From Ctena decussata (lineage: Eukaryota > Mollusca > Bivalvia > Lucinida > Lucinidae), in contig OZ022510.1 in assembly GCA_963989385.1 (NCBI GenBank), forward strand, positions 32,803,448 through 32,867,447: 64,000 nt of DNA, written 5' to 3'. Each line of letters starts with the position of its first letter. Within the stretch, counting starts at the first letter, position 1. Below, one piece after another: positions 1 through 64,000 of the stretch. The notes beneath the pieces were generated by a model. It had not been told where the DNA came from. It saw nothing but the letters and a program-made list of their open reading frames with translations, and searched no databases. A program made the translations under genes and the position numbers.

Positions 1-589
1 GGTCACTCACAGTAGCCCAAACCATTTAATCAAGAAATAGAATTAGAAATATGAAGTAAACTCACTCGACCATGAAATATAGGTCACACTGACCTATATT
101 TAATATGAGGTCACTCACAGTGTCAATCCAAACCGTTTACCTTAAGTATGATGGAAACCGATAAAATAGTGATAGAAATATGAGGCAAACTTACTGGACC
201 ATGAAATATAGGTCACACTGACCAACATATTGTATGAGGTCACTCACAGTGTTAAGCCCAAACCACTCGCCAAAGTATAAGGTAAATCCATGAAATAGTA
301 TTAGAAATGTGCGGCCAACTCACTGGACCATAAATATAGGTCACAGTGACATACCTTCATTCTGATGTCAAACATCGGGTCATACTGAGTGATTATTCAA
401 AGCAATCATGTTCATACATAAACCTCAAGATATAAGGCAAATAACAGAACCTTGAAATATGGGTCACTATGGCCTACATTTTGTTTGTGGTCAAACAACG
501 GATCATACTGACTTATTACTCCAAGCATAAATGTTCATACATCAAACAGTTTCAATCACTGGGTCATGAAATAAAGTCACTGCTTTCAG
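1..589. repeat. Imperfect tandem repeat, unit about 110-126 bp
   Basis: Units restart with GGTCACTCACAGT at 1, 111 and 237. Each contains an 'aaacc' stretch, 'atgaaatagtattagaaatatg', and 'ctcactggaccatgaaatataggtcacactgacc'. From about 361 to 589 the pattern decays into two diverged units sharing 'gggtcatactga' and 'atgttcatacat'. The array is probably cut by the window edge. No coding potential is seen. Confidence 0.8.
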
Positions 590-1422
590 TAGATCTTTCA
601 GTAGATATATAGAGAGTATGAAAGTGAGCTAAACGCAAAAGGTGAATATTTTTCTATGTTCAATGATTCGTGAAATATAGTTCATGGCCCAATATGCGTC
701 ACTGCATGTAGATCTTTATCGGATCTACCTATGGAGCAAGTATGAGACTCTACCCCTTTTGGTTACTTAAAAAACTGAGCTAAACGGAACAGGTGAATAT
801 CTTATTCTATGTTCAATGATCTGTAAAATATTCGCCATGGCCCGATATGCATCACTGCATTCAGTAGATATTCCCGAGATGTACCTATGGAGCAAATTTA
901 AAGACTCAGTCCCTTTTTATTACTTAGAAACTGAGCTAAACGCAACAAGTGAATATTTTGCCTCTTTTCAATGATCCGTGAATTAGAGGTCATGGCTCAA
1001 TATGCATCACTGCTTTTTGTAGAGCTTCACTGGATGTATCTATTGAGCAAGTTTGAAGACTCTATCCCTTTTGATTACTTAGAAACTGAGCTAAACGCAA
1101 AGAAGAATATTTGTTCTATGTTCAGTGATCAGTGAATTATAGGTCATGACCCAATTAGCATCATTGCATTAAGTAGATCTTCACCAAATGTACCTATGGA
1201 GCAAATTTGAAAAAAACTATACCTTTTGGTTACATAGAAACTGAGCTGAAAGCATCAGGTGAATATTTTTGTCTATGTTCGATGATCCGTAAAATATAGG
1301 CCACAGACCAATATGCATCGCTGCTTTCAGTAGATCTTTCTTAGATGTATATATGGAGCAAGTTTTGAAGACTCCATGTTAAACTTAGAAACTAAGCTAA
1401 ACGCAACAGGTGAATATTTTTG
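590..1422. repeat. Tandem repeat, unit about 154 bp, six copies
   Basis: The core 'ctgagctaaacgcaacaggtgaatatt' recurs at about 624, 775, 931, 1086, 1241 and 1392, giving spacings of 151-156 bp. Each unit also has 'atggagcaag', 'ttacttagaaa', 'atgttcaatgatccgtgaa' and 'caatatgcatcactgc'. It follows the preceding array but has a different unit. Stops occur in all frames. Confidence 0.85.
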
Positions 1423-2021
1423 CGAACGCGCATAAAGGCGCACGCGCACGCATACGCACATGATAAGCGCTACTTTTGCTTCGCAAAGTCGCACTAAAAT
1501 CGACAAGAATTTGTGAAACATATATATTACTCAAACAGTTTGGTCAATATGACAAAACATCAATGCCTATTAAAGATTGTTCTGAGTTTTTCATATCACA
1601 AAAAACTATAATGAGGTATCATTAATTCCAACCTGTAGTGTCAGTAAATAAACACAACTTTATGACAAGATTTAATGTATTTTGTAGAAAAAATTCAGGA
1701 CAAATGAGAGATTTATTGATATCACAACATCATCGCCACTATATTGCAGTTTTGCTGACAATCATCCAGTTTGTGATATCTCAGACTCTTCTAAGATATT
1801 ATAAAATCCTGTTTAGAGATAAAACAGAGTGGAGCTTATGTTATTACCTGACAAGAAATAAAGAACGTGAGAAGATCAATCTGGCCATTTTTACTCGGCA
1901 GCTGAAATTATTGTATTTGCCGACATCACCTAGGGATCGGAGGGTCTCGTTTTAACTTAGAGAATAGGGTATTCTATGGTCTTGTGTTCGAACAATAAGG
2001 AATATTTTAGTAATGTTTTAA
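1423..2021. other. Stretch without recognisable gene
   Basis: This starts with a short GCGCACGCGCACGC-like purine/pyrimidine alternation (about 1424-1460). A 105-codon plus-strand frame at 1638-1955 has no recognisable domain and an ordinary AT-rich composition. I see no other feature. Confidence 0.5.
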
Positions 2022-2953
2022 GGGACGAGTCATTTATTATCAGCTGGAGTTGGGGGGGGGGATAAATTTTCATATGGTTAACCAACATTAATCCGACCCC
2101 CCACCCCAGTCTCACCAGTATTATTTTGCCGACCCCCCACCCCCAAATAGATGACAAACAATTTTATGATCCCCCACACCCAGCTACCCTTCACACACCT
2201 ACACCATATTACCTATTTTATGTCAGACTGACCTCATTCAAAACATATATGAAAGACAAAGAACATTTTCTTATTTTAACAGGTTAATTATTCATGGTCT
2301 GTGTAAAGTTGTCTTCATTTTTTAAACTTTCTTCTGCTAATGGCCATCCAGCAATCTGTTGTCCACTGCTTAACAGCTTAATGATTATAACTGTTAAAGC
2401 TTATACTTGGGCGTCTGGGTGGCGGGGTCTGGGGGCTGCGGCCCCAGAAGCCACAGTAGTTCTGCTGATGAAAAGGCACCTGGAGAGCTGATATCACAAA
2501 TGCAGACATTAAATTTAATTGAGAACAAAATCATCTACTTGACATGATTTTATAGACACCTTCATACAGTTGTTTTCTAGCCAACCAATGTAAAGAAATG
2601 TCTTTTTTATATAAAGCTGCCGATGTTTTGTGTGTCATTTCCATATATGCCCTTAAGTTTTGAGTTTGAAAGAAAAAGAGTGAAGTTTTAGGAGTAATGG
2701 GAGACCTGGAAGCCCCCCCCCCCCCTCCGCCCCCCCTAGAAGCCGAGACGTTTTTAAAAATGAAGGTCGACGTAAGAATTCTGACACCCCACCCTCCACA
2801 ATGTTTGATAAAATATATGACCCCCCACCTTGCTCCGAGGCTTATTGATTTCCGACCCCCCCCCCCCCCCAGTACATCACCACATCACCAAAACAATTCC
2901 GATCCCCTAAATGTACTCAGTCCCCCCACACCTGATAATAAATTACTCGTCCC
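2022..2953. mobile_element. C/G-tract interspersed element with inverted ends
   Basis: The left end reads 'gggacgagtcatttattatc' and runs into a G tract (2022-2058). The right end (about 2918-2953) is the reverse complement, a C tract followed by 'tgataataaattactcgtccc'. The inside is rich in 'gaccccccaccc' on one strand. A 'tataataaatgactcgtccc' end with the same C-rich neighbourhood recurs at 10018-10163, so this is a dispersed family. No transposase is seen. A GC-rich frame at 2294-2491 has no recognised domain. Confidence 0.6.
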
Positions 2954-3767
2954 AAATTTCAGGCAAAAAAAAATATAAAAGTTACGTTTTCTAACATCAA
3001 AAAAGTGTTACAGTTGTCGTAACAGTCGTCAGCCTGCGTTTGATCTCGAACGTATGAAGAAAACATTCTTTATTGTTCTGTTTGTTTGATATGAAAGATG
3101 TTTTGTGTAATTAGCTTTGTAAACAGCAGACTGCATGTAACATAAGAGCATTTTCGTTAACAAGCGGTTATCCAAAGAGTTGAAGCAGTTCCGGTGAAAC
3201 TTACAAATAGAGACTATGTTCCACCTATTGTTGTTTTCTCATGACAACAGGAGGAGCATGGATTCTTATATTACTAAACGAGACAGAGCTCCAGCTGTTG
3301 TTACATCATGTATCATGTCATGACAACAGGAGGAGCATGGTTTCCTATATTACGTACAGAGACCATGCTCCATCTGTTGTTATAATCTGATGACAGCAGG
3401 TGGAGCATAATTACCTATCGTACCAACAGAGACCATGCTCAAGCTGTTCTTATAATCTGAGGACAACAGGAGGATCATGGTTTCCTATAGTACTATCAAA
3501 GGCCATGCTCCAGCTGTTGTTATAATCTGATGACAATAGGAGGGGCATGGTTTCCTATAGTACTAACAAAGACCGTGATTCAGCTTTTGTGATCATCTGA
3601 TGACATCAGGTATTGTACTTATAGAGACCACGCTCCAGCCGTTGTAATTATCTGATGATAACAGAAGGAGAATGGCTTCCTGAAGTACTAACATAGACCA
3701 TGCTCCAGCTGCTGTTATAACCTGATGACAACAGGAGGAGCATGGTTTCCTTTAGAACTATCAGAGC

Positions 3768-3928
3768 TGCTTCGGTTAACTGTGCATGTCTTTGGTACAC
3801 TTTTGACAATCTGTGTGTATGTATGTGCTTCTTTTCCTATTGGTTTTGAAACCGGAAAGTGGGATTTGATTGTATTAATTCCTGATCATTGCCTATCTTT
3901 TTACTTTCCTAAAGTACTAACAGAGACC
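3768..3928. other. Non-satellite interruption in the 70-bp array
   Basis: About 160 bp beginning 'gcttcggttaactgtgcatg' separates satellite units. It contains 'tgtgtgtatgtatgtgc' and no satellite words. No TIRs or target-site duplication could be recognised, so its origin is unknown. Confidence 0.5.
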
Positions 3929-4100
3929 TTCTTCAGCTGTTGTTTTAATATGATGACAACAGGAGAAGCATCGTTTCCTATTGTACTAACGGACGTGACG
4001 TTACATGTTTTTCAAATACAGTCTAGTCTCTGAAGAAGACGAAATTAAAATCTTAAAAAGTTCCTTCAAGAGCAGAGAATACATACAGAAGTAGGAACAT

Positions 4101-4146
4101 GGGCCAGACTACGTAGTTTCGGCTAATAAAGCCTCGTCAGTGACCC
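4101..4146 (-). ncRNA. Hammerhead ribozyme, type I, copy 1
   Basis: Read on the minus strand: stem I 5' strand GGGTCA (4146-4141), core CTGACGA (4140-4134), stem II GGCT-TTATT-AGCC (4133-4121), GAAA (4120-4117), stem III CTAC/GTAG (4116-4109), then the cleavage triplet ending GTC (C at 4107), then TGGCCC (4106-4101). The last segment pairs fully with GGGTCA, with one G-U wobble. All invariant core positions of the family (CUGANGA, GAAA, UH at the cleavage site) are present. The very short stem III is typical of retrotransposon hammerheads, which often act as dimers. Confidence 0.9.
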
Positions 4147-4481
4147 TGACAATATCTGGGGACGAAACCAGAAAAAAGCATACTGTAATTTCTTAATTTT
4201 AATTGGACAGTCGATTCAAAGACTGATTAGTTTCAAAAGGATCCAAATAATATAAAAGACGATGATCTAGAATAATAGTCTAAATCGATCTCAAATTTTA
4301 GATTTCTAAGAATCTATCCTCTGATCTCAAAGGATGTAAATAAAATATAATCTGCACTATGGATGATGTACGGGGAGACGTTTTACGGCCGCCACACGGC
4401 ACAACACCAGCTGCAGTGAGGTAATTTAAAATCTTAAAAAGTTCCTTCAAGAGCAGAGAATACATACAGAAGTAGGAACAT

Positions 4482-4527
4482 GGGCCAGACTACGTAGTTT
4501 CGGCTAATAAAGCCTCGTCAGTGACCC
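4482..4527 (-). ncRNA. Hammerhead ribozyme, type I, copy 2
   Basis: This is the same 46 nt as copy 1, shifted by 381 bp: stem I 4527-4522 with 4487-4482, CTGACGA 4521-4515, stem II 4514-4502, GAAA 4501-4498, stem III 4497-4490, cleavage after the C at 4488. No core or stem base differs from copy 1, so both ribozymes look competent. Confidence 0.9.
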
Positions 4528-7500
4528 TGACAATATCTGGTGACGAAACCAGGAAAAAACATACTGAAAGTCTAAACGTGAAAACCTGTGTTTTGTCATA
4601 TTTCTGAACTTAATGGTACTAAACGAGAGCACGCTCTAGCTATTGTTATAATCTGATGAAAACAGAAAGAGCATAGTTTCCTATAATACTTACAGACTGT
4701 TGTAGTAATCTGATGACAAAAGGAGAAGCATGGTTTCTTAAAGTACTTACAGAGACCATGCTACAGCTGATGGTATCGTCTGATGACAACAGGAGGAGCA
4801 TGGTATTCTATGGTACTTTCAGAGACCATGCTCCAGCTTTTATTATATTGTGATGACAACGGGAGGAACATGATTTCTTATAGTACTATCAGATCCCATG
4901 CTCCAGCTGTTATTATAATCTGATAACAACAGGAGTAGCATGGTTTTCTGTAGTGCTAACAGAGACCATGCTCCACTTATTGTTATAATCTGATGACAAC
5001 AGTGGAGCATGAATACCTACAGTACTTGCAGAGATTATGCTCCAGCAGGATTTCCTATATACTAAACAGAGACTATTCGCCAGCTGTTGTTATAATCTCA
5101 TGACAACAGGTGGAGCATGGTTTCCTATATACTTAACAGAGACCATGCTCCAGCTGTTGGTATACTCACATGACAACAGGAGGAGCATGACTTCGTATAT
5201 ACTTAACAGCGACCATGCTGCAGCTGTTGGTATACACACATGATAACAGGTGGAGCAGGATTTCCTATATACTGAACAAAGACCATGCTTCAGCTATTGT
5301 TATTCTGTCATGACAACAGAGGGAGCATGGTTTCTTATATACTTATCAGAGACTATACTCTAGCTGTTGGTATACTCTCATAACGAGAGGTGGAGCATAA
5401 TTTCCTATTTACTTCATAGAGACTATGCTCCAGCTGTTGTTATACTCTCATGACATCAGGTGGAGCAGAACTTTCTGAATACTTAACTGAGACCATGCTC
5501 AAGCTGTTGCTATACTCTCATGACAACAGGCGAAGCAGGGTTTCCCATATACTTAAAATAGACTATGCTGAAGCTGTTGTTATATTCTCATGTCAACAGG
5601 TGGAGCACGATTTGCTATATTTTGTAACAGAGACCATGCTCCAGATGTTGGTATACTCTCATGCCAACAGGTGGAGCATGATTTCCCATATACTTAACAG
5701 AGACCATGCTGAAGCTGTTGTTATATTTTTATGTCAACAGGTGGAGCAGTATTTCCTATATACTTAACAGAGACAATGCTCCAGCTGTTGTTATAGTCGG
5801 ATGACAACAGGTGGAGCATGATTTCCTATATACTCAACAGAGACCATGCTCCTGCTGTTGTTATCTTCTCATGCCAACAGGTATAGCATGATTTCCTATA
5901 TACTTAACAGAGACCATGCTCCAGCTAATGTGATACTCTAATGACAACAGGTGGAGCATGATTTCCTATATACTTAACAGAGACCATGCTACAGATGTTT
6001 TTATACTCTCAGGACAACAGGTGGAGCATGGTTTCCTACATACTTAGCATGGACAATGCTCCAGTTGTTGGTATACTCTCATGACAACAGGTGGAGCATG
6101 ATTTCCTATTTACTCAACAGAGACCATGCTCGGGCTGTTGTTATATTCTCACGACAACAGGTGGAGCATGATTTCCTATATACTCAACAGACACCATGCT
6201 TGAGCTGTTGTTATATTCTCATGACAACAGGTGGAGCATGATTTCCTATATACAAAAGAGAGACCATGCTCCAGCTGTTGTTATACTCTCACGACAACAG
6301 GGCGAATATGATTTCCTATATACTTAACAGAGACCACGTTCAAGCTGTTGTTATACTCTCATGATAACAGGTAAGGTAGGATTTCCTATAAACTTAACAG
6401 AGACCATGTTCTAGCTGTTGTTATACTCTCATGACAACAGGTGGAGCAGGATTTCCTTTTTACTAAACAGATACCATGCTCCAGCTGTTGTTATATTCTC
6501 ATGACAACAGGTGGAGCATGATTTCCTATATACTTAACAGAGACCATGCTCCAGCTGTTGGTATACTCTCATGATAACAGGTGGAGATTGATTTCCTATA
6601 TACTTAACGGAGACCATGCTCCAGCTGTTCTTTTACTCTCATGACAACAGGTGGAGCAGGATTTCCCATATACTTAACAGAGACCATGCTGAAGCTGTTG
6701 TTATATTCTCATGTCAACAGGAAGAGCAGGATTTCATATATACTTAACAGAGACCATGCTCCAGCTGTTGTTATATTTTCATGGCAACAGGTGGCGCATG
6801 ATTGCCTATATACTTAACAGAGACCATGCTCCAGATGTTGTTATACTCTCATGACAACAGTTGGAGCATGGTTTCCTACATACTTAACATGGACCATGCT
6901 CCAGTTGTTGGTATACTCTCATTACAACAGGTGAAGCAGGATTTCCTATTTACTTAACAGCGACCATGCTCCGGCTGTTATTATATTCTCATGACAACAG
7001 GTGGAGCATGATTTTCTATATACTTAACATAGACCATGCTCCAGAAGTTGTTATACTCTCACGACAACAGATGGAGCATGATTTCCTATATACTTAAGAG
7101 AGACCATCCTCATGCTGTTGTTATACTCTCGTGACAACAGTAGGAGCCTAAATTTCGTATACACTAAACAGAGACCATGCTCAAGCTGTTGTTATACTCT
7201 CAAAACAACAGGTAGAGTAGATTTCCTATATACTTAATAGAGACCATGCTCCAGCTATTGGTATTCTCTCATGACAACAGGTGGAGCAGGATTTCTTTTT
7301 TTTCTAAACAGAGACCATGCTCCAGCTGTTGTTATATTCTCATGACAACAGGTGAGGATGATTTCCTATAAACTTAACAGTGACCATGCTCCAGCTGTCG
7401 TTATACTCTCACGACAACAGGAGGAGCAGTATTTCCTAAATACTTAACAGAGATCATGCTCCAGCTGTTGTTATAGTCTGATGACAACAGGTGGAGCATG

Positions 7501-9630
7501 ATTTCCTATATACTCAACAGAGACCATGCTCCAGCTGTTGTTATCTTCTCATGCCAACAGGTGGAGCATGATTTCCTATTGCTTAACAGAGACCATGCTC
7601 CAGATGTTGTTTTCCTCTCATGACAACAGGTGGAGCATATGTTCCTATATACTTAACAGAGACCATGCTCAAGCTGTTGTTATACTCTCGTGACAACAGG
7701 AGGAGCATGATATCGTATACACTAAACAGAGATAAGGGTCCAGCTGCTGTAATACTCCCATGACAACAGGTGAAGCATGATTTCCTATATACTTAACAGA
7801 GACCATGCTCAAGCTGTTGTTATACTCTCATGACAACAGGTGGAGCAGAATTTCCTTTTTACTAAACAGAGACCATGCTCCAGCTGTTGTTATATTCTCA
7901 TGACAACAGGTGGTGCATGACTTCCTAGATACATCACAGAGACCATCAAGCTGCTGTTATATTCCAATAACAACAGGTGGAGCATGAATTCCTGTATACT
8001 TAACAGAGACCATGCTTCAGCTGTTGTTATACTCCCATAACAACGGGTGGAGCATGATTACCTATATACTTAACAGAGACCATGCTCCAGATGTTGTTTA
8101 ACTCTCATGACATCAGGTGGTGCCTGATTTCCAATTCACTTATCAGAGACCATGCTCCAGCTGTTGTTATACTCTTTTGACAACAGGTGGAGCATGATTT
8201 CCTATATACATAAGAGAGACCATGCTCCAGCTGTTGTTATACACTCATGACAACAGGTGAAGCAGGATTTTCTATATACTTAACAGAGACCATGCTTCAG
8301 ATGTTGTTATACTCCCATAACAACAGCTGGAGCATGATTACCTATATACTTAACAGAGACCATGCTCCAGATGTTGGTATACTCTCAAGACAACAGGTGG
8401 CGCATGATTTTCTATTCACTTAACACAGACAATGCTCCAGCTGTTGTTAAACTCTCGTGACAACAGGTGGCGCATGGTTTCCTATGTACATAAGAGAGAC
8501 CATGCTGCAGCTGTTGCTAAACTCTCATGACAACAGGTGGAGCATGATAACCTGTATACTTAACAGAGACCATGCTCCAGATGTTGGTATACTCTCATGA
8601 CAACAGGTGGAGCAGGATTTCCTATTCACTTAACAGAGACCATGGTCCAGCTGTTGTTATAGTCTCATGACAACAGGTGGAGCAGGATTTCCTATATACA
8701 TAAGACAGACCATGCTCCAGCTGTTGCTATACTCTCATGACAACAGGTGGAGCATGATTTCCTTTATACATAAGAGAGACCATGCTCCAGCTGTTGTTAT
8801 ACACTCACGACAACAGGGGGAATATAATTTCCTATACAGAGACCCAGCTCAAGTTGTTGTTATACTCTCATGATAACAGGTAGAGTAGGATTTCCTATAT
8901 ACTTAACAGAGACCATGCTCCAGCTGTTCTTATAGTCTCATGACAACAGGTGGAGCAGGATTTCCTATATACATAAGAGAGACCATGCTCCAGCTGTTGC
9001 TATACTCTCATGCAAACAGGTGGAGCAGGATTTTCTATATACTTAACAAAGACCATGCTCCAGCTGTTGTTTTACTCTCATGACAACAGGTGGAGCAGGA
9101 TTTCCTTTCACTAAACAGAGACCATGCTCCAGATGTTGTTATTCTTTCATGACAACAGGTGGCGCATGATTTCCTATTCATTTAACAGAGACCATGCTCC
9201 AGGTGTTGTTATACTCTCATGACAACAGGTGGAGCATGATTTCCTATATACATAAGATCGACCACGCTTTAGCTGCTGTTATTCTCTTATGACAACAGGT
9301 GAAGCAGGATCTTCTATATACTTAACAAAGAACAGACTCCAGCTGTTGTTATACTCTCATGACAACAGGTGGAGCATGATTTCCTATTAACTTAACAGAG
9401 ACCATGCTCCAGCTGTTGTTATACTCTCATAACAACAGATGGAGCATGATTTCCTATATTCTTAACAAAGACCATGCTTCAGCTGTTGTTATACTCTCAT
9501 GACAACAGGTGTAGCATGATTTCCTATATATTTAACAGAGACCATGCTCCAGCTTTTGTTATACTCTCATCACAACATGTGGAGCATGATTTCCTATATA
9601 CTTAACAGAGACCATGCTCCAGCTGTTGTT

Positions 9631-9797
9631 ATGGTTTTCTATATGGCAAATAGAGAGCGTGCTGCAGCTGTGCTGTAGTAAACACTAACAGAGGCCAAGC
9701 TGTAGCTGTTGTCATGCTAAAGGAGATCGTGCTCCAGCTGTAATCATGAAATTATAACAACAGCTGCATCACGGTCCCTATTTGTCATATAGGAAAT
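9631..9797. repeat. Inverted satellite-like units closing the array (hairpin)
   Basis: 'ttctatatggcaaatagaga' with 'gctgcagctgt' at 9631-9668 is inverted at about 9758-9797 ('acagctgcatcacggtccc' then 'tatttgtcatataggaa'). Between the arms are degenerate satellite words such as 'gagatcgtgctccagctgt'. The array therefore ends in a foldback. Confidence 0.7.
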
Positions 9798-10017
9798 CAT
9801 ACTACCTACCAGCTTCATTATATTTGGTTTTCATCTCCCCCCCCCCTCCAGAGCGACCCTAGTATTTTCCTCTTTGTAAGCGTTTGTAAATCTTAAATTT
9901 GAAAGAATAGAATTAATTTGAAAGTGTATGTGTAATGGGGAGTCTTGAACATTATTTTTAGATTAAGACAAATGGATTTTTTTCCACTTGTCTTTATTTA
10001 AAAAAGAAATTATGCAA

Positions 10018-10163
10018 GCCCCTCCCCCCATCCCTCCACACACTCCACGCCCTCCCCTTCCAGTAGATCACCAATAAAATCCCCCCCACCCCGCCACAAA
10101 CACACACATATACCCTCCTGAATGTACCGGCCCCCAACCTTATAATAAATGACTCGTCCCTAA
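10018..10163. mobile_element. Fragment of the C/G-tract element
   Basis: A C-rich stretch followed by 'ccaaccttataataaatgac' and 'tcgtccc' matches the terminal inverted sequence of the element at 2022-2953. Upstream, 9830-10017 holds a C tract and otherwise plain AT-rich sequence. Confidence 0.55.
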
Positions 10164-10521
10164 TACTTGCATACAGTAAAAGGACCAATGAAACATATTA
10201 AACAATGTCAGTTGTTTGTTTATTAGATCTACAGGTAAATATATCAAACTGGCCAACATTTTTGTTGCTCGAACTTCGAAAAGAAATGAACATCTTTCGT
10301 ATTCAAATTTTTCAACGATAATTTTTGCGTGATCCACACACCACAGTCATAAAAGCTGTCTGTTTTAATTGAATACAGTTCCTAAATTGTCTATGGATGC
10401 AGCGACTTAAAAATAGATCGGTCGAAATGTGCTATATTTAAACGAGCTATTAATAGTATATAGTTGAGCATGCGCATTGTCAGATCATGCGCGGCCTGTT
10501 GTCGTTTTCCCTCTCCCCCTT

Positions 10522-10626
10522 CATGCGGACAGCGAAGACTCTGATCAGACTGGGCGGATGACCAGGCTGATCTGAGTCTGCGCTGGACGCACAACCACAT
10601 TGTTGGTTTTCTTGTGTCGCGGCTCA
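10522..10626. mobile_element. Palindromic MITE, right half only
   Basis: This is the right half of the window's commonest MITE: 'catgcggacagcgaagactc', 'tgatcagactgggcgga', 'aggctgatctgagtctgcgc', ending 'cttgtgtcgcggctca'. The left half is absent. Full copies elsewhere are about 205-245 bp. Confidence 0.8.
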
Positions 10627-10688
10627 AATTATAACAAGAGACTATGAAAACAAGGGACGCACCACGGAAACGAAAATGGCAGACTATA

Positions 10689-11165
10689 AGTATCTATCAT
10701 GTGTGTGGGGTGTGGATGGAAAAATCCGTCAAGAGGGTCACTGTTCGGCATCACGAGGCTTGCCGAGTGATGCCGAACAGTGACCCCGAGTGACGGATTT
10801 TTCTATCCACACCTCACACCCATGATAGATACTTTTTCTTGCACACCACGTTTTGTTTTAACTTCAGATCTTGTTAAAATGCCTAATTCTAGTGTTTGAG
10901 AGGTTTCAATTTGATTTTGAAAGAAGGCGCTGCTTTCAACGACCGCCATTCGGCTCTTTACGTCAACGACTGGCGTACATAAACTGGCGTCATTTTTCCC
11001 GTCTTCGTGACGTCATCATCTAAAATACCAACGTCACTTGACGACGCAGGTACGTGAGCTCCTATACAACCGATGCATTGACAGCTCGGGATTTTTTCCG
11101 GTCCTGGGTCAAAACAGCAGGGTAAGATAAGATTTTTTATCCCAGGTGAAAAGAATGGCATTTTC
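10689..11165. mobile_element. Foldback element A, copy 1 (147-bp hairpin plus CRE-bearing flank)
   Basis: 10689-10835 is a near-perfect hairpin: 'agtatctatcatg' pairs with 'catgatagatact', and the centre is 'catcacgaggcttgccgagtgatg'. It is followed by about 330 bp that also occur after the hairpin at 43831-43965 ('cttgcacaccacgttttgtt', 'gtttgagaggttt', 'ctggcgt...cgtcatttt', 'acttgacgacgcag', 'gtcctggg'). A full TGACGTCA lies at 11008-11015. No protein is apparent. Superfamily is unknown. Confidence 0.75.
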
Positions 11166-11217
11166 TATCGGGTGTGCAAGAATTAATTGTTTTCATCTGT
11201 TCACTAGTGGATATTTT

Positions 11218-11340
11218 AGCCGCGACATGACAAAACCAACAAAAGGGCATGTGCACACAGCGAAGACCTATAACATCCTGGGCTTCCAGTCTGATAAGAG
11301 TCTTCGCTGTGCGTTTGAAGGATAGCTAAGGGTCTACGCA
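11218..11340. mobile_element. Palindromic MITE, left half only
   Basis: 'agccgcgacatgacaaaacc' through 'ctgataagagtcttcgctgt' to 'atagctaagggtctacgca' matches the left half of the MITE family. The right half is missing. Confidence 0.75.
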
Positions 11341-11798
11341 TTGTTTAGCATATTATCGTTTATGATATAATGTCATTCTTGACGCTTTTTGTGTCTTTGA
11401 AATGATCGGATTGATCCTAATTTATTTGTCAATCCTGACTTTGGGAACCATCCAAATGACTACTTTAGATGTGAGCTTTTTTAAAATAAAGTGATTAACC
11501 TATTTTGAGAAAATGCTGACGAGGGCTAATTTGAACGTTCTTGTTTCTAGATTTCCTGTTTTTATCTCACTTTCCCAAACCGCAACAAAATGAAAAGTGA
11601 TTGCTTTGTCATTCAATTGTCTAATCATAGAAACAATTCAATTCCACTATCAAATAATCCAATCCGTGTTAGGCGAGTGAAATAGAAAGAAGCAGCGCTC
11701 TCTTAATTATCTAAGTTACATATTAAGTAATGTGCAAAATGAGCATACGCAGACTCAATCACAGAGAAGATTTTTTTTTCAAGACTGAGCAATGTATT
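11341..11798. other. Stretch without recognisable gene
   Basis: AT-rich sequence with no open frame of note. A CTGACGAGGGCTAAT word near 11517 resembles a hammerhead core but lacks GAAA and pairing stems. Confidence 0.5.
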
Positions 11799-12023
11799 TG
11801 AGCTGCGTTACGACAAAGCCAAAAAAGTGGCATGTGCGCCCAGCGAAGACTCCGGTCAGCCTGGGCATCCGCCAGTCTAATGTGCGCTTAAAGCGTAGCT
11901 GAGGTCTAATCTATCTCTATGCCGACAGCGAAGACTCTGACCAGGCCGGGCAGCTGCCAAGGCTGATCTGTGTCTTCGCTGGTCGCACATGCCACCTTGT
12001 TGGTTCAGTCATGTCGCGGTTCA
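11799..12023. mobile_element. Palindromic MITE, full copy
   Basis: The ends are 'tgagctgcgttacgac' and 'atgtcgcggttca' (imperfect TIR). The two arms each contain 'agcgaagactc' with 'cagcctgggca' or its complement, and the centre is 'tgcgcttaaagcgtagctgaggtct'. This copy is moderately diverged from the consensus. Confidence 0.8.
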
Positions 12024-12317
12024 TTTCATGTTTGCCAGAACGTAGCAGAGCCTGCTCTCCTGCTTAAAGTCTCATCAATAAACATCTACAGAGAAGTTTA
12101 GTTTTCCTGTACTGCTCATTAAAATGGCCTGAACTGATAGAATTGCAAAATCTCAGCGTCTTTGTCTCTTAAGAGGAGTACGATAAATGCTTTATACTAT
12201 TCAGAAACTTTTAGATTGAGTTTAGTTGCTTAAATCATTACTAAATACGCTATATGACTTACAGGTATCAGAACGGTCGCCGTTTCACATGGTAAATGCC
12301 ATCATTTATTTATCCAG
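12024..12317. other. Stretch without recognisable gene
   Basis: Ordinary AT-rich sequence between a MITE and the TRIM-like array. Nothing recognisable. Confidence 0.5.
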
Positions 12318-12541
12318 TGTTACGGGCCAACTCTCCTACCCTCCAATATCTACAATTGCAGATTTGCGTATAGCTTCGTATATATTCAATCTCTGACAAC
12401 TGCGTCAGGGAGTTATCTCTTTGGCTCAGTGGTTAGAGCATAGGACTATCACCCGGGAGTTCGATTTCGAATCCCAGCAAACGTCTGGAATTTTTTTCAG
12501 CTATGCTTTGGTCCGTTTGTTACGGCAGCAATGTCGTAAGA
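12318..12541 (+). repeat. LTR 1 of the TRIM-like element
   Basis: Begins TGTTACGGGCCAACTCTCC and ends GTCGTAAGA. Box A TGGCTCAGTGG is at 12422-12432, with a box B-like 'tttcgaatccc' about 40 bp on. It is followed directly by a PBS with one mismatch (12542-12559). Confidence 0.8.
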
Positions 12542-12623
12542 TGGGGGCTCGTCCGAGATAGGACATTCTAAGCCAAAATGGCTTTCAGTCATCATAAATG
12601 ATGACTTCCTTGAAGTGGGGGAG

Positions 12624-12844
12624 TGTTACGGGCCAACTCTCCTACCTTCCAATATTTACAAATGTAGATTTGCGCATAGCTTCGTATATATTCAATCTCT
12701 GACAAATGCGTCAGAGAGTTAACTCTTTGGCTCAGTGGTTAGAGCATTGGGCTATCACCCGGGCGGTCCGTGTTCGAATCTCAGCAAAATACTGGATTTT
12801 TTTCAGCTCTTTGGTCCGTTTGTTGCGGCAGCAATGTCGTAAGA
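12624..12844 (+). repeat. LTR 2 of the TRIM-like element
   Basis: Same ends as LTR 1. Box A is at 12728-12738 and box B-like GTGTTCGAATCTC at about 12770. It is both the 3' LTR of the first unit and the 5' LTR of the second. Confidence 0.8.
12718..12790 (+). promoter_or_regulatory. tRNA-like internal Pol III promoter in LTR 2
   Basis: Box A TGGCTCAGTGG, a D-arm that pairs (GCTC/GAGC), an anticodon-arm-like CTATCACCCGGG and box B GTGTTCGAATC lie in tRNA-like spacing. The acceptor ends do not pair, so this is a tRNA-like promoter rather than a functional tRNA. The same module occurs in LTR 1 (about 12412-12482) and LTR 3 (about 13020-13092). Confidence 0.7.
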
Positions 12845-12862
12845 TGGGGGCTCGTCCGGGAT
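12845..12862 (+). promoter_or_regulatory. tRNA-Pro type primer-binding site
   Basis: TGGGGGCTCGTCCGGGAT lies immediately after LTR 2. It is the complement of the 3' end of tRNA-Pro including CCA, a primer-binding site well known from LTR retroelements. The copy after LTR 1 (12542-12559) has one mismatch. Confidence 0.8.
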
Positions 12863-12926
12863 ACGACATTATTAACCGAAATGGCTTTCAGTCATCATAA
12901 ATGATGACTTCCTTGAAGTGGGGGAG

Positions 12927-13151
12927 TGTTACGGGCCAACTCTCCTACCTTCCAATATCTACAATAGTAGATTTGCGTATAGCTTCGTATATATTCAATC
13001 TCTGACAAATGCGTCAGGGAGTTAACTCTTTTGCTCTGTGGTTAGAGCATTGGACTATCACCCGGGAGTTCCGGGTTCTAATCCCAGCAAACGTCTGGAA
13101 TTTTTTTCAGCTATGCTTTAATCCGTTTGTTACGGCAGCAATGTCGTAAGA
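12927..13151 (+). repeat. LTR 3 of the TRIM-like element
   Basis: Same start and end as LTRs 1 and 2. It is followed by unrelated sequence ('ccgtcatttt') instead of a PBS, which fixes the LTR end. Box A is weakened here (TTGCTCTGTGG at about 13031); box B-like GGGTTCTAATCCC lies near 13073. Confidence 0.8.
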
Positions 13152-13347
13152 CCGTCATTTTTTCTGTTTTGTCCGTATTTTGCCTTAACGTAACAATCTT
13201 GTTTGTACGTAAATCAAAATGTTGTTTGTTTTATAGTTTTATGTCCACGGTAAGCACTATCGTCATGTCGGGACGGTCAGTTAACATAACCACACTATTC
13301 CTGCGCAGGCTTAGACCTCCTAAGCGGTCGACCAGTATTAAGTAGCT

Positions 13348-13467
13348 GACAACTGCGCTTGAATCAGCGGAAGGAGAAGCGAAATTAAGTGGCCGGAGCG
13401 GGTATCGAACCCGGGACCTCTGGCTGTTGAGACAGACGCGATACCGACTGCGCTATGCGGTCCGGCA
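13348..13467 (-). mobile_element. tRNA-derived SINE head, copy 1
   Basis: On the minus strand: CCGGACCGCATAGCGCAGTC, a tRNA-like anticodon arm, then AGAGGTCCCGGGTTCGATAC with the B box, then 'cacttaatttcgcttctcct' and 'tccgctgattcaagcgcagt'. The same head and tail occur at 26768-26888. The element is short and could be a 5' fragment. Confidence 0.75.
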
Positions 13468-13663
13468 AATCAAAATAGTGGTAGAATTCTTTTTTTCCTT
13501 CTTCTATGGGGGGATTGCAGACCCTTTTATTCAACAGCGTCGCCAACTCAATGCGATTGTTGCAATCAGAACGAGTCGCTTTTCAAAGAAACTAAGAAGA
13601 CAAAATGGAAAACAATACAAGTGCATAGCAAAACACCGGCGTACATGTACTATGGCATCATAA

Positions 13664-13876
13664 CAGTTTAACGGCTCTTTGAGACAGTATTGCAATCTAA
13701 TATAAAGCCATCTCCCAGACAGAGGTAGACACAAGAGAGATATGATATGCCAGAAAAAAAAAACGTCCAAACAAACCCCACTCATACGTACTGCAAGCAC
13801 AGAAGGCTTTTGTCCTACTAGTATCCAAATTAGTAGGACGCCCCGGCACTGAAAGTTACCCAGCACCATCGCCAGA
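13664..13876 (-). mobile_element. High-copy SINE-like repeat (family S), minus orientation
   Basis: On the minus strand it runs from 'ggcgatggtgctgggtaact' through 'cagtgccggggcgtcctact', a pyrimidine-rich middle and 'gagacggct' to 'gtctcaaagagccgttaa'. About ten copies lie in the window. No coding potential; frames across it are shadows. Preceding 13468-13663 is unremarkable. Confidence 0.75.
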
Positions 13877-14492
13877 GCCGAGCGTCACCGTACATGTAGG
13901 TGACTTATTAGAAAAGCAAATAAGGTCAGACGGTTTTTATGGTTTCTGAACAGTGGTTTTAAGCCCATTTCCCGATTTGAGAAATGCTAACAGGTTTTTG
14001 TAAACAATCTGGATATGCGTAAACCGAATATACCTGCGGATACGCTGTCGTATTATGCAACTGATTTTTTTCGATATCTTCAGAAACACCATTGTTCTAT
14101 ACTAAACAGAAAAAATGCTTATTGCAAATTGCTTGACCCATTTTTCTTTCTCAAAAAATGGAACAAGGACAAAGGTTCAAAATTATCTTCAAATATATCC
14201 TTTTCTAGGTTTGTACTGTTCATGTTCATTTAATTAAGTTCGTGACAATCATTAAGCAAATGGCAGTTTAACAGTGTTGCATGTCTGTTAGTCCTTGTTC
14301 CTTCCCGCGTCGCACAACACTTTCAAACACGAGCTGCGTCACGCAGGATCAAAAAAAAAAAATATAGAAAGACATTAAGGACAGCGGAAAAGATGTGATT
14401 GCGACTCGAATCAATTAATAATGTCAGATTCCGGAAAGAAGTGGTTTTAGCGTTTTCAAAGATGCAGTGAAAGTAAAATAATTATTATGGCA
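13877..14492. other. Stretch without recognisable gene
   Basis: AT-rich with an A tract at about 14349. The 72-codon frame at 14015-14233 has no recognisable domain. Confidence 0.5.
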
Positions 14493-14729
14493 GAGCCGCG
14501 ACACGAGAAAACCAACAATGTGGTTGTTCGTCCAGTGCAGACTCAGATCAGCCTGGGTATTTGCCAAGTCTGATCAGAGTCTTCGCTAAGCATTTACAGG
14601 GTAGCTAAAGGTCTAAGCTACCTCCATGCGGACAGCGAAGAATCTGATCAGACTGGGCGGATGCCCAGGCTGATCTGAGTCTGCGCTGGGCGCACAACCA
14701 CTTTGTTGGTTTTGTCGTGTCGCGGCTCA
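14493..14729. mobile_element. Palindromic MITE, full copy close to consensus
   Basis: Ends 'gagccgcgacacgagaaaac' and 'ttttgtcgtgtcgcggctca' are nearly perfect inverted repeats. Both arms contain nested inverted words ('cagatcagcctgggta', 'gcccaggctgatctgag'). It is flanked by AT-rich sequence and is one of the least decayed copies. Confidence 0.85.
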
Positions 14730-15798
14730 ATTATATAGTATACTCATGATGTATACGAGTGGTTTAAATGATGTTTCCGTCTGGACCGATGTACTTGTGG
14801 CGGAAATACTGCACTTTAAAATACAAAAAGTAGCACGATCCGATGAGAACGTATTTTGTTCCACAGTTTCTGTTCGTTATTTTCCTCACATCTTAGGTGC
14901 ATAAATGCGTCATAGTGCCATATGCAACAGAAAATTAAATTATTTGAGAATAAATTAAATGGCGTCATAGATATGTTATCAAAGCAAAAATGGAATTACC
15001 AAATGTACTGGTACTTAGCACTTTGGCATAATGTCGTCTTGATGACGTCACTTTGACGTCAATATAAACTTTTAGTCACTATGGTAACAAATATATGTCG
15101 TCATTGGTATAGAAGCATGGCAAACAATGTATGTCATGCTTCGCTTATTTTCAATGACATATCAAACTGAATTTCTTTCAACAGAAACTTCAGTTATTCT
15201 CAAACAAATGACTTTTCTTAAGCCATTTAATTCTTTGTTAGAACTCGTAAAAAGTTAATCTGCGATTGAATTGCATTCTGTTTTACAATGCTATATCCGT
15301 TAGGTTTGGAAGGTAACTTGTTCTATCTAAAATACTCAGACTTTTGATTTTACCCTCGGAATGAATTACTTCGAGATTCTCCCCTAAAATTCTATCAAAT
15401 GTAAAAGAGATACATTTGACAAACAAATAATTTTGTAATTCCTCTATGTATCATATACACTATAACCGAGTAAATTTCAGCTACTATATTTGGCCTATTT
15501 AGGATAATATCGAAAACATTTTGTCTTTAGATAATTTCGAGGAGTCTTAAGATATAAGATTTTCGAAAAATATTAATTCAGATGAAAGCAGTGTTCAACG
15601 TTTGACGATCTTTAGTAGTTCAAAATTTGCTGATTTCGACTCTTGTCTTTTTAAAACATTTGTTGACAGTCAACTTGTGAGCGAACCGGCGATTATTTGA
15701 GGAGAATGTAAAACCTTACATGCTAGGAACAACGACTGAAGGCTCTTTTAACCACAGAAAAAGAAAACAATATCAATTTGGAATAGAGTACACTAGAC
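14730..15798. other. Stretch without recognisable gene; two CRE palindromes
   Basis: No gene is seen. TGACGTCA occurs twice within 19 bp (15043-15050 and 15054-15061). A small 'aagcatg...catgctt' hairpin lies at about 15112-15142. Confidence 0.5.
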
Positions 15799-15948
15799 CA
15801 CAGGCGCTTGAAGTTCTATGCTAAAAAAACCCCTCAAAACCCTTTATACTTGACGCAGTCTATAGGTCATTTCTTCAAAATGGCTCATAAACTAGATGTT
15901 TAGCGGCATTGAAATATGTTTCATAGCATAGAACTTCAAGCGCCTGTG
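15799..15948. mobile_element. Short foldback with 24-bp perfect arms
   Basis: CACAGGCGCTTGAAGTTCTA (plus TGCT) at 15799-15822 is exactly inverted at 15925-15948 around a 102-bp loop. Pairing continues outward imperfectly ('tag' on both sides). It is probably a MITE. A frame starting inside the right arm (15916) is a shadow. Confidence 0.7.
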
Positions 15949-17104
15949 ACTAGACTACATGTAGCAGGCAATGATCAGGGACTGGCCCAATCGTTAAGCA
16001 CGTATATATACTTTCGTACAGGCAAGCTGAAACGCGTTCTCCATGCAAATTCCTTGCAGACATTTCGTAAATGCCGGCTATTTGAAAACAATCCGGAGAT
16101 GAAAAATGATACAGAATTGTGGCACTGGACAAAAGATAAAGACAACGAAAATGAAACAAAAAAAAAAGAGAACAAAAATAATTAAACAAACCAAACGCCT
16201 CATATGCATCGAAAGCATCGTAACAGGTGACTCTTGACACTAGAGCTTTGCACCTTGAAATTTCATATGTCGAGCTTTGTCTTTCTCAAGCGAACGGCAC
16301 AGATTTGCATTTTGTCAATTATTGTACAATGTAGATGAAGTAGTCAATATATCTCTCTATCTCAAACTAATTGCGCGCCTAAGATATTCATTAAATACTG
16401 TCTATCCAACAGTTTACGAAAGGCTTGTCAGTCATGTCTCAAAGTTTCTTATATTGTTTCCAGGATGTCAGACCTTGCGTGAAATTTACTAATTACATAC
16501 AGTTTCATTTCATAAGAATAGCGCTTGATGGTCGGGTTGAAACCTAGACTTCAAACAGAACTCGAATATACTTATTGTTTCTCTGACAATTTAGATGTAA
16601 AGGACTCCGCAACAAAAGTGGCAAAGAAGTTTTTTAGGATTACACAATTACAGAACAAATAACCTCAAAGGCATTCAAAGTAAAATGATAATGGTAAACC
16701 CGCCGAAATTACTGTAGCTGAAACACTACAGAAGACTAAGTAGCAAGATTACTAACATTTTTACGCGGTCTTACTGTTTTTGAACGTAAGATGCACTTCG
16801 CAAAGATAAGGTTAGCAACTTTAAAAGATATTACTTATTCAAATCGACCGGGACTCACAATATTCAGTATAAAGTAATAAAAACAAAATCTGGATATGGT
16901 GCTTGATCCTTTGGAACAGAGGAAAACTTTGTATGTGGTACGGTTAAAGGCAGTAGGAGATTAGGCCTGATTCAGTCATTCATGCAGTCTGCTGAAGAGT
17001 GCAACGTCCCTCACTCGCATCTGGTGTGCATACCGTAATTTTAGCCCATAAATATATTACATTTGTAAATAATACGCTTGAGAAGAAAACGATCATAAGA
17101 TATA
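15949..17104. other. Stretch without recognisable gene
   Basis: Overlapping short frames on both strands at 15950-16240 and 16277-16492 have no recognisable domain. An A-rich run lies at 16156-16170. Nothing else is identified. Confidence 0.5.
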
Positions 17105-17340
17105 TGAGCCGCGACACAAGAAAACCAACAATGTGGGTGTGCGCCCAGCGCAGACTTAGATCAGTTTGAGCATACGCCAAGTTTGCTCAGACCCTTCGTT
17201 AAGTGCTCAAAAGGTAGTTAAGGGTCTAAGCTACCCCTATGTGGACAGCGAAGACTGATAAGACTGGGCAGATGCCCAGGCTGATCTGAGTCTGCGCTGG
17301 GCGCACAACCAAATTGTTGGTTTTTCCGTGTCGTGGCTCA
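17105..17340. mobile_element. Palindromic MITE, full copy with TA/TATA target duplication
   Basis: TGAGCCGCGACACAAGAAAA at the left and TTTTTCCGTGTCGTGGCTCA at the right are inverted. The element is flanked by TATA on both sides (17101-17104 and 17341-17344), fitting a Tc1/mariner-type TA target. Full length is 236 bp. Confidence 0.85.
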
Positions 17341-17580
17341 TATATGAGTACACCGCTGTGTTTTGGCGCCATCTTTACAAAGAGGAACTTGCATGATTTC
17401 TTGCGTGTTTCCCTCCCAAAAAGGGTCTACTCTTAAAAAATAGGCCCATAGAGGAGCAAATCTTTCCATTAAAAGTTGACCCCTTTGAGATGGGATGCAT
17501 GAAAGAAAACGGAATAAATAATTTTCCTGATAGTGTACCAATTCAATAATACCTTAACATACGCCTTAAGCTTGATAGGA
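17341..17580. other. Possible single unit of the 55-57 kb repeat family
   Basis: 'gcgccatctttacaaagagg' with 'gagcaaatctttcc' resembles the units at 55.1-57.8 kb, but the match is loose. Confidence 0.3.
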
Positions 17581-17760
17581 GTCCCGGTAGCTCAGCTGGT
17601 TAAGCGCTGGCCTACTAATCTAGCGGACTGGGTTCGAGCCCTACTTGAGGCGAGAATCTTTCCTACCTTAAACGGGCTTCCACTGCACACAGCTTTTCAT
17701 TATCACCGTCCATCGTCCTGATATAACTGCAATGCTAATGAAAAGGACGTAAACTCACAA
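17581..17760 (+). mobile_element. tRNA-derived SINE (tRNA-like head)
   Basis: The head GTCCCGGTAGCTCAGCTGGT with TTAAGCGCTGG is a good box A and D arm, and CTGGGTTCGAGCCCTA is box B. The acceptor ends do not pair, so it is not a functional tRNA. The tail includes 'gaaaaggacgtaaactcaca'. A diverged relative is at 37467-37650. Confidence 0.65.
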
Positions 17761-19095
17761 GTCATCCATCCAGCTTTGGTTTGATGAAGGCGTTTCCTGA
17801 CAGATATTGCGTAGTTTTCCAGTATGATCAGACATTATCTGAAACGTCCTCCACGACATCGTTTTCAAAAACATGTACTAGAGGATACAAATCTTAATCC
17901 TGCAAATTGGTGTGTTTGTTACAGTTTGCGCACGTAGCATCAAATCTCAATCCAGCAAAATAATTAGAAAATGCACAGACTTAGGTGTTTCTTTTCCTGA
18001 CAAAATTGATTAAGAGTTCCAGAATGGACAACAGGATTAATTACATATATTGGTTTCTGATTTCTCAATGAAAATATATGTAGTGACCTCTCTTTAGAAA
18101 CATTTCTACGAGACGTTTCTATCGAGGGTCACAGTGTGTTTTCATAGAAAAAAAACGAAAAAATTATTTCTAAATTATCCCTGTTAAACCTTCTTATCTG
18201 GAACTCTGTGATGACTGCGTCTGAAAGACAGCATCATTCATATTAACACCTTAATGAAATTATGCTCTCAATTGAATTTACTAATTTCGTGTTTGCTTGT
18301 AATGTTGTGTTTTAAAGCTCAAGACAAAATGCTCCCTGATCCAACATTCAAACTTGAATCCGTCTGACGCGGTTCCAAACGCCGGTTCTCAAGAACTTAT
18401 CGACTTACCAAACATGGACTCAAAGTACTAAACAAAGAAGGAAGTCTGTGACGATTACCTCAACGGGTCCATATTTGGAGTTATACATGTGTAGGTCACG
18501 TAAATAGTCTAAAGGTAAGCTGACTAGCAAGCCTATTTTCGTTTTTCTGTCTGTCACCCCCCAAAAAATCGTCCAAATCAGTAAAGCTACATTGTAATTG
18601 CATTAATTATTAATTTTACCTAGCCAAATATTTGGAAAGAGTCGCGTGTGTTTTCTCTGTTAAGACTTTATTGTGTCATTTCCTGACAATCCGCCACATA
18701 AAGTTACTTCATAGAGTCTCCTTAACATGAAGTGCATATCGGCCTAGAACAAATTACCTTGCACACCACGACTTTTGTTTTGTTTTCTTGATGACCGAAA
18801 CCGACATGAAAAAATGGTTCCGTATACATATTTAATTTCTGCTAAGTAGTCTTGAAATCTTTAAACTTAGTTGTCGTACCGTATATAATTTTGAACAGTT
18901 TTTACGATGATAACCTTTTGTAATTTACGATACATATAACAGACATAGCGGTTACCTAAAATGACAAATGTTTTAATAAACTACACATGTACATGTAATA
19001 TGTTTTTGGCACATGAATATGATCCATGAGCAACAAACAAAATGAAACGCGGATCAGTCAAACTCACATAGTTTGACACTTTATGTGTTGTCCAT
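17761..19095. other. Stretch without recognisable gene
   Basis: Plain AT-rich sequence. A short fragment at about 18770-18795 ('cttgcacaccacgacttttg') resembles the flank of foldback element A. No gene found. Confidence 0.5.
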
Positions 19096-19310
19096 CAATT
19101 CAACACCATCGCCACTCCACCTCTATCTAGGAAGTCGCCCAACCCGACGTTCGCACCTCTAGCTAGAAACACTTCCTAGATAGAGTAGGGTGGTCTGGTC
19201 GGGCGATGGTGCTGGGTACCTTTCAGTGCTGAGACGTCCTACTAATTTATTTAGGTAAAAGTAGGGCAAATGCCTACTGTACGAACTTGCAGAAGGTGCG
19301 GATGGTAGTT
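19096..19310. repeat. Head-to-head inverted repeat containing a family S SINE
   Basis: 'caacaccatcgcc' and 'tctatctaggaagt' (19100-19138) are inverted at about 19166-19214 ('acttcctagatagagta', 'gggcgatggtgctg'). The right arm continues as a plus-strand family S copy ('gtcctactaatttatt', 'gtagggcaaatgcctactgt') to about 19310. Confidence 0.6.
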
Positions 19311-19446
19311 GTTACTCTGTCTAACAAGGAATCAGAACCTTTTCTGATACATGTACATGTACCTGCTTACCCAAACCCGTTCTACTATATATCTGTTCCA
19401 TTGAATTGCTGTTAAAGTATTATAGAATTCACTAGACTATCATAAA

Positions 19447-19650
19447 TGTCGCGACACGACGAGACCAACAAAGTGGCATGTGCGCTCGGCGAAGACTCAG
19501 ATCAGCCTGGCCATCCGCCCAGTCTGATCAAACTCTTCTCTGTGCGCTTACAGGATGGCTAAGGGTCTATGCTATCTCTCCAAGTGGACAGCGAAGACTG
19601 ATCAGGCTGGGCGAATGCCACATTTTTGGATTTTCTCGTGTCGCGGCTCA
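19447..19650. mobile_element. Palindromic MITE, internally shortened copy
   Basis: 'tgtcgcgacacgacgagacc' to 'tctcgtgtcgcggctca', with the usual 'cgaagactcagatcagcctg'. Part of the right arm is deleted, giving 204 bp. TAAA flanks both sides. Confidence 0.8.
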
Positions 19651-20093
19651 TAAATGTCACGGCTTTGTATGACACCCAAGATCGAAATGCAAGACATTGC
19701 AGCCGAAATTAAAATTGGTTTTGATTTGGACACCTAATGGGTTATTTGAATCCAGACATCATATTTGCATAATAGTGATCTGTCGTCACAATAAAGAAAA
19801 TTATCTGGATATAATGCGCATAATAAATTGCAATTCAGCTGCTAAAGAGACCTCAGACGTCATCTTTAATACTGTTTTATTTCTTTTTAAATGTAGAACG
19901 GTAATTTCCAGACAGAGATATCATGTCTTAGACTGTTTAAACTTTATAAAATGTCTCTTGAGATCCGTCTAATGCCTTTGAAATTTTAAAGCTAGTGTAC
20001 TGTTCAAGATTCAATAAATGTTTGGATCACCTACGCATTTCGCATACTCCACGGTATGTCGAATATGACAAAGTTGAGTAATATGAATCAGAT
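19651..20093. other. Stretch without recognisable gene
   Basis: A 91-codon plus-strand frame (19697-19972) shows no domain. Nothing else is seen. Confidence 0.45.
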
Positions 20094-20320
20094 CAGGGGC
20101 CGTATGCATAAAACGACTTAAGTGGTTGCTATGCTGTTGCTAAGGCTACATTCCTTTGAAGGAGATTCCCTACAACTATGAAATTTGCTCTGGAGGAATA
20201 GTCTTACAAAGACTGTTCCTCCAGACCAAATTTCATAGTTGTAGGGAATCTCCTTTATAGATATTTAGCCTTAGCAAAAGCATAGCAACGACTTAAGTGA
20301 CTTTATGAATACGGCCCCTG
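20094..20320. mobile_element. Full-length palindromic MITE with CAGGGGCC termini (hAT-like)
   Basis: CAGGGGCCGTATGCATAAAA at the left is inverted at the right (ATGAATACGGCCCCTG). Arms of about 105 bp pair almost throughout, including 'ggagattccctacaactatg' with its complement, around a centre 'gtcttacaaagac'. CAGGGGCC ends suggest hAT, but no 8-bp TSD is visible (aatcagat / tgcattaa). Confidence 0.75.
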
Positions 20321-21272
20321 TGCATTAAATGAGCCAAAATGTAACTGAATATCGTCTACCATAGCTTCGTTATGCCTGAAATGCGGATTCTTACCAATGT
20401 CTATGTTGTTAATATTTTGTGCTTTTTAGAGCAAGAAAATACCCAAATCATTTGATTGCATATTGATTGCATATTGATATTCTTTTCACTTGCCAATAGG
20501 GTGCCTCTTTGATATATAAAGGAAAGAGCTGCATCCCAACTGAAATGCACAATGTCAGATTAAATTGTAAATAAGCGCAGACTGATCCAGCTAGGGCATA
20601 AAATCCTCAACAAAGCTCGACAGATTTTTATTTTATTATTCTAGATGAATATTTTTATGCAGTCAATTCCAAGTGTAAATTTCAAATTGTAAGAGCGTTG
20701 ACAAAAACCCTATAAAAGTCTACTTTGAGCATGTTGAGATACCTTAAGCTTGTGAAATGCGCAGACGCTAGGATATGGTGCAGAGGATTGCGGGTTCATA
20801 TACCCGTTGTTGCAGTTCCAAATACTTTTTTAAACACTGTAATCATTTCTAATTTATAAAGTGTCTGTTTTCTAAATAGATGACAAAAACTCTTTTATTT
20901 CTGCGACTTTTTAGCGAAAGGTTATCTATCGTGAGTATCTATCGTGAGTAATTATTTTTGACGTTAACTAACAGATTACTCAGTACAAGTTGGTTGAGCC
21001 CCGAGGTGCAATTAGTTGTGCGCTCGACTCATGATCTAACGGTCTTGGTTTAAACATATTTTATTCAGAAATATCAACAGAAACAAACATTGTATACAAT
21101 TAATTAAGGATCAGAACGAAAGCAAATACTTATTAAGTTCTTCTCCTAACGGTCTTAAGATCGACATCTGTCAGGCCCCATCTGGTATCTTAAGGAGTTT
21201 CTTTCTAACATAAATATATCACTTCCTGGTGTAGAAACGCATGTTTCTTTTATACGTTTGAATGAATTATAG
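20321..21272. other. Stretch without recognisable gene
   Basis: Plain AT-rich sequence with small direct duplications ('gattgcatattg' at about 20455 and 'tatctatcgtgag' at about 20925). No gene. Confidence 0.5.
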
Positions 21273-21357
21273 AGATTTCTCGGTGAAATCGAAACTAATA
21301 ATCTCACTGTTTAAAACAGTGAAATTATCACTTTCGATTTCACCGTTTAAGAAATTT
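21273..21357. repeat. Hairpin (foldback D)
   Basis: 'cggtgaaatcgaaa' and 'ctcactgtttt' on the left pair with 'aaacagtgaaattatcac' and 'tttcgatttcaccg' on the right. It is followed about 100 bp later by a TGACGTCA (21462-21469). Confidence 0.7.
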
Positions 21358-21722
21358 GATTTTTGTTAAATAGCCTCAAGTTTTTGTTGACTAATTGGCT
21401 AAATCTTATCTGGCTTGACAAATTTTACGTCACGCATGTTTGCACGTCATTACGACGTTAATGACGTCACTTAAAGCGCCAACGTAACATTGTTACTGCA
21501 CGCGACGTCGGGCCGCCTGAGTGTCCTGTATAAATTCGTTCTTGGCAATTTTTTTTAGGTCTGTTTATTAAAATGGTATTTAAAGCTATTTTTCATACCC
21601 AATAAACACGCTGGAAGCATCAAATTTGACGCAAAACGGCTAGAAAAAAAATTGTTTTCCTGTCGTGATGGCTGATGCTCTTAAATAAACAGAATTATTG
21701 CGATTTTTAAGCATAAAAAAAT

Positions 21723-21874
21723 AGAAAATTTGACTTTTTCAGTGTAAGATGAATTTTTATTTCACTCATGAACACCAAATGTGGTATTTTCGCCACTCGT
21801 GAAAATACTGCTTTTGGTGTCCATTCGGTGAAATAAAAATCGATCTTACACTGAAAAAGTCAAATATCCTCTAT
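21723..21874. repeat. Hairpin with about 65-bp arms (foldback E)
   Basis: 'gactttttcagtgtaagat' and 'gaatttttatttca' on the left are inverted on the right ('tgaaataaaaatcg', 'atcttacactgaaaaagtc'). Centre 'ggtattttcgccactcgtga'. No protein. Confidence 0.75.
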
Positions 21875-22151
21875 TTAATTCATAATTTTAATGAAACAGA
21901 CTTGCATTCATTGTCTATCGGAAGTTTCATTGTAAAAATGATTATAAACATAGGTCGGTTCATTTATAAACGACAGTGGTAGTTAGATGATGTCAATCTA
22001 ATTTCCGATGATACGTCGCACTTAGTACACTGATTAGCATTCGGAACACCAAAATTTTACATTGCACCTTAGGGTAAAATAGACCACGGACTTGTTTATC
22101 TGAGTTACACCTGTGACATGAAATCGGGCCTAAGAGGCCATTCATATATAG

Positions 22152-22510
22152 GATCTTACATGAGTGCTCATGTGTTATTGAATTTATTAAACGAGTTGGG
22201 GAAAAGGAAAAGATGCGAGGCTTTGTCGAGCATCTTATCGGTTTTCCCCAACTAGTTTAATAAATTCAATAATACAGTAGCACGAATGCAAGATTATATT
22301 TATCATATGACACTAAAATTGCATTTTATTAGCGAAATTTGCACTAAAACGGCACGGTTTCGCCATTAGAAAACGCGACGTTTTATGGACGTCAACGTAT
22401 AACGTTGCGACGTAATTTGCATATTTAATCCACTAGTGGATTATCGTTTTTAATGCATGGCTTTATTACACTCTCAGATGCGACGTCATATGATAAAAGT
22501 CAATAAACGA
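22152..22510. mobile_element. Foldback element B, copy 1
   Basis: Hairpin 22152-22294: 'attgaatttattaaacgagt' with 'tggggaaaa' pairs with its complement around 'atgcgaggctttgtcgagcat'. The following block to about 22510 ('ccattagaaaacgcgacgtt', 'gacgtcaacgtataacgttg', 'tttaatccactagtgg') recurs at 40482-40630. The hairpin part recurs at 38408-38550. The block is CpG-rich and contains a near-palindrome around 'acgtcaacgtataacgttgc'. Confidence 0.75.
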
Positions 22511-22618
22511 TTGATCCCTTGAAAGCAATAAATACATCAGAAAAGGAAAAATAGCAGACTAGGTTTAAGAATGCCAGCCCTGACCAGTAATGAGAAAACT
22601 GTTACCTCAGTCATGCCG

Positions 22619-22860
22619 TTACACTCCCTCCTCGCACCGGCCAAAGGAGAACTCTATCTTCAAAATAAATTTAAATGAACACAACGCTACCAAGGGAAAA
22701 GAAAATGTATAATCTGCACTCTCATGAAGCTCGGGAGACGTTTTACGGCAGCCGCACGGACTCGCACCAGCTGCAATGAAGATGAGTTCTGAAAAGTTAG
22801 ATCTCAGATAACAAAGATTTAAATTATCGTAATCTGCTAAAAACAAAGTGATCGCATTTC
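22619..22860. repeat. Copy of the retrozyme-like element's middle module
   Basis: 'tataatctgcact', 'gggagacgttttacggc' and 'caccagctgcaatgaag' at about 22700-22790 match 4345-4430. The flanks differ and no hammerhead core is present. The minus-strand frame across it (22619-22876) has no domain I recognise. Confidence 0.55.
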
Positions 22861-23288
22861 TCGGTCTTAATTTCAAAGCCTTTTAATTTGTGTTCCATAA
22901 GAACTATGCCAATCCATTAAAAGCTTTCTTGTCAGCTGAAGCACCTTTTAGACTTTTAAAAAGTAATCATTTATCCTGCTGAACTCAGTTCGTTTGCTTG
23001 GGGCATGTCATAATGACATATTTAAATCTAGGCCATGCAACACAAGGGATCCATGATCAGCAATTGCCTATCAACATTTTTATGGTTCCAATTTCTGAAA
23101 GTAAGACGTGAGGATTATTTGTCAAAGATATCTAAATCTATCACACCTTACCGTCGTGTTCACAAAATACGCTTTCCATCTCCGCTACAGCCATAGATCA
23201 GAGCGATCACAGTACAACAATTCTTAAGTCCGACTTTGTACATCACAGAAGCGTTTTATAAACTCACTGAAATAGTTCCTGTCGAGCC
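22861..23288. other. Stretch without recognisable gene
   Basis: Plain sequence; nothing recognised. Confidence 0.5.
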
Positions 23289-23560
23289 TCTCGGCAGGAA
23301 GCAGAGTCACGCGGACAGTCTCGGCAGGAAGCCAATTATCATGAACAGAAGTCTCTGCAGGAAGCAAGAACTCGCGGACAGTCTCGGCGGACTTCACATC
23401 ATATTTGGCTTCTGCCGAGACTGTCCGCGATCTCTTGCTTCCTGCAGAGACTTCTGTCCTCGAAAATTGGCTTCCTACCGAGACTGTCCACGTGACTCTG
23501 CTTCCTGCCGAGATCCTCGGTAGGAAGCAGAATCACTTGGACAGTCTCTGCAGGAAGGTT
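23289..23560. repeat. Compound inverted repeat built from a CTCGGCAGGAAGC word
   Basis: 'ctcggcaggaagc', 'cgcggacagtctcggc' and 'gtctctgcaggaagcaagaa' on the left (from 23289) are inverted on the right, ending 'gcttcctgccgag' at 23512. Arms are roughly 105 bp around an 18-bp centre ('acttcacatcatatttgg'). Each arm itself repeats the word two or three times, and a further unit follows at 23515-23560. Frames on both strands here are shadows with mirrored LLPAET and RKQSHADSLG peptides. Confidence 0.75.
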
Positions 23561-23682
23561 GGTGGTATTCTTCAGGTACTCCAGTTTTCTCCACAACCAA
23601 GGCCACAAATAAGCAATTATCCTTGCCTTTGAGACAATGTAAAAACATTCGCATGCCTGAATTTTCTATACCTTCAATAATC

Positions 23683-23861
23683 CTGTTTAGACTAGAGTTT
23701 TAATCCGAATCGAATCAGAATTTGCTTTGAATTAGCTGTTTAGACTAGCAAATCTTATTCGAATTAAAAACTTATTCGGAGTAATTAAACTAATCCTACA
23801 GAGTACCTTGGATCGAATCCTAATTTACTTTTACTTCGGATTAAAAGTCCTGTCTAAACAG
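23683..23861. mobile_element. Small MITE with 27-bp inverted ends
   Basis: 'ctgtttagactagagtttta' followed by 'atccgaa' at the left is inverted at the right ('ttcggattaaaagtcctg', 'tctaaacag'). A third, internal copy of 'ctgtttagactag' lies at about 23738. 179 bp in all. Confidence 0.65.
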
Positions 23862-24365
23862 CAAACCGAAGCAAAGCCGCATTAAAATTTATTTTTGAAC
23901 TGACCTCGGGCATGTTTAGGTCATGTTAACATTTGAGCAGGCTGCATTTACTTTACTGCAAAGTAACTTGCACCCAATCAAAAACATTATTTTACTACGA
24001 AGTAACTTGCATTAAATTGGAAATGGTATAGTCTGAACAGACAAGTGGGTTCTCTTCGGATTACCTAATTGCAGAGCAATCTGTGCCGAATTGAAACAGA
24101 TATCCTCTACACAGAGTAAAAGTAAACAAAATAAAGTTTAAGAATATTTCATTTGTAGCATGTAGTTTTGGCTGAAGGCAGAATAGTTACCTACATTCCA
24201 AGATAAACCTTGATTTCCAGAAAGCAATTTAATGCTGCATAATTTTTCAGCATATGGGGCCAGAGATGAATGATCATCAAGGTGACTGAAAACCGAAAAC
24301 CCCGGCAAGAAAAACACCTGACTCTCTACAAGAAGAACTTGGTTTTCTAACCGAAGTTAGACCCA
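23862..24365. other. Stretch without recognisable gene
   Basis: AT-rich; 'ttactttactgcaaagtaac' and 'ttactacgaagtaacttgc' form small local repeats at about 23948 and 23993. No gene. Confidence 0.5.
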
Positions 24366-24920
24366 AGCTAGAACAAGCCCCCCTGTCCAGGCTAGGTCCA
24401 AGGCAGTTCTATGGAAGAAAAAAAAGGGTGAGGAGGAGGAGGGAACAAGGAGCAAATTCTTGGATGGGATGCAAATTCTTTGGTGGGGAGGGGGGCGGGT
24501 GCAAAAGACTGCCCAGATTCATGTGTTAGTGGGGTTGCACCGAAGTGGACCTGTGCTGGGTCCTGGGCAGGTGACGTCTCAGAAAAAGGGAGAAGCAAAA
24601 TCTTTGGTGGGGAGCAAAAACTTCCAGAAACATTAAGTAGCAATGGGATAGAACCCAAATGGACATGTGCACAGATCCACATAAATCACTTCCCATGCAC
24701 ACAGCCCTCGCGACCCACTGTGGGTTGGCTTTAGCAATACAATTCAGGGCTTCTGGAAACGCATGGCATGAGAGGCAAGCCATAATGCATCTTCCCCGAA
24801 CTGCAGGCCTCCATCAGACTTCACTTTGCTAGTTCTGCCGGAACAAGCCCCCTGTCCTGGCTGGGCCCAGGGCAGGTCTAGGGGGGAAATGGGGAGCAAA
24901 TTCTAGGTGGGGAGCAAATT
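24366..24920. repeat. Direct repeat pair with GGGGAGCAAATTC motifs
   Basis: 'gaacaagccccc' with 'tgtccaggctaggtccaagg' at about 24371 recurs at about 24840. 'gagcaaattctt' type words occur five or so times. Minus-strand reading 'agaatttgctcc' links this to units at 55-57.7 kb. Overlapping frames on both strands are shadows. Confidence 0.5.
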
Positions 24921-25059
24921 CCTTTATTAACTAATGCAATAGGCAGTGGGGGATAAGAAATTGAGGGTGATCTGGAATGCAGTTGTCTCATGTTTTTGTG
25001 GCCCTCATGAGTAATTGAGACTGCCTGGGTTACATCATGAATTGCACCCGTTGGTCTCA

Positions 25060-26044
25060 GAGAGGACCGTAGCTTAATTCTGTTGGAAGGGAAGTAGGTG
25101 GGGTAAAAATTCCTTTTGGGACCTAGGACTGTAGCATTTGTTCTAAACCTTATCTTGGTTTAGTTGGTTCCAAAATATATTGCATATTTAAACTTTTAGG
25201 GTCCTGTATTTTCATGGGAGTTTTTTTAGTGTTCTAATATTTTGGGAAATGGAGAATATTATTAGTCAACAACAGGACTATAGCTAATTTCTTATTGTGG
25301 ATTGTTGGGAGGAGAGAGCAGTTTCTTTCTGCTGTTTCTAGGGAGCAAATGTGATGAGCCTTATAATGGTTTAGTTGGTTTCCAGGTAACTAAGCCTGGG
25401 TATGAGATTAAGGAGGTTGGATACACATTATTTTTTGGAGGGGAAATGGAGAATATTATTAATAGACACGGGGACAGTAGCTTATTTCTTATTGCGGGTT
25501 GTTCAAAAAGGACGGCGGTTTCTTTTGGCTGTTTCTAGGGAGCAAATTAGTTGAACCTTATAGTGGTTTATTTAGTTTCCAGGTAACTAAGCCTGGGTAT
25601 GAGATTAAGGAGGTTGGATACACATTATTTTTTGGAGGGGAAATGGAGAATATTATTAATAGACACGGGGACAGTAGCTTATTTCTTATTGCGGGTCGTT
25701 CAAAAAGGACGGCGGTTTCTTTTGGCCGTTTCTAGGGAGCAAATTAGTTGAACCTTATAATGGTTTATTTAGCTTCGAGGTAACTAAGCCTGGGTGTGAG
25801 ATTAAGGAGGTTGGATACACATTAATTTGGGGGTGGGGAAGAAATGGAGAGTATTATTAATTGATCAGAGGACTATAGCTTATCTCTTATTGCGGATTGA
25901 CGGGAAAAGAGGGCAGTTTCTTTTGGCTGTTTCTAGGAAGCAAATGTGCTGAACCTTATTATGGTTCATTTAGTTTCCAGGTAACTTAGCCTGGGTGTGA
26001 GTTTAAGGAGGTTGGATACACATTAATTTTATCCTTTATTGTCA
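25060..26044. repeat. Tandem array, unit about 197 bp, about four copies
   Basis: 'ggttggatacacatta' recurs at about 25415, 25612, 25809 and 26010 (spacings 197, 197 and 201). Units also share 'ccaggtaactaagcctggg', 'aatattattaatagacacgg' and 'ttctagggagcaaat'. The left-most unit (25060-25300) is degenerate. The open frames at 25302-25538 and 25499-25735 share repeated peptides only because of the tandem DNA. Confidence 0.8.
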
Positions 26045-27562
26045 ATAGACATCAATAGACAAAAGTTATTTATACGACCGTAGGGAAAGTCAGATTGTAT
26101 TCGTACAGATGGGTTCTGGGGCTTTTACTGGGTAATGGGAGTTTTTGTCATGAGCATAGCACTTAGTAGGGTATTAATGTGGATCCAGGGATTTTGGGAA
26201 ATGGGTTTGGTAGGTGGTTAGCAACAGGGGCTCGAATTAGAGAAAATTAGGGGGATTTTTTTCCCTATTGTATTGGAATCTATCTATATCCTGGCAATGA
26301 TATTGGTTTTGTCTAGGTATTCAAAGACTACCTTCTGTATTGTATTTGCATGTTTCTTTGGGGGAGACAGGAGCAGTCTCAGGTCTTTTGTGTGATAGCC
26401 TAACTAGAATATGTGGGATTCTATGGTCTCGCCTTTGATTGTTATGGGGCCACACAGTCAAAGAAGATATGGTTGAGATCTTCTGCATCATTGCAGTGGG
26501 GGCATAGGGCGGACTGGTTACTGTAGTGAAGGCAGCCCTGCCCGCAGTGTCCTAGCCTTAGTCCGGAATAGGCTATGTCGAAACGTCTATTGAGACTATA
26601 TACGTCACGTTGAAGTTTAACCTTTGGTTTGACGAAATGGAAGGTGTGGCCCTTGTTGCTATTGGTCCATTGGGATTGCCATTTTTTGGTTACTGCTTCA
26701 TTTATTAGGGGATAAACGTCCAGTTTTGAGGGTTTGGTATGATTGTAAGTGCCGATGATCAATAATTGACAACTGCCTTTCTTGAATCAGCGGAAGGAGA
26801 AACGAAGTATGTGGCCCAATCTGGTTCTCGAACCCAAGACCTCTGGCATGAGTCAGGTGCCCTATCGATTGCGCTACGCTGCCCGGCACCTTCAGCTGTA
26901 GGAGTTTAATTCCACATTCAACTTCTAAAGCATTAATAGGGGCGGAGTGGTATGCCCTCGTAGCAATACGGAGTGCTTAGTTGTTTTGGATGAGGTCTTG
27001 AGCTTTGAGAGTAGATGTTTGGGTGCCGAGTTATAAGCTTGCGCACCATAATCACCTTTTACTGAGGATTAGGGCCTTATACATTGTATAATGTCAATAG
27101 GATTTTTTTCATCTGCTTCATAGGAGGTGCCTGAAACCGTCCTCATGATGTTTAGGTCTTTATTACATTTTTCAATCAGATTTTTAATATGCTGACCCCA
27201 TATGTTAGTTTGCTATCAAGGATCATACCCAGGAAGGTGATATGGTCACAAAATTCTATTTCTGTCCCAAAAAGGGAGAGTTTTTAAAGTGATTCAATAT
27301 TAAGTCTTTTTTTAAGGGAAAATTATAGCCTTTGTCTTAATAATGGGTATTTTGAAGCCCCAGAGCGTGGACCATATCTCGATTGTCTGGAGGGCTGACT
27401 GGAGTTTTATGACAGCATGTTTGGGAGAGGATTGGTAGGTCCAGATAGCACTGTCATCTGCAAACTGAGAAAGAGAGAGGTTTGCCCCTCCCCCCCCCCC
27501 CCAGCATCATCAAGGGTATTTATTATTACAATGAATAGGATAGGGCTGAGGACACTGCCCTG
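26045..27562 (-). pseudogene. Non-LTR retrotransposon (Jockey/CR1-like) ORF2 remnant
   Basis: Minus strand. At about 27510-27560 the frame reads GCLQGSVLSPILFIVIINTL, the conserved RT block with GxVLSPxLF. At 27385-27470 it reads QFADDSAIWT, the catalytic FADD motif. The C-terminus at 26442-26762 reads RRFDIAYSGLRLGHCGQGCL, then HYSNQSALCPHCNDAEDLNH and IFFDC, the cysteine-rich tail found after RT/RNase H in Jockey-type elements. Several stops and frameshifts lie between these blocks, and the 5' part (endonuclease, early RT) is missing. A SINE sits inside it at 26768-26888. The 3' end is near 26045, abutting the 197-bp array. It is clearly dead. Confidence 0.85.
26768..26888 (-). mobile_element. 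tRNA-derived SINE head, copy 2, inserted in the LINE
   Basis: On the minus strand: 'gggcagcgtagcgcaatcga', an anticodon loop CTCATGC, 'cagaggtcttgggttcgag' (box B), then 'ttcgtttctccttccgctga'. It matches 13348-13467. The LINE frame reads on both sides of it, so the SINE is the younger insertion. Confidence 0.75.
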
Positions 27563-27574
27563 GAGACAACCGTT

Positions 27575-27670
27575 TCCAAGTCAAGTTGATCAGAGCAGTG
27601 ATCTACCACTCCTCTCCCAAACATGCTCTCGTAAAACTCCAATCAGCCCTCCAGGTCACTGCTATTTATA
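27575..27670 (+). pseudogene. Inverted copy of the LINE's FADD segment
   Basis: Plus strand 'tcctctcccaaacatgctct', 'gtaaaactccaatcagccct' and 'ccaggtc' is about 90% identical to the minus strand of 27367-27440 in the same LINE. A C tract (27688-27703) follows. The arrangement fits a 5' inversion (twin priming) or a later inverted duplication. Confidence 0.7.
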
Positions 27671-28029
27671 GGTCACTGATCAGAGGTTTTTATCCCCCCC
27701 CCCCCCACCCTGACTTGAATTTTTTAAGATTCAAAGTGACTGCCGCCTGGCACTTATTTTCCATAAAGGCCATATTAATTTCAGATTCCACGATTTTAAT
27801 TTCTGATACGAAATAATTTATGGCTGAAGAATGCGATTTAGGCTATTTCCACTTCAATGGCGAAGTGTCATGGGACTGTCCCAGTCGCATTTAGTTTTGA
27901 GTTGCCGGTCGAGTTTCTAGGCTTCTTTTTTTTCTTTCTTTCCCGTTATGGTTCAAGTAAGACCAAATGAGCATTCTACATCAAGCTTGATGCAGACTAA
28001 TGGCTCTTTCTTTCACATGATTTACTTAA

Positions 28030-28450
28030 AGTTGACCTCCCTAAAAAGCGCATTCAATACGCGATTTTGATTGGTTCCCGTACGCACGCGTTGAGACGCA
28101 AAGGACTACGTCACTACCCGTATCATGTGCGCAATTTTGATTGGGTCCATGAAATTTGCATAAAATGCGCGTTGCACGCGTCGCTTCGCGGTATACGCAA
28201 AACTGAGAACGAAATTTCATTGGCTACTAAAATATTCGCGTTCATAATTACCGCGTATCCCGCGCGCATCAACTGCGTCCCCGACGCGTTTTGAATGTGT
28301 ACAAATCCGTGAGCGCCAGTGTACGTTCGGATAAGTTCCGATACGTTCACTGCGAAACGATGCGCTATGTTACGATATGATACTACATGTATTGTGGTCG
28401 CGATATGTTTCAAGAACAGGGTCGAGGTGGGCACGATCTGAGCAACGATT
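28030..28450. other. CpG-rich stretch with iterated ACGCG/CGATACG words
   Basis: Dense CpG words (gcacgcgttgagacgc, cgcgtatcccgcgcgcatc, gttccgatacgttc) stand out from the AT-rich surroundings. Overlapping frames exist on both strands (28067-28294, 28123-28434) without a recognised domain. It resembles the word-iterated regions at 31.2 and 45.8 kb. Confidence 0.4.
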
Positions 28451-28587
28451 AGACCCCGACGGGTGTAATATATACAGCTCGGCTGACCGTTGACTTCATT
28501 GTTGCTTAAACTTGCCTTACAGAATGAACACTACAGCCCACAACCATTGATGATGGCAGGAGTTAAGTATGATGACACTGTGACATA

Positions 28588-28831
28588 TGAGCCGCGACAC
28601 GACAAAATCAACAATGTGGCATGTGCGCCCAGCGATGACTCAGATCAGCCTGGGCATCCGCCCAGTCTGATCAGAGTCTTCGCTGTCCGCATGGAGGTAG
28701 CTTAGACAGTTAGCTACCTTTTAAGCGCACAGTCAAGACTCTGAACCAACTGGGTGGATGGATGCCCAGGCTGATCTCAGTCTTCGCTGGACGCACATAC
28801 CACATTGCTTGGTTTGTCGTGTCGCGGTTCA
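28588..28831. mobile_element. Palindromic MITE, full copy
   Basis: TGAGCCGCGACACGACAAAA at the left and TTTGTCGTGTCGCGGTTCA at the right, flanked by TA on both sides. The internal arms are well preserved. Confidence 0.85.
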
Positions 28832-28911
28832 TATGCAGTATTATTGTATGCTAACATTATCCTTTTGAGATATCAGCAGTATGAGATAACAGGAATTGCT
28901 TAAACTAAAAA

Positions 28912-30428
28912 ACAAAACAAATAAAAACTAGAAAATGTGTTTATGAAACACTATGCCCCCAACCATATGCTTGCCTCTAAAGAAGGTTCATCCAATAATG
29001 CTTGTACCTTTGTACCATAGGCTTCAATGCACTACGTCGAAAAAGGGGCTTAACTCAGTGAAATATTCACAATTTTTTTTCGAAAGTTAATCAGGTCATC
29101 TACAGCTTGGGCCATATCTTCCTGCAAAAAATCATGAACCTAGCGTCAGGGGTTCTCCAGATATTTTGTTCACAAGGTTCCATAGGCTAACAATGCATTA
29201 AGTTGAAAAAGGGGCATAACTCAATCATAAATTTTCAATTTTTTTTCAAAAGTTAATCAGGTCATCTATACCTTAGGCAGTATCTTCCTGCAAAAAATTC
29301 ATGCTCCTAGCATCAGGGGTTCTTGAGATATTTTGTCCACAAGGTTCCACAGGCTTACAATGCATTAAGTTGAAAAAGGGGCATAACTCGGTCAAAAATT
29401 CACAATTTTTTTTTTCAAAAGTTAATCAGGTCATCTACATCTTGGGCAATGTCTTCCTGCACAATTACATGATCCTAGCATCAGGGGTTCTCCAGATATT
29501 TTGTTCACATGGTTCCATAGGCTAACAATGCATTAAGTTGAAAAAGGGGCATAACTCAATCATAAATTCACTATTTTTTTTCAAAAGTTAATCAGGTCAT
29601 CTACACCTTAGGCAGCATCTTCCTGCAAAAAATCATGCTCCTAGCATCAGGGGTTCTTGAGATATTTTGTTCACAAGGTTCCATAGGCTTACAATGCACT
29701 AAGTTAAAAATGGGGCATAACTCGGTCAAAAATTCACGATTTTTTTTCAAAAGTTAATCAGGTCATCTACACCTTGGGCAATGTCTTCCTGCACAATTAC
29801 ATGATCCTAGCATCAGGGGTTCTCCAGATATTTTGTTCACAAGGTTCCATAGGCTAACAATGCATTAAGTTGAAAAAGGGGCATAACTCAATCATCAATT
29901 TTCAATTTTTTTTCAAAAGTTAATCAGGTCATCTACACCTTAGGCAGCATCTTCCTGCAAAAAATCATGCTCCTAGCATCAGGGGTTCTTGAGATATTTT
30001 GTTCACAAGGTTCCATAGGCTTACAATGCACTAAGTCAAAAAAGGGGCATAACTCGATCAAAACTTCACGATTTTTTCCAAAAGTTAATCAGGTCATCTA
30101 CACCTTGGGCAATGTCTTCCTGCAAAATTACATGATCCTAGCATCAGGGGTTCTTGAGATATTTTGTTCACAAGGTTCCATAGACCAAGTTGAAAAAGGG
30201 GCATAACTCTGTAAATACATGACCGGCGAAAAAAAGAAAAAATGCGTGTCTACTTATTTTTCATGTACATGCCACATATAAAATTTCAAGATCCTAGCAT
30301 AAGGGGTTCTTGAGTTTCCCACCTGCCAAAAAGTGTTACGGACGGACGGACAGACGGACTCACGGACGGACGGACAGGCCCAAACCAATATGCCCTCTCA
30401 ACTTCTCCGAAGTTGGGGGCATAAAAAA
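28912..30428 (+). mobile_element. Bivalve-type tandem-bearing interspersed element, 166-bp units x7
   Basis: The head 'gtttatgaaacactatgccc' (about 28940) recurs at 42361. Seven units of about 166 bp are marked by 'tcaggtcatc' at 29091, 29257, 29426, 29592, 29758, 29924 and 30089, each with 'aaaaaggggcataactc' and 'tagcatcaggggttct'. The tail at 30335-30428 has 'acggacggacggacag' and 'gaagttgggggcataaaa'. Head and tail both contain a TATGCCCCCAAC-like word in inverted orientation. No transposase; frames inside are shadows. Confidence 0.85.
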
Positions 30429-30647
30429 AACGGAAGAAGATGTCCATAAGTTGCAAAGCTTGTTATCTAATCCCGCTGTATGTTTATTATGTTACTATAT
30501 TTGTATCGATTCATTGAATAAAATATTGTTTAAACTAACAGGAATTGAAATGTAAATAAAAAAAGGAAAAATCTTTAATATAATAAGACACATTGAGATA
30601 TCGGTGTTTGAGATATCAGGAGTTGACTGTAAAGAGAACTTACCCCA

Positions 30648-31059
30648 CGCCTACTTATTTGTGCTATTTATTTCAGTATTGGCATCTCCTTCTGACCTAC
30701 TCTTCTTGACGCGTTTCTGCAGACAGTCCATTATGGTCCTCAAGCTTGTGTACCATATTTCAACTTGCTGAACAGAAGTATTCATCTTGGTAGCCTGTGG
30801 AAGCCGACAGGTCCTCCTTCTGGATGACATCCTTGAACCCCGCAAAGCGTTTTCTGCATAAGACCTGATTTCTCATGAGAAACTCAATGATTTCCTCCTT
30901 TTGTTGTTCAGTAAAAGTAGTAACTGTTTTCTTTCTCTTGGCTCTCTCGGTGGGGTTAGTCTCATCTGCCTCCACTGTTGCCGACTCTGGCTGGACTGGT
31001 CCAAGGAGTGGGACAGTCTTGCCCTTTCCCTTCTTGCCTCTGTGACCATTGGGTGCCAT
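30648..31059 (-). pseudogene. MADF/SANT-like DNA-binding protein frame, frameshifted
   Basis: Minus strand. An ATG at 31059 opens MAPNGHRGKKGKGKTVPLLG, a basic and acidic linker, then TTFTEQQKEEIIEFLMRNQV and KRFAGFKDVIQKEDL, which looks like the start of a MADF or Myb/SANT-like domain. The match resumes in another frame as ATKMNTSVQQVEIWYTSLRT, MDCLQKRVKKSRSEGDANTE, then a stop. The break is near 30800, where a tryptophan normally present in such domains is lost; a small deletion is the simplest reading. After the stop a GGGGTAAGTT donor-like site occurs (about 30640). Such proteins are encoded by Harbinger-type transposons and by host genes; no TIRs were found, so its source is open. Expression is not demonstrated. 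Confidence 0.55.
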
Positions 31060-31169
31060 CTCATAAAGGCTTTAAAAAAGTTATATGCACTAGCAAAAAC
31101 TGGTCGGCAGAAGTTATCTAAGTTATGTGCTCTCTTCAAGTGTAGATCGCTTAATGGGGCGCATTAAAT

Positions 31170-31640
31170 CTTGTCCAGTATATAGACGCAAGAACTCGTA
31201 ACAGACCGTGAGCATCCGTGAAAAAGCGTTACCACTCGTATCTACTCACATCTTCTTGTATCAACTCGTATCTGCTCGTGCGTCATTTTTGTCAGGTCGT
31301 GAGCAATGGGACCCGACAGAGCGTCACATATCGTGGCAGATCGCAGTAAATCTCAACAGAACATAGTGTTTGTCTTTTCCAAGATTGATTCCGATCACCA
31401 CGATGTAGAAACACGATTGTATGCGAATTGCCGCGCTTTGTTACGATCCTATACGATATGATACAATGATCACTGTTGACAATTAATCGTGTTGATCGTA
31501 GAAAATGTTTGAACCGTCCAAGCATTTCTACGTTCAACACGATTGCCACGACCTACCTCAAGATCTGATGAAATCTGATAGGATCACCACGATGAATCTA
31601 CGATTAAGTCCACGATTTGAATCGTGCCGCTAATCGTGAT
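31170..31640. other. Stretch of iterated ATCGT/ACGAT words
   Basis: Words such as 'accacgat', 'ttaatcgtg', 'ctacgatt' and 'cacgattg' occur more than a dozen times, with 'actcgtatc' at the left. No TIRs were recognised. It is similar in style to the 45.84-46.75 kb element, with a different word. Confidence 0.45.
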
Positions 31641-32848
31641 AGTGGGAACGTAGCATAAACATGCATAATTATTGTGCGCTTGTGCATGTTTCGTTAGAAT
31701 GGCTTTTGTAATGCATTAGTTATACTCTTGAATTGCAGCAAAAATTTACTGTTTTTGAGCCAAATCTAATTAAACAAGGGCCGCATTTTATGAAACTTAA
31801 GCTAAATATATATATACCACTACAGTGCGCTTGTGCTTACGCACAGACTATCGGTAAGGAACCACTTACTAATGAGTTACACGTATTTCCTTTACTACGT
31901 TGTAGAATCTACAATTTGAACATTACCACATTTCATGAAACGGACAAGAAATAACCATATTGCCCTAGAGTATGCCATACTCCGACCTGAAGTTGTAACA
32001 GCTATGTCTCGCTCACCGCAAGCGGGCTCGACACAAACTACTTGTTTTGGGCCATAACTCAGTAACCAATGGAGAAAATTTTTGAAGCTTCAACGAAATA
32101 TTGATCAAAATTAAGCAGTGGTACTAATGCATGTTTTGTCGGCATGGCTTCAGTGAAACATGAATTTTTGCCCTTGAATTGTGGTATGATCCACATATTT
32201 TTTTTCAGGCTGAAGCTATAACTATGTAATTGCTGGATAGGACTTAATCTAAATGTTAGTAAAAATAGACCTAAATAACGACTGTGTACCCGTAAGAGTT
32301 ACGTCGAGAAAGTCTTGCCCCTTTGAATGAATGTTAAAAGCATGAAATTTGTCTCATAGTAACCGAGATATATTGATTTAACAAGGTTTGAAGGGTGCAA
32401 GAGCAAAATGTATATCCAAATCCAAAACACGTTCTTATGCATCTGCTACAAGTTTACACACGTTGCAAAGCGCTAATCGTTAAGACAAAAGCAGTTTTAA
32501 AGATGAAATGTGGCAGTGAGATCAAATGTATGTTTCATTTCAAAGCTTCCAGTGCTTGGCAAGTATAAATCTCTTGCTTTTATCAAGATGAGCATACATA
32601 GGCATTGACGGACGTCACTTAAAAAATCAAATTTTCTAGCATCCTGAAAATGAGGGTTGTCTACAGTATTTGCACTCGAAGTCATATAAAATGCTTTGTG
32701 TTACACTTTTAATGTTACAGGATGCTTTAAAACTACTTTAATATGTTCAAAGCGTCATTCTTGTAGAGAGAATGTTATCAAAACATCACCGCTTACTACT
32801 AAAATATGTTTACTCTACAAACTACTGTCCTAGTGTTTGCATAGGGTG
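31641..32848. other. Stretch without recognisable gene; possible decayed bivalve element
   Basis: 31975-32410 includes 'gggccataactcagtaacca' and similar phrases typical of the tandem-bearing bivalve elements, but has no head, tail or clear unit. Frames at 31733-31954 and 32497-32685 have no domain. Confidence 0.4.
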
Positions 32849-33046
32849 GCTGTGGCCGGGCGATGATGCTTGGTAATTTTCAGTGCCGGGGCTTCCTACA
32901 GTGCTTGTACATGTAGTAGGTGCGGGTGGGGTTTGTTTGGACATTTTTTCTCTTGTCTGTCATTTTTCTTTCTCCCTCTCTCTAAGAGACGGCTCGATAT
33001 AGACTGAAATCCTGTCTCAAAAGGTCGTTAAAACCAAACAATCAAC
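32849..33046 (+). mobile_element. Family S SINE-like repeat
   Basis: 'ggccgggcgatgatgcttgg', 'ttcagtgccggggcttccta', 'gtaggtgcgggtggggtttg', 'agagacggctcgatataga' and 'gtctcaaaaggtcgttaaaa' are all present in order, as in the other copies. Confidence 0.75.
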
Positions 33047-33634
33047 CTAGTGTTTGAAGCTAACTTTAATTTTTAAATAAATGTATTTACAAAAGCTATG
33101 ATTATTTCTTTTCCAGCATAAATGTCAATTATAGAGATGTTTTAATAATCTTATACCCTTCAAACTGCTTGCTGCTGTAAACTTACTACTACGTTAACTT
33201 CTGTTGGTGTAAGATAAGCTTAAGCAATCTGCCTGGTGTCCTTGAAATTGTTTTAAAAGCAATTATGGTTTCAATGACGTAAGCAAACGATTACCTTTGT
33301 GTATATCTTTATTAGTCTGTCAAGAAAGAATCAGACGTGCGTGCTTGGAGTTTTACTGAACCTGTTAAAGTGGTTTTAACAAACAGTAACCTAGTTGCAA
33401 TTCTTTGGGTCGCAGACTGTTTGATGATGGTAGGTTTGATTCCAGTACAAAACCATGTAGGATAGAATAGGTCTCTGACTTTAAAATTTGGTGTGATTCT
33501 CACATTACCATACAAATGCATGTAGGACTATATTACAGTTTCCGAAAATATATTCACCTTCTAGAGAAAGAAAAACACGAGCTGATACAGTGTTTGACTG
33601 CTGACACCTCAGAATGCACTCCGAATAACATAAT
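33047..33634. other. Stretch without recognisable gene
   Basis: Plain AT-rich sequence; a 69-codon minus-strand frame (33312-33521) without a domain. Confidence 0.5.
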
Positions 33635-34620
33635 TGAGCTGCGACACAAGAAAACCAACTAAGTGGTTGAGCGCCCAGGGCAGACTCAGATCAGCCTGGT
33701 CATCCGCCCAATTTAATCAGGCTCTTCGCTAAGCGCTTTCTATTCTATTCTATTCTATCCCATAACCTAACTAGGTCGTTGGGGCACCACAGATGACTTC
33801 CAAACAATCCCTTTCCACCTTTTCCTGTCTTCAGCTGCCCTAATTGAGCTGGCAAAATTCATCCCTGTCCACTCCTTGATATTGTCTTCCCACCTCTTCT
33901 TCTGTCTACCTCTTCTTTTTTTTTCCTTTCACTGTGCCCTGAAGAATTGTTTTTGCTAAATCAAAAGACATTGAGACGTGGCCAAACCGTCTTAGTTTCC
34001 GTTTCTTGACCAGAGTCAGGAGTTCATCATATTCTCCAATGGCTGCTTGGATCTTCCTGCGAACCTGCTCATGGGTTATATGGTCCTTGTACGAAATGTT
34101 CAGTAACCTTCGGTAGCATCTCATCTCAAAGGCCTGCGTTATTTTCTCTAACTCGGCTGTCAAGGTCCACGATTCACAGGCATACAGAAATATGGAAATG
34201 ACAAGGGAGCGCATATGTTCACCTTTGATCCAAGAGATATGTTGTTATCTCTCCAAACTGGTTTCAGCTTGGTAAGAGCTGATTGAGAAGTGGCTTGTGC
34301 AATCCTTGAGAGAACCTCCTGTTTTGATCCCTCATCTGAGACAACTGCTCCAAGGTATTTGAAGCTGCTTACAGTACCAAGCTTCTGCTCTTCCTTTACC
34401 TTGATCTCCCTCTGGATGCCATCTGTGCTGTTCGTCATCAGTTTGGTCTTCTCAGCACTGATCTCCATCTTATATCTTGTGCGCTTAAAGGGTAGCTAAG
34501 GGTCAAAGCTACCTCCATGGGCACAACGAAGACTCTGATCAGACTGGGCGGATGTCCAGGCTGATCTGAGTCTGCGCCCGGCGCACAACCACTTTGTTGG
34601 TTTTCTCGTATCGTGGCTCA
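33635..34620. mobile_element. Palindromic MITE split by a LINE insertion
   Basis: The left half 33635-33738 ('tgagctgcgacacaagaaaa' to 'cttcgctaagcgctt') and right half 34481-34620 ('gcgcttaaagggtagctaag' to 'ttctcgtatcgtggctca') together give a full MITE of about 245 bp. GCGCTT occurs at both junctions (33733-33738 and 34481-34486) and is the target-site duplication of the inserted LINE. Confidence 0.9.
33739..34480 (-). pseudogene. 5'-truncated RTE-type LINE, C-terminal part of ORF2
   Basis: Minus strand. The first frame (34468-34160) reads MEISAEKTKLMTNSTDGIQR, SSFKYLGAVVSDEGSKQEVL, then ALTKLKPVWRDNNISLGSKV. After a frameshift near 34215 it continues MRSLVISIFLYACESWTLTA, FEMRCYRRLLNISYKDHITH and LVKKRKLRRFGHVS (34214-33906). 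This is the region after the RT palm in RTE-clade LINEs, common in bivalves. The element ends at the left in (TTCTA)n, i.e. a (TAGAA)n 3' tail at 33739-33758, and starts abruptly inside ORF2 at the right, as expected for 5' truncation. The same LINE family supplies the N-terminal half at 53.9-56.85 kb. Confidence 0.9.
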
Positions 34621-34679
34621 AAAAGAAATCGTCTGAGGCTCATATAAAAGAAATCGTTGGAAGACTTTGTCGGAGGGAT

Positions 34680-34725
34680 GGTCGGGTGGTGCGATGATGC
34701 TGGGTAACTTTCAGTGCCTGGGCAA
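34680..34725 (+). mobile_element. Family S SINE fragment
   Basis: 'gtcgggtggtgcgatgatgc' and 'gggtaactttcagtgcctgg' match the 5' part of family S only. Confidence 0.5.
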
Positions 34726-34734
34726 CTAAAACTG

Positions 34735-35560
34735 CATGAACAAAGAAGTAAACCTAGTCATATATCAAAAGGTTTCATCAAAGGATGTTGGAAATATAAG
34801 CAAAGAATATAAACTCAACACAAAACTTTGACGCAAATATACAAGTCTGTGACCTTGACCTTTGGTAAGCAGCTGCGAACCTAAAAGTAAACCTAATCAA
34901 ACATCAAAAGGTTCCATCAAAGGATATTGGAAGTGTAAAAGAAGAATATAAACTTAACACAAATCTTAACTGCACATGTTTAAGTCTATGACCTTGACCT
35001 TAGGTCAGCAGCAGCATCCAGATGATGTCAACTATTCTGCATGAACAAAGAAGTAAACCTAGTCATATACGAAAAGGTTTCATCAAAGGTTGTTGGAAAT
35101 ATAAGCAAAGAAAAAACTTAACGCAAAACTTTAACGCAAATGTTGACCATTGGTAAGCAGCAGCATCCAGATGATGTCAACTACTGTGTATGAACCTAAA
35201 AGTAAACCTAGTCAAATATCAAAAGGTTCCATCAAAGGATAGTTGAAATATAAAAGAAGAATATAAACTTAACGCAAAACTTTAACGCAAATGTAACAGT
35301 CTTTGACCTTGACCTTAGGTCAGCAGCAGCATCCAGATGATGTCAACTAGTCTGCACGAACCCAGAAGTATATATCTATTCACATACCAAAAGGTTCCAT
35401 CGAAGGATATTGGAAATATAAGCAAAGAAAAAAATTTAATGCAAAACTTTAACGCAAATGTTAACGGACGGACGGACAGACGGACGAACAGACGAACGGA
35501 CGGAAAGACGAAAACTATATACCCCTCGACATACTTCGTATGTCGGGGGTATAAATATTG
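34735..35560 (+). mobile_element. Bivalve-type tandem-bearing element, about 132-168 bp units x5
   Basis: 'aagtaaacctagtcatat' with 'caaaaggtttcatcaaagg' recurs near 34750, 34880, 35050, 35200 and 35365. Units include 'tgaccttgaccttaggtcag' and 'cagcatccagatgatgtcaa'. The tail has 'acggacggacggacagacgg' (35464) and 'tatgtcgggggtataaat' (35540). Frames on both strands across the tail are shadows. Confidence 0.8.
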
Positions 35561-36134
35561 CGTCTGCAGACTTACACTCACTGACTTTCTCAAGAGGGGT
35601 AATTTTCAGACATCCACAATACATAATTTTTTTAGTTTTCTTATTTACTGATTTTTTTTTTGTTAAACATGCTTAAAACGCAGTAAACACTACAACTGCA
35701 TATAATATGCAATAAAATATAAATAAAACGTATGCTAGCCTTATTTTAAGATGCAGAGGGTCTAATTACCCCACCCACTTTTCAGTTTTTCAGCTGTAGA
35801 CTATCATTCCCGCCTGTGCCTCAGCTTGCCACTCACATATAATGTGTATATTGACAGTACACATATACATGAAACGTGGCTAGCTGAGGCACGTGGGGGA
35901 GGGGAAGCATCTTTATAAAACTTTTCCTATTTTCCATACATTCAATTATAAAAACTTGCTTTTTACACCAAAAATCTCAGTCTGTGTACTAAATAACTAG
36001 AAAATAGTTTTTGTGTCAATTCAAGGGAGTTCCAAGGAACACATTTCAATGGATATTTTACAGTATACCAAATGTTCATTTTTGACCGCTTTTATAGGCA
36101 AAGTTACATTACAACTGTCAGAGGTCCTTTGGAT
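35561..36134. other. Stretch without recognisable gene
   Basis: AT-rich. 'gctgaggcacgtgggggagg' and 'cgcctgtgcctcagcttgcc' form a weak inverted pair at about 35811-35900. No gene. Confidence 0.45.
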
Positions 36135-36303
36135 AATAGTAGGGCAAGGGCCTACTGAGCTTGCAGTAGGTGCGGGTAGGGGTTGTTTGGACAGTTTTAG
36201 CTCTCGTCTATCACTTCTGGCTTCCTCCTCCCTCTCTCTGGGAGACGGCCCGATATAGATGAAATACTGTCTCAAAGGGCCGTTAAACCCAAAACAATCA
36301 CTC
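36135..36303 (+). mobile_element. Family S SINE-like repeat, 5'-truncated
   Basis: From 'ataatagtagggcaagggcc' through 'gcagtaggtgcgggtagggg' and 'gggagacggcccgatataga' to 'gtctcaaagggccgttaaac'. Confidence 0.75.
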
Positions 36304-36687
36304 AAACAAGACTTTGTCGGTTTCTTGAAATCAAAATTAAGTCTTTGACTGAGAATCAGTAGCTGCCACCATGCATGATAGCGGACAGAGTACGCTTAAA
36401 GTCTCCATAGTCCTATCAGCGGTAAAAACGCCTCAACTCGAATCATTGTAAAAAGCGGTTCAACCTTCACGTTTGGTAATAAAATTTGGGTTGGTCTGCA
36501 TATATTGAGTCATATAACTGGCAAAAAGTAGAGAAAACAAGTTTTTGAAAAATAACAAATCGCTCCACAAAATACAATTTCCTGCTCTGGTTTCCCGTCT
36601 AGCAATGCCATATAAACATAGGCGGGATAGTGACTGGGACTCCACGCCTGTACATTGTATTTTTACCATTTTATGAAATCCAAAGTA

Positions 36688-36716
36688 GGTCATTTTAGTT
36701 GCCAACTAAAATGACC
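36688..36716. repeat. Perfect 29-bp palindrome
   Basis: GGTCATTTTAGTTG is followed after one base by CAACTAAAATGACC. This is a short perfect inverted repeat with no known role. Between 36304 and 36687 I see no gene. Confidence 0.6.
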
Positions 36717-36724
36717 CAAATAAG

Positions 36725-36905
36725 TTTTTAAACCCTTTTTATGTGAAACTCAATGCGGTTTTGTTTGTTTAAAGCTGGCCAATCACGGTCATTTACACTG
36801 ACGAAACTATATTGAGAAGCTTGCAGCGATACCTCATCATGAAATTTTTCATGCTGATAGAGCAATGGGGCCTTTAAAGGCCATTTCCGAACCTATCAGG
36901 ACAAT
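36725..36905. repeat. Single diverged copy of the 46.9-47.4 kb repeat
   Basis: 'tttatgtgaaactcaatg', 'ctggccaatcacggtcattt', 'tgacgaaac', 'gagaagcttgcagcgat' and 'catgctgatagagcaatgg' match the tandem pair at 46925-47410. Confidence 0.65.
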
Positions 36906-37466
36906 GGTAGGTCAAACGTGATTACACAGAAGTTTGTACATAATATAATTTGAACGTTTTGCATGATAACAGTTTAACCTCACTTATACTCGCCGTCGCA
37001 TGGAACTGATGTACTGCTAAATCCAATGTAAAGGTTTAGTGATTTAACATGATCCGCCGACAACACATACCCCACATGTGGTCAGTTTGGTTTTGTGCCA
37101 TCAACATCCGTGTTATCAGTTTAGTCGAAGTTCAGGCATGGTCGGTCATTGCGGTAAGTCATAACCGATCCTGTGTGACAAGAGAGCATACTCATTGCCA
37201 TACATAATCCTCAAGTCAGTTTTCTGACCGCTAAGACCACCAAGATCACAACAGATAATTGTCTTATTAGATTACATGGTTGCACTTACAGGTAGAAGAA
37301 TTTATCAAATTAATGCTTTGCTGCTGCAAATAGCTCATCATCGTCCAAAAGCTTCACCTCTGTCTTTGAGGACCCATTTTTATAAGGGGTATACTATTTG
37401 CGGTATTATATTTGCTTCCCTGGTAAGTGAATTTCTATGAGTTAACTGGTCTTTCAGAAGTATTAA
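36906..37466. other. Stretch without recognisable gene
   Basis: Nothing recognised on either strand. Confidence 0.5.
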
Positions 37467-37650
37467 CCCCGGTAGCTCAGGGGGTTAAGGGGCCTGCTAA
37501 GCTAGAGGTCCAGGTTCGATTTCGGCTGTAAGCGAAAATTTTTGAAAGGCCCTATTGCTTTGTCAGCAGAGAATATTTTAGCGTTAGGCATCGGTGCAAG
37601 CTTCTCACTATAAATGGCCGTGAAAAGTAAACTTTAAGCATTTTAGACAT
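37467..37650 (+). mobile_element. tRNA-derived SINE, diverged copy
   Basis: The head CCCCGGTAGCTCAGGGGGTT with 'ctgctaagctagaggtcc' and 'aggttcgatttcgg' matches the 17581 SINE. The tail has 'ggccgtgaaaagtaaac'. It is not a functional tRNA. Confidence 0.6.
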
Positions 37651-37707
37651 CCTTCAGTTTCACATAAAAAAGTTTGAAAAATGAAATGGCAATATCATAG
37701 GGAGTTG

Positions 37708-37860
37708 TCATGGTCGGGCGAGGGTGATGGTTACCTCTCAGTGCCGGGCCATCCTACTAATTATTTGGATAATAGTAGGGCAAGGGCGTACTGTGCCTGC
37801 TTCCCCCATCATATCTCTTTTCATTCTCCCATTCTATGTCTGACATAATTACACGACATA
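37708..37860 (+). mobile_element. Family S SINE-like repeat, 3' part diverged
   Basis: 'tggtcgggcgagggtgatgg', 'cagtgccgggccatcctact' and 'gataatagtagggcaagggc' match; the pyrimidine-rich region is followed by unrelated sequence. Confidence 0.65.
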
Positions 37861-37879
37861 AACCGTGTTTGAAAAAGAT

Positions 37880-38095
37880 CACCGATGGAACTGTTCTACC
37901 AAATTAGGAGACGGGTATTGGAGATTCAGTGAGGAACGTGGGTTTAACGTCCGAATAACACACAAATCATACGGAGCAGGGACTTCGGTTTTAAAGTCTC
38001 AACCGAAAGACCGGAGAAACGGGGGATCGAACTTGCGACCTCTGGATGCTAGTATAGCGCGTTATTTACTACAGTACCACCGCTCCTTTCATTAG
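37880..38095 (-). mobile_element. tRNA-like SINE on minus strand
   Basis: On the minus strand 'ggagcggtggtactgtagta' and 'ccagaggtcgcaagttcgat' form tRNA-like A and B boxes, followed by 'tctccggtctttcggttgag'. It is only weakly like the 13.4 kb SINE. The plus-strand frame here is a shadow. Confidence 0.5.
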
Positions 38096-38407
38096 AGACA
38101 CGGTTATCGGATAACGATGCCAACAATGCCCCCCATCCCCCCCACACCTCCTCTTCCTTGGCGGGCATGTGACTTGAGTGAATTATACGACGTCATGAAC
38201 TTTAGTGGTTTAAGCCACACAAAAACTCATTTTGAAATCGGTACAATGCTTATTTGAGAAAAATATTTTTAAAGAATTGCCTCTGGTTGTTGTTCTAGCC
38301 AACGTCTCCAGTCCAATAATTCGGTAGCAGACAATACGAGAACCATTCTTTTTTCGTGAAGTAATCTCTAAACAACAAAGATTGAAGAATTGGAAATTAC
38401 ACAAGGA

Positions 38408-38592
38408 GATCTTACATGAGTGCCAATGTCTTATTGACTTTATTAAACGAGTTTGGGGAAACGATAAAATGCGAGGCCATGCCGAGCATCTTTTGGGTTT
38501 TTCCTAAGGAGATTAATAAATTCAATGATACAGGACCGCGAATACAAGATTCTATATATATCACATGACACTTAAAATCGCATTTTATAAGC
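38408..38592. mobile_element. Foldback element B, copy 2 (truncated)
   Basis: Hairpin 38408-38550 with 'ttattgactttattaaacga' and its complement around 'atgcgaggccatgccgagcat'. It is homologous to 22152-22294. The following 'cacatgacacttaaaatcgc' matches 22313-22330, and similarity stops at about 38592. Confidence 0.75.
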
Positions 38593-38838
38593 AAAGGACC
38601 TTGTATGATAAGGCCCATGTTTGGCCCCCAAAAAACTCATTTTTCAAAAGTTCTATTTGGATAATTAAAATGCATTCATCGGAAAGTTCTAAACTACAGT
38701 GTAACAGCAAATACAAAATTAACCAGTTCTTGCATAAAATAGTTCTGATTTTAATCTTGAACATACTCATTACTCATACCCCAGCGAATTCTGACGAAAA
38801 TGACAATTTTGTTAGCCTTTGCGGCTTTCAAAATATAT

Positions 38839-38935
38839 GAGCCCGGCCTCCAGCACATTTTATATTTTATATGCAGACACAATTTTGATATATTTACATG
38901 CCATGAAAATATTAAATGTGCTGGAGACCGGGCTC
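38839..38935. repeat. Hairpin with 22-bp arms
   Basis: GAGCCCGGCCTCCAGCACAT (plus TT) is inverted as AAATGTGCTGGAGACCGGGC (plus TC) around 53 bp of AT-rich loop. One mismatch in the arms. Confidence 0.65.
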
Positions 38936-40481
38936 TATGTTTATTTTTAACTTTTTGTTACCAAACTGGCAGCGTTCTCCGATCATAGACGAAATAAATA
39001 TATACTATGCAAAATATATTTAGCAAATTTTTATATTTTGCAGTTTTTCTCATTACTGAATTGCAACATTGAGAGAAATTAAATTGAATTGAAAGGAACC
39101 GTATTTGGGGCTTAAGATACCATGGGATTACAGAAGCCATCTTTAAAAACGTGTTGGGGAAAAGCGATGAGCGCGGAAGGGGTCATTAGCCGAAATTCGC
39201 ACCCATTGAAAAGCAACATAAAAATGGTAAGCATGTGATTTTTTGTACGGTATTTCTCAACATTTTCATGCTCAGTTTTCTTGTAAAAGCTATTGATTGT
39301 GAAAAAGATATGGTTAAGCTTAACAACTGACAAATCTTAGCATGCGCTATTGACGTTAAAACGTGTTAATTCGGTCCAATGTGCAATGATTTATGGGTGC
39401 TTCAGTTCAATGCAGAATCAAACCCGAGAAAAACAGTAGGCTAAAATTAAAGGTCACACCATGATTAATTTATCTGTGAAGTTTCTTCATTGCAGTATAA
39501 CGTAACTGTGAGAAAATGATGACGTTAGTCTGAGACTTTTGATTTATGCTCGGTAACCGGGAAGAATTTTCTTTCTGAATTGTTTACATTATAATATTGG
39601 TAGCTACCATACAATCATATACTCAAAAGGGATTCAAGAAACACCGATTAGAAACAAGTTTTTAAGACGATAACGTAAAAGCAATGGAAAACGTCAAATT
39701 TTCGAACTTAGTAAACCTCATACTCGTAACATATTCAAATGTTTTAGAGCGTTTTCCTTTATTTTAACAACAAACCAACCGCCTCATTATGGTTGTAGCT
39801 TTTATACATGATCATAAATGTCGTTCAGATACAATGGTCATAAAAAACTGACGTCACGATAGTTCAAACGCTACAATTGAGCAATCTTGATTCTTTTACC
39901 TGCCAGTCCATCTCGAATGATCGGCCTTTATTCCTTTATGCAGTAAAGTGACAATAAAATTCTTATATGGTGGATCTGACACATACAAAAAAATTGCTAT
40001 ATTTATTGTGCATAGTATATGTTGTGAATATTCATTTTCTTAGTTAGAACACTAGAAATAATTTGGTACACATTTCATTTTGATCCGTTGGAATCTTTTG
40101 GTTAGCGTCTCTGGAATTGCAAACTTAAGTGGGTAGTGGGTAGGGTACCTTTACAGGCCTTGTGCAGTGCACAGGTAATTAGCCGTGGTATCCAACGTAT
40201 AAGCATTTCATCAAAAGCCTATTATCAATAGCTTTCAAAAGCTATTGTAAATGCCTTGTTTCGTTAAAGGTAAAATTATTAAACTCGATTTTTCTTGCAA
40301 TTTTCCTTCATATTATTGAACCAGCAAAGGCATGTCAGAAATCATTTTATTTGAGAATTAACATAAGTGAAACATATTATTACTGTTTGTTCACATACGC
40401 ACAAATGATAAGCAATAGAAACCATGCAATTTTAAGAAAATTTGAATAGGGGCCATTTTTGCCCTTATCATACCAGGTCAT
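38936..40481. other. Stretch without recognisable gene
   Basis: AT-rich. A TGACGTCA lies at 39849-39856. Short frames around 38958-39333 have no domain. No repeat family recognised. Confidence 0.5.
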
Positions 40482-40810
40482 ACGTCACGATTTTGCCATT
40501 AGAAAACGCGACGTTTTTACGGACGTCAACGCATAACGTTACGACGTAATTTGCATATTTAATCCACTAGTTGGTTATCCTTTTTAATGCATGACTTAAG
40601 TACACTCGCAGATGCGATGCATATGATAAATGAATAAGCATGATAAATAGAGAATACCATGTTAGTGTCTTTTAATATCAAGTTTATCAGGCGAGACCAG
40701 AAACAGCGTAGGAATGGCGAGGCTTGCCGAGCCAGTCGGACGTGTTTCTGGTCGAGCCTGATAAACTTGATATTTAAAGACACTTACATGGTTTTCTATT
40801 TATCATGCAC
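40482..40810. mobile_element. Foldback element C with shared block and long hairpin
   Basis: The block 40482-40630 matches 22350-22500. Hairpin 40636-40810: 'gcatgataaatagagaatac' and 'aatatcaagtttatcaggcg' pair with their complements, with centre 'gcgaggcttgccgag'. Arms are about 80 bp. The near-mirror open frames on the two strands (FNIKFIRRDQK / LNIKFIRLDQK) result from the palindrome. Confidence 0.75.
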
Positions 40811-42360
40811 CATTAGAAGGTTTGAAGGTTTAAAGAGACTCAAACAAATGAAAAGCAAACGCAGTTTTGTTCGAACTTGCTGACGTCGCGAATGCGTTAT
40901 GACGTAAGTCGATGATGTCATTCAACCAATCGAAAGTTGTTATCACGGCCAACATCAGTATACAGCCAATCGTCTCCAGAGATCGCTTCTAAAGGCATGA
41001 CCTGATAACATTCGCCCAAGCGCAGTTCTACATGATATCACATTGTGTTATCATACCCCTGTTATCAGTGGAATTTTGCAGCAGATGCATGATAAATAAG
41101 CATGACAAAGTACAATCGACAGTTATGCACTTAATTGAGATATCAACAACCGGTTTAATAACATTTTTCTTATTAGTTTTAAGAAAGTTTTAAATTAGTT
41201 TCCGAACACAAATGATTGATCAGTCGAGATTGTTTCCGTAACAAAAAAGATTAAACTAATGTGAAAGCCAGTGCCTGTTTAATCGAACTGGTAACCAAAT
41301 TCATCTGAATACATATAAATTGTCTTGAAATATGAATGAGTTACATGTAATAGGGTTCACCAAAATATAGAAGTAACCGACATGATTATGGAATTCCATT
41401 TTCGACTTTTTGTACACTCTTGACACATTGACTACAGATGTGTTACATGTATCACAAGCGCAAGCTAAAAGTCGCCAGGTAAAGGCAATAGGTAGTACAC
41501 AGTCGGGACATTTTCCCGATCAGGATTCGGAGAAGCGTGCTGGTTCAATTCGAACTGCAAATAGTTTAGTTTGATTCTAGAGGAGGAAACAGTTTAGCAG
41601 TTTTGAATCTGAGAGCAATTTGAAATCAAGCGTGCGCATACCGCGAATTTGCCGTACGTGAATCACTTCTAACATGCTGTTCTTGTGGTTTGGTTGTATG
41701 TCGTGATTATGACTGGTATCGCGAGAATATGTACCCGAAAGGGAAATCCGCGACATAGACCAGCCATTTCTTTGCATATCACCGATTAGAGTAAATCTTC
41801 GGGCGTCACTTACTTTGCACATGACCCATTGTGTTCATACTTTCATGAACATCGGAAAAATGAAATATATTTCTTAACTAAAATCGTTAGTAATGAAACT
41901 TCTGAAGTTTGTGCCTTTAAAATCAATGTATAAGAACATGGTAATTGAAGAAGATTCGGCTTAACAGAGTTTCATAATTTTGTCATTTGTTTCATGCAGT
42001 GCTGCTCTAAAAATTCGGCAAAAACAAATTCCGTATCTTCAGTAAAAACTATGTTTAATAGAAAAATTTAATAACATGAATTGAGACAGAAGACTGAGAT
42101 CAATAATGATAACTTCGGATTATTGTCTGACAGAACTGCGGGGAAAATTAAAGGTTTCTTCCATGTATCCTTGATATTTCACTAAAATGATATGAGTATA
42201 CGCTTTGGCTGTCATCGTTTGACACCGATGCCTTATGCATCATTAAACGGCATTGCCTTATGTAGCACGAGTAAATTGCCTGTCATGCATACTTAACGTG
42301 CAGACCATTATACGACGTAAATTGCCTACATCACCAGCATCTTAAAAATTCAAGGCTAAC
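40811..42360. other. Stretch without recognisable gene
   Basis: Contains 'tgctgacgtcgcg' at about 40879 and otherwise plain AT-rich sequence. An 81-codon minus-strand frame (41577-41822) has no domain. Confidence 0.5.
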
Positions 42361-42975
42361 TAGAAATTGTGTTTGTGAAACACTATGCCCCAACCATATG
42401 CGTGCCGCTAAAGGTATCAAGCTTTAGAATGTCTAAGTTTAAAAAGGCGTTACATAATCATTACTTAAATATTTAAATCATCAAGGACTACTAATATACC
42501 AAAACCAGCTTCATAGTTCAAGCGGTTCAGAAATTGGAAAAAAGCCAATTTCAAACAAGGGCCATAACGCAATCGAAATTTTAAACAATTCTCACAAAAA
42601 TTAATCAGGCTATCTACTCCTCATTTCCAACAAGTGTACCAAATATATATCTTGCTAACAAGATATTCATCTCATTTATTAAAAAAGGGCGTTGCTCCAA
42701 AATGAGTCATAAATCAGAAAAGAAAAATACGCATTAGTTGGTTTTCCATGAGGAATCCATTTATCGAATTTCAATACCCAACCCCAGTGGTTCTTGAGCC
42801 CTGTAGCTGCATAAGTATCGAACAGTAGCGGAAATAATTCCGAAATTATTGAATGCAGAGTTATTTATCCTTTACTCAAATATTTAACGCATCAATAACT
42901 ACTACTATAGTAAAAATCACCTTCCTAAACGGCAAAACAATGCATTAAATCCAGAGACATAGCGCTTGTTTATGA
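42361..42975 (+). mobile_element. Partial bivalve-type element (head only)
   Basis: The head 'gtgtttgtgaaacactatgc' with 'cccaaccatatgcgtgcc' matches the start of the 28.9 kb element. It continues with 'gccataacgcaatcgaaatt' and 'taatcaggctatctactcc', then decays. No GGACGG tail. Confidence 0.6.
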
Positions 42976-43628
42976 ATATCATAGGGTCGTTAGTGGCGAA
43001 AGCAGACGAATCGAGAAGTATTTTGCAATATGCCATGCATTTGTCATAAAGACTTTCAAGAACAACGAAACCACACGCTTCTATTTTAAAGTATATGCAA
43101 AGTCAATGAATTTACAATATATTAGACTTTTGCCAGCTGTGTATTGCGTGCTCAATAAACGGTCGCCAATTTACAATATATCATATGGAATCGAGAGCGA
43201 CTTTCCGAGGGCATTGATTAGGATTCCACTGTGATCATATTAGAAGCCTTTGTTAGAGAATTATCTGACAGTCATAACCCTCGCTCAATACATGTAGGTA
43301 AATCATTTACTTGTTACGTAAATGAGAAGGCAGCGTTTAGGAACAGCCACAAACGCTTGTGCAACACAGACAACCTTAGAGGTAAGATCGTAAACACTGA
43401 TTGAGTTCCAATAGTTAATTTTCTCGGAAGAGACCGTTACGGTATGGAATACGGTATGCCCTGAATTCGACTGTAGGAACAGTATTGAAGCTGTTTAGAC
43501 AGAAACAATGAGAGTGACAAGTTTGGCTGTGAACTCCTAGCTGGAAGGCCTTAACGAGGACTTAAATTGTCGTATATATGCCTGACTTCTTTTATTACAG
43601 CGTCGCGGCATCCAGCATGTATACTATA
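42976..43628. other. Stretch without recognisable gene
   Basis: Only a local duplication of 'gccaatttacaatatat'-like words (about 43110-43180). No gene. Confidence 0.5.
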
Positions 43629-43830
43629 AGTATCTATCATGGGTGTGAGATGTGGATAGAAAAATCCGTCACGAGGGTCACTGTTCGGCATCACGAGGCT
43701 TGCCGAGTAATGCCGAACTGTGATCCTGAGTGATGATTTTTCTATCCACACCTCACACCCATGTATTAACAGCTCGTGATTTTTGTCCAGTCCTGGGTGA
43801 GACAACATGGGTAAGTTTATAAATGTGTTT
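43629..43830. mobile_element. Foldback element A, internally deleted copy
   Basis: Hairpin 43629-43763 matches 10689-10835. Immediately after 'cacacccatg' it jumps to 'tattaacagctcgtgatttt', which corresponds to the element's far end (about 11083), so about 250 bp are missing. Confidence 0.75.
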
Positions 43831-44365
43831 CATAGGTGTGAGGTGTGGATAGAAAAACCTGTCACGAGGGTCACTGTTCGGCATCACAAGGCTTGCCGAG
43901 TGATGCTGAACAGTGATCCAGAGTGACGGGGTTTTCTATCCGCACCTGACGCCAATGATAGATACTTTTTCTTGCACATCGCGTTTTGTTTTAACTTGAA
44001 AACTTGTTAGAGTGCGTCATTTTAGTGTTTGAGAGGTTTCGAATTGGTCTCGAAAGAAGGTGCCGCTTTCAAAGACCGACATTCGGTTCTTAACGTCAAC
44101 GTCTGGCGTGCAGAAACTGGCGTCATTTTTGCCGTCTTCGTGACATCATTTAAAAAGCCAAAGTCACTTGACGACGCAGATACGTGACCATTAATACAAC
44201 CAATGCATTGAATCCTCGTGATTTTTATCCCGTCCTGGGTGAGATTACATGGGTGAGATAAGATTTGTAGGTACAGGGGAAGCACGCGGATATCCTTATC
44301 TGGTGTTCAAGGAATTGTTTTCTCTCCCAGCTGAAAAGAATTGCCTTTTCTACCCGGTGGGCAAG
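43831..44365. mobile_element. Foldback element A, full copy
   Basis: Hairpin 43831-43965 with centre 'catcacaaggcttgccgag'. It is followed by 'cttgcacatcgcgttttgtt' and the same downstream block as at 10.85-11.17 kb ('gtttgagaggtttcg', 'acttgacgacgcagatacgt', 'cgtcctgggtgaga'). A conserved minus-strand peptide (QCIGCI, DVTKT, KMTPV) occurs in both full copies. Confidence 0.75.
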
Positions 44366-44883
44366 AAAGCGTTTAATCTACACAGTTAGTGTACCTTCAT
44401 TTGCTTAAACTATATGTTACATCACAAGTTTGAAGAAAATGGTGCATTTTGTCATTTCTTTTCAATGTATCGAGGACAGAGAACATTAAACTTTAATATT
44501 TAATTTGATGATAACGTAGCAGACATTCAAATGCTGTTACGCACTTTGAAATTAGTGCGTTAACCCCGTCTCCACAGAGTTAAAACATTGTATTCAAGTT
44601 GTTGGAGCAGGCTTGGGAATGCATTAAATAGATGTCTTGATGCATGTGTTACTGTTTAAAAGAACTTAGACATGCAATGTTCTAGTCTGGCCTTTACGAT
44701 TCAAATGTAAACAAGAATAAAACAGAATTAAGGCAAAAATGTCCCGTTATTATTACGAGAAGCATAAAATTAATTCATTGATCACGCGATGTTCAGATGG
44801 CCTGGTGCGCTGTAGCATACTCTTGTGAAAATACGAAGTACTGTGCTCATTAACTCAATGTATGCAGTCCAATTTGAAAAATC
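44366..44883. other. Stretch without recognisable gene
   Basis: Plain AT-rich sequence. Confidence 0.5.
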
Positions 44884-45255
44884 TTACATGCAGTTTTTAA
44901 AACCTACTGCCATCAGGCTGAAAAGATTTTTATAAGCACATAAGTTAAGATTAAAAAGTATGCAAAGACCAGGAACTGAAACAATCAAAATCCAAATCCA
45001 GCCCTCAAACCATAGTTGGAAACAACTAAGATTACAAATAATCAAAAAACAGAGAACATATGGCCAACCGATTGAGCAGCTTGTTCCCAAAAGGTGGCCA
45101 CTCAGCAACCCAAACCGAACCAAAAATAATAAGAACATACATAAGGTAAAACATCACAGAAACTCTGACACCAAAAACAGGCAACAGAGAACTACAACAG
45201 AACTACCGCCTTGGAACGGTCAGTAATGAATTACTGGGGGGGGGGGGGCGAGGCT
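44884..45255 (+). repeat. Dispersed repeat ending in a G tract
   Basis: The right part 'acaacagaactaccgcct', 'tggaacggtcagtaatga', then a G tract and 'gcgaggctta' matches 63360-63455. The plus-strand frame KNRQQRTTTELPPWNGQ and the minus-strand frame are of unknown meaning. Confidence 0.5.
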
Positions 45256-45843
45256 TAAATCGATTTTACAGGCCCAACCTCACCCTCAGTTTCTGAAGTG
45301 GTACAAAACATTTAGTTGGTTGTTCGGTTCGCATGATAACCCTCTAACTCGTCAATGAATTAGCAAACAACCCCTGAGGATTGGAAGAATAAGAGCATTA
45401 AGTAGCTATCAGTTTCATTCCAGAAAGTGAACATTGTCCTTTATACTCAGGTTAAATCTTTGCAAAGTTCTATATATCATATCCCACTTTAGTTTTTGTA
45501 GTTTATCAGCAGTCAGACTAAGATGTTCTCATAATCAATGTGGATGAGGTTCAAATGGTATTTGATACTGTACCGGCGAAAAGGGAATACGACGTGAAAG
45601 TGGAAACAACTGGGACAGAAAAAAAATTTCACCGCTGCCCTTTCTGCAAATTCTTCCCATATTTGCCATATTTAAAGGGAACAGAGATTTGAAGAACGTC
45701 AGCTACACCGAGGATTAGCCGATTTGAGGATACCATGGAACAGATATGCCCTTCGTCTCTATATACAATGCCGACCGTCACATCTTGAGTTGGGCACTTA
45801 TCGGCCCATGTGACTCGTGAAGTTAGAGAAGAACTGACTTATG
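45256..45843. other. Stretch without recognisable gene
   Basis: Nothing recognised. Confidence 0.5.
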
Positions 45844-46751
45844 CCCCTATTCTACACAGACCACGAATCCCACGAATCGCCACGAATTGATAAATATTAG
45901 AATTCGAGGCGATTGTAAATTTTCTGGTCCAATTCGTGATGTTCTACGATTCAGTTACGATACAAGTACGATGGGGTTACGAATATTCGTGGGATTCGAC
46001 TGGATTCGGCTGGACTCGCACGAATATTGTTAAGAATTCAGTACGATTTACAGGAATCTCTTTGGAAATACTGCGCGAAATTTTAGAATTAGTTACAAAT
46101 CAGTTAAGAATACGTCGAATGCACGTACGAATCCGGTACGAATAAAATGAATTCGTGACTATTCTTGAAAATTCGTGGGATTTTCTCCCAAGATAGGTAC
46201 AAAAAAGCCCCAAGCCTGGTCAGATCCTTTGCTGTACGCACATATTAAGTATGAATCATCAAAAATCTATGGCCACGAAATGAAATATTTACGCACGAGG
46301 CACATGATGTCGTACTAAGGTCAGTGCGACGTAGTGACATCTCATCGACGTCAGTACAACGTCATTTGCCCGCTGGGTAGATAAATGCATGCGTCCTGAG
46401 TCTTCACTGTGTGCAAATGCATCAAAGGTACAAATTCACGAATCCCCGAATGAGCTGAGAACACTACGAACGCCTCAGAATCAGTTTCGATTCATTACCA
46501 TGCCTAAGAATGCATTAAGAATCTGTTACGAATTAACTACGAATTTTTTGAATCGGGAGTTCGTGTCCAAAATTTTGAACAGCTTAAAACTTTTGCCACG
46601 AATTCCCGATTGCTCAAGAATTGCAAGAACTGACTACGAATATATACGATTCAGTTAAGAACTTCACGAAGTAATTACGAGTCAGCTTCGAATCCTAAAA
46701 TTTATCAATTCGTGACGATTCATGGGATTCGTGGTCTGTGTGGAATAGGGG
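45844..46751. mobile_element. 908-bp element with about 70-bp TIRs, built from the word ACGAAT
   Basis: The left end CCCCTATTCTACACAGACCA, 'cgaatcccacgaatcg', 'cacgaattgataaat' is inverted at the right ('atttatcaattcgtgacgat', 'ggattcgtggtctgtgtgg', 'aataggg'). TAT lies just outside both ends. Inside, ACGAAT, CGAAT or their complements recur every 10-25 bp in both arms (45850-46190 and 46430-46735). The centre (about 46195-46430) lacks the word and instead has GACGT-type words. No transposase. Confidence 0.8.
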
Positions 46752-46924
46752 TATTAGCTGTGATACTCGAAGCATGCACGGGTGAAGTCCGTAGTGGTTG
46801 CCATTAAAAAGCAATTTAGCGACCAGATTTCCAAATCATGGACTCAGCTTATGGGGGCAAATGGGCCCTGACCTTTATTTCATGTCCAGTTTGCCTTATG
46901 TCTTAAATAACACAAATAATTTTT

Positions 46925-47410
46925 CATTTTTATGTGAAATTAAATGATGTTTATTATTATTATTTGTTGTTATTTAATTAAAGTTGGCTAATCACGGTCG
47001 TTGACAATGACGAAACTACGGCGAGAAGCTTTCAGCGATCTATTCCATGCTGATAGAGTAATGGGCTCTTTCAAGAAAATTATCTATTCAAATTGTATTC
47101 TGAATGGAGCAAAGTGTATCCTTTATAAGAAAGCCAAATTAAACGAAGACAGATTCTTACAATTTTTTTTTCGTTTTTATGTGACACTAAATGATGTTTA
47201 TTATTATTTTTGTTGTTGTTATTTAATCAAAGTTGGCTAATACACGGTCGTTGACAATGACGAAACTACGGCGAGAAGCTTTCAGCGATCTATTCCATGC
47301 TGATAGAGTAATGGGCTCTTTAAAGAAAATTATCTAGCATTCAAATTATATAATGAATGAAACAAATTTTGTCCTTTAAAAGAAATCCAAATTAAACGAA
47401 GACAGATTAT
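46925..47410. repeat. Tandem duplication, unit about 249 bp, two copies
   Basis: 'aagttggcta' with 'cacggtcgttgacaatgacg' and 'ggcgagaagctttcagcgat' starts at 46981 and again at 47230. Each unit ends 'aattaaacgaagacagatt'. 'tgatgtttattattattatt' precedes each. A single diverged copy is at 36725-36905. Confidence 0.8.
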
Positions 47411-47845
47411 TTTTTTTGGTAAGTTAGGCCTACTTTCTCTGAAAGTGTTCGTTTTACCTTAACAGTTAAACGCATCGATCTGATTGTTACTATTGCACAT
47501 TTTCAAATTCAAAGTACTACTTGCCGAGGCAATTCGAATATTAATTTGCATAATAACTTGTATCGTATACCAGTTTTAAAATTTCAAATGCATTAGGTGG
47601 TTCTCTTGGGACACTTGATACAGTTTAAACAGACAAAGACACAGTATCTCTCTGTCTGGAAATACCGATTTACATCTTAGCAGAAATAAAACTGAATTTT
47701 AGAAAACATATCATGTTCGTTGCAGCTGAAATGCAATTTATAATCCGCGCTGAATCCAGATAATTTTGTTTATTGTGACAGATTACAATAATGCAAATAT
47801 GAAAGAATACAATTATATATCTGCTTGGAGTGAACAATCAAAATT
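47411..47845. other. Stretch without recognisable gene
   Basis: Plain AT-rich sequence. Confidence 0.5.
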
Positions 47846-48030
47846 TGAGCCGACAAACAACAAAATCAACAAAGTGATTTGCGCCCAGCAAAGACTCAGC
47901 TCAGAGTTTTCGCTGTCGGCATGGTTAAGCCCTTAGCCACCCTTTAAGCGCACAGCGACTAAGATGATATCCAAGCTCATCTGAGTCTTCGCGTGGCGCA
48001 CACGCCACTTTGTTTTGTCGTGTCACTGTA
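47846..48030. mobile_element. Palindromic MITE, eroded copy
   Basis: 'tgagccgacaaacaacaaaa', 'tgcgcccagcaaagactcag', 'ccctttaagcgcacagcg' and 'ttgttttgtcgtgtcactg' are recognisable, but the arms contain deletions. Confidence 0.7.
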
Positions 48031-49504
48031 AAATATTGCAGTCCTACGTTGGCACCAAGAAAAGTAGTAGTAAACCGTTGACTCACAACTAGACGGACAG
48101 CGCGGCGACCAGTCATCTCATCTACACCTGATATTTTGACAATGCAGAACGAAGCAAACATAAAACCCGTACTTATCAAACTATGAAAAAACGCTCCACG
48201 GCAAAACAAATGCACAAAAGTGAATCATTAAAAATATCGCCTTAGAAGAATCGGGCGAAAGAATCTACAGTGTCGTCTAAAAAGTCGCTTCTCCACGTTT
48301 TGAATATGACAAACATCACTGAGGGGAGATGATGCAAAGACAATTTAGAAAAGTGAAATGATGCACTTTCCTGCAACTTTATCATTCGTGAAGTTTCATG
48401 ACAACCCCATTGATACGGTTGAATTGCATTTGCGCAGGTTTGGTCCATGTTCCTTCTTTCGAATATGTTCTCTGCTCTTGAAGGAACTCTTTTAGATTTT
48501 AATTTGGTTTTGACCTCCGCGATACGTTTGCGCAGCACTTCGGGAATACGAATGCGCAGCTTTTAAAAGGGGTACTTTTGATGACATGGTCACAACTGCG
48601 CACCCTGGCTTAGCGTTTCGGTCATTACATCTCACACGGTTGCCTTTAAGTTCCAAGAAGCGCTTAATAAGAAATAAGTTTTCATACACATAAACAGCGA
48701 ATTTGAGGCCTCTCTCATCTGAAGAAAAGGCAGAACGTGAGAGACATAAATTCTTGGTAGGACAGTACAACTACCTTACTGGTGAAACTTACACATTATG
48801 TCAAAAGCATTCGCTACCGTGGACAAGCTCGCAATGAATTATAGCATATGCGATGAGGATTTTTTTAATAACTTGAATCAGTGAAATACAATTCTTGTAA
48901 TTCTTGTAACCACTGAGGAATTTTTCATGGGAAGTTTTGCTACATGTATTCTAGATGAGTGTATCCTTTATCTGATGAGATTTTCTGATAATAATTCCAT
49001 GTGTGGAAAATAGATGGATGTAGTTTAAGTTACATCTTATTTGTCAAGAAGGTCCACATTTGCCTAAGCAATGGCGCATTTCGAATTAGCTGCGCAGACG
49101 TACTCAGGAAGTCCCCAAAACGGTTGCACAAAACATTTTTAAAAAAATCGGCCCATAATTATGTATTGCCAATCAGCGCAAATATGGATCTCCCTTCGAT
49201 ACTCTGCTTCTGACAAAAGAGTCGCGGACGCACGGAACTGGAAATGACTTCGGCGGGGATAACAGCCCTACTTTAAATTTATCATCAGGTGTGAATAAAA
49301 ATGGACGTGCTCAACACTCAGAAATAGCATCAGAGCCGGTAAAATACAGATTTAGCTCTTGCATGTCGCGGAATTAGTTATCCTGATGCTTGGAGATCTC
49401 ACTTTCCCTGTATGAATGGTATATTGGTCGGAATGTAAACGTTCAAAATAGCGAATTTGTTCTAAATCAGTATCTTTTCAAAGGACTGACTGTTAGGAAG
49501 TTTT
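48031..49504. other. Stretch without recognisable gene
   Basis: Minus-strand frames at 47925-48215, 48242-48538 and 48492-48770 (92-98 codons) overlap one another and show no domain I recognise. Their close spacing might hint at a decayed gene, but I cannot support that. Confidence 0.4.
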
Positions 49505-50310
49505 GGGTTTAACGGCTCTTTGAGACAGTACTTAGTCTATAATATTGAGGCAGAGAATAAGAATTTCAAAGAAGAGAGACTTGAGGCGAGGGAGAAAATC
49601 CAAACTACCCAGGCCGCACCTACTGCAAGCAGAGTAGGTCCTTGTCCTACTATACTCAAAAAAAATATTAAAGGGTCAAACTTTTACCCTGCGATTTCTG
49701 GAATATTTCAAACATTTGGTAAAATAAATCATTTCTACCTTCCATTTTATTCATTTTACAAGTTTTATACACATGAAGCTTGAACCTATAGCCTTTGTCT
49801 TGACTAAGGTCAAGCTTTAAGTCAAACTACCCCTAAAATGAAAGTTGTTTGAATTCCCATAGAGAATTGATAGTGTGTCAGTTTGGTCGGGAGTAACTTC
49901 TAAAATTGCTGTGAGTTTTAAACTTCTTATAGCTTGCTGACCTTAAAAATGATTAAACTTGATGACTATTTAGCAATTTTTAAAACAACTCATGAATTGG
50001 CGAAATCGAAAATTTTGGTGAATTTGTTCCCTATGGACTTCAAAAAACTCTGATTTTGAGGGTAGTATGAATTGAAGTCTGGACTTGGTCAAGATATGGG
50101 CTATATTTTCAAACTTCATGTGTACAAAACTTGTAAAATGAATGAAATGGAAGGTGGAAATGATTTATTTTACCAAATGTTTGAAATGTTCAAGAAATCG
50201 CGGGGTAAAAGTTTGACCCTTTAATATTTTTTTTGAGTATATTATCGCAATCGGTTGGAAACCCTAGCATTGAAAGTTAATCAGCAGCATCGCCCGACCG
50301 CAACCATCCC
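49505..50310 (-). mobile_element. Family S SINE split by a foldback element
   Basis: 'tttaacggctctttgagaca' to 'gagtaggtccttgtcctact' (49508-49652) is the 3' part on the minus strand. The rest ('cattgaaagttaatcagcag', 'catcgcccgaccgcaacc') lies at about 50268-50310. The gap is the TA-flanked foldback 49655-50237. Confidence 0.75.
49655..50237. mobile_element. Foldback MITE with about 155-bp arms and TA target duplication
   Basis: The left end CTCAAAAAAAATATTAAAGG, then 'gtcaaacttttaccc' is inverted at the right ('gggtaaaagtttgaccct', 'ttaatattttttttgag'). Complementary words continue inward to about 49810 and 50080 ('ttccattttattcattttac' with its complement, 'acttcatgtgtacaaaactt'). TA flanks both ends (49653-49654 and 50238-50239), fitting the Tc1/mariner group. 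583 bp, no transposase. Confidence 0.85.
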
Positions 50311-50564
50311 CTCTTTTCTATAGATACTAGTGTTTTGGGTTACCTTTATACGATGTAGAACGGCAACGATTCTCGCGCGACGCGATTAGAATGGCTTTTT
50401 TGTAGCTGATGTCAAGCGTTATGGCCTCAAAAGAACGATGGAGCGGAAGATGTGGCCTAGAATCAGCTCCATCAATAGGGAAAATAAAGTTTTAGCAAAG
50501 TAAAATATCTTTTGGCAGTACATGTTAGGTTAACATTATTGCAAATATAAAGACTTTGTTTAAG

Positions 50565-50725
50565 AAATAGACTCTTGCTTACAGTGTTTGTTGCTCAATA
50601 TATCACTGGTTGGAGGTCAGTCGTGAAGTGGATATATCGAAGCGCTTGTGATATATTCACTGGCGATTGACCGACAACCAGTGATGTATTGGGGAAACAA
50701 ATCACTGTTAGCAAGGATCTATTTC
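50565..50725. repeat. Hairpin with about 60-bp arms (foldback F)
   Basis: 'aaatagactcttgcttacag', 'gttgctcaatatatcactgg' pair with 'ccagtgatgtattggggaaac' and 'ctgttagcaaggatctattt'. Centre 'gatatatcgaagcgcttg'. A TGACGTCA lies about 180 bp downstream (50909-50916), with further GACGT words to 50963. Confidence 0.7.
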
Positions 50726-51294
50726 GATTCTAACTCGCTAGACACGACGAAAACACAAGTGTTTCCTTATTATTTTTCCAGTTTTCCGCCATGATTACAT
50801 GAAAAAATCCCGCCAACAACTTTGACTGTCACAGAAGCGTTTACAGGTGTTTCGTAAATTTATGTGAGAAAACGACGTTACACCGTCTATCCTCATGGAA
50901 ATGAAAATTGACGTCACCAAATGAATCAAAATGACGTCTGAGCAGCGCTAAAAACGTCACGCTAGTCCGCCCATTGATTTAACTAGATTTTACAATTGGC
51001 TATTAGGCGACCAGTGTAAGAATAGTCTGTCAATGAAAACATTTCAGTCTTATGTTTAGTTAGTATTCAAATAGACCTGTAGGCAGAAAATATAGCGGCT
51101 ATCACCTGCAATTAGGATATGAGAAATGTTCTCCGCTTCTCGTCCAATTACACTCTCAGACCAAAAAGTGCACTGTGTCACAATACATTTACTTAATTAT
51201 TTCAGTAAAGACTTAAAATTTGGAGTTGCAAAAATGTCCATAAATAGTCAACAGAGAACATCATTTAGTTGATCACTCGTTGATGTCGTAGTTG
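50726..51294. other. CRE-bearing flank and plain sequence
   Basis: Only the GACGT cluster at 50872-50963 stands out. No gene. Confidence 0.45.
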
Positions 51295-51520
51295 TTTTGG
51301 ATTTATTGACCCTTTGAGGCAGCAGACCCTTTGAGGCAGCATTTCAGTCTATAAAGGGCTGACTCGCAGAGAGAGGGAGAAAGAAGAGAGAAATGACAGC
51401 TGACAGAAAAATATCCAAACAACCCCGACCCGCACCTGTTGAAAACACAGTATGCCTTTGCCTTAGTATTATCCAAATTAGTAGGACGCCCCGGTACTGA
51501 AAGTTACCGACAGCAAGCCC
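51295..51520 (-). mobile_element. Family S SINE-like repeat
   Basis: Minus-strand copy: 'gaggcagcatttcagtctat', 'agagagagggagaaag', 'aacaaccccgacccgcacct', 'attagtaggacgccccggta', 'ctgaaagttaccgacagc'. A short duplication 'ccctttgaggcagcag' lies at its start. Confidence 0.75.
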
Positions 51521-53148
51521 CCACCCCCCCCCCACCCCCTAGTCACTCGTTTACATGTTTACATGACAAAGATTAGAGTAATGTTTCCAAACTCTAAATT
51601 ATCTTCTTAGGTCTTACATATTAGTCTTTCAGTTTGTCGCAACTGTCTGTGGCACTCGTACAGCTAGTCTAAGGATGTTTCTAAACTGGTATTCGCTGTA
51701 CCCACTACCTGTCTCCTAAGACTACTTAATTGACCCTTGGTGGTTTTGTTATTAGTTTTGCAGTTCCAACTATTCACGGATTGTCTGTCAGCTTTCGTAT
51801 ATATTACGTCTATAGCCCCGGACTAAATGCGACATTAATCATTTGGAAACGTATGTGTAATTGCAAAAACAACGTCCAGTTAAGGACTAAATTAATAACA
51901 TTTTTTAATTAGAATACATCATTCAAATTGCTTACAGACATTCTCAGCGGTCTGGCTGTGCGGACCGAGGCCTGAAGTCTAGGAACACGGCGGATTCGAG
52001 TTTTTAGTCTGTTTTCGTTCTTCTCTGGTGGTAGGATACGTCCATTTTATAATGTCTTTCTCATACCCTCATTGAAATACCATAAAACTTCAACTAATCC
52101 AATCTGTTTTTATTCATACCGACCCTCATCGAAGTGAAGCCAGTGCACATATACAATTGCCTTGACCGTTGGTTTTTCTTTTGTTTTCTTTGTCCTGTTC
52201 AGTTTAGTCTTTATTATCCCCGTCAATTCATGTGTTGTGGGTCGGGAATCCATCTCAACGCACATAATCTCACATTCCTATTGCATGGTGTTTGATGAAA
52301 AAAAGAAGAATTAACACTGATGTAAGCATGCTCTTGAGGTAAAAAATACTAATATAATACGGGGAACTAGCAAATACATTTTATAGGCATGAAATACGTG
52401 ACAAAAGATTTTTTTCAGAATCAACACACACACGTATTTGTATAATATTTTATCAAACATTAATATTAGTAGACTGTAATGGACAGTGGGATCGTAACAC
52501 CCACTTAGAATTGCTTATTCAAATTCATTATATTATTCACAAATTAGCATTGGGCGGTTTCGGTGCTACATGGCTTACAGAAGAATAACATCATTACCAT
52601 TTTTTGGACAAACTAGTTTCACACACCAGTGAAAATAAATGGATAATGTGACATTGCCCATAAAAAGCATCATAGTTAAATATCTACACTTGCCACTGAC
52701 ACCATGAACTAGATGATACCTACTCTAACCTGCTCGCTCGAAACCCAGACAACTTGAACCAAATTCTGAAATTGATCAACATCACGATGACCAACAACTG
52801 CAGAGTGTGAAATACATTTCTCTGGTAAGAATAATAGGCTATTCGTTTTTCTTTAAAAAGATAAATGTGAGCAGCAATGCCTCAGACTGCATATCTGCGG
52901 TCAGATCTGAGCCTATGCTATTTGCATGATTTCTTCTCTAAACGATATTGCAAACAGCCTTTCTTTATCACCTTCCCATCATACTAATATAACTGGAAAT
53001 ACTGTCGAAAAGAAGGTTAGATCGCAAATCATCCATCTATTCATCTAAAAGGTTATGTTGTGGGTATGCATCGGAACTGCCTTGTGATGTGGAGAAATAA
53101 AACACTCTTTTTAACTAGTCTAGAGCTTCGTTATCATTTTTATCTTCA
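51521..53148. other. Stretch without recognisable gene
   Basis: 51945-52005 ('gcggtctggctgtgcggacc', 'ggcggattcgagt') looks vaguely tRNA-like but does not fold well. The rest is plain AT-rich sequence. A pyrimidine tract ending in CAG precedes 53150. Confidence 0.4.
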
Positions 53149-53149
53149 G

Positions 53150-53290
53150 GCATGAATCTCATAAAGACAAATCTACGCCCCTCAATGGCCCAGTCAACGC
53201 TCAACAACCTGATGAGAATCTTCAGCGATAGGCCCAGCCTGAAAGAATTTGATCCAACATCATCTATCTCACTGTCGGGAAACAAACTCC
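53150..53290 (+). pseudogene. hAT transposase C-terminal (dimerisation) fragment
   Basis: The frame reads MNLIKTNLRPSMAQSTLNNL, MRIFSDRPSLKEFDPTSSIS. In hAT transposases and related ZNF862-type proteins this [ML]NxIKTxLRxxxxxxxLNxLMxI, EFD pattern closes the dimerisation region. It follows 'tttttatcttcag', a plausible splice acceptor (53137-53149), so it could be a last exon. Past EFDPTSS the family resemblance ends, although the frame stays open to 53394. No TIRs, upstream catalytic domain or BED finger were found. It is either a transposon relic or an isolated exon; a pseudogene is more likely. Confidence 0.55.
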
Positions 53291-53897
53291 GGATAGAATC
53301 ATTTGTGTATACGTCACAGGCGATGCGCCAGTTTTCGAAGGTATCATTACTGCGCAAAACGGGTATTTTCGTTTCTTTCTTTCACAATTCTTAGAATTGT
53401 AACTCGACGCCTGCCCATCATATGCGGCATAAAATCGGCTTTCTACCAGTACCTCCATTTTCTCAAAGAGTTTCGTTATTACCGAGAACATTTTTCACAA
53501 AGTGCCGAAAATGTCCGAGGTAGGTGCCACGGACGTCACCAAACTGCGACCAAAAATCAATTTTTATTTCAATTTCTTGACAAGTCAGCATTATCTTCAG
53601 GTATACCTAATAAGCCTATCAAATATCGTATACAATAAGCTCTTTTTTGTCTTCGAAAAGCTGTTATCCAGTTCAGAATTATCAAATGATGGGATCACGG
53701 ATGGGCGCTCGTGAGAAAAACCTAGGTAGCCTTCACGGACGGTAGACAAGTAACGATTTTCTTTTTTATCTCAGCTCTACAATTATGTGACTTCATAGGC
53801 TGAGAAATAGCAATGCATAATATTTATGGTACCGAGCCATCTGTCAAAATATCAGCCTGTAGTTTGTCAAGAGTAAGGGTGGCTGAAAAACTGCTAT

Positions 53898-55054
53898 TTG
53901 TATTTTTCAGAACGAAACGGAACGGGTCAGCCACTGTGTTGCCGACCAGTTTCTAGCAGTCTAATGTCAATCCGCTTGAGAGCAGCTCCTTTCAATATCA
54001 CCATCATGCAGGTTTATGAACCAAAATCTGGCCAAAGTGACAACCAGATCGACGATTTCTATAAGCAATTCCAGGAACCCATAGACCAAACACTGCAGAA
54101 GGACATTCTGATTGTATCAGGGGACTAGAAAGCTGGAGTTGGAAGGGATTCACAGGCTGACTGAGGAAATGTTTGTAGACCCTGCTACAATGCCGCGACA
54201 AATGAGAGAGGTCCTCAGATTCCTAGTGTTTGTACTCTTAACAATCTACGTAGTGCTGACCCTACAAACGATTCAGAAGATGAACATGGTACATCCAAGA
54301 CAAGAAGCACCACTACCAGAAGAAGCATTTCCGACCGGGAGTAACATCCATGGGACAAGGAGCTCTCATGGAGCAGACATAGGAATTGACTATGACCTGG
54401 TGATGATGACTTTCTGAGTTCGTCTAAAGAAGGCAAGAAAGCAACTCAGCCAGGTCTGATGTTTGACCTTGAGAAAAGTAGAGACCAAGACCTGACATGC
54501 ACATTTCAATCAATAATAGGTGGAAAACGTGTACCACTCATTGGTCGGAGGAATTATATAAACAGCCCTGGGTCACCAGAGATTTTCTTGAGGTCTGTGA
54601 TGAAAGGCGAGGTTTAAAGAAGATGCGGTATAAATCAAAAGGAGCAAAAGCACACAGGAAGCTAACAAGAGGATTCAGAAGTGCCTAAAGAAAGCAACAA
54701 AGCCTTGGTAGGTATCGAGGCCAGATTAAAAATTGCCTGAAAACAGCAGCAGGAGAGCGTATCAGCTGGTGAAGGATCTTACTTCAGAGAATATGGTAGA
54801 TCCACCATCCAGGATGTCTGGGAAATGTTTAGCAGAAGAATAGCTGAGGGTCTCAGCAGATGGACAGAATGTTGTTCAGAACTGTACAAAATCATGAAAG
54901 TAATGGCAACAATGCAATTCTGGAATGCAATCAGCACCTAGAAGAAGATCTACAACCGATCCTTCGTAAGGCAGTTGAGATTGAAGTACTTAGGAGTAGT
55001 GCTATAGGAGAATTCAGCCTGCGGAGTTGACAATATACCAGCAGAGCTTGTTCA
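53898..55054 (+). pseudogene. RTE-type LINE ORF2, endonuclease to start of RT, decayed
   Basis: Plus strand. The first frame (to 54128) reads CCRPVSSSLMSIRLRAAPFN, ITIMQVYEPKSGQSDNQIDD, then QKDILIVSGD, the middle of an EEP/APE-type endonuclease. After stops and frameshifts, ADIGIDYDLVMMTF (about 54376-54417) matches the endonuclease's conserved SDHxL-type end, with Y in place of the usual H. Then come KQPWVTRDFLEVCDERRGLK and KMRYKSKGAKAHRKLTRGFR (54560-54680), RAYQLVKDLTS (about 54756-54790), and DNIPAELV at the entry to the RT (about 55029-55052). It is split at 55054 by a 1.6-kb insert and resumes at 56677. At least six frame breaks are visible, so it cannot be functional. Confidence 0.85.
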
Positions 55055-56668
55055 CCTCTATATTCTTCCGCCATGTTTTCAGGGAGGTAACTTTTCTGGA
55101 TTCCTGTTTGCTTTTCTGGTTGCTGTAACCCTTCAGAGATAGGGTGTGCTCTTGGCGAAAAGAATTTGCTCTTGGAGGATCATGTTCTTTCCTCTAGAAG
55201 CTGGCCCTATAAAAAAGGGAGAAATGAATGGCAGTGTTGCTTCCCTTGAAGGGTTAGCCTTGCGTATCATTTCATGTTTTATCATATAGTGTCCCATGAA
55301 CTCCCTAATATGTCAGTATAGATGTAGTAATATCATTTTTGATGACATGGTTTAAAAAAGGAAAAAGAAAGAAGAAAGGGAGAGATTAATAATTAGGCTT
55401 TCTTTTGCTGAAGCGATGATGCAGGGGTGATTTATGCAACGAAGTTCGTTGCATGAGTAACTCTTGCACCGTCGCTTTATGTCTTTGGGGTTGTTTGGTT
55501 GAGCTAGACATTTTGACACCATTTTTATAAAGGGGGACTATCCTGGTAACAACCAGTTAACCTGTGTGTGGCAAAGCCCTTCCCGGTAGGATCTGCTGTT
55601 TAGGGGCAGAGTTTGCTTCTTGGAGAGCAAATTCTTCCCTTCAGGGGCTGATCTGTTGGGTGAGGGGAGACAAAAAATGAGAATAGCAGGGTGGTTTACC
55701 TAGGAAATACTCAAGCACCTTCATGACTGTTATAATAAAAGTGCCCTTGTCACGTGACTATGGATAAGATTTGTAATCTCAAATACTTAGTTTGTGTTAT
55801 TGGCAATAATTTATGCATTGAAGGAAAAAAGTAAAACATATCATTTGTGCCACTGTTTTTTTCGGTTAAAGTGGTTATCACTACTTATGGCATTTACAGT
55901 GTGTGGGTGCACCTATATATTCTTCTGCCAGTTTTACAAAGGGGAACTACTTAGGTGGCTTCCTGTATGTTTTCCCTTCAGTGGAACCCCTCCAGGTTGG
56001 ATGTACTCTTGCTCATCGGGGAGTAAATTCTTCCCCTCAGGAGTTTTGCTTTAGGAGTGTGGAGGAAAAAAGGCAGGGTTGTTTCCCATGAAGATGTACC
56101 CATTCACCTTGAAAGTGTTTACCAGGTTTTACTTACACTTATATCTGTCATACATATGGATAGGAATGGATGTGGTTTTATAAGCAGATGATCAGTGAAC
56201 ATATCGCTTGTATCTTTACATGAAAGCCGGGAGGTCTGTTGTTGCTCATGGCATGTAAGGTGGAAGAGTGCGCTTCCATATCTCTTTTTTCTGCCTTTTT
56301 TTTTACAGAGGGTGACTTATTGTGACTTCCTGTCTGTTACCGTAACTGTCGCAGCCCTTCTCAGGGGGGCTCTGCTCTCGGTGGAGGATTTTGGTCCTAA
56401 GGGAACAAATTCTTCCCATATGAGAGGATTGGCTTTGGGAGGGGAAGCAGCTGTCTAAATGACAAAGTTTGTCCCCCTGAAAGTGTGCCCTTCCACCTCA
56501 AATTGTAGTTGTATTACATAAGTGTGCATATCCGTCTTTTTGTTCCTGATATGATATGTCATGTGGACTTCTTGTCTTGATTGTATTTAGTTCCACTATT
56601 ATCAATTACCTTCTCTAGGTGTTCCTATGTGGATAAAAAATTCGTAATAAACTTCTTGTATCTTGTAT
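55055..56668 (+). mobile_element. 1.6-kb insertion in the LINE, 8-bp target duplication, degenerate 360-450 bp tandem units
   Basis: CTTGTTCA occurs at 55047-55054 and 56669-56676, and the LINE frame is continuous when the insert is ignored, so these are the TSDs. Inside, units starting near 55064, 55518, 55918 and 56278 share 'attcttccgccattttt'-type starts, 'gaacttc...ttcctgt' and 'gagcaaattcttcccttcag'. The 3' end 'cgtaataaacttcttgtatc' with repeated 'ttgtatc' looks like a non-LTR retrotransposon tail. Frames in it (for example 55794-56054) show no domain. Confidence 0.75.
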
Positions 56669-56850
56669 CTTGTTCAAGTAGGTAGGGAGATCATAATCGA
56701 TGTTTTAACAAAGATCTGTCACAAGATCTGGCCAACTTCACTGACAATGCAACCAACAGCTCTGCTAGAACTACAGGACCATCAGCCTTATCAGTCATTC
56801 GAGCAAAGTCATGCTGAAAGACATCATGAACGGGCGCTAACCTCAAGCCC
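56669..56850 (+). pseudogene. RTE-type LINE ORF2, continuation after the insert
   Basis: The frame reads LVQVGREIIIDVLTKICHKI, W, then, across frameshifts, words corresponding to the RT stretch 'NYRTISLISHPSKVMLK' (about 56760-56830). Similarity ends near 56850 before a C tract. The catalytic FADD region is missing. C-terminal sequence of the same family is present only at 33739-34480, on the other strand. Confidence 0.8.
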
Positions 56851-57800
56851 CAACCCCCCCTCCCTCCCCATTTTTTGCAAATCAAGACAACTCAAATGGA
56901 TTCAAAGTCCTTCAAAGGAAAGCTGTATACAACACCTGATATAAGGTGCTTTTTGGCCTAAGACCTTCACCAGTTAAACAAAACAAACTTGAAAACTACA
57001 TCTTGCTCAACGCTATTAAAGACCAGCATGGTTCTGTAATCGAACATTATGGTTCTATAATGACGTCGAGCCAGATGTAGTTTTTAAGTGTAAAGAAGAC
57101 CTTGGGCCGAAAGAGAGAAAACTTATTTTCAAGTCACAGTGTTGGACTTTGAATACATATTTACTATAACCCCTTGATAAATAAAATGCATGGATAAAAC
57201 ATGCATTCTCATAGGTCGTGTAGGCAAACAGATTAGGTACCGGAGTTACGATTTCTTAGGTATCAATAGTTGCCACTAGGTGGCGATGCTTTTCGTATGC
57301 TCCATTGTGCTTCTCAGCGATTTGGCGGATTGTCTTTCTGTATTTCCGGGGAGTAGAGGAATGGGGGTCATTCTGGTTAGGAATATTGCTGTCAGGGCAA
57401 ACTTCTGTGCCATTTTCATTTTTTGCCTCTCTTTACAGTGGTCTTCAACACTAGGAGGAAAGAATTTGCTCCTTCAGGAGAAAAATCTTTCCTCTAATAG
57501 TGGACTCTATTTTTGAAGGGCTCTGTCGTCCAGTGACGATAACAGAAAGTCATATAAGTTGTTTCCCTTCGCAAAAAGGCGAGGGGGCTTTGTAGTTGGG
57601 AAGAATCCGTTTACTGTCAGGGAAGGCAACTGTGCCATTTTCAGTTTTGCTTTTCTTTTAAGCGGGCTCAACTCTTAGGGTGAAGCATTTTCTCCTCCAG
57701 AAGCAAATTCTTTCCTTTGAGCGTTCAACTCATGAAGGAAAGACTTTGCCCCTCTAGGATCAGATTCTGTCATTTAATATAGTAGACCTCATTTTTCGAA
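56851..57800. repeat. Further degenerate units of the 55-56.7 kb repeat
   Basis: 'gtgccattttcattttttgc' with 'aggaaagaatttgctccttc' (about 57408) and 'gtgccattttcagttttgct' with 'agaagcaaattctttcct' (about 57637) resemble the insert's units. A small hairpin 'aaaactacat...atgtagtttt' lies at 56992-57084. No gene. Confidence 0.5.
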
Positions 57801-58069
57801 GAGTTTGTCGTACATTGAAGCGAACAGAAAGTCACAAAAGTGGCGGTAAAAGATTGGAACCTCACAAACCTTTAAGGAGGTCTTGCAGAGGGTGTGGGTA
57901 TGGGTATCGGCACTGTTTAGGCGAAAAAACAATGTCTCAGTGGGAGCATTGCTAGGTCTCAGTATCTGTAGGGTTTCTCACCGGTGTGGATGAACATTTC
58001 TATGGTCAGGAGAGACAGGAACTTTGAAATATGCGGTTTCTTGACCATGTGTATTGGGGTGTGTTATTT
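57801..58069. other. Stretch without recognisable gene
   Basis: Unremarkable sequence. Confidence 0.4.
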
Positions 58070-60110
58070 TTATGCCCCCGCCATGAAATGGGGGAAGGGC
58101 ATATAGATTTTACCTTGTCCGTGTGTGCGTATGTATGTGTGTTTGTTTGTGTGTTACCGAAATCGTGTCCGATCCATAACTTTGAATTGCATGGTGGGAT
58201 TCAAAAATTATTTGGCAACAAGAGCTGTTACAGTATGTAACAAATGCCCTCGAAGGCCCACTAAGAACTGTAATCACTGCACTGTTTCAACCGAATGTCC
58301 GTTACCAATCATTTCGCCACGATGAACAAAAACTCGCTAAAACAATGATAGAACTTTAGAAAAAAATTATTTAAGGTAATTAAGGATAAATGACTTGACC
58401 TTTGACCTCTGGCTATAACTTTGACCTTGGGTGTGGGAACCTATGTCGTGCATGGCAAGTCTTCTCAGTAGGCTTCATCTTTCTTTAAAGTTTGCTTTGG
58501 TACTTTTCTGAGTAATTGCGGAGACATAATTTGACCTTTGACCCCAGACTTTGACCGTGACCTTGGATTTGGAATCATAAATATTGTGTGTAACATTCCT
58601 TCTTATTATGGTTTACCTTTCTGTGAAGTTTGATGACATTCGCTTCAGTCGATTTTAAGTTATCACAGAGGCAAGGTTTGACCTTTGACCCCTAATTGTG
58701 ACCTTGACCTTGAACCTGGCAACCCAAATCTTATGTGCAACACACCTTCTCCATATGCGTCATCTTTCTGTGAAGTTTCTTTAAATTTGCTTCAGTAGTT
58801 TATAGGAAATCGCTGAGACCCAATTTTGAGATACAATTTACTTTTAATCCAACTGTGGCCTTGACCTTGGGCGTAGGGACCAAAGTGCGCGACACACCTT
58901 CTCATTATGCTTTATCTTTCTGTGAACTTTCATCAAATTTGCTTCAGTAGTTTTAAAATTATCGCTGAGACACAATTTAGAGGCACAATTTGACCTTTGA
59001 TCCAATTGTGGCCTTGACCTTGGGCGTAGGGACCTAAGTCTTTCGCGAGACACACCTTATTATGCTTTATCTTTCCGTGAACTTTCATCAAATTTGCTTC
59101 AGTAATTTTCAACTAATCGCTGAGACACATTTTATAACGGACGGACGGACAGTCGGACGGACGGACGGTTCGATTTTAATTTGCCACCGGAAGTTCATTC
59201 GGGGGCATAAAATATTTATGACAAGACGGTGTGTCGCGTGCAAGACCCATGTCGCTATCTCAAAGGTCAAGGTCACAGTCAGCACTTAAACCTTGTACAT
59301 AGGCTATAATGAAATATGTTCGTGTCTGACCCATAACTTTAGACTGCATGGTGGGATTTAAAATTATTTGGTACAAATAATTATCATGACAAGACGATGT
59401 GTCGCGTGCAAGAACCATGTCACTATCTTAAAGGCCAAGGTCACAGTCGGCACTTTCACTTTGTGCATGGGCTTTAATGTATTATATGTTTGTGTCTGGT
59501 CCATAACTTTGTCCTGCATGGTGGGATCACAAAATTATTTAGCATAAATAATTGTCATGACAAGACAGTGTGTCGTGTGCAAAAACCACGCTGCTAGTTT
59601 GAAGGTCAAGGTCACAGTTAGCACTGAAGCTTTGTGCATAGACTGTAGTGAAATTTTTGCCTGCATGATGGGATTTCAAAATTGTCTGGCATAAATAATA
59701 ATCAGAACAAGCTGATGTGTCACATGCAAGAATCATATCGTTAGCTCAAAAGTCAAGGTCACTGTCTGCACTTAAACTTTATGCATAGGCTTCAGTGAAA
59801 CATGTTTATGTCCTGTCCATAACTTTATCCTGCATGGTGGGATTTAAATTATATTGCATAAAAGATGACAAACGCCTAGCTTGAAGGTCAAGGTCACACT
59901 GCGCATGTAAACTTTATGTATAGCTATAGTGAAAACATTTTTGTGTCTGGCCTATAACTATTTCGTGTCTCTTGATTTGCCATTTATGTTGTACAAAGCT
60001 GCCTCTATGAACCTAGTTGTCCTACAAGTGTCATTAGCTTAATCAAGATGCCATCTTACTCAAGACATTAAGCGGGGACATTCGTGTCCTATAGACACAT
60101 TTCTAGTTTT
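58070..60110 (+). mobile_element. Bivalve-type element (outer) with about 170-bp units, interrupted by a second element
   Basis: Head 'tatgcccccgccatgaaatg' (58071) and first unit 'gtccgatccataactttgaa', 'ttgcatggtgggattcaaaa' to about 58217. After the nested element, units resume at 59212 with 'gacaagacggtgtgtcgcgt' near 59222, 59391, 59560 and 59705 (about 170 bp spacing), each with 'aaggtcaaggtcacagt'. The tail 'gcggggacattcgtgtccta' and 'gacacatttctag' lies at 60072-60106. Confidence 0.8.
58218..59212 (+). mobile_element. Nested bivalve-type element with GACCTTGACC units
   Basis: Starts 'acaagagctgttacagtatg' and ends 'accggaagttcattcggggg' 'cataaa'. Contains four or five units of about 150 bp with 'tttgaccttgaccttg' and 'cttctc.ttatgc..catctttctgtgaa', then 'acggacggacggacag' near 59137. 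It interrupts a unit of the outer element between 'aattatttggca' and 'tttatgacaagac', so it is younger. Confidence 0.8.
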
Positions 60111-60550
60111 TTTGTGTGTGTGTTGGAGGGGGGGGGGAGGGGGCCCCAGTTTCTGGAGGGTATGGCTTGTCCTGGCCTGGTGATTTATAGAGGACAGTAT
60201 TTGTACTTTGCATAGTCTGTTGCGTACCGTTTTGCGAGTGGTACGTACGTAATGCACATTAGTGTGCGCTTCCATAGTTTCAAGAACTGTCTTTTCATCT
60301 GGTTTTATATGAAAGTTCTGTTAAGTAGTCGCGCAAGATGAAGTTTTCAGGTGTATTTTGTTTAACTGAAGAAAGCTTTAGTATTTTATGTAGGTTGAAA
60401 TATTGGAAATCGAGTAAACTTATTAAGCAAATTAACTCATCTTGCTTAAGGTGTTGCCAAGGTCGATTCAACGACAATGATTTGTTATCCCCTCGGGGAT
60501 AACCATATTAGGTTAGGAATTCGTTATCGATTGTACAACGTTTCCTTTTG
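60111..60550. other. Low-complexity G tract and plain sequence
   Basis: TGTGTGTG followed by a G-rich run at 60112-60143. 'ttatcccctcggggataacc' at 60485-60504 is a small palindrome. No gene. Confidence 0.45.
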
Positions 60551-60960
60551 CTGAAATAGGGTCCCACTATTTTCCGTTACTCCTACATTTGTCGCACCCT
60601 GCTGCAAGATTCTCTCCAGCATCGCTAATAGCTTATCTTGAATACTTTATTTCATCCTATACAAGCAATTACCCGAGAGTTCAGTTCAGCTACCAAGAGT
60701 TGTCTTTTCAGAGTACAGATCAATAACAAGTTGTACTCGATTATGCGCCGTTTCGTTTCGCTAAATGCAGGTCCCTCTATTTTCCGGTATTTACTACCAT
60801 ATCTTGGCGCGCCCAGCAGCAGGACCCCTCCCAGCATTGCAAAGACATGAGCTATAAAACTTGTCCTGACACTTCATCTCACATACTACAAGTACCTCAC
60901 CTAATACAAGCAATAACCAGAGAGTACATTCCACTTAGGAGGAGCTGTTACTAAACAATA
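60551..60960. repeat. Diverged direct repeat, about 210-240 bp offset
   Basis: 'aatagggtcccactattttc' (60556) parallels 'aatgcaggtccctctatttt' (60764). 'tacaagcaattacccgagag' (60659) parallels 'tacaagcaataaccagagag' (60904). Similarity is patchy. Confidence 0.55.
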
Positions 60961-61197
60961 CACGTCACCTAATAAAAGTTAATAGCACTGAAGCTCGCCC
61001 GTTATAAGCAATCACTAGACAAAAGGAAAAAGCTGTCAAACTCGCCCCTTACCTACAGCGTCAACAAGGTCCAAGAATACAATAAAATTAACTTGTTTTA
61101 TGGCCAATTTTCTACTTTACCACTTGCATCCTATATATTCGTCGCTGAGGAATAACCTCTCAAGCTTTTTCAAAGGCTAAACTTGTGTACATTTTAA
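60961..61197. other. Stretch without recognisable gene
   Basis: Plain sequence. Confidence 0.4.
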
Positions 61198-61267
61198 AGT
61201 ATGTGGGTGATATACGCTAGTATTGACCCGATAGTATGTGGGTGATATACGCTAGTACTGACCCGAT
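61198..61267. repeat. Perfect-looking 35-bp direct duplication
   Basis: 'agtatgtgggtgatatacgc' with 'tagtattgacccgat' occurs twice back to back, with one difference (tagtatt / tagtact). Confidence 0.8.
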
Positions 61268-61316
61268 TGCACATATACACCGCCATAGGCCGAGTTTGCA
61301 TAAGCTACCAGTAGTA

Positions 61317-61317
<1 letters not shown>

Positions 61318-61347
<30 letters not shown>

Positions 61348-61359
61348 CGTGCGTGTGTC
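61318..61359. repeat. (TG)n microsatellite with TGCG interruptions
   Basis: About 42 bp of alternating GT with three GTGC interruptions near the 3' end. Confidence 0.9.
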
Positions 61360-61424
61360 ATTAATATCCACCGGCATTTTGATGAACAGATAGCAATTCA
61401 ACTGGGTAGATCCAATTTTAGTTA

Positions 61425-61590
61425 GGGCAACAACCTCCTGTGCTTGCAGTAGGTGCGGGATGATAGCGGTCTGTCGTCTATCTTATCAGTACCCTTCTTT
61501 CTCTTTTCTCTAGGAGACGGCTCGAAACAGCTCAAAGGACCGAATGACTATAAAACCCCAAACAGTCTAACAGTCAATCAACCTGAACCT
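61425..61590 (+). mobile_element. Family S SINE-like repeat
   Basis: 'cttgcagtaggtgcgggatg', pyrimidine-rich stretch, 'taggagacggctcgaaacag', then 'gactataaaaccccaaacag'. The 5' part is degraded. Confidence 0.65.
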
Positions 61591-61604
61591 GCCATATATA
61601 TATA

Positions 61605-62523
61605 CTGAACAAAAAAAGAAACGTTACATGCACATTCAATGCACGTTGACTGTGAACTGTATTAAGACTTTTCCAATTTTATTATATATGTAACTGCTAA
61701 AAAGTATCCGTATTTAAGAAAATGAATATCACAACATAAGCTGCGAGATTAATGTCTCCAGATTAGTTTGATTCAATGAGGGGTTAGAATTTGAAATTGC
61801 TGTTTTAAGGTGCCTTTTGAAGACCCGTGTTTCGCTCAAGTTGTCAGTCCATGTGAGCAAGTCACTTCTTAGACGTTTATCAGGCATTAGTTGTTACAAA
61901 AAGGGTCCCATCGCCGCTTCCAAAGGGTTGATCAGTGAAGCACAAGGCTTGGAATATCGCTTTTCATGACACTTGACTCTGACTTTCATGTTATGCACTG
62001 AAACTCCCATAGACAATGCAAGGTGATATGCCACGGACAATTAACCAGTTTGATCAAACTTTTTCATCATGAACCATTGTCTGGAGAAGCTGGAATAAGA
62101 TCCATGAATTAAACTTGAAAGTTTTATTAAAATGTACTGGTAAATCGGAGTAAATGATTTGCTATACTTTTAATTGCAAGGGAGACAATTTCAAAGACAC
62201 ATTATCTTTAACATCTTATTTCTTTTAGCTGCTGGTTAAGTGTCATATGGTTCATAGGGTTTCTTATTGGCGGTTACAAGGCAAATCCGAAAGTGCAAAA
62301 GTTTAAGCGCTTGCGCATGCGCATCGAGCGTCTCACATTGTCAGTGGTATTTTCAGTCAAAGTGGAATAATTCTGTAACAATTTATGCAAATTGCAAACC
62401 GATTAGTTCATAAGGCCGTCTGACGTCTGACACGTGGGAGAATAACGTATCATTATTCGAAAATTGTGTTCTTAAGCTTAAAATTCATGAATTATCTATG
62501 TAACGTTTCTTTTTTTTGTTCAG
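61605..62523. mobile_element. TA-flanked DNA transposon derivative with 23-bp TIRs
   Basis: CTGAACAAAAAAAGAAACGT (plus TAC) at 61605 is inverted at 62501-62523 (GTAACGTTTCTTTTTTTTGTTCAG). TA flanks both ends (61603-61604 and 62524-62525). The 919-bp interior has no recognised transposase. The TA target points to the Tc1/mariner group. Family S SINEs in opposite orientation lie on either side. Confidence 0.85.
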
Positions 62524-62569
62524 TATAGTTACCATATATATTCTGAACAGGTTAAATTAATATTGATTG

Positions 62570-62790
62570 TCAATGATTGATTTGGGTTAATCGGCCCGTT
62601 GAGACAGTATTTCAGTCTAGATCGGACCGTCTCCAAGAGAGAGGGAAGAAGAGAAATGATAGACGAAGAAAAAATGTCCAAACAACCCCCACCCGCGTCT
62701 TCTACAAGCACAGTAGGCCCTTGTCCTACAATGCCCCAATTCAGTAGGACGCCCCGGCACTGGTAGTTATATACAGCACAAACGCACCAC
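62570..62790 (-). mobile_element. Family S SINE-like repeat, nearly full
   Basis: 'cggcccgttgagacagtatt', 'agaccgtctcc'-like centre ('cggaccgtctccaagagaga'), 'aacaacccccacccgcgtct', 'cagtaggcccttgtcctaca', 'cagtaggacgccccggcact'. One of the better copies. Confidence 0.75.
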
Positions 62791-63264
62791 CCACCCACCC
62801 CAACTGTTACTGAACTGATATCAAGTTGAAAAAACAGTGCAGATGCTGCTCATTCTGCTCTTTTCTTGTTTATATATATTTCGGGGAGGAGTTTGGGGGG
62901 GGGGGGGGGGGGCAACTATACTCGTTTCGTTTTGTTTTCCCTTGTTAGTGAATCCACTCTTGAAGCAAGTATCTGTCCTTATCAGACGTTGTTTTTGAAT
63001 AGATACTTCTCAGTTCTGTTTTAACATTTGACCTCACGCTTGAGAGAGGACAGGGCGCGAATTCCATTATATACAAACAGTGACTTTCTATTACAGTGGT
63101 GAGGAATTTCACTATGATATGATCCACTTTTCCGTGGGGAAAGTTTGCTGGGGGAGGGGAGCTATCACTGACAGTAACGTGTTTTCACTCGCAAGGTAAT
63201 TGAGAAGACAATGATCAGTTACTAGCACAATCGAGTTACACATCCTGTCCTAATCACTAAATGG
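62791..63264. other. Poly-G tract and plain sequence
   Basis: A run of about 19 G lies at 62894-62912. No gene was recognised. Confidence 0.5.
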
Positions 63265-63465
63265 GAAAGGAAACCAATAAAGGTGAAACACAAAGCAAAA
63301 GGCAAAGAGGCCAGCTCTTTCCCAGCCGGTTGCCTCAAGGCTCAGGCGAAAGAAAATAACAGTTAACCACAACAGAAGCGCCGCCTTTGAACGGTGGGCA
63401 CTAAGTATTAGGCGGTGTGTTCGGGGTGAAGGTGGGGAGGGGGGGGGGGGGCTTAGACTGTTTTT
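63265..63465 (+). repeat. Dispersed repeat ending in a G tract, copy 2
   Basis: 'agttaaccacaacagaagcg', 'ccgcctttgaacggtgggca', then a G-rich run and 'gcttagactg' match 45155-45255. Confidence 0.5.
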
Positions 63466-63564
63466 TTTCCCGCGCATCACCATCGCCCTAGGTTCCGCTG
63501 TGGTTCATAAACAAACAAGTTAAACCAAAGAGCCATGTAAGATATATAAACAAGTAACCCAAAG

Positions 63565-64000
63565 GGCAACAATTGCTCACCTGAGAGACACTGTAAACCT
63601 ATAGGGATATTTAAGATGCTCAAGGGCAGCTAACTCCACAGTCAGTGGTCCAATCAGGCTGAAAATTAAACTCATCCAAAACATTATGTATGCCCTCATT
63701 TAATATATGCAAGTTTAAAAAGTATCCGATCAAGAGCACAATAGACAGAGCTGTCAAGGGCAGCTAACTTCGTAGTGGTTGGCCTGATCTGGCCAAAATT
63801 TAAACTTGTTTAAGATATTATGCATTTCCTCATTACCTGCAAGTTTGAAAAGGATCGGATCAGTAGAAACCAAGAAAAAGTGGCGACATTGATTTTTTGC
63901 ATGCTAAGGGCAGGTACTCCATAATCAGTAGTGAGATCTAGCCGAAATGCTAACTAATCCAAGCTTTTAAGCACATCCTCATTACCTGCAAGTATGAAGA
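63565..64000 (+). mobile_element. Bivalve-type tandem-bearing element, cut by the window end
   Basis: Head 'agggcaacaattgctcacct' 'gagagacactg'. Units of about 134-149 bp start at 'caagggcagctaact' near 63621 and 63755 and 'ctaagggcaggtact' at 63904, each with 'cctcattacctgcaagt'. No tail is visible. Confidence 0.75.

Follow-up and report, generated by a model that had tools for sequence, protein, structure and literature searches.

The window analysed here, a stretch of 64,000 nucleotides from the bivalve Ctena decussata, carries close to its start two direct repeats, each with a hammerhead ribozyme on the minus strand, which raises the question of what kind of element this is and whether its transcript might be released as a circular RNA. 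We assign it to the metazoan non-LTR retrozymes on account of its size and composition, the type of its ribozyme, its arrangement and the missing LTR signs, and consider it very probably an inserted copy of such a non-autonomous element. The repeats, the complete ribozyme motif, the sizes and the duplication at the ends can be read directly in the DNA. Intact paired ribozymes are the first requirement only, and the anatomy would fit each further published step. The class has already been described, including in a mussel (PMC7229834), and the element looks like a further copy of it. Retrozymes matter as a natural, splicing-free route to RNA circles in animal genomes.

Layout of the element

Self-comparison of the window revealed direct repeats at 4042-4188 and 4423-4569 (147 bp, 97% identity, spacing 381). 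Comparison of the repeat edges gave a common part of 141 bp (4045-4185 and 4426-4566) with three differences, at 4160, 4172 and 4178, all of them outside the ribozyme, so that the two copies are the same at core and stems, as the earlier note had claimed. The 141-bp repeats at a distance of 381 bp which that note described are likewise real, 381 bp being the start-to-start distance and the gap between the copies being 240 bp. From these edges the whole element would span 4045-4565, a length of 521 bp, which corresponds to 1.37 times the 381-bp monomer.

4045..4565, minus strand: probable retrozyme insertion, 521 bp = 1.37 units of the 381-bp monomer (repeat edges and flanking duplication)
4045..4185, minus strand: repeat copy 1, downstream in the RNA sense (repeat comparison)
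4426..4566, minus strand: repeat copy 2, upstream in the RNA sense; its last base is possibly part of the target duplication (repeat comparison)
4107..4487, minus strand: predicted 381-nt monomer RNA, 5' UGGCCC ... GUC 3' (G+C 37%)

The repeat spacing bears out the proposed 381-nt monomer, and its size and G+C are as published for the mussel and other animal retrozymes. Available descriptions of metazoan non-LTR retrozymes give non-coding units of about 170–400 nt with a G+C below 45–50%. The monomer (381 nt, G+C 37%) lies within these bounds and has no long coding frame, the longest stop-to-stop frame overlapping the element being one of 63 codons (4298-4489, minus strand). Two hammerheads stand in tandem within the 1.37 units, the tandem-unit arrangement of the class. 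The element ends are AGTATG...TTTTAA, TG..CA termini being absent; the sense strand holds no purine run of at least 8, and there is no TGG beside the upstream repeat (the primer-binding site, PBS, was judged by eye without comparison to a tRNA set). The lack of LTR ends, PBS and polypurine tract (PPT) signs on the sense strand is in line with animal retrozymes, which in the accessible descriptions have no LTR, PBS or PPT and whose target duplications, when present, are larger than 4 bp.

Hammerhead ribozymes

The ribozymes were located with a whole-motif descriptor requiring the fixed core and at least five, four and three pairs in stems I, II and III, respectively.

4101..4146, minus strand: type I hammerhead 1, predicted cleavage 4107/4106 (descriptor; weak Hammerhead_3 match 4111-4155)
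4482..4527, minus strand: type I hammerhead 2, predicted cleavage 4488/4487 (descriptor; weak Hammerhead_3 match 4492-4536)

Copy 1, read on the minus strand, begins with the 5' arm of stem I (4146-4141) and CTGACGA (4140-4134), followed by a stem II of four pairs (4133-4130/4124-4121) with a 5-base loop (4129-4125), GAA (4120-4118), stem III (ACTACGTAGT, 4117-4108), C17 (4107) and the 3' arm of stem I (4106-4101). Stem I has six pairs, one of them G-U, and copy 2 is found at +381. These are the only two matches in the window (128 kb, both strands), while random sequence with the window's dinucleotide make-up gave 2 matches in 3660 Mb; therefore 7e-5 chance matches are expected over its two strands, the two copies being counted as a single event. 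This confirms the claim of a pair of complete minus-strand hammerheads of type I. The bare core pattern CTGANGA..GAAA, with 4 observed and 2.36 expected occurrences, is not significant by itself (at least 4 in 23 of 100 shuffles), and a relaxed scan for minimal hammerheads, allowing one core base off, added a single further place (54456, plus strand).

One detail of the earlier description was wrong. It had drawn stem III as CTAC/GTAG in one molecule, which is impossible because the palindrome leaves no loop. In a single copy stem III has three pairs, counting A15.1-U16.1, and closes on an ACGU loop; it takes two copies for all 10 bases to be paired.

The covariance-model search that had been proposed as a check was negative at the curated cut-off. 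At the gathering cut-off Rfam gave 0 matches across the window, and none of the 15 matches obtained over the whole window with E up to 1 was a hammerhead. When the search was confined to a 631-base stretch, Hammerhead_3 was reported at both copies on the correct strand, with 20.0 bits against the 48.5 required (E 0.15); since the search reports the best clan member only, this score is that of Hammerhead_3 and not of the type I family. Its alignment imposes four non-standard pairs on the type I form found here. Hammerhead_3 is a type III family whose open helix is stem III, and it is for this reason that, as a matter of judgement, we give the descriptor more weight than the Rfam score. By the descriptor the type I core and stems of a metazoan retrozyme ribozyme are complete, with Rfam at 20.0 of 48.5 bits. 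Of the original retrozyme interpretation, then, the architecture, the paired type I hammerheads and the 381-nt monomer stand, whereas the covariance model stays below its cut-off.

Predicted folding

The predicted fold of the 381-nt circle is more stable than those of 199 out of 200 shuffles (z -2.86), with 56% of the circle paired (a prediction from one copy) as against more than 70% in the accessible part of PMC4918200. The 96-base ribozyme region is unexceptional (z -0.66, 48 of 200 shuffles folding at least as well). In the free fold predicted for a lone copy there is no hammerhead, and its core is taken up by an alternative hairpin.

4134..4152, minus strand: alternative hairpin, CUGACGA paired over 7 bp with the upstream UUGUCAG; identical letters at 4515-4533 (minimum-energy folds)

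Such a 7-bp hairpin has a chance probability of 0.3%, under a rule set post hoc. Forcing the hammerhead in the circle gave -83.5 instead of -87.7 for the free fold, a cost of 4.2 kcal/mol. Co-folding of two copies gave as the lowest-energy dimer an exact double hammerhead with a 10-bp helix III (-37.7 kcal/mol). In the 521-nt transcript, the cost relative to the free minimum is 2.7 kcal/mol for the double hammerhead, 11.3 for two single hammerheads and 4.5 for one; with flanks (621 nt) the corresponding values are 3.3, 10.1 and 5.9 kcal/mol. Even where two copies are present, the lowest-energy free fold is thus not the active one, the double form lying 2.7 or 3.3 kcal/mol above it.

Since the palindrome extends over the whole of helix III, both ribozymes of a long transcript could pair together and cut, the single ribozyme of the circle being locked in the 7-bp hairpin. 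We put this dimer gate forward tentatively, as a model that is rather doubtful on present evidence. Dimerisation is ordinary by energy, since among 500 shuffles 174 reach the gain from two-copy pairing and 30 reach the dimer energy; in the model, what is specific about the dimer is that its lowest-energy form is the exact double hammerhead. The fold energies also leave out tertiary contacts, and with an ordinary pairing gain this makes the gate a prediction and not a result.

Cleavage, according to the accessible text of PMC7229834, is dimeric in amphibian retrozymes, efficient in most invertebrate ones and slower in the mussel. The same text reports that most animal circles stay closed though their hammerheads look free to act, and that something besides self-pairing probably holds them closed, some mussel circles being excepted on both counts. 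Were the gate true, the circle would be stable by design; this would answer, for this element, the question of why circles stay closed, which PMC7229834 leaves open, and would extend dimer-dependent cleavage from amphibians (PMC7229834) to a retrozyme of the invertebrate type. The predicted two-state ribozyme also offers a direct bench route to how circles escape their own ribozyme.

Probable insertion site and flanks

An apparent GAAA duplication lies exactly at the edges of the repeats.

4041..4044, no strand: left copy of the apparent target-site duplication GAAA; 3-bp AAA fits just as well (1.4% by chance)
4566..4569, no strand: right copy of the apparent target-site duplication GAAA (repeat-edge comparison)
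3994..4040, plus strand: left flank, part of an older insertion in satellite; CTGAAGA (4030-4036) is half of a decayed Penelope-type minimal hammerhead
4570..4612, plus strand: right flank, other half of the decayed minimal hammerhead, GTC-TAAACGT

Among random pairs of window positions, 1.4% show a 4-bp match when one base of slack is allowed. When the element and one GAAA are removed, the flanks read CTGAAGA-A-GAC-GAAA-GTC-TAAACGT, an exact hammerhead core with a stem II of three pairs and a 3' part that differs by one base from GAAACGT, which we take to be the form of this part in the minimal hammerheads of Penelope-like elements. Only 3 of 400000 random joins of window DNA satisfy the rule for a rejoined-flank hammerhead, which was set post hoc. 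Two bases, the one in the G12 position and the one following CGT, are unsuited to activity, and the flank hammerhead is therefore a remnant. It belongs to a Penelope-type fragment of about 95 bp that interrupts a 70-bp satellite: the satellite can be aligned up to 3993 and again from 4613 onwards, and GTACTAAC-like letters flank the fragment on either side. Read as nested interruptions, these features would mean that the Penelope-type fragment entered an existing satellite and that the retrozyme came last. With legible ends, and a target in which satellite and Penelope-type remnant can still be recognised, the copy provides an insertion footprint that bears on the question of reverse transcription and insertion.

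The satellite itself is large (3202-9632, with 65.7 units in 5044-9632) and shows by eye further interruptions, e.g. near 3767-3903. The neighbouring 113-codon frame (3692-4033) had no Pfam match.

Animal retrozymes are described in the accessible text of PMC7229834 as being transcribed, self-cut to monomers and circularised, most likely by tRNA ligase; for their reverse transcription a partner element, perhaps a Penelope-like one, is proposed. For the element in question, an RNA carrying both hammerheads would arise by read-through transcription of the minus strand; this RNA would cut itself into 381-nt monomers that are then ligated to circles. The reverse transcriptase of an autonomous element, Penelope-like or other non-LTR, may have copied the circle for more than one turn, and this would produce a cDNA of 1.37 units. 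Such a cDNA would then have been inserted into the older, hammerhead-bearing DNA inside the 70-bp satellite array.

Relatives in the window and searches for copies

Metazoan non-LTR retrozymes are characterised by numerous genomic copies and by monomer RNAs that occur in tissue in circular and in linear form. Within the window the element has two relatives, both of them partial, and no other copy flanked by direct repeats came to light.

4338..4419, minus strand: middle module, with a partial relative at 22698-22779 (79% over 84 columns; nhmmer E 4.4e-9)
48438..48511, plus strand: partial relative, from cleavage site to repeat edge, without hammerhead (84% over 74 bp; nhmmer E 1.2e-8)

The relative at 22698-22779 corresponds to the middle part of the element that adjoins the repeat edge, and the earlier observation that the middle module is common with 22.7 kb was reproduced. 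By the descriptor, both relatives lack a hammerhead. The 48.5 kb relative keeps an 8-pair hairpin, whose counterpart in the element consists of six pairs and an interrupted continuation. It also resembles the flank for 9 bases beyond the supposed left end (7 of 9); if this likeness were not due to chance, the element boundary would shift elsewhere. Two weaker nhmmer matches of the monomer were dropped, one (4311-4465 on the other strand, E 0.0037) being the element's own self-complementarity and the other lying at 42749-42810 (E 3.8). Pattern scans of public viral and prokaryotic contig collections gave no match, which says little because of what these collections contain.

A coding gene under the 48.5 kb relative was considered and rejected. 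Its 106-codon frame, on the opposite strand, has no Pfam match (10 frames were checked, this one included, and a different frame gave the single weak match, which stayed below cut-off) and lacks a homologue in a protein search limited to relatives sharing exact words, and the shared DNA includes 21 consecutive identical bases, third codon positions included.

By eye, the minus strand of 22698-22789 has a string close to a tRNA box B, and may therefore be part of a tRNA-derived SINE. ARAGORN found 0 tRNA genes in the window.

Comparison with known systems and alternative explanations

The retrozymes of the mussel Mytilus galloprovincialis, with repeats of about 350–390 bp and abundant circles (PMC7229834), offer the closest description, and comparison with this family is by description only, from the accessible part of that paper. 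The two are alike in the type I hammerhead, the unit (381 against about 350–390 bp), the low G+C, the lack of a long frame, the absence of visible LTR, PBS and PPT signs, and a short helix III with a tetraloop, as in invertebrate hammerheads. They differ in the 1.37 units, the 3–4 bp duplication and the predicted misfolding of the lone ribozyme. Judged by title and the start of the abstract, no other paper on bivalve retrozymes appeared among the matches listed. The newt and axolotl hammerhead repeats, as far as the same source covers them (PMC7229834), share with the element a weak helix III and a palindromic loop, suited to dimeric cleavage, and with units of 330–350 bp come near to its 381 bp; helix III seems longer here, and there is no long satellite array of the unit.

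The retrozyme reading has points against it as well. The Rfam score is far below cut-off, there is no second direct-repeat copy in the window, the duplication is shorter than published, pairing reaches 56% instead of more than 70%, the ribozyme region has a z of only -0.66, the lone-copy fold is not a hammerhead, and the 48.5 kb relative shows its likeness to the flank. The element departs from the class in its short 3–4 bp duplication and its 56% pairing, each of which was measured on a single copy. A hammerhead-like string arising by chance in some unrelated repeat would agree with the lack of an Rfam match at cut-off, yet with 7e-5 expected per window we regard this possibility as negligible. 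Local partial tandem duplication, by which one hammerhead repeat was doubled through unequal exchange or slippage without any circle or reverse transcription, is compatible with the tandem arrangement and with three differences in 141 bp. The surrounding DNA is satellite, in which unequal exchange is frequent. It leaves unexplained, however, both the duplication at the two ends and the minimal hammerhead that appears after removal of the 521 bp, and we find it unlikely.

A small LTR-type element (a TRIM, or an animal equivalent of the LTR retrozymes known from plants) would have 141-bp LTRs and a 4-bp duplication made by integrase. The likeness to plant LTR retrozymes, within the portion of PMC4918200 available, consists in two ribozymes, one in each terminal direct repeat, around a unique middle, and a 4-bp duplication such as the GAAA found here (3 bp equally compatible; 1.4% by chance). 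Against it, the ribozyme is type I and not type III, the repeats measure 141 and not 300–400 bp, the unit 381 and not about 700 nt, PBS and PPT are not seen, and the termini, purine runs and missing TGG are as given above, which together make this origin very unlikely. Helenus, whose LTRs carry tRNA-like sequence, is weakly excluded by the lack of a tRNA in the window with ARAGORN or at the Rfam cut-off, though a decayed tRNA-like part could escape detection.

The chances are slimmer still that the element is debris of a Penelope-like element with hammerhead-bearing repeats. Such elements, as far as their available description goes, share with it minimal type I hammerheads in tandem, and the flanks hold a Penelope-type remnant; these hammerheads are described as being without helix III, which has three pairs here, and the element has no reverse transcriptase frame, its longest frame being of 63 codons and the adjacent 113-codon one (3692-4033) matching nothing in Pfam. 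Moreover, remnant and element look like different insertions, since the latter interrupts the former. The non-LTR retrozyme remains the best explanation of the locus.

Other features of the window

Long inverted repeats at 38833-38940 and 21725-21868 match miRNA families in Rfam below cut-off. A miRNA reading was rejected, the matches being below the cut-offs and looking like inverted repeats; they are perhaps miniature inverted-repeat transposons. Fragments resembling a reverse-transcriptase gene lie at 33906-34495, within which the stretch 33906-34244 is a member of a family of very high copy number, matched by 7886 of the 8000 candidates scored in the protein search, and has no Pfam match. 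Tandem arrays occupy 12316-13151 (303-bp units) and 29015-30183 (166/332-bp units).
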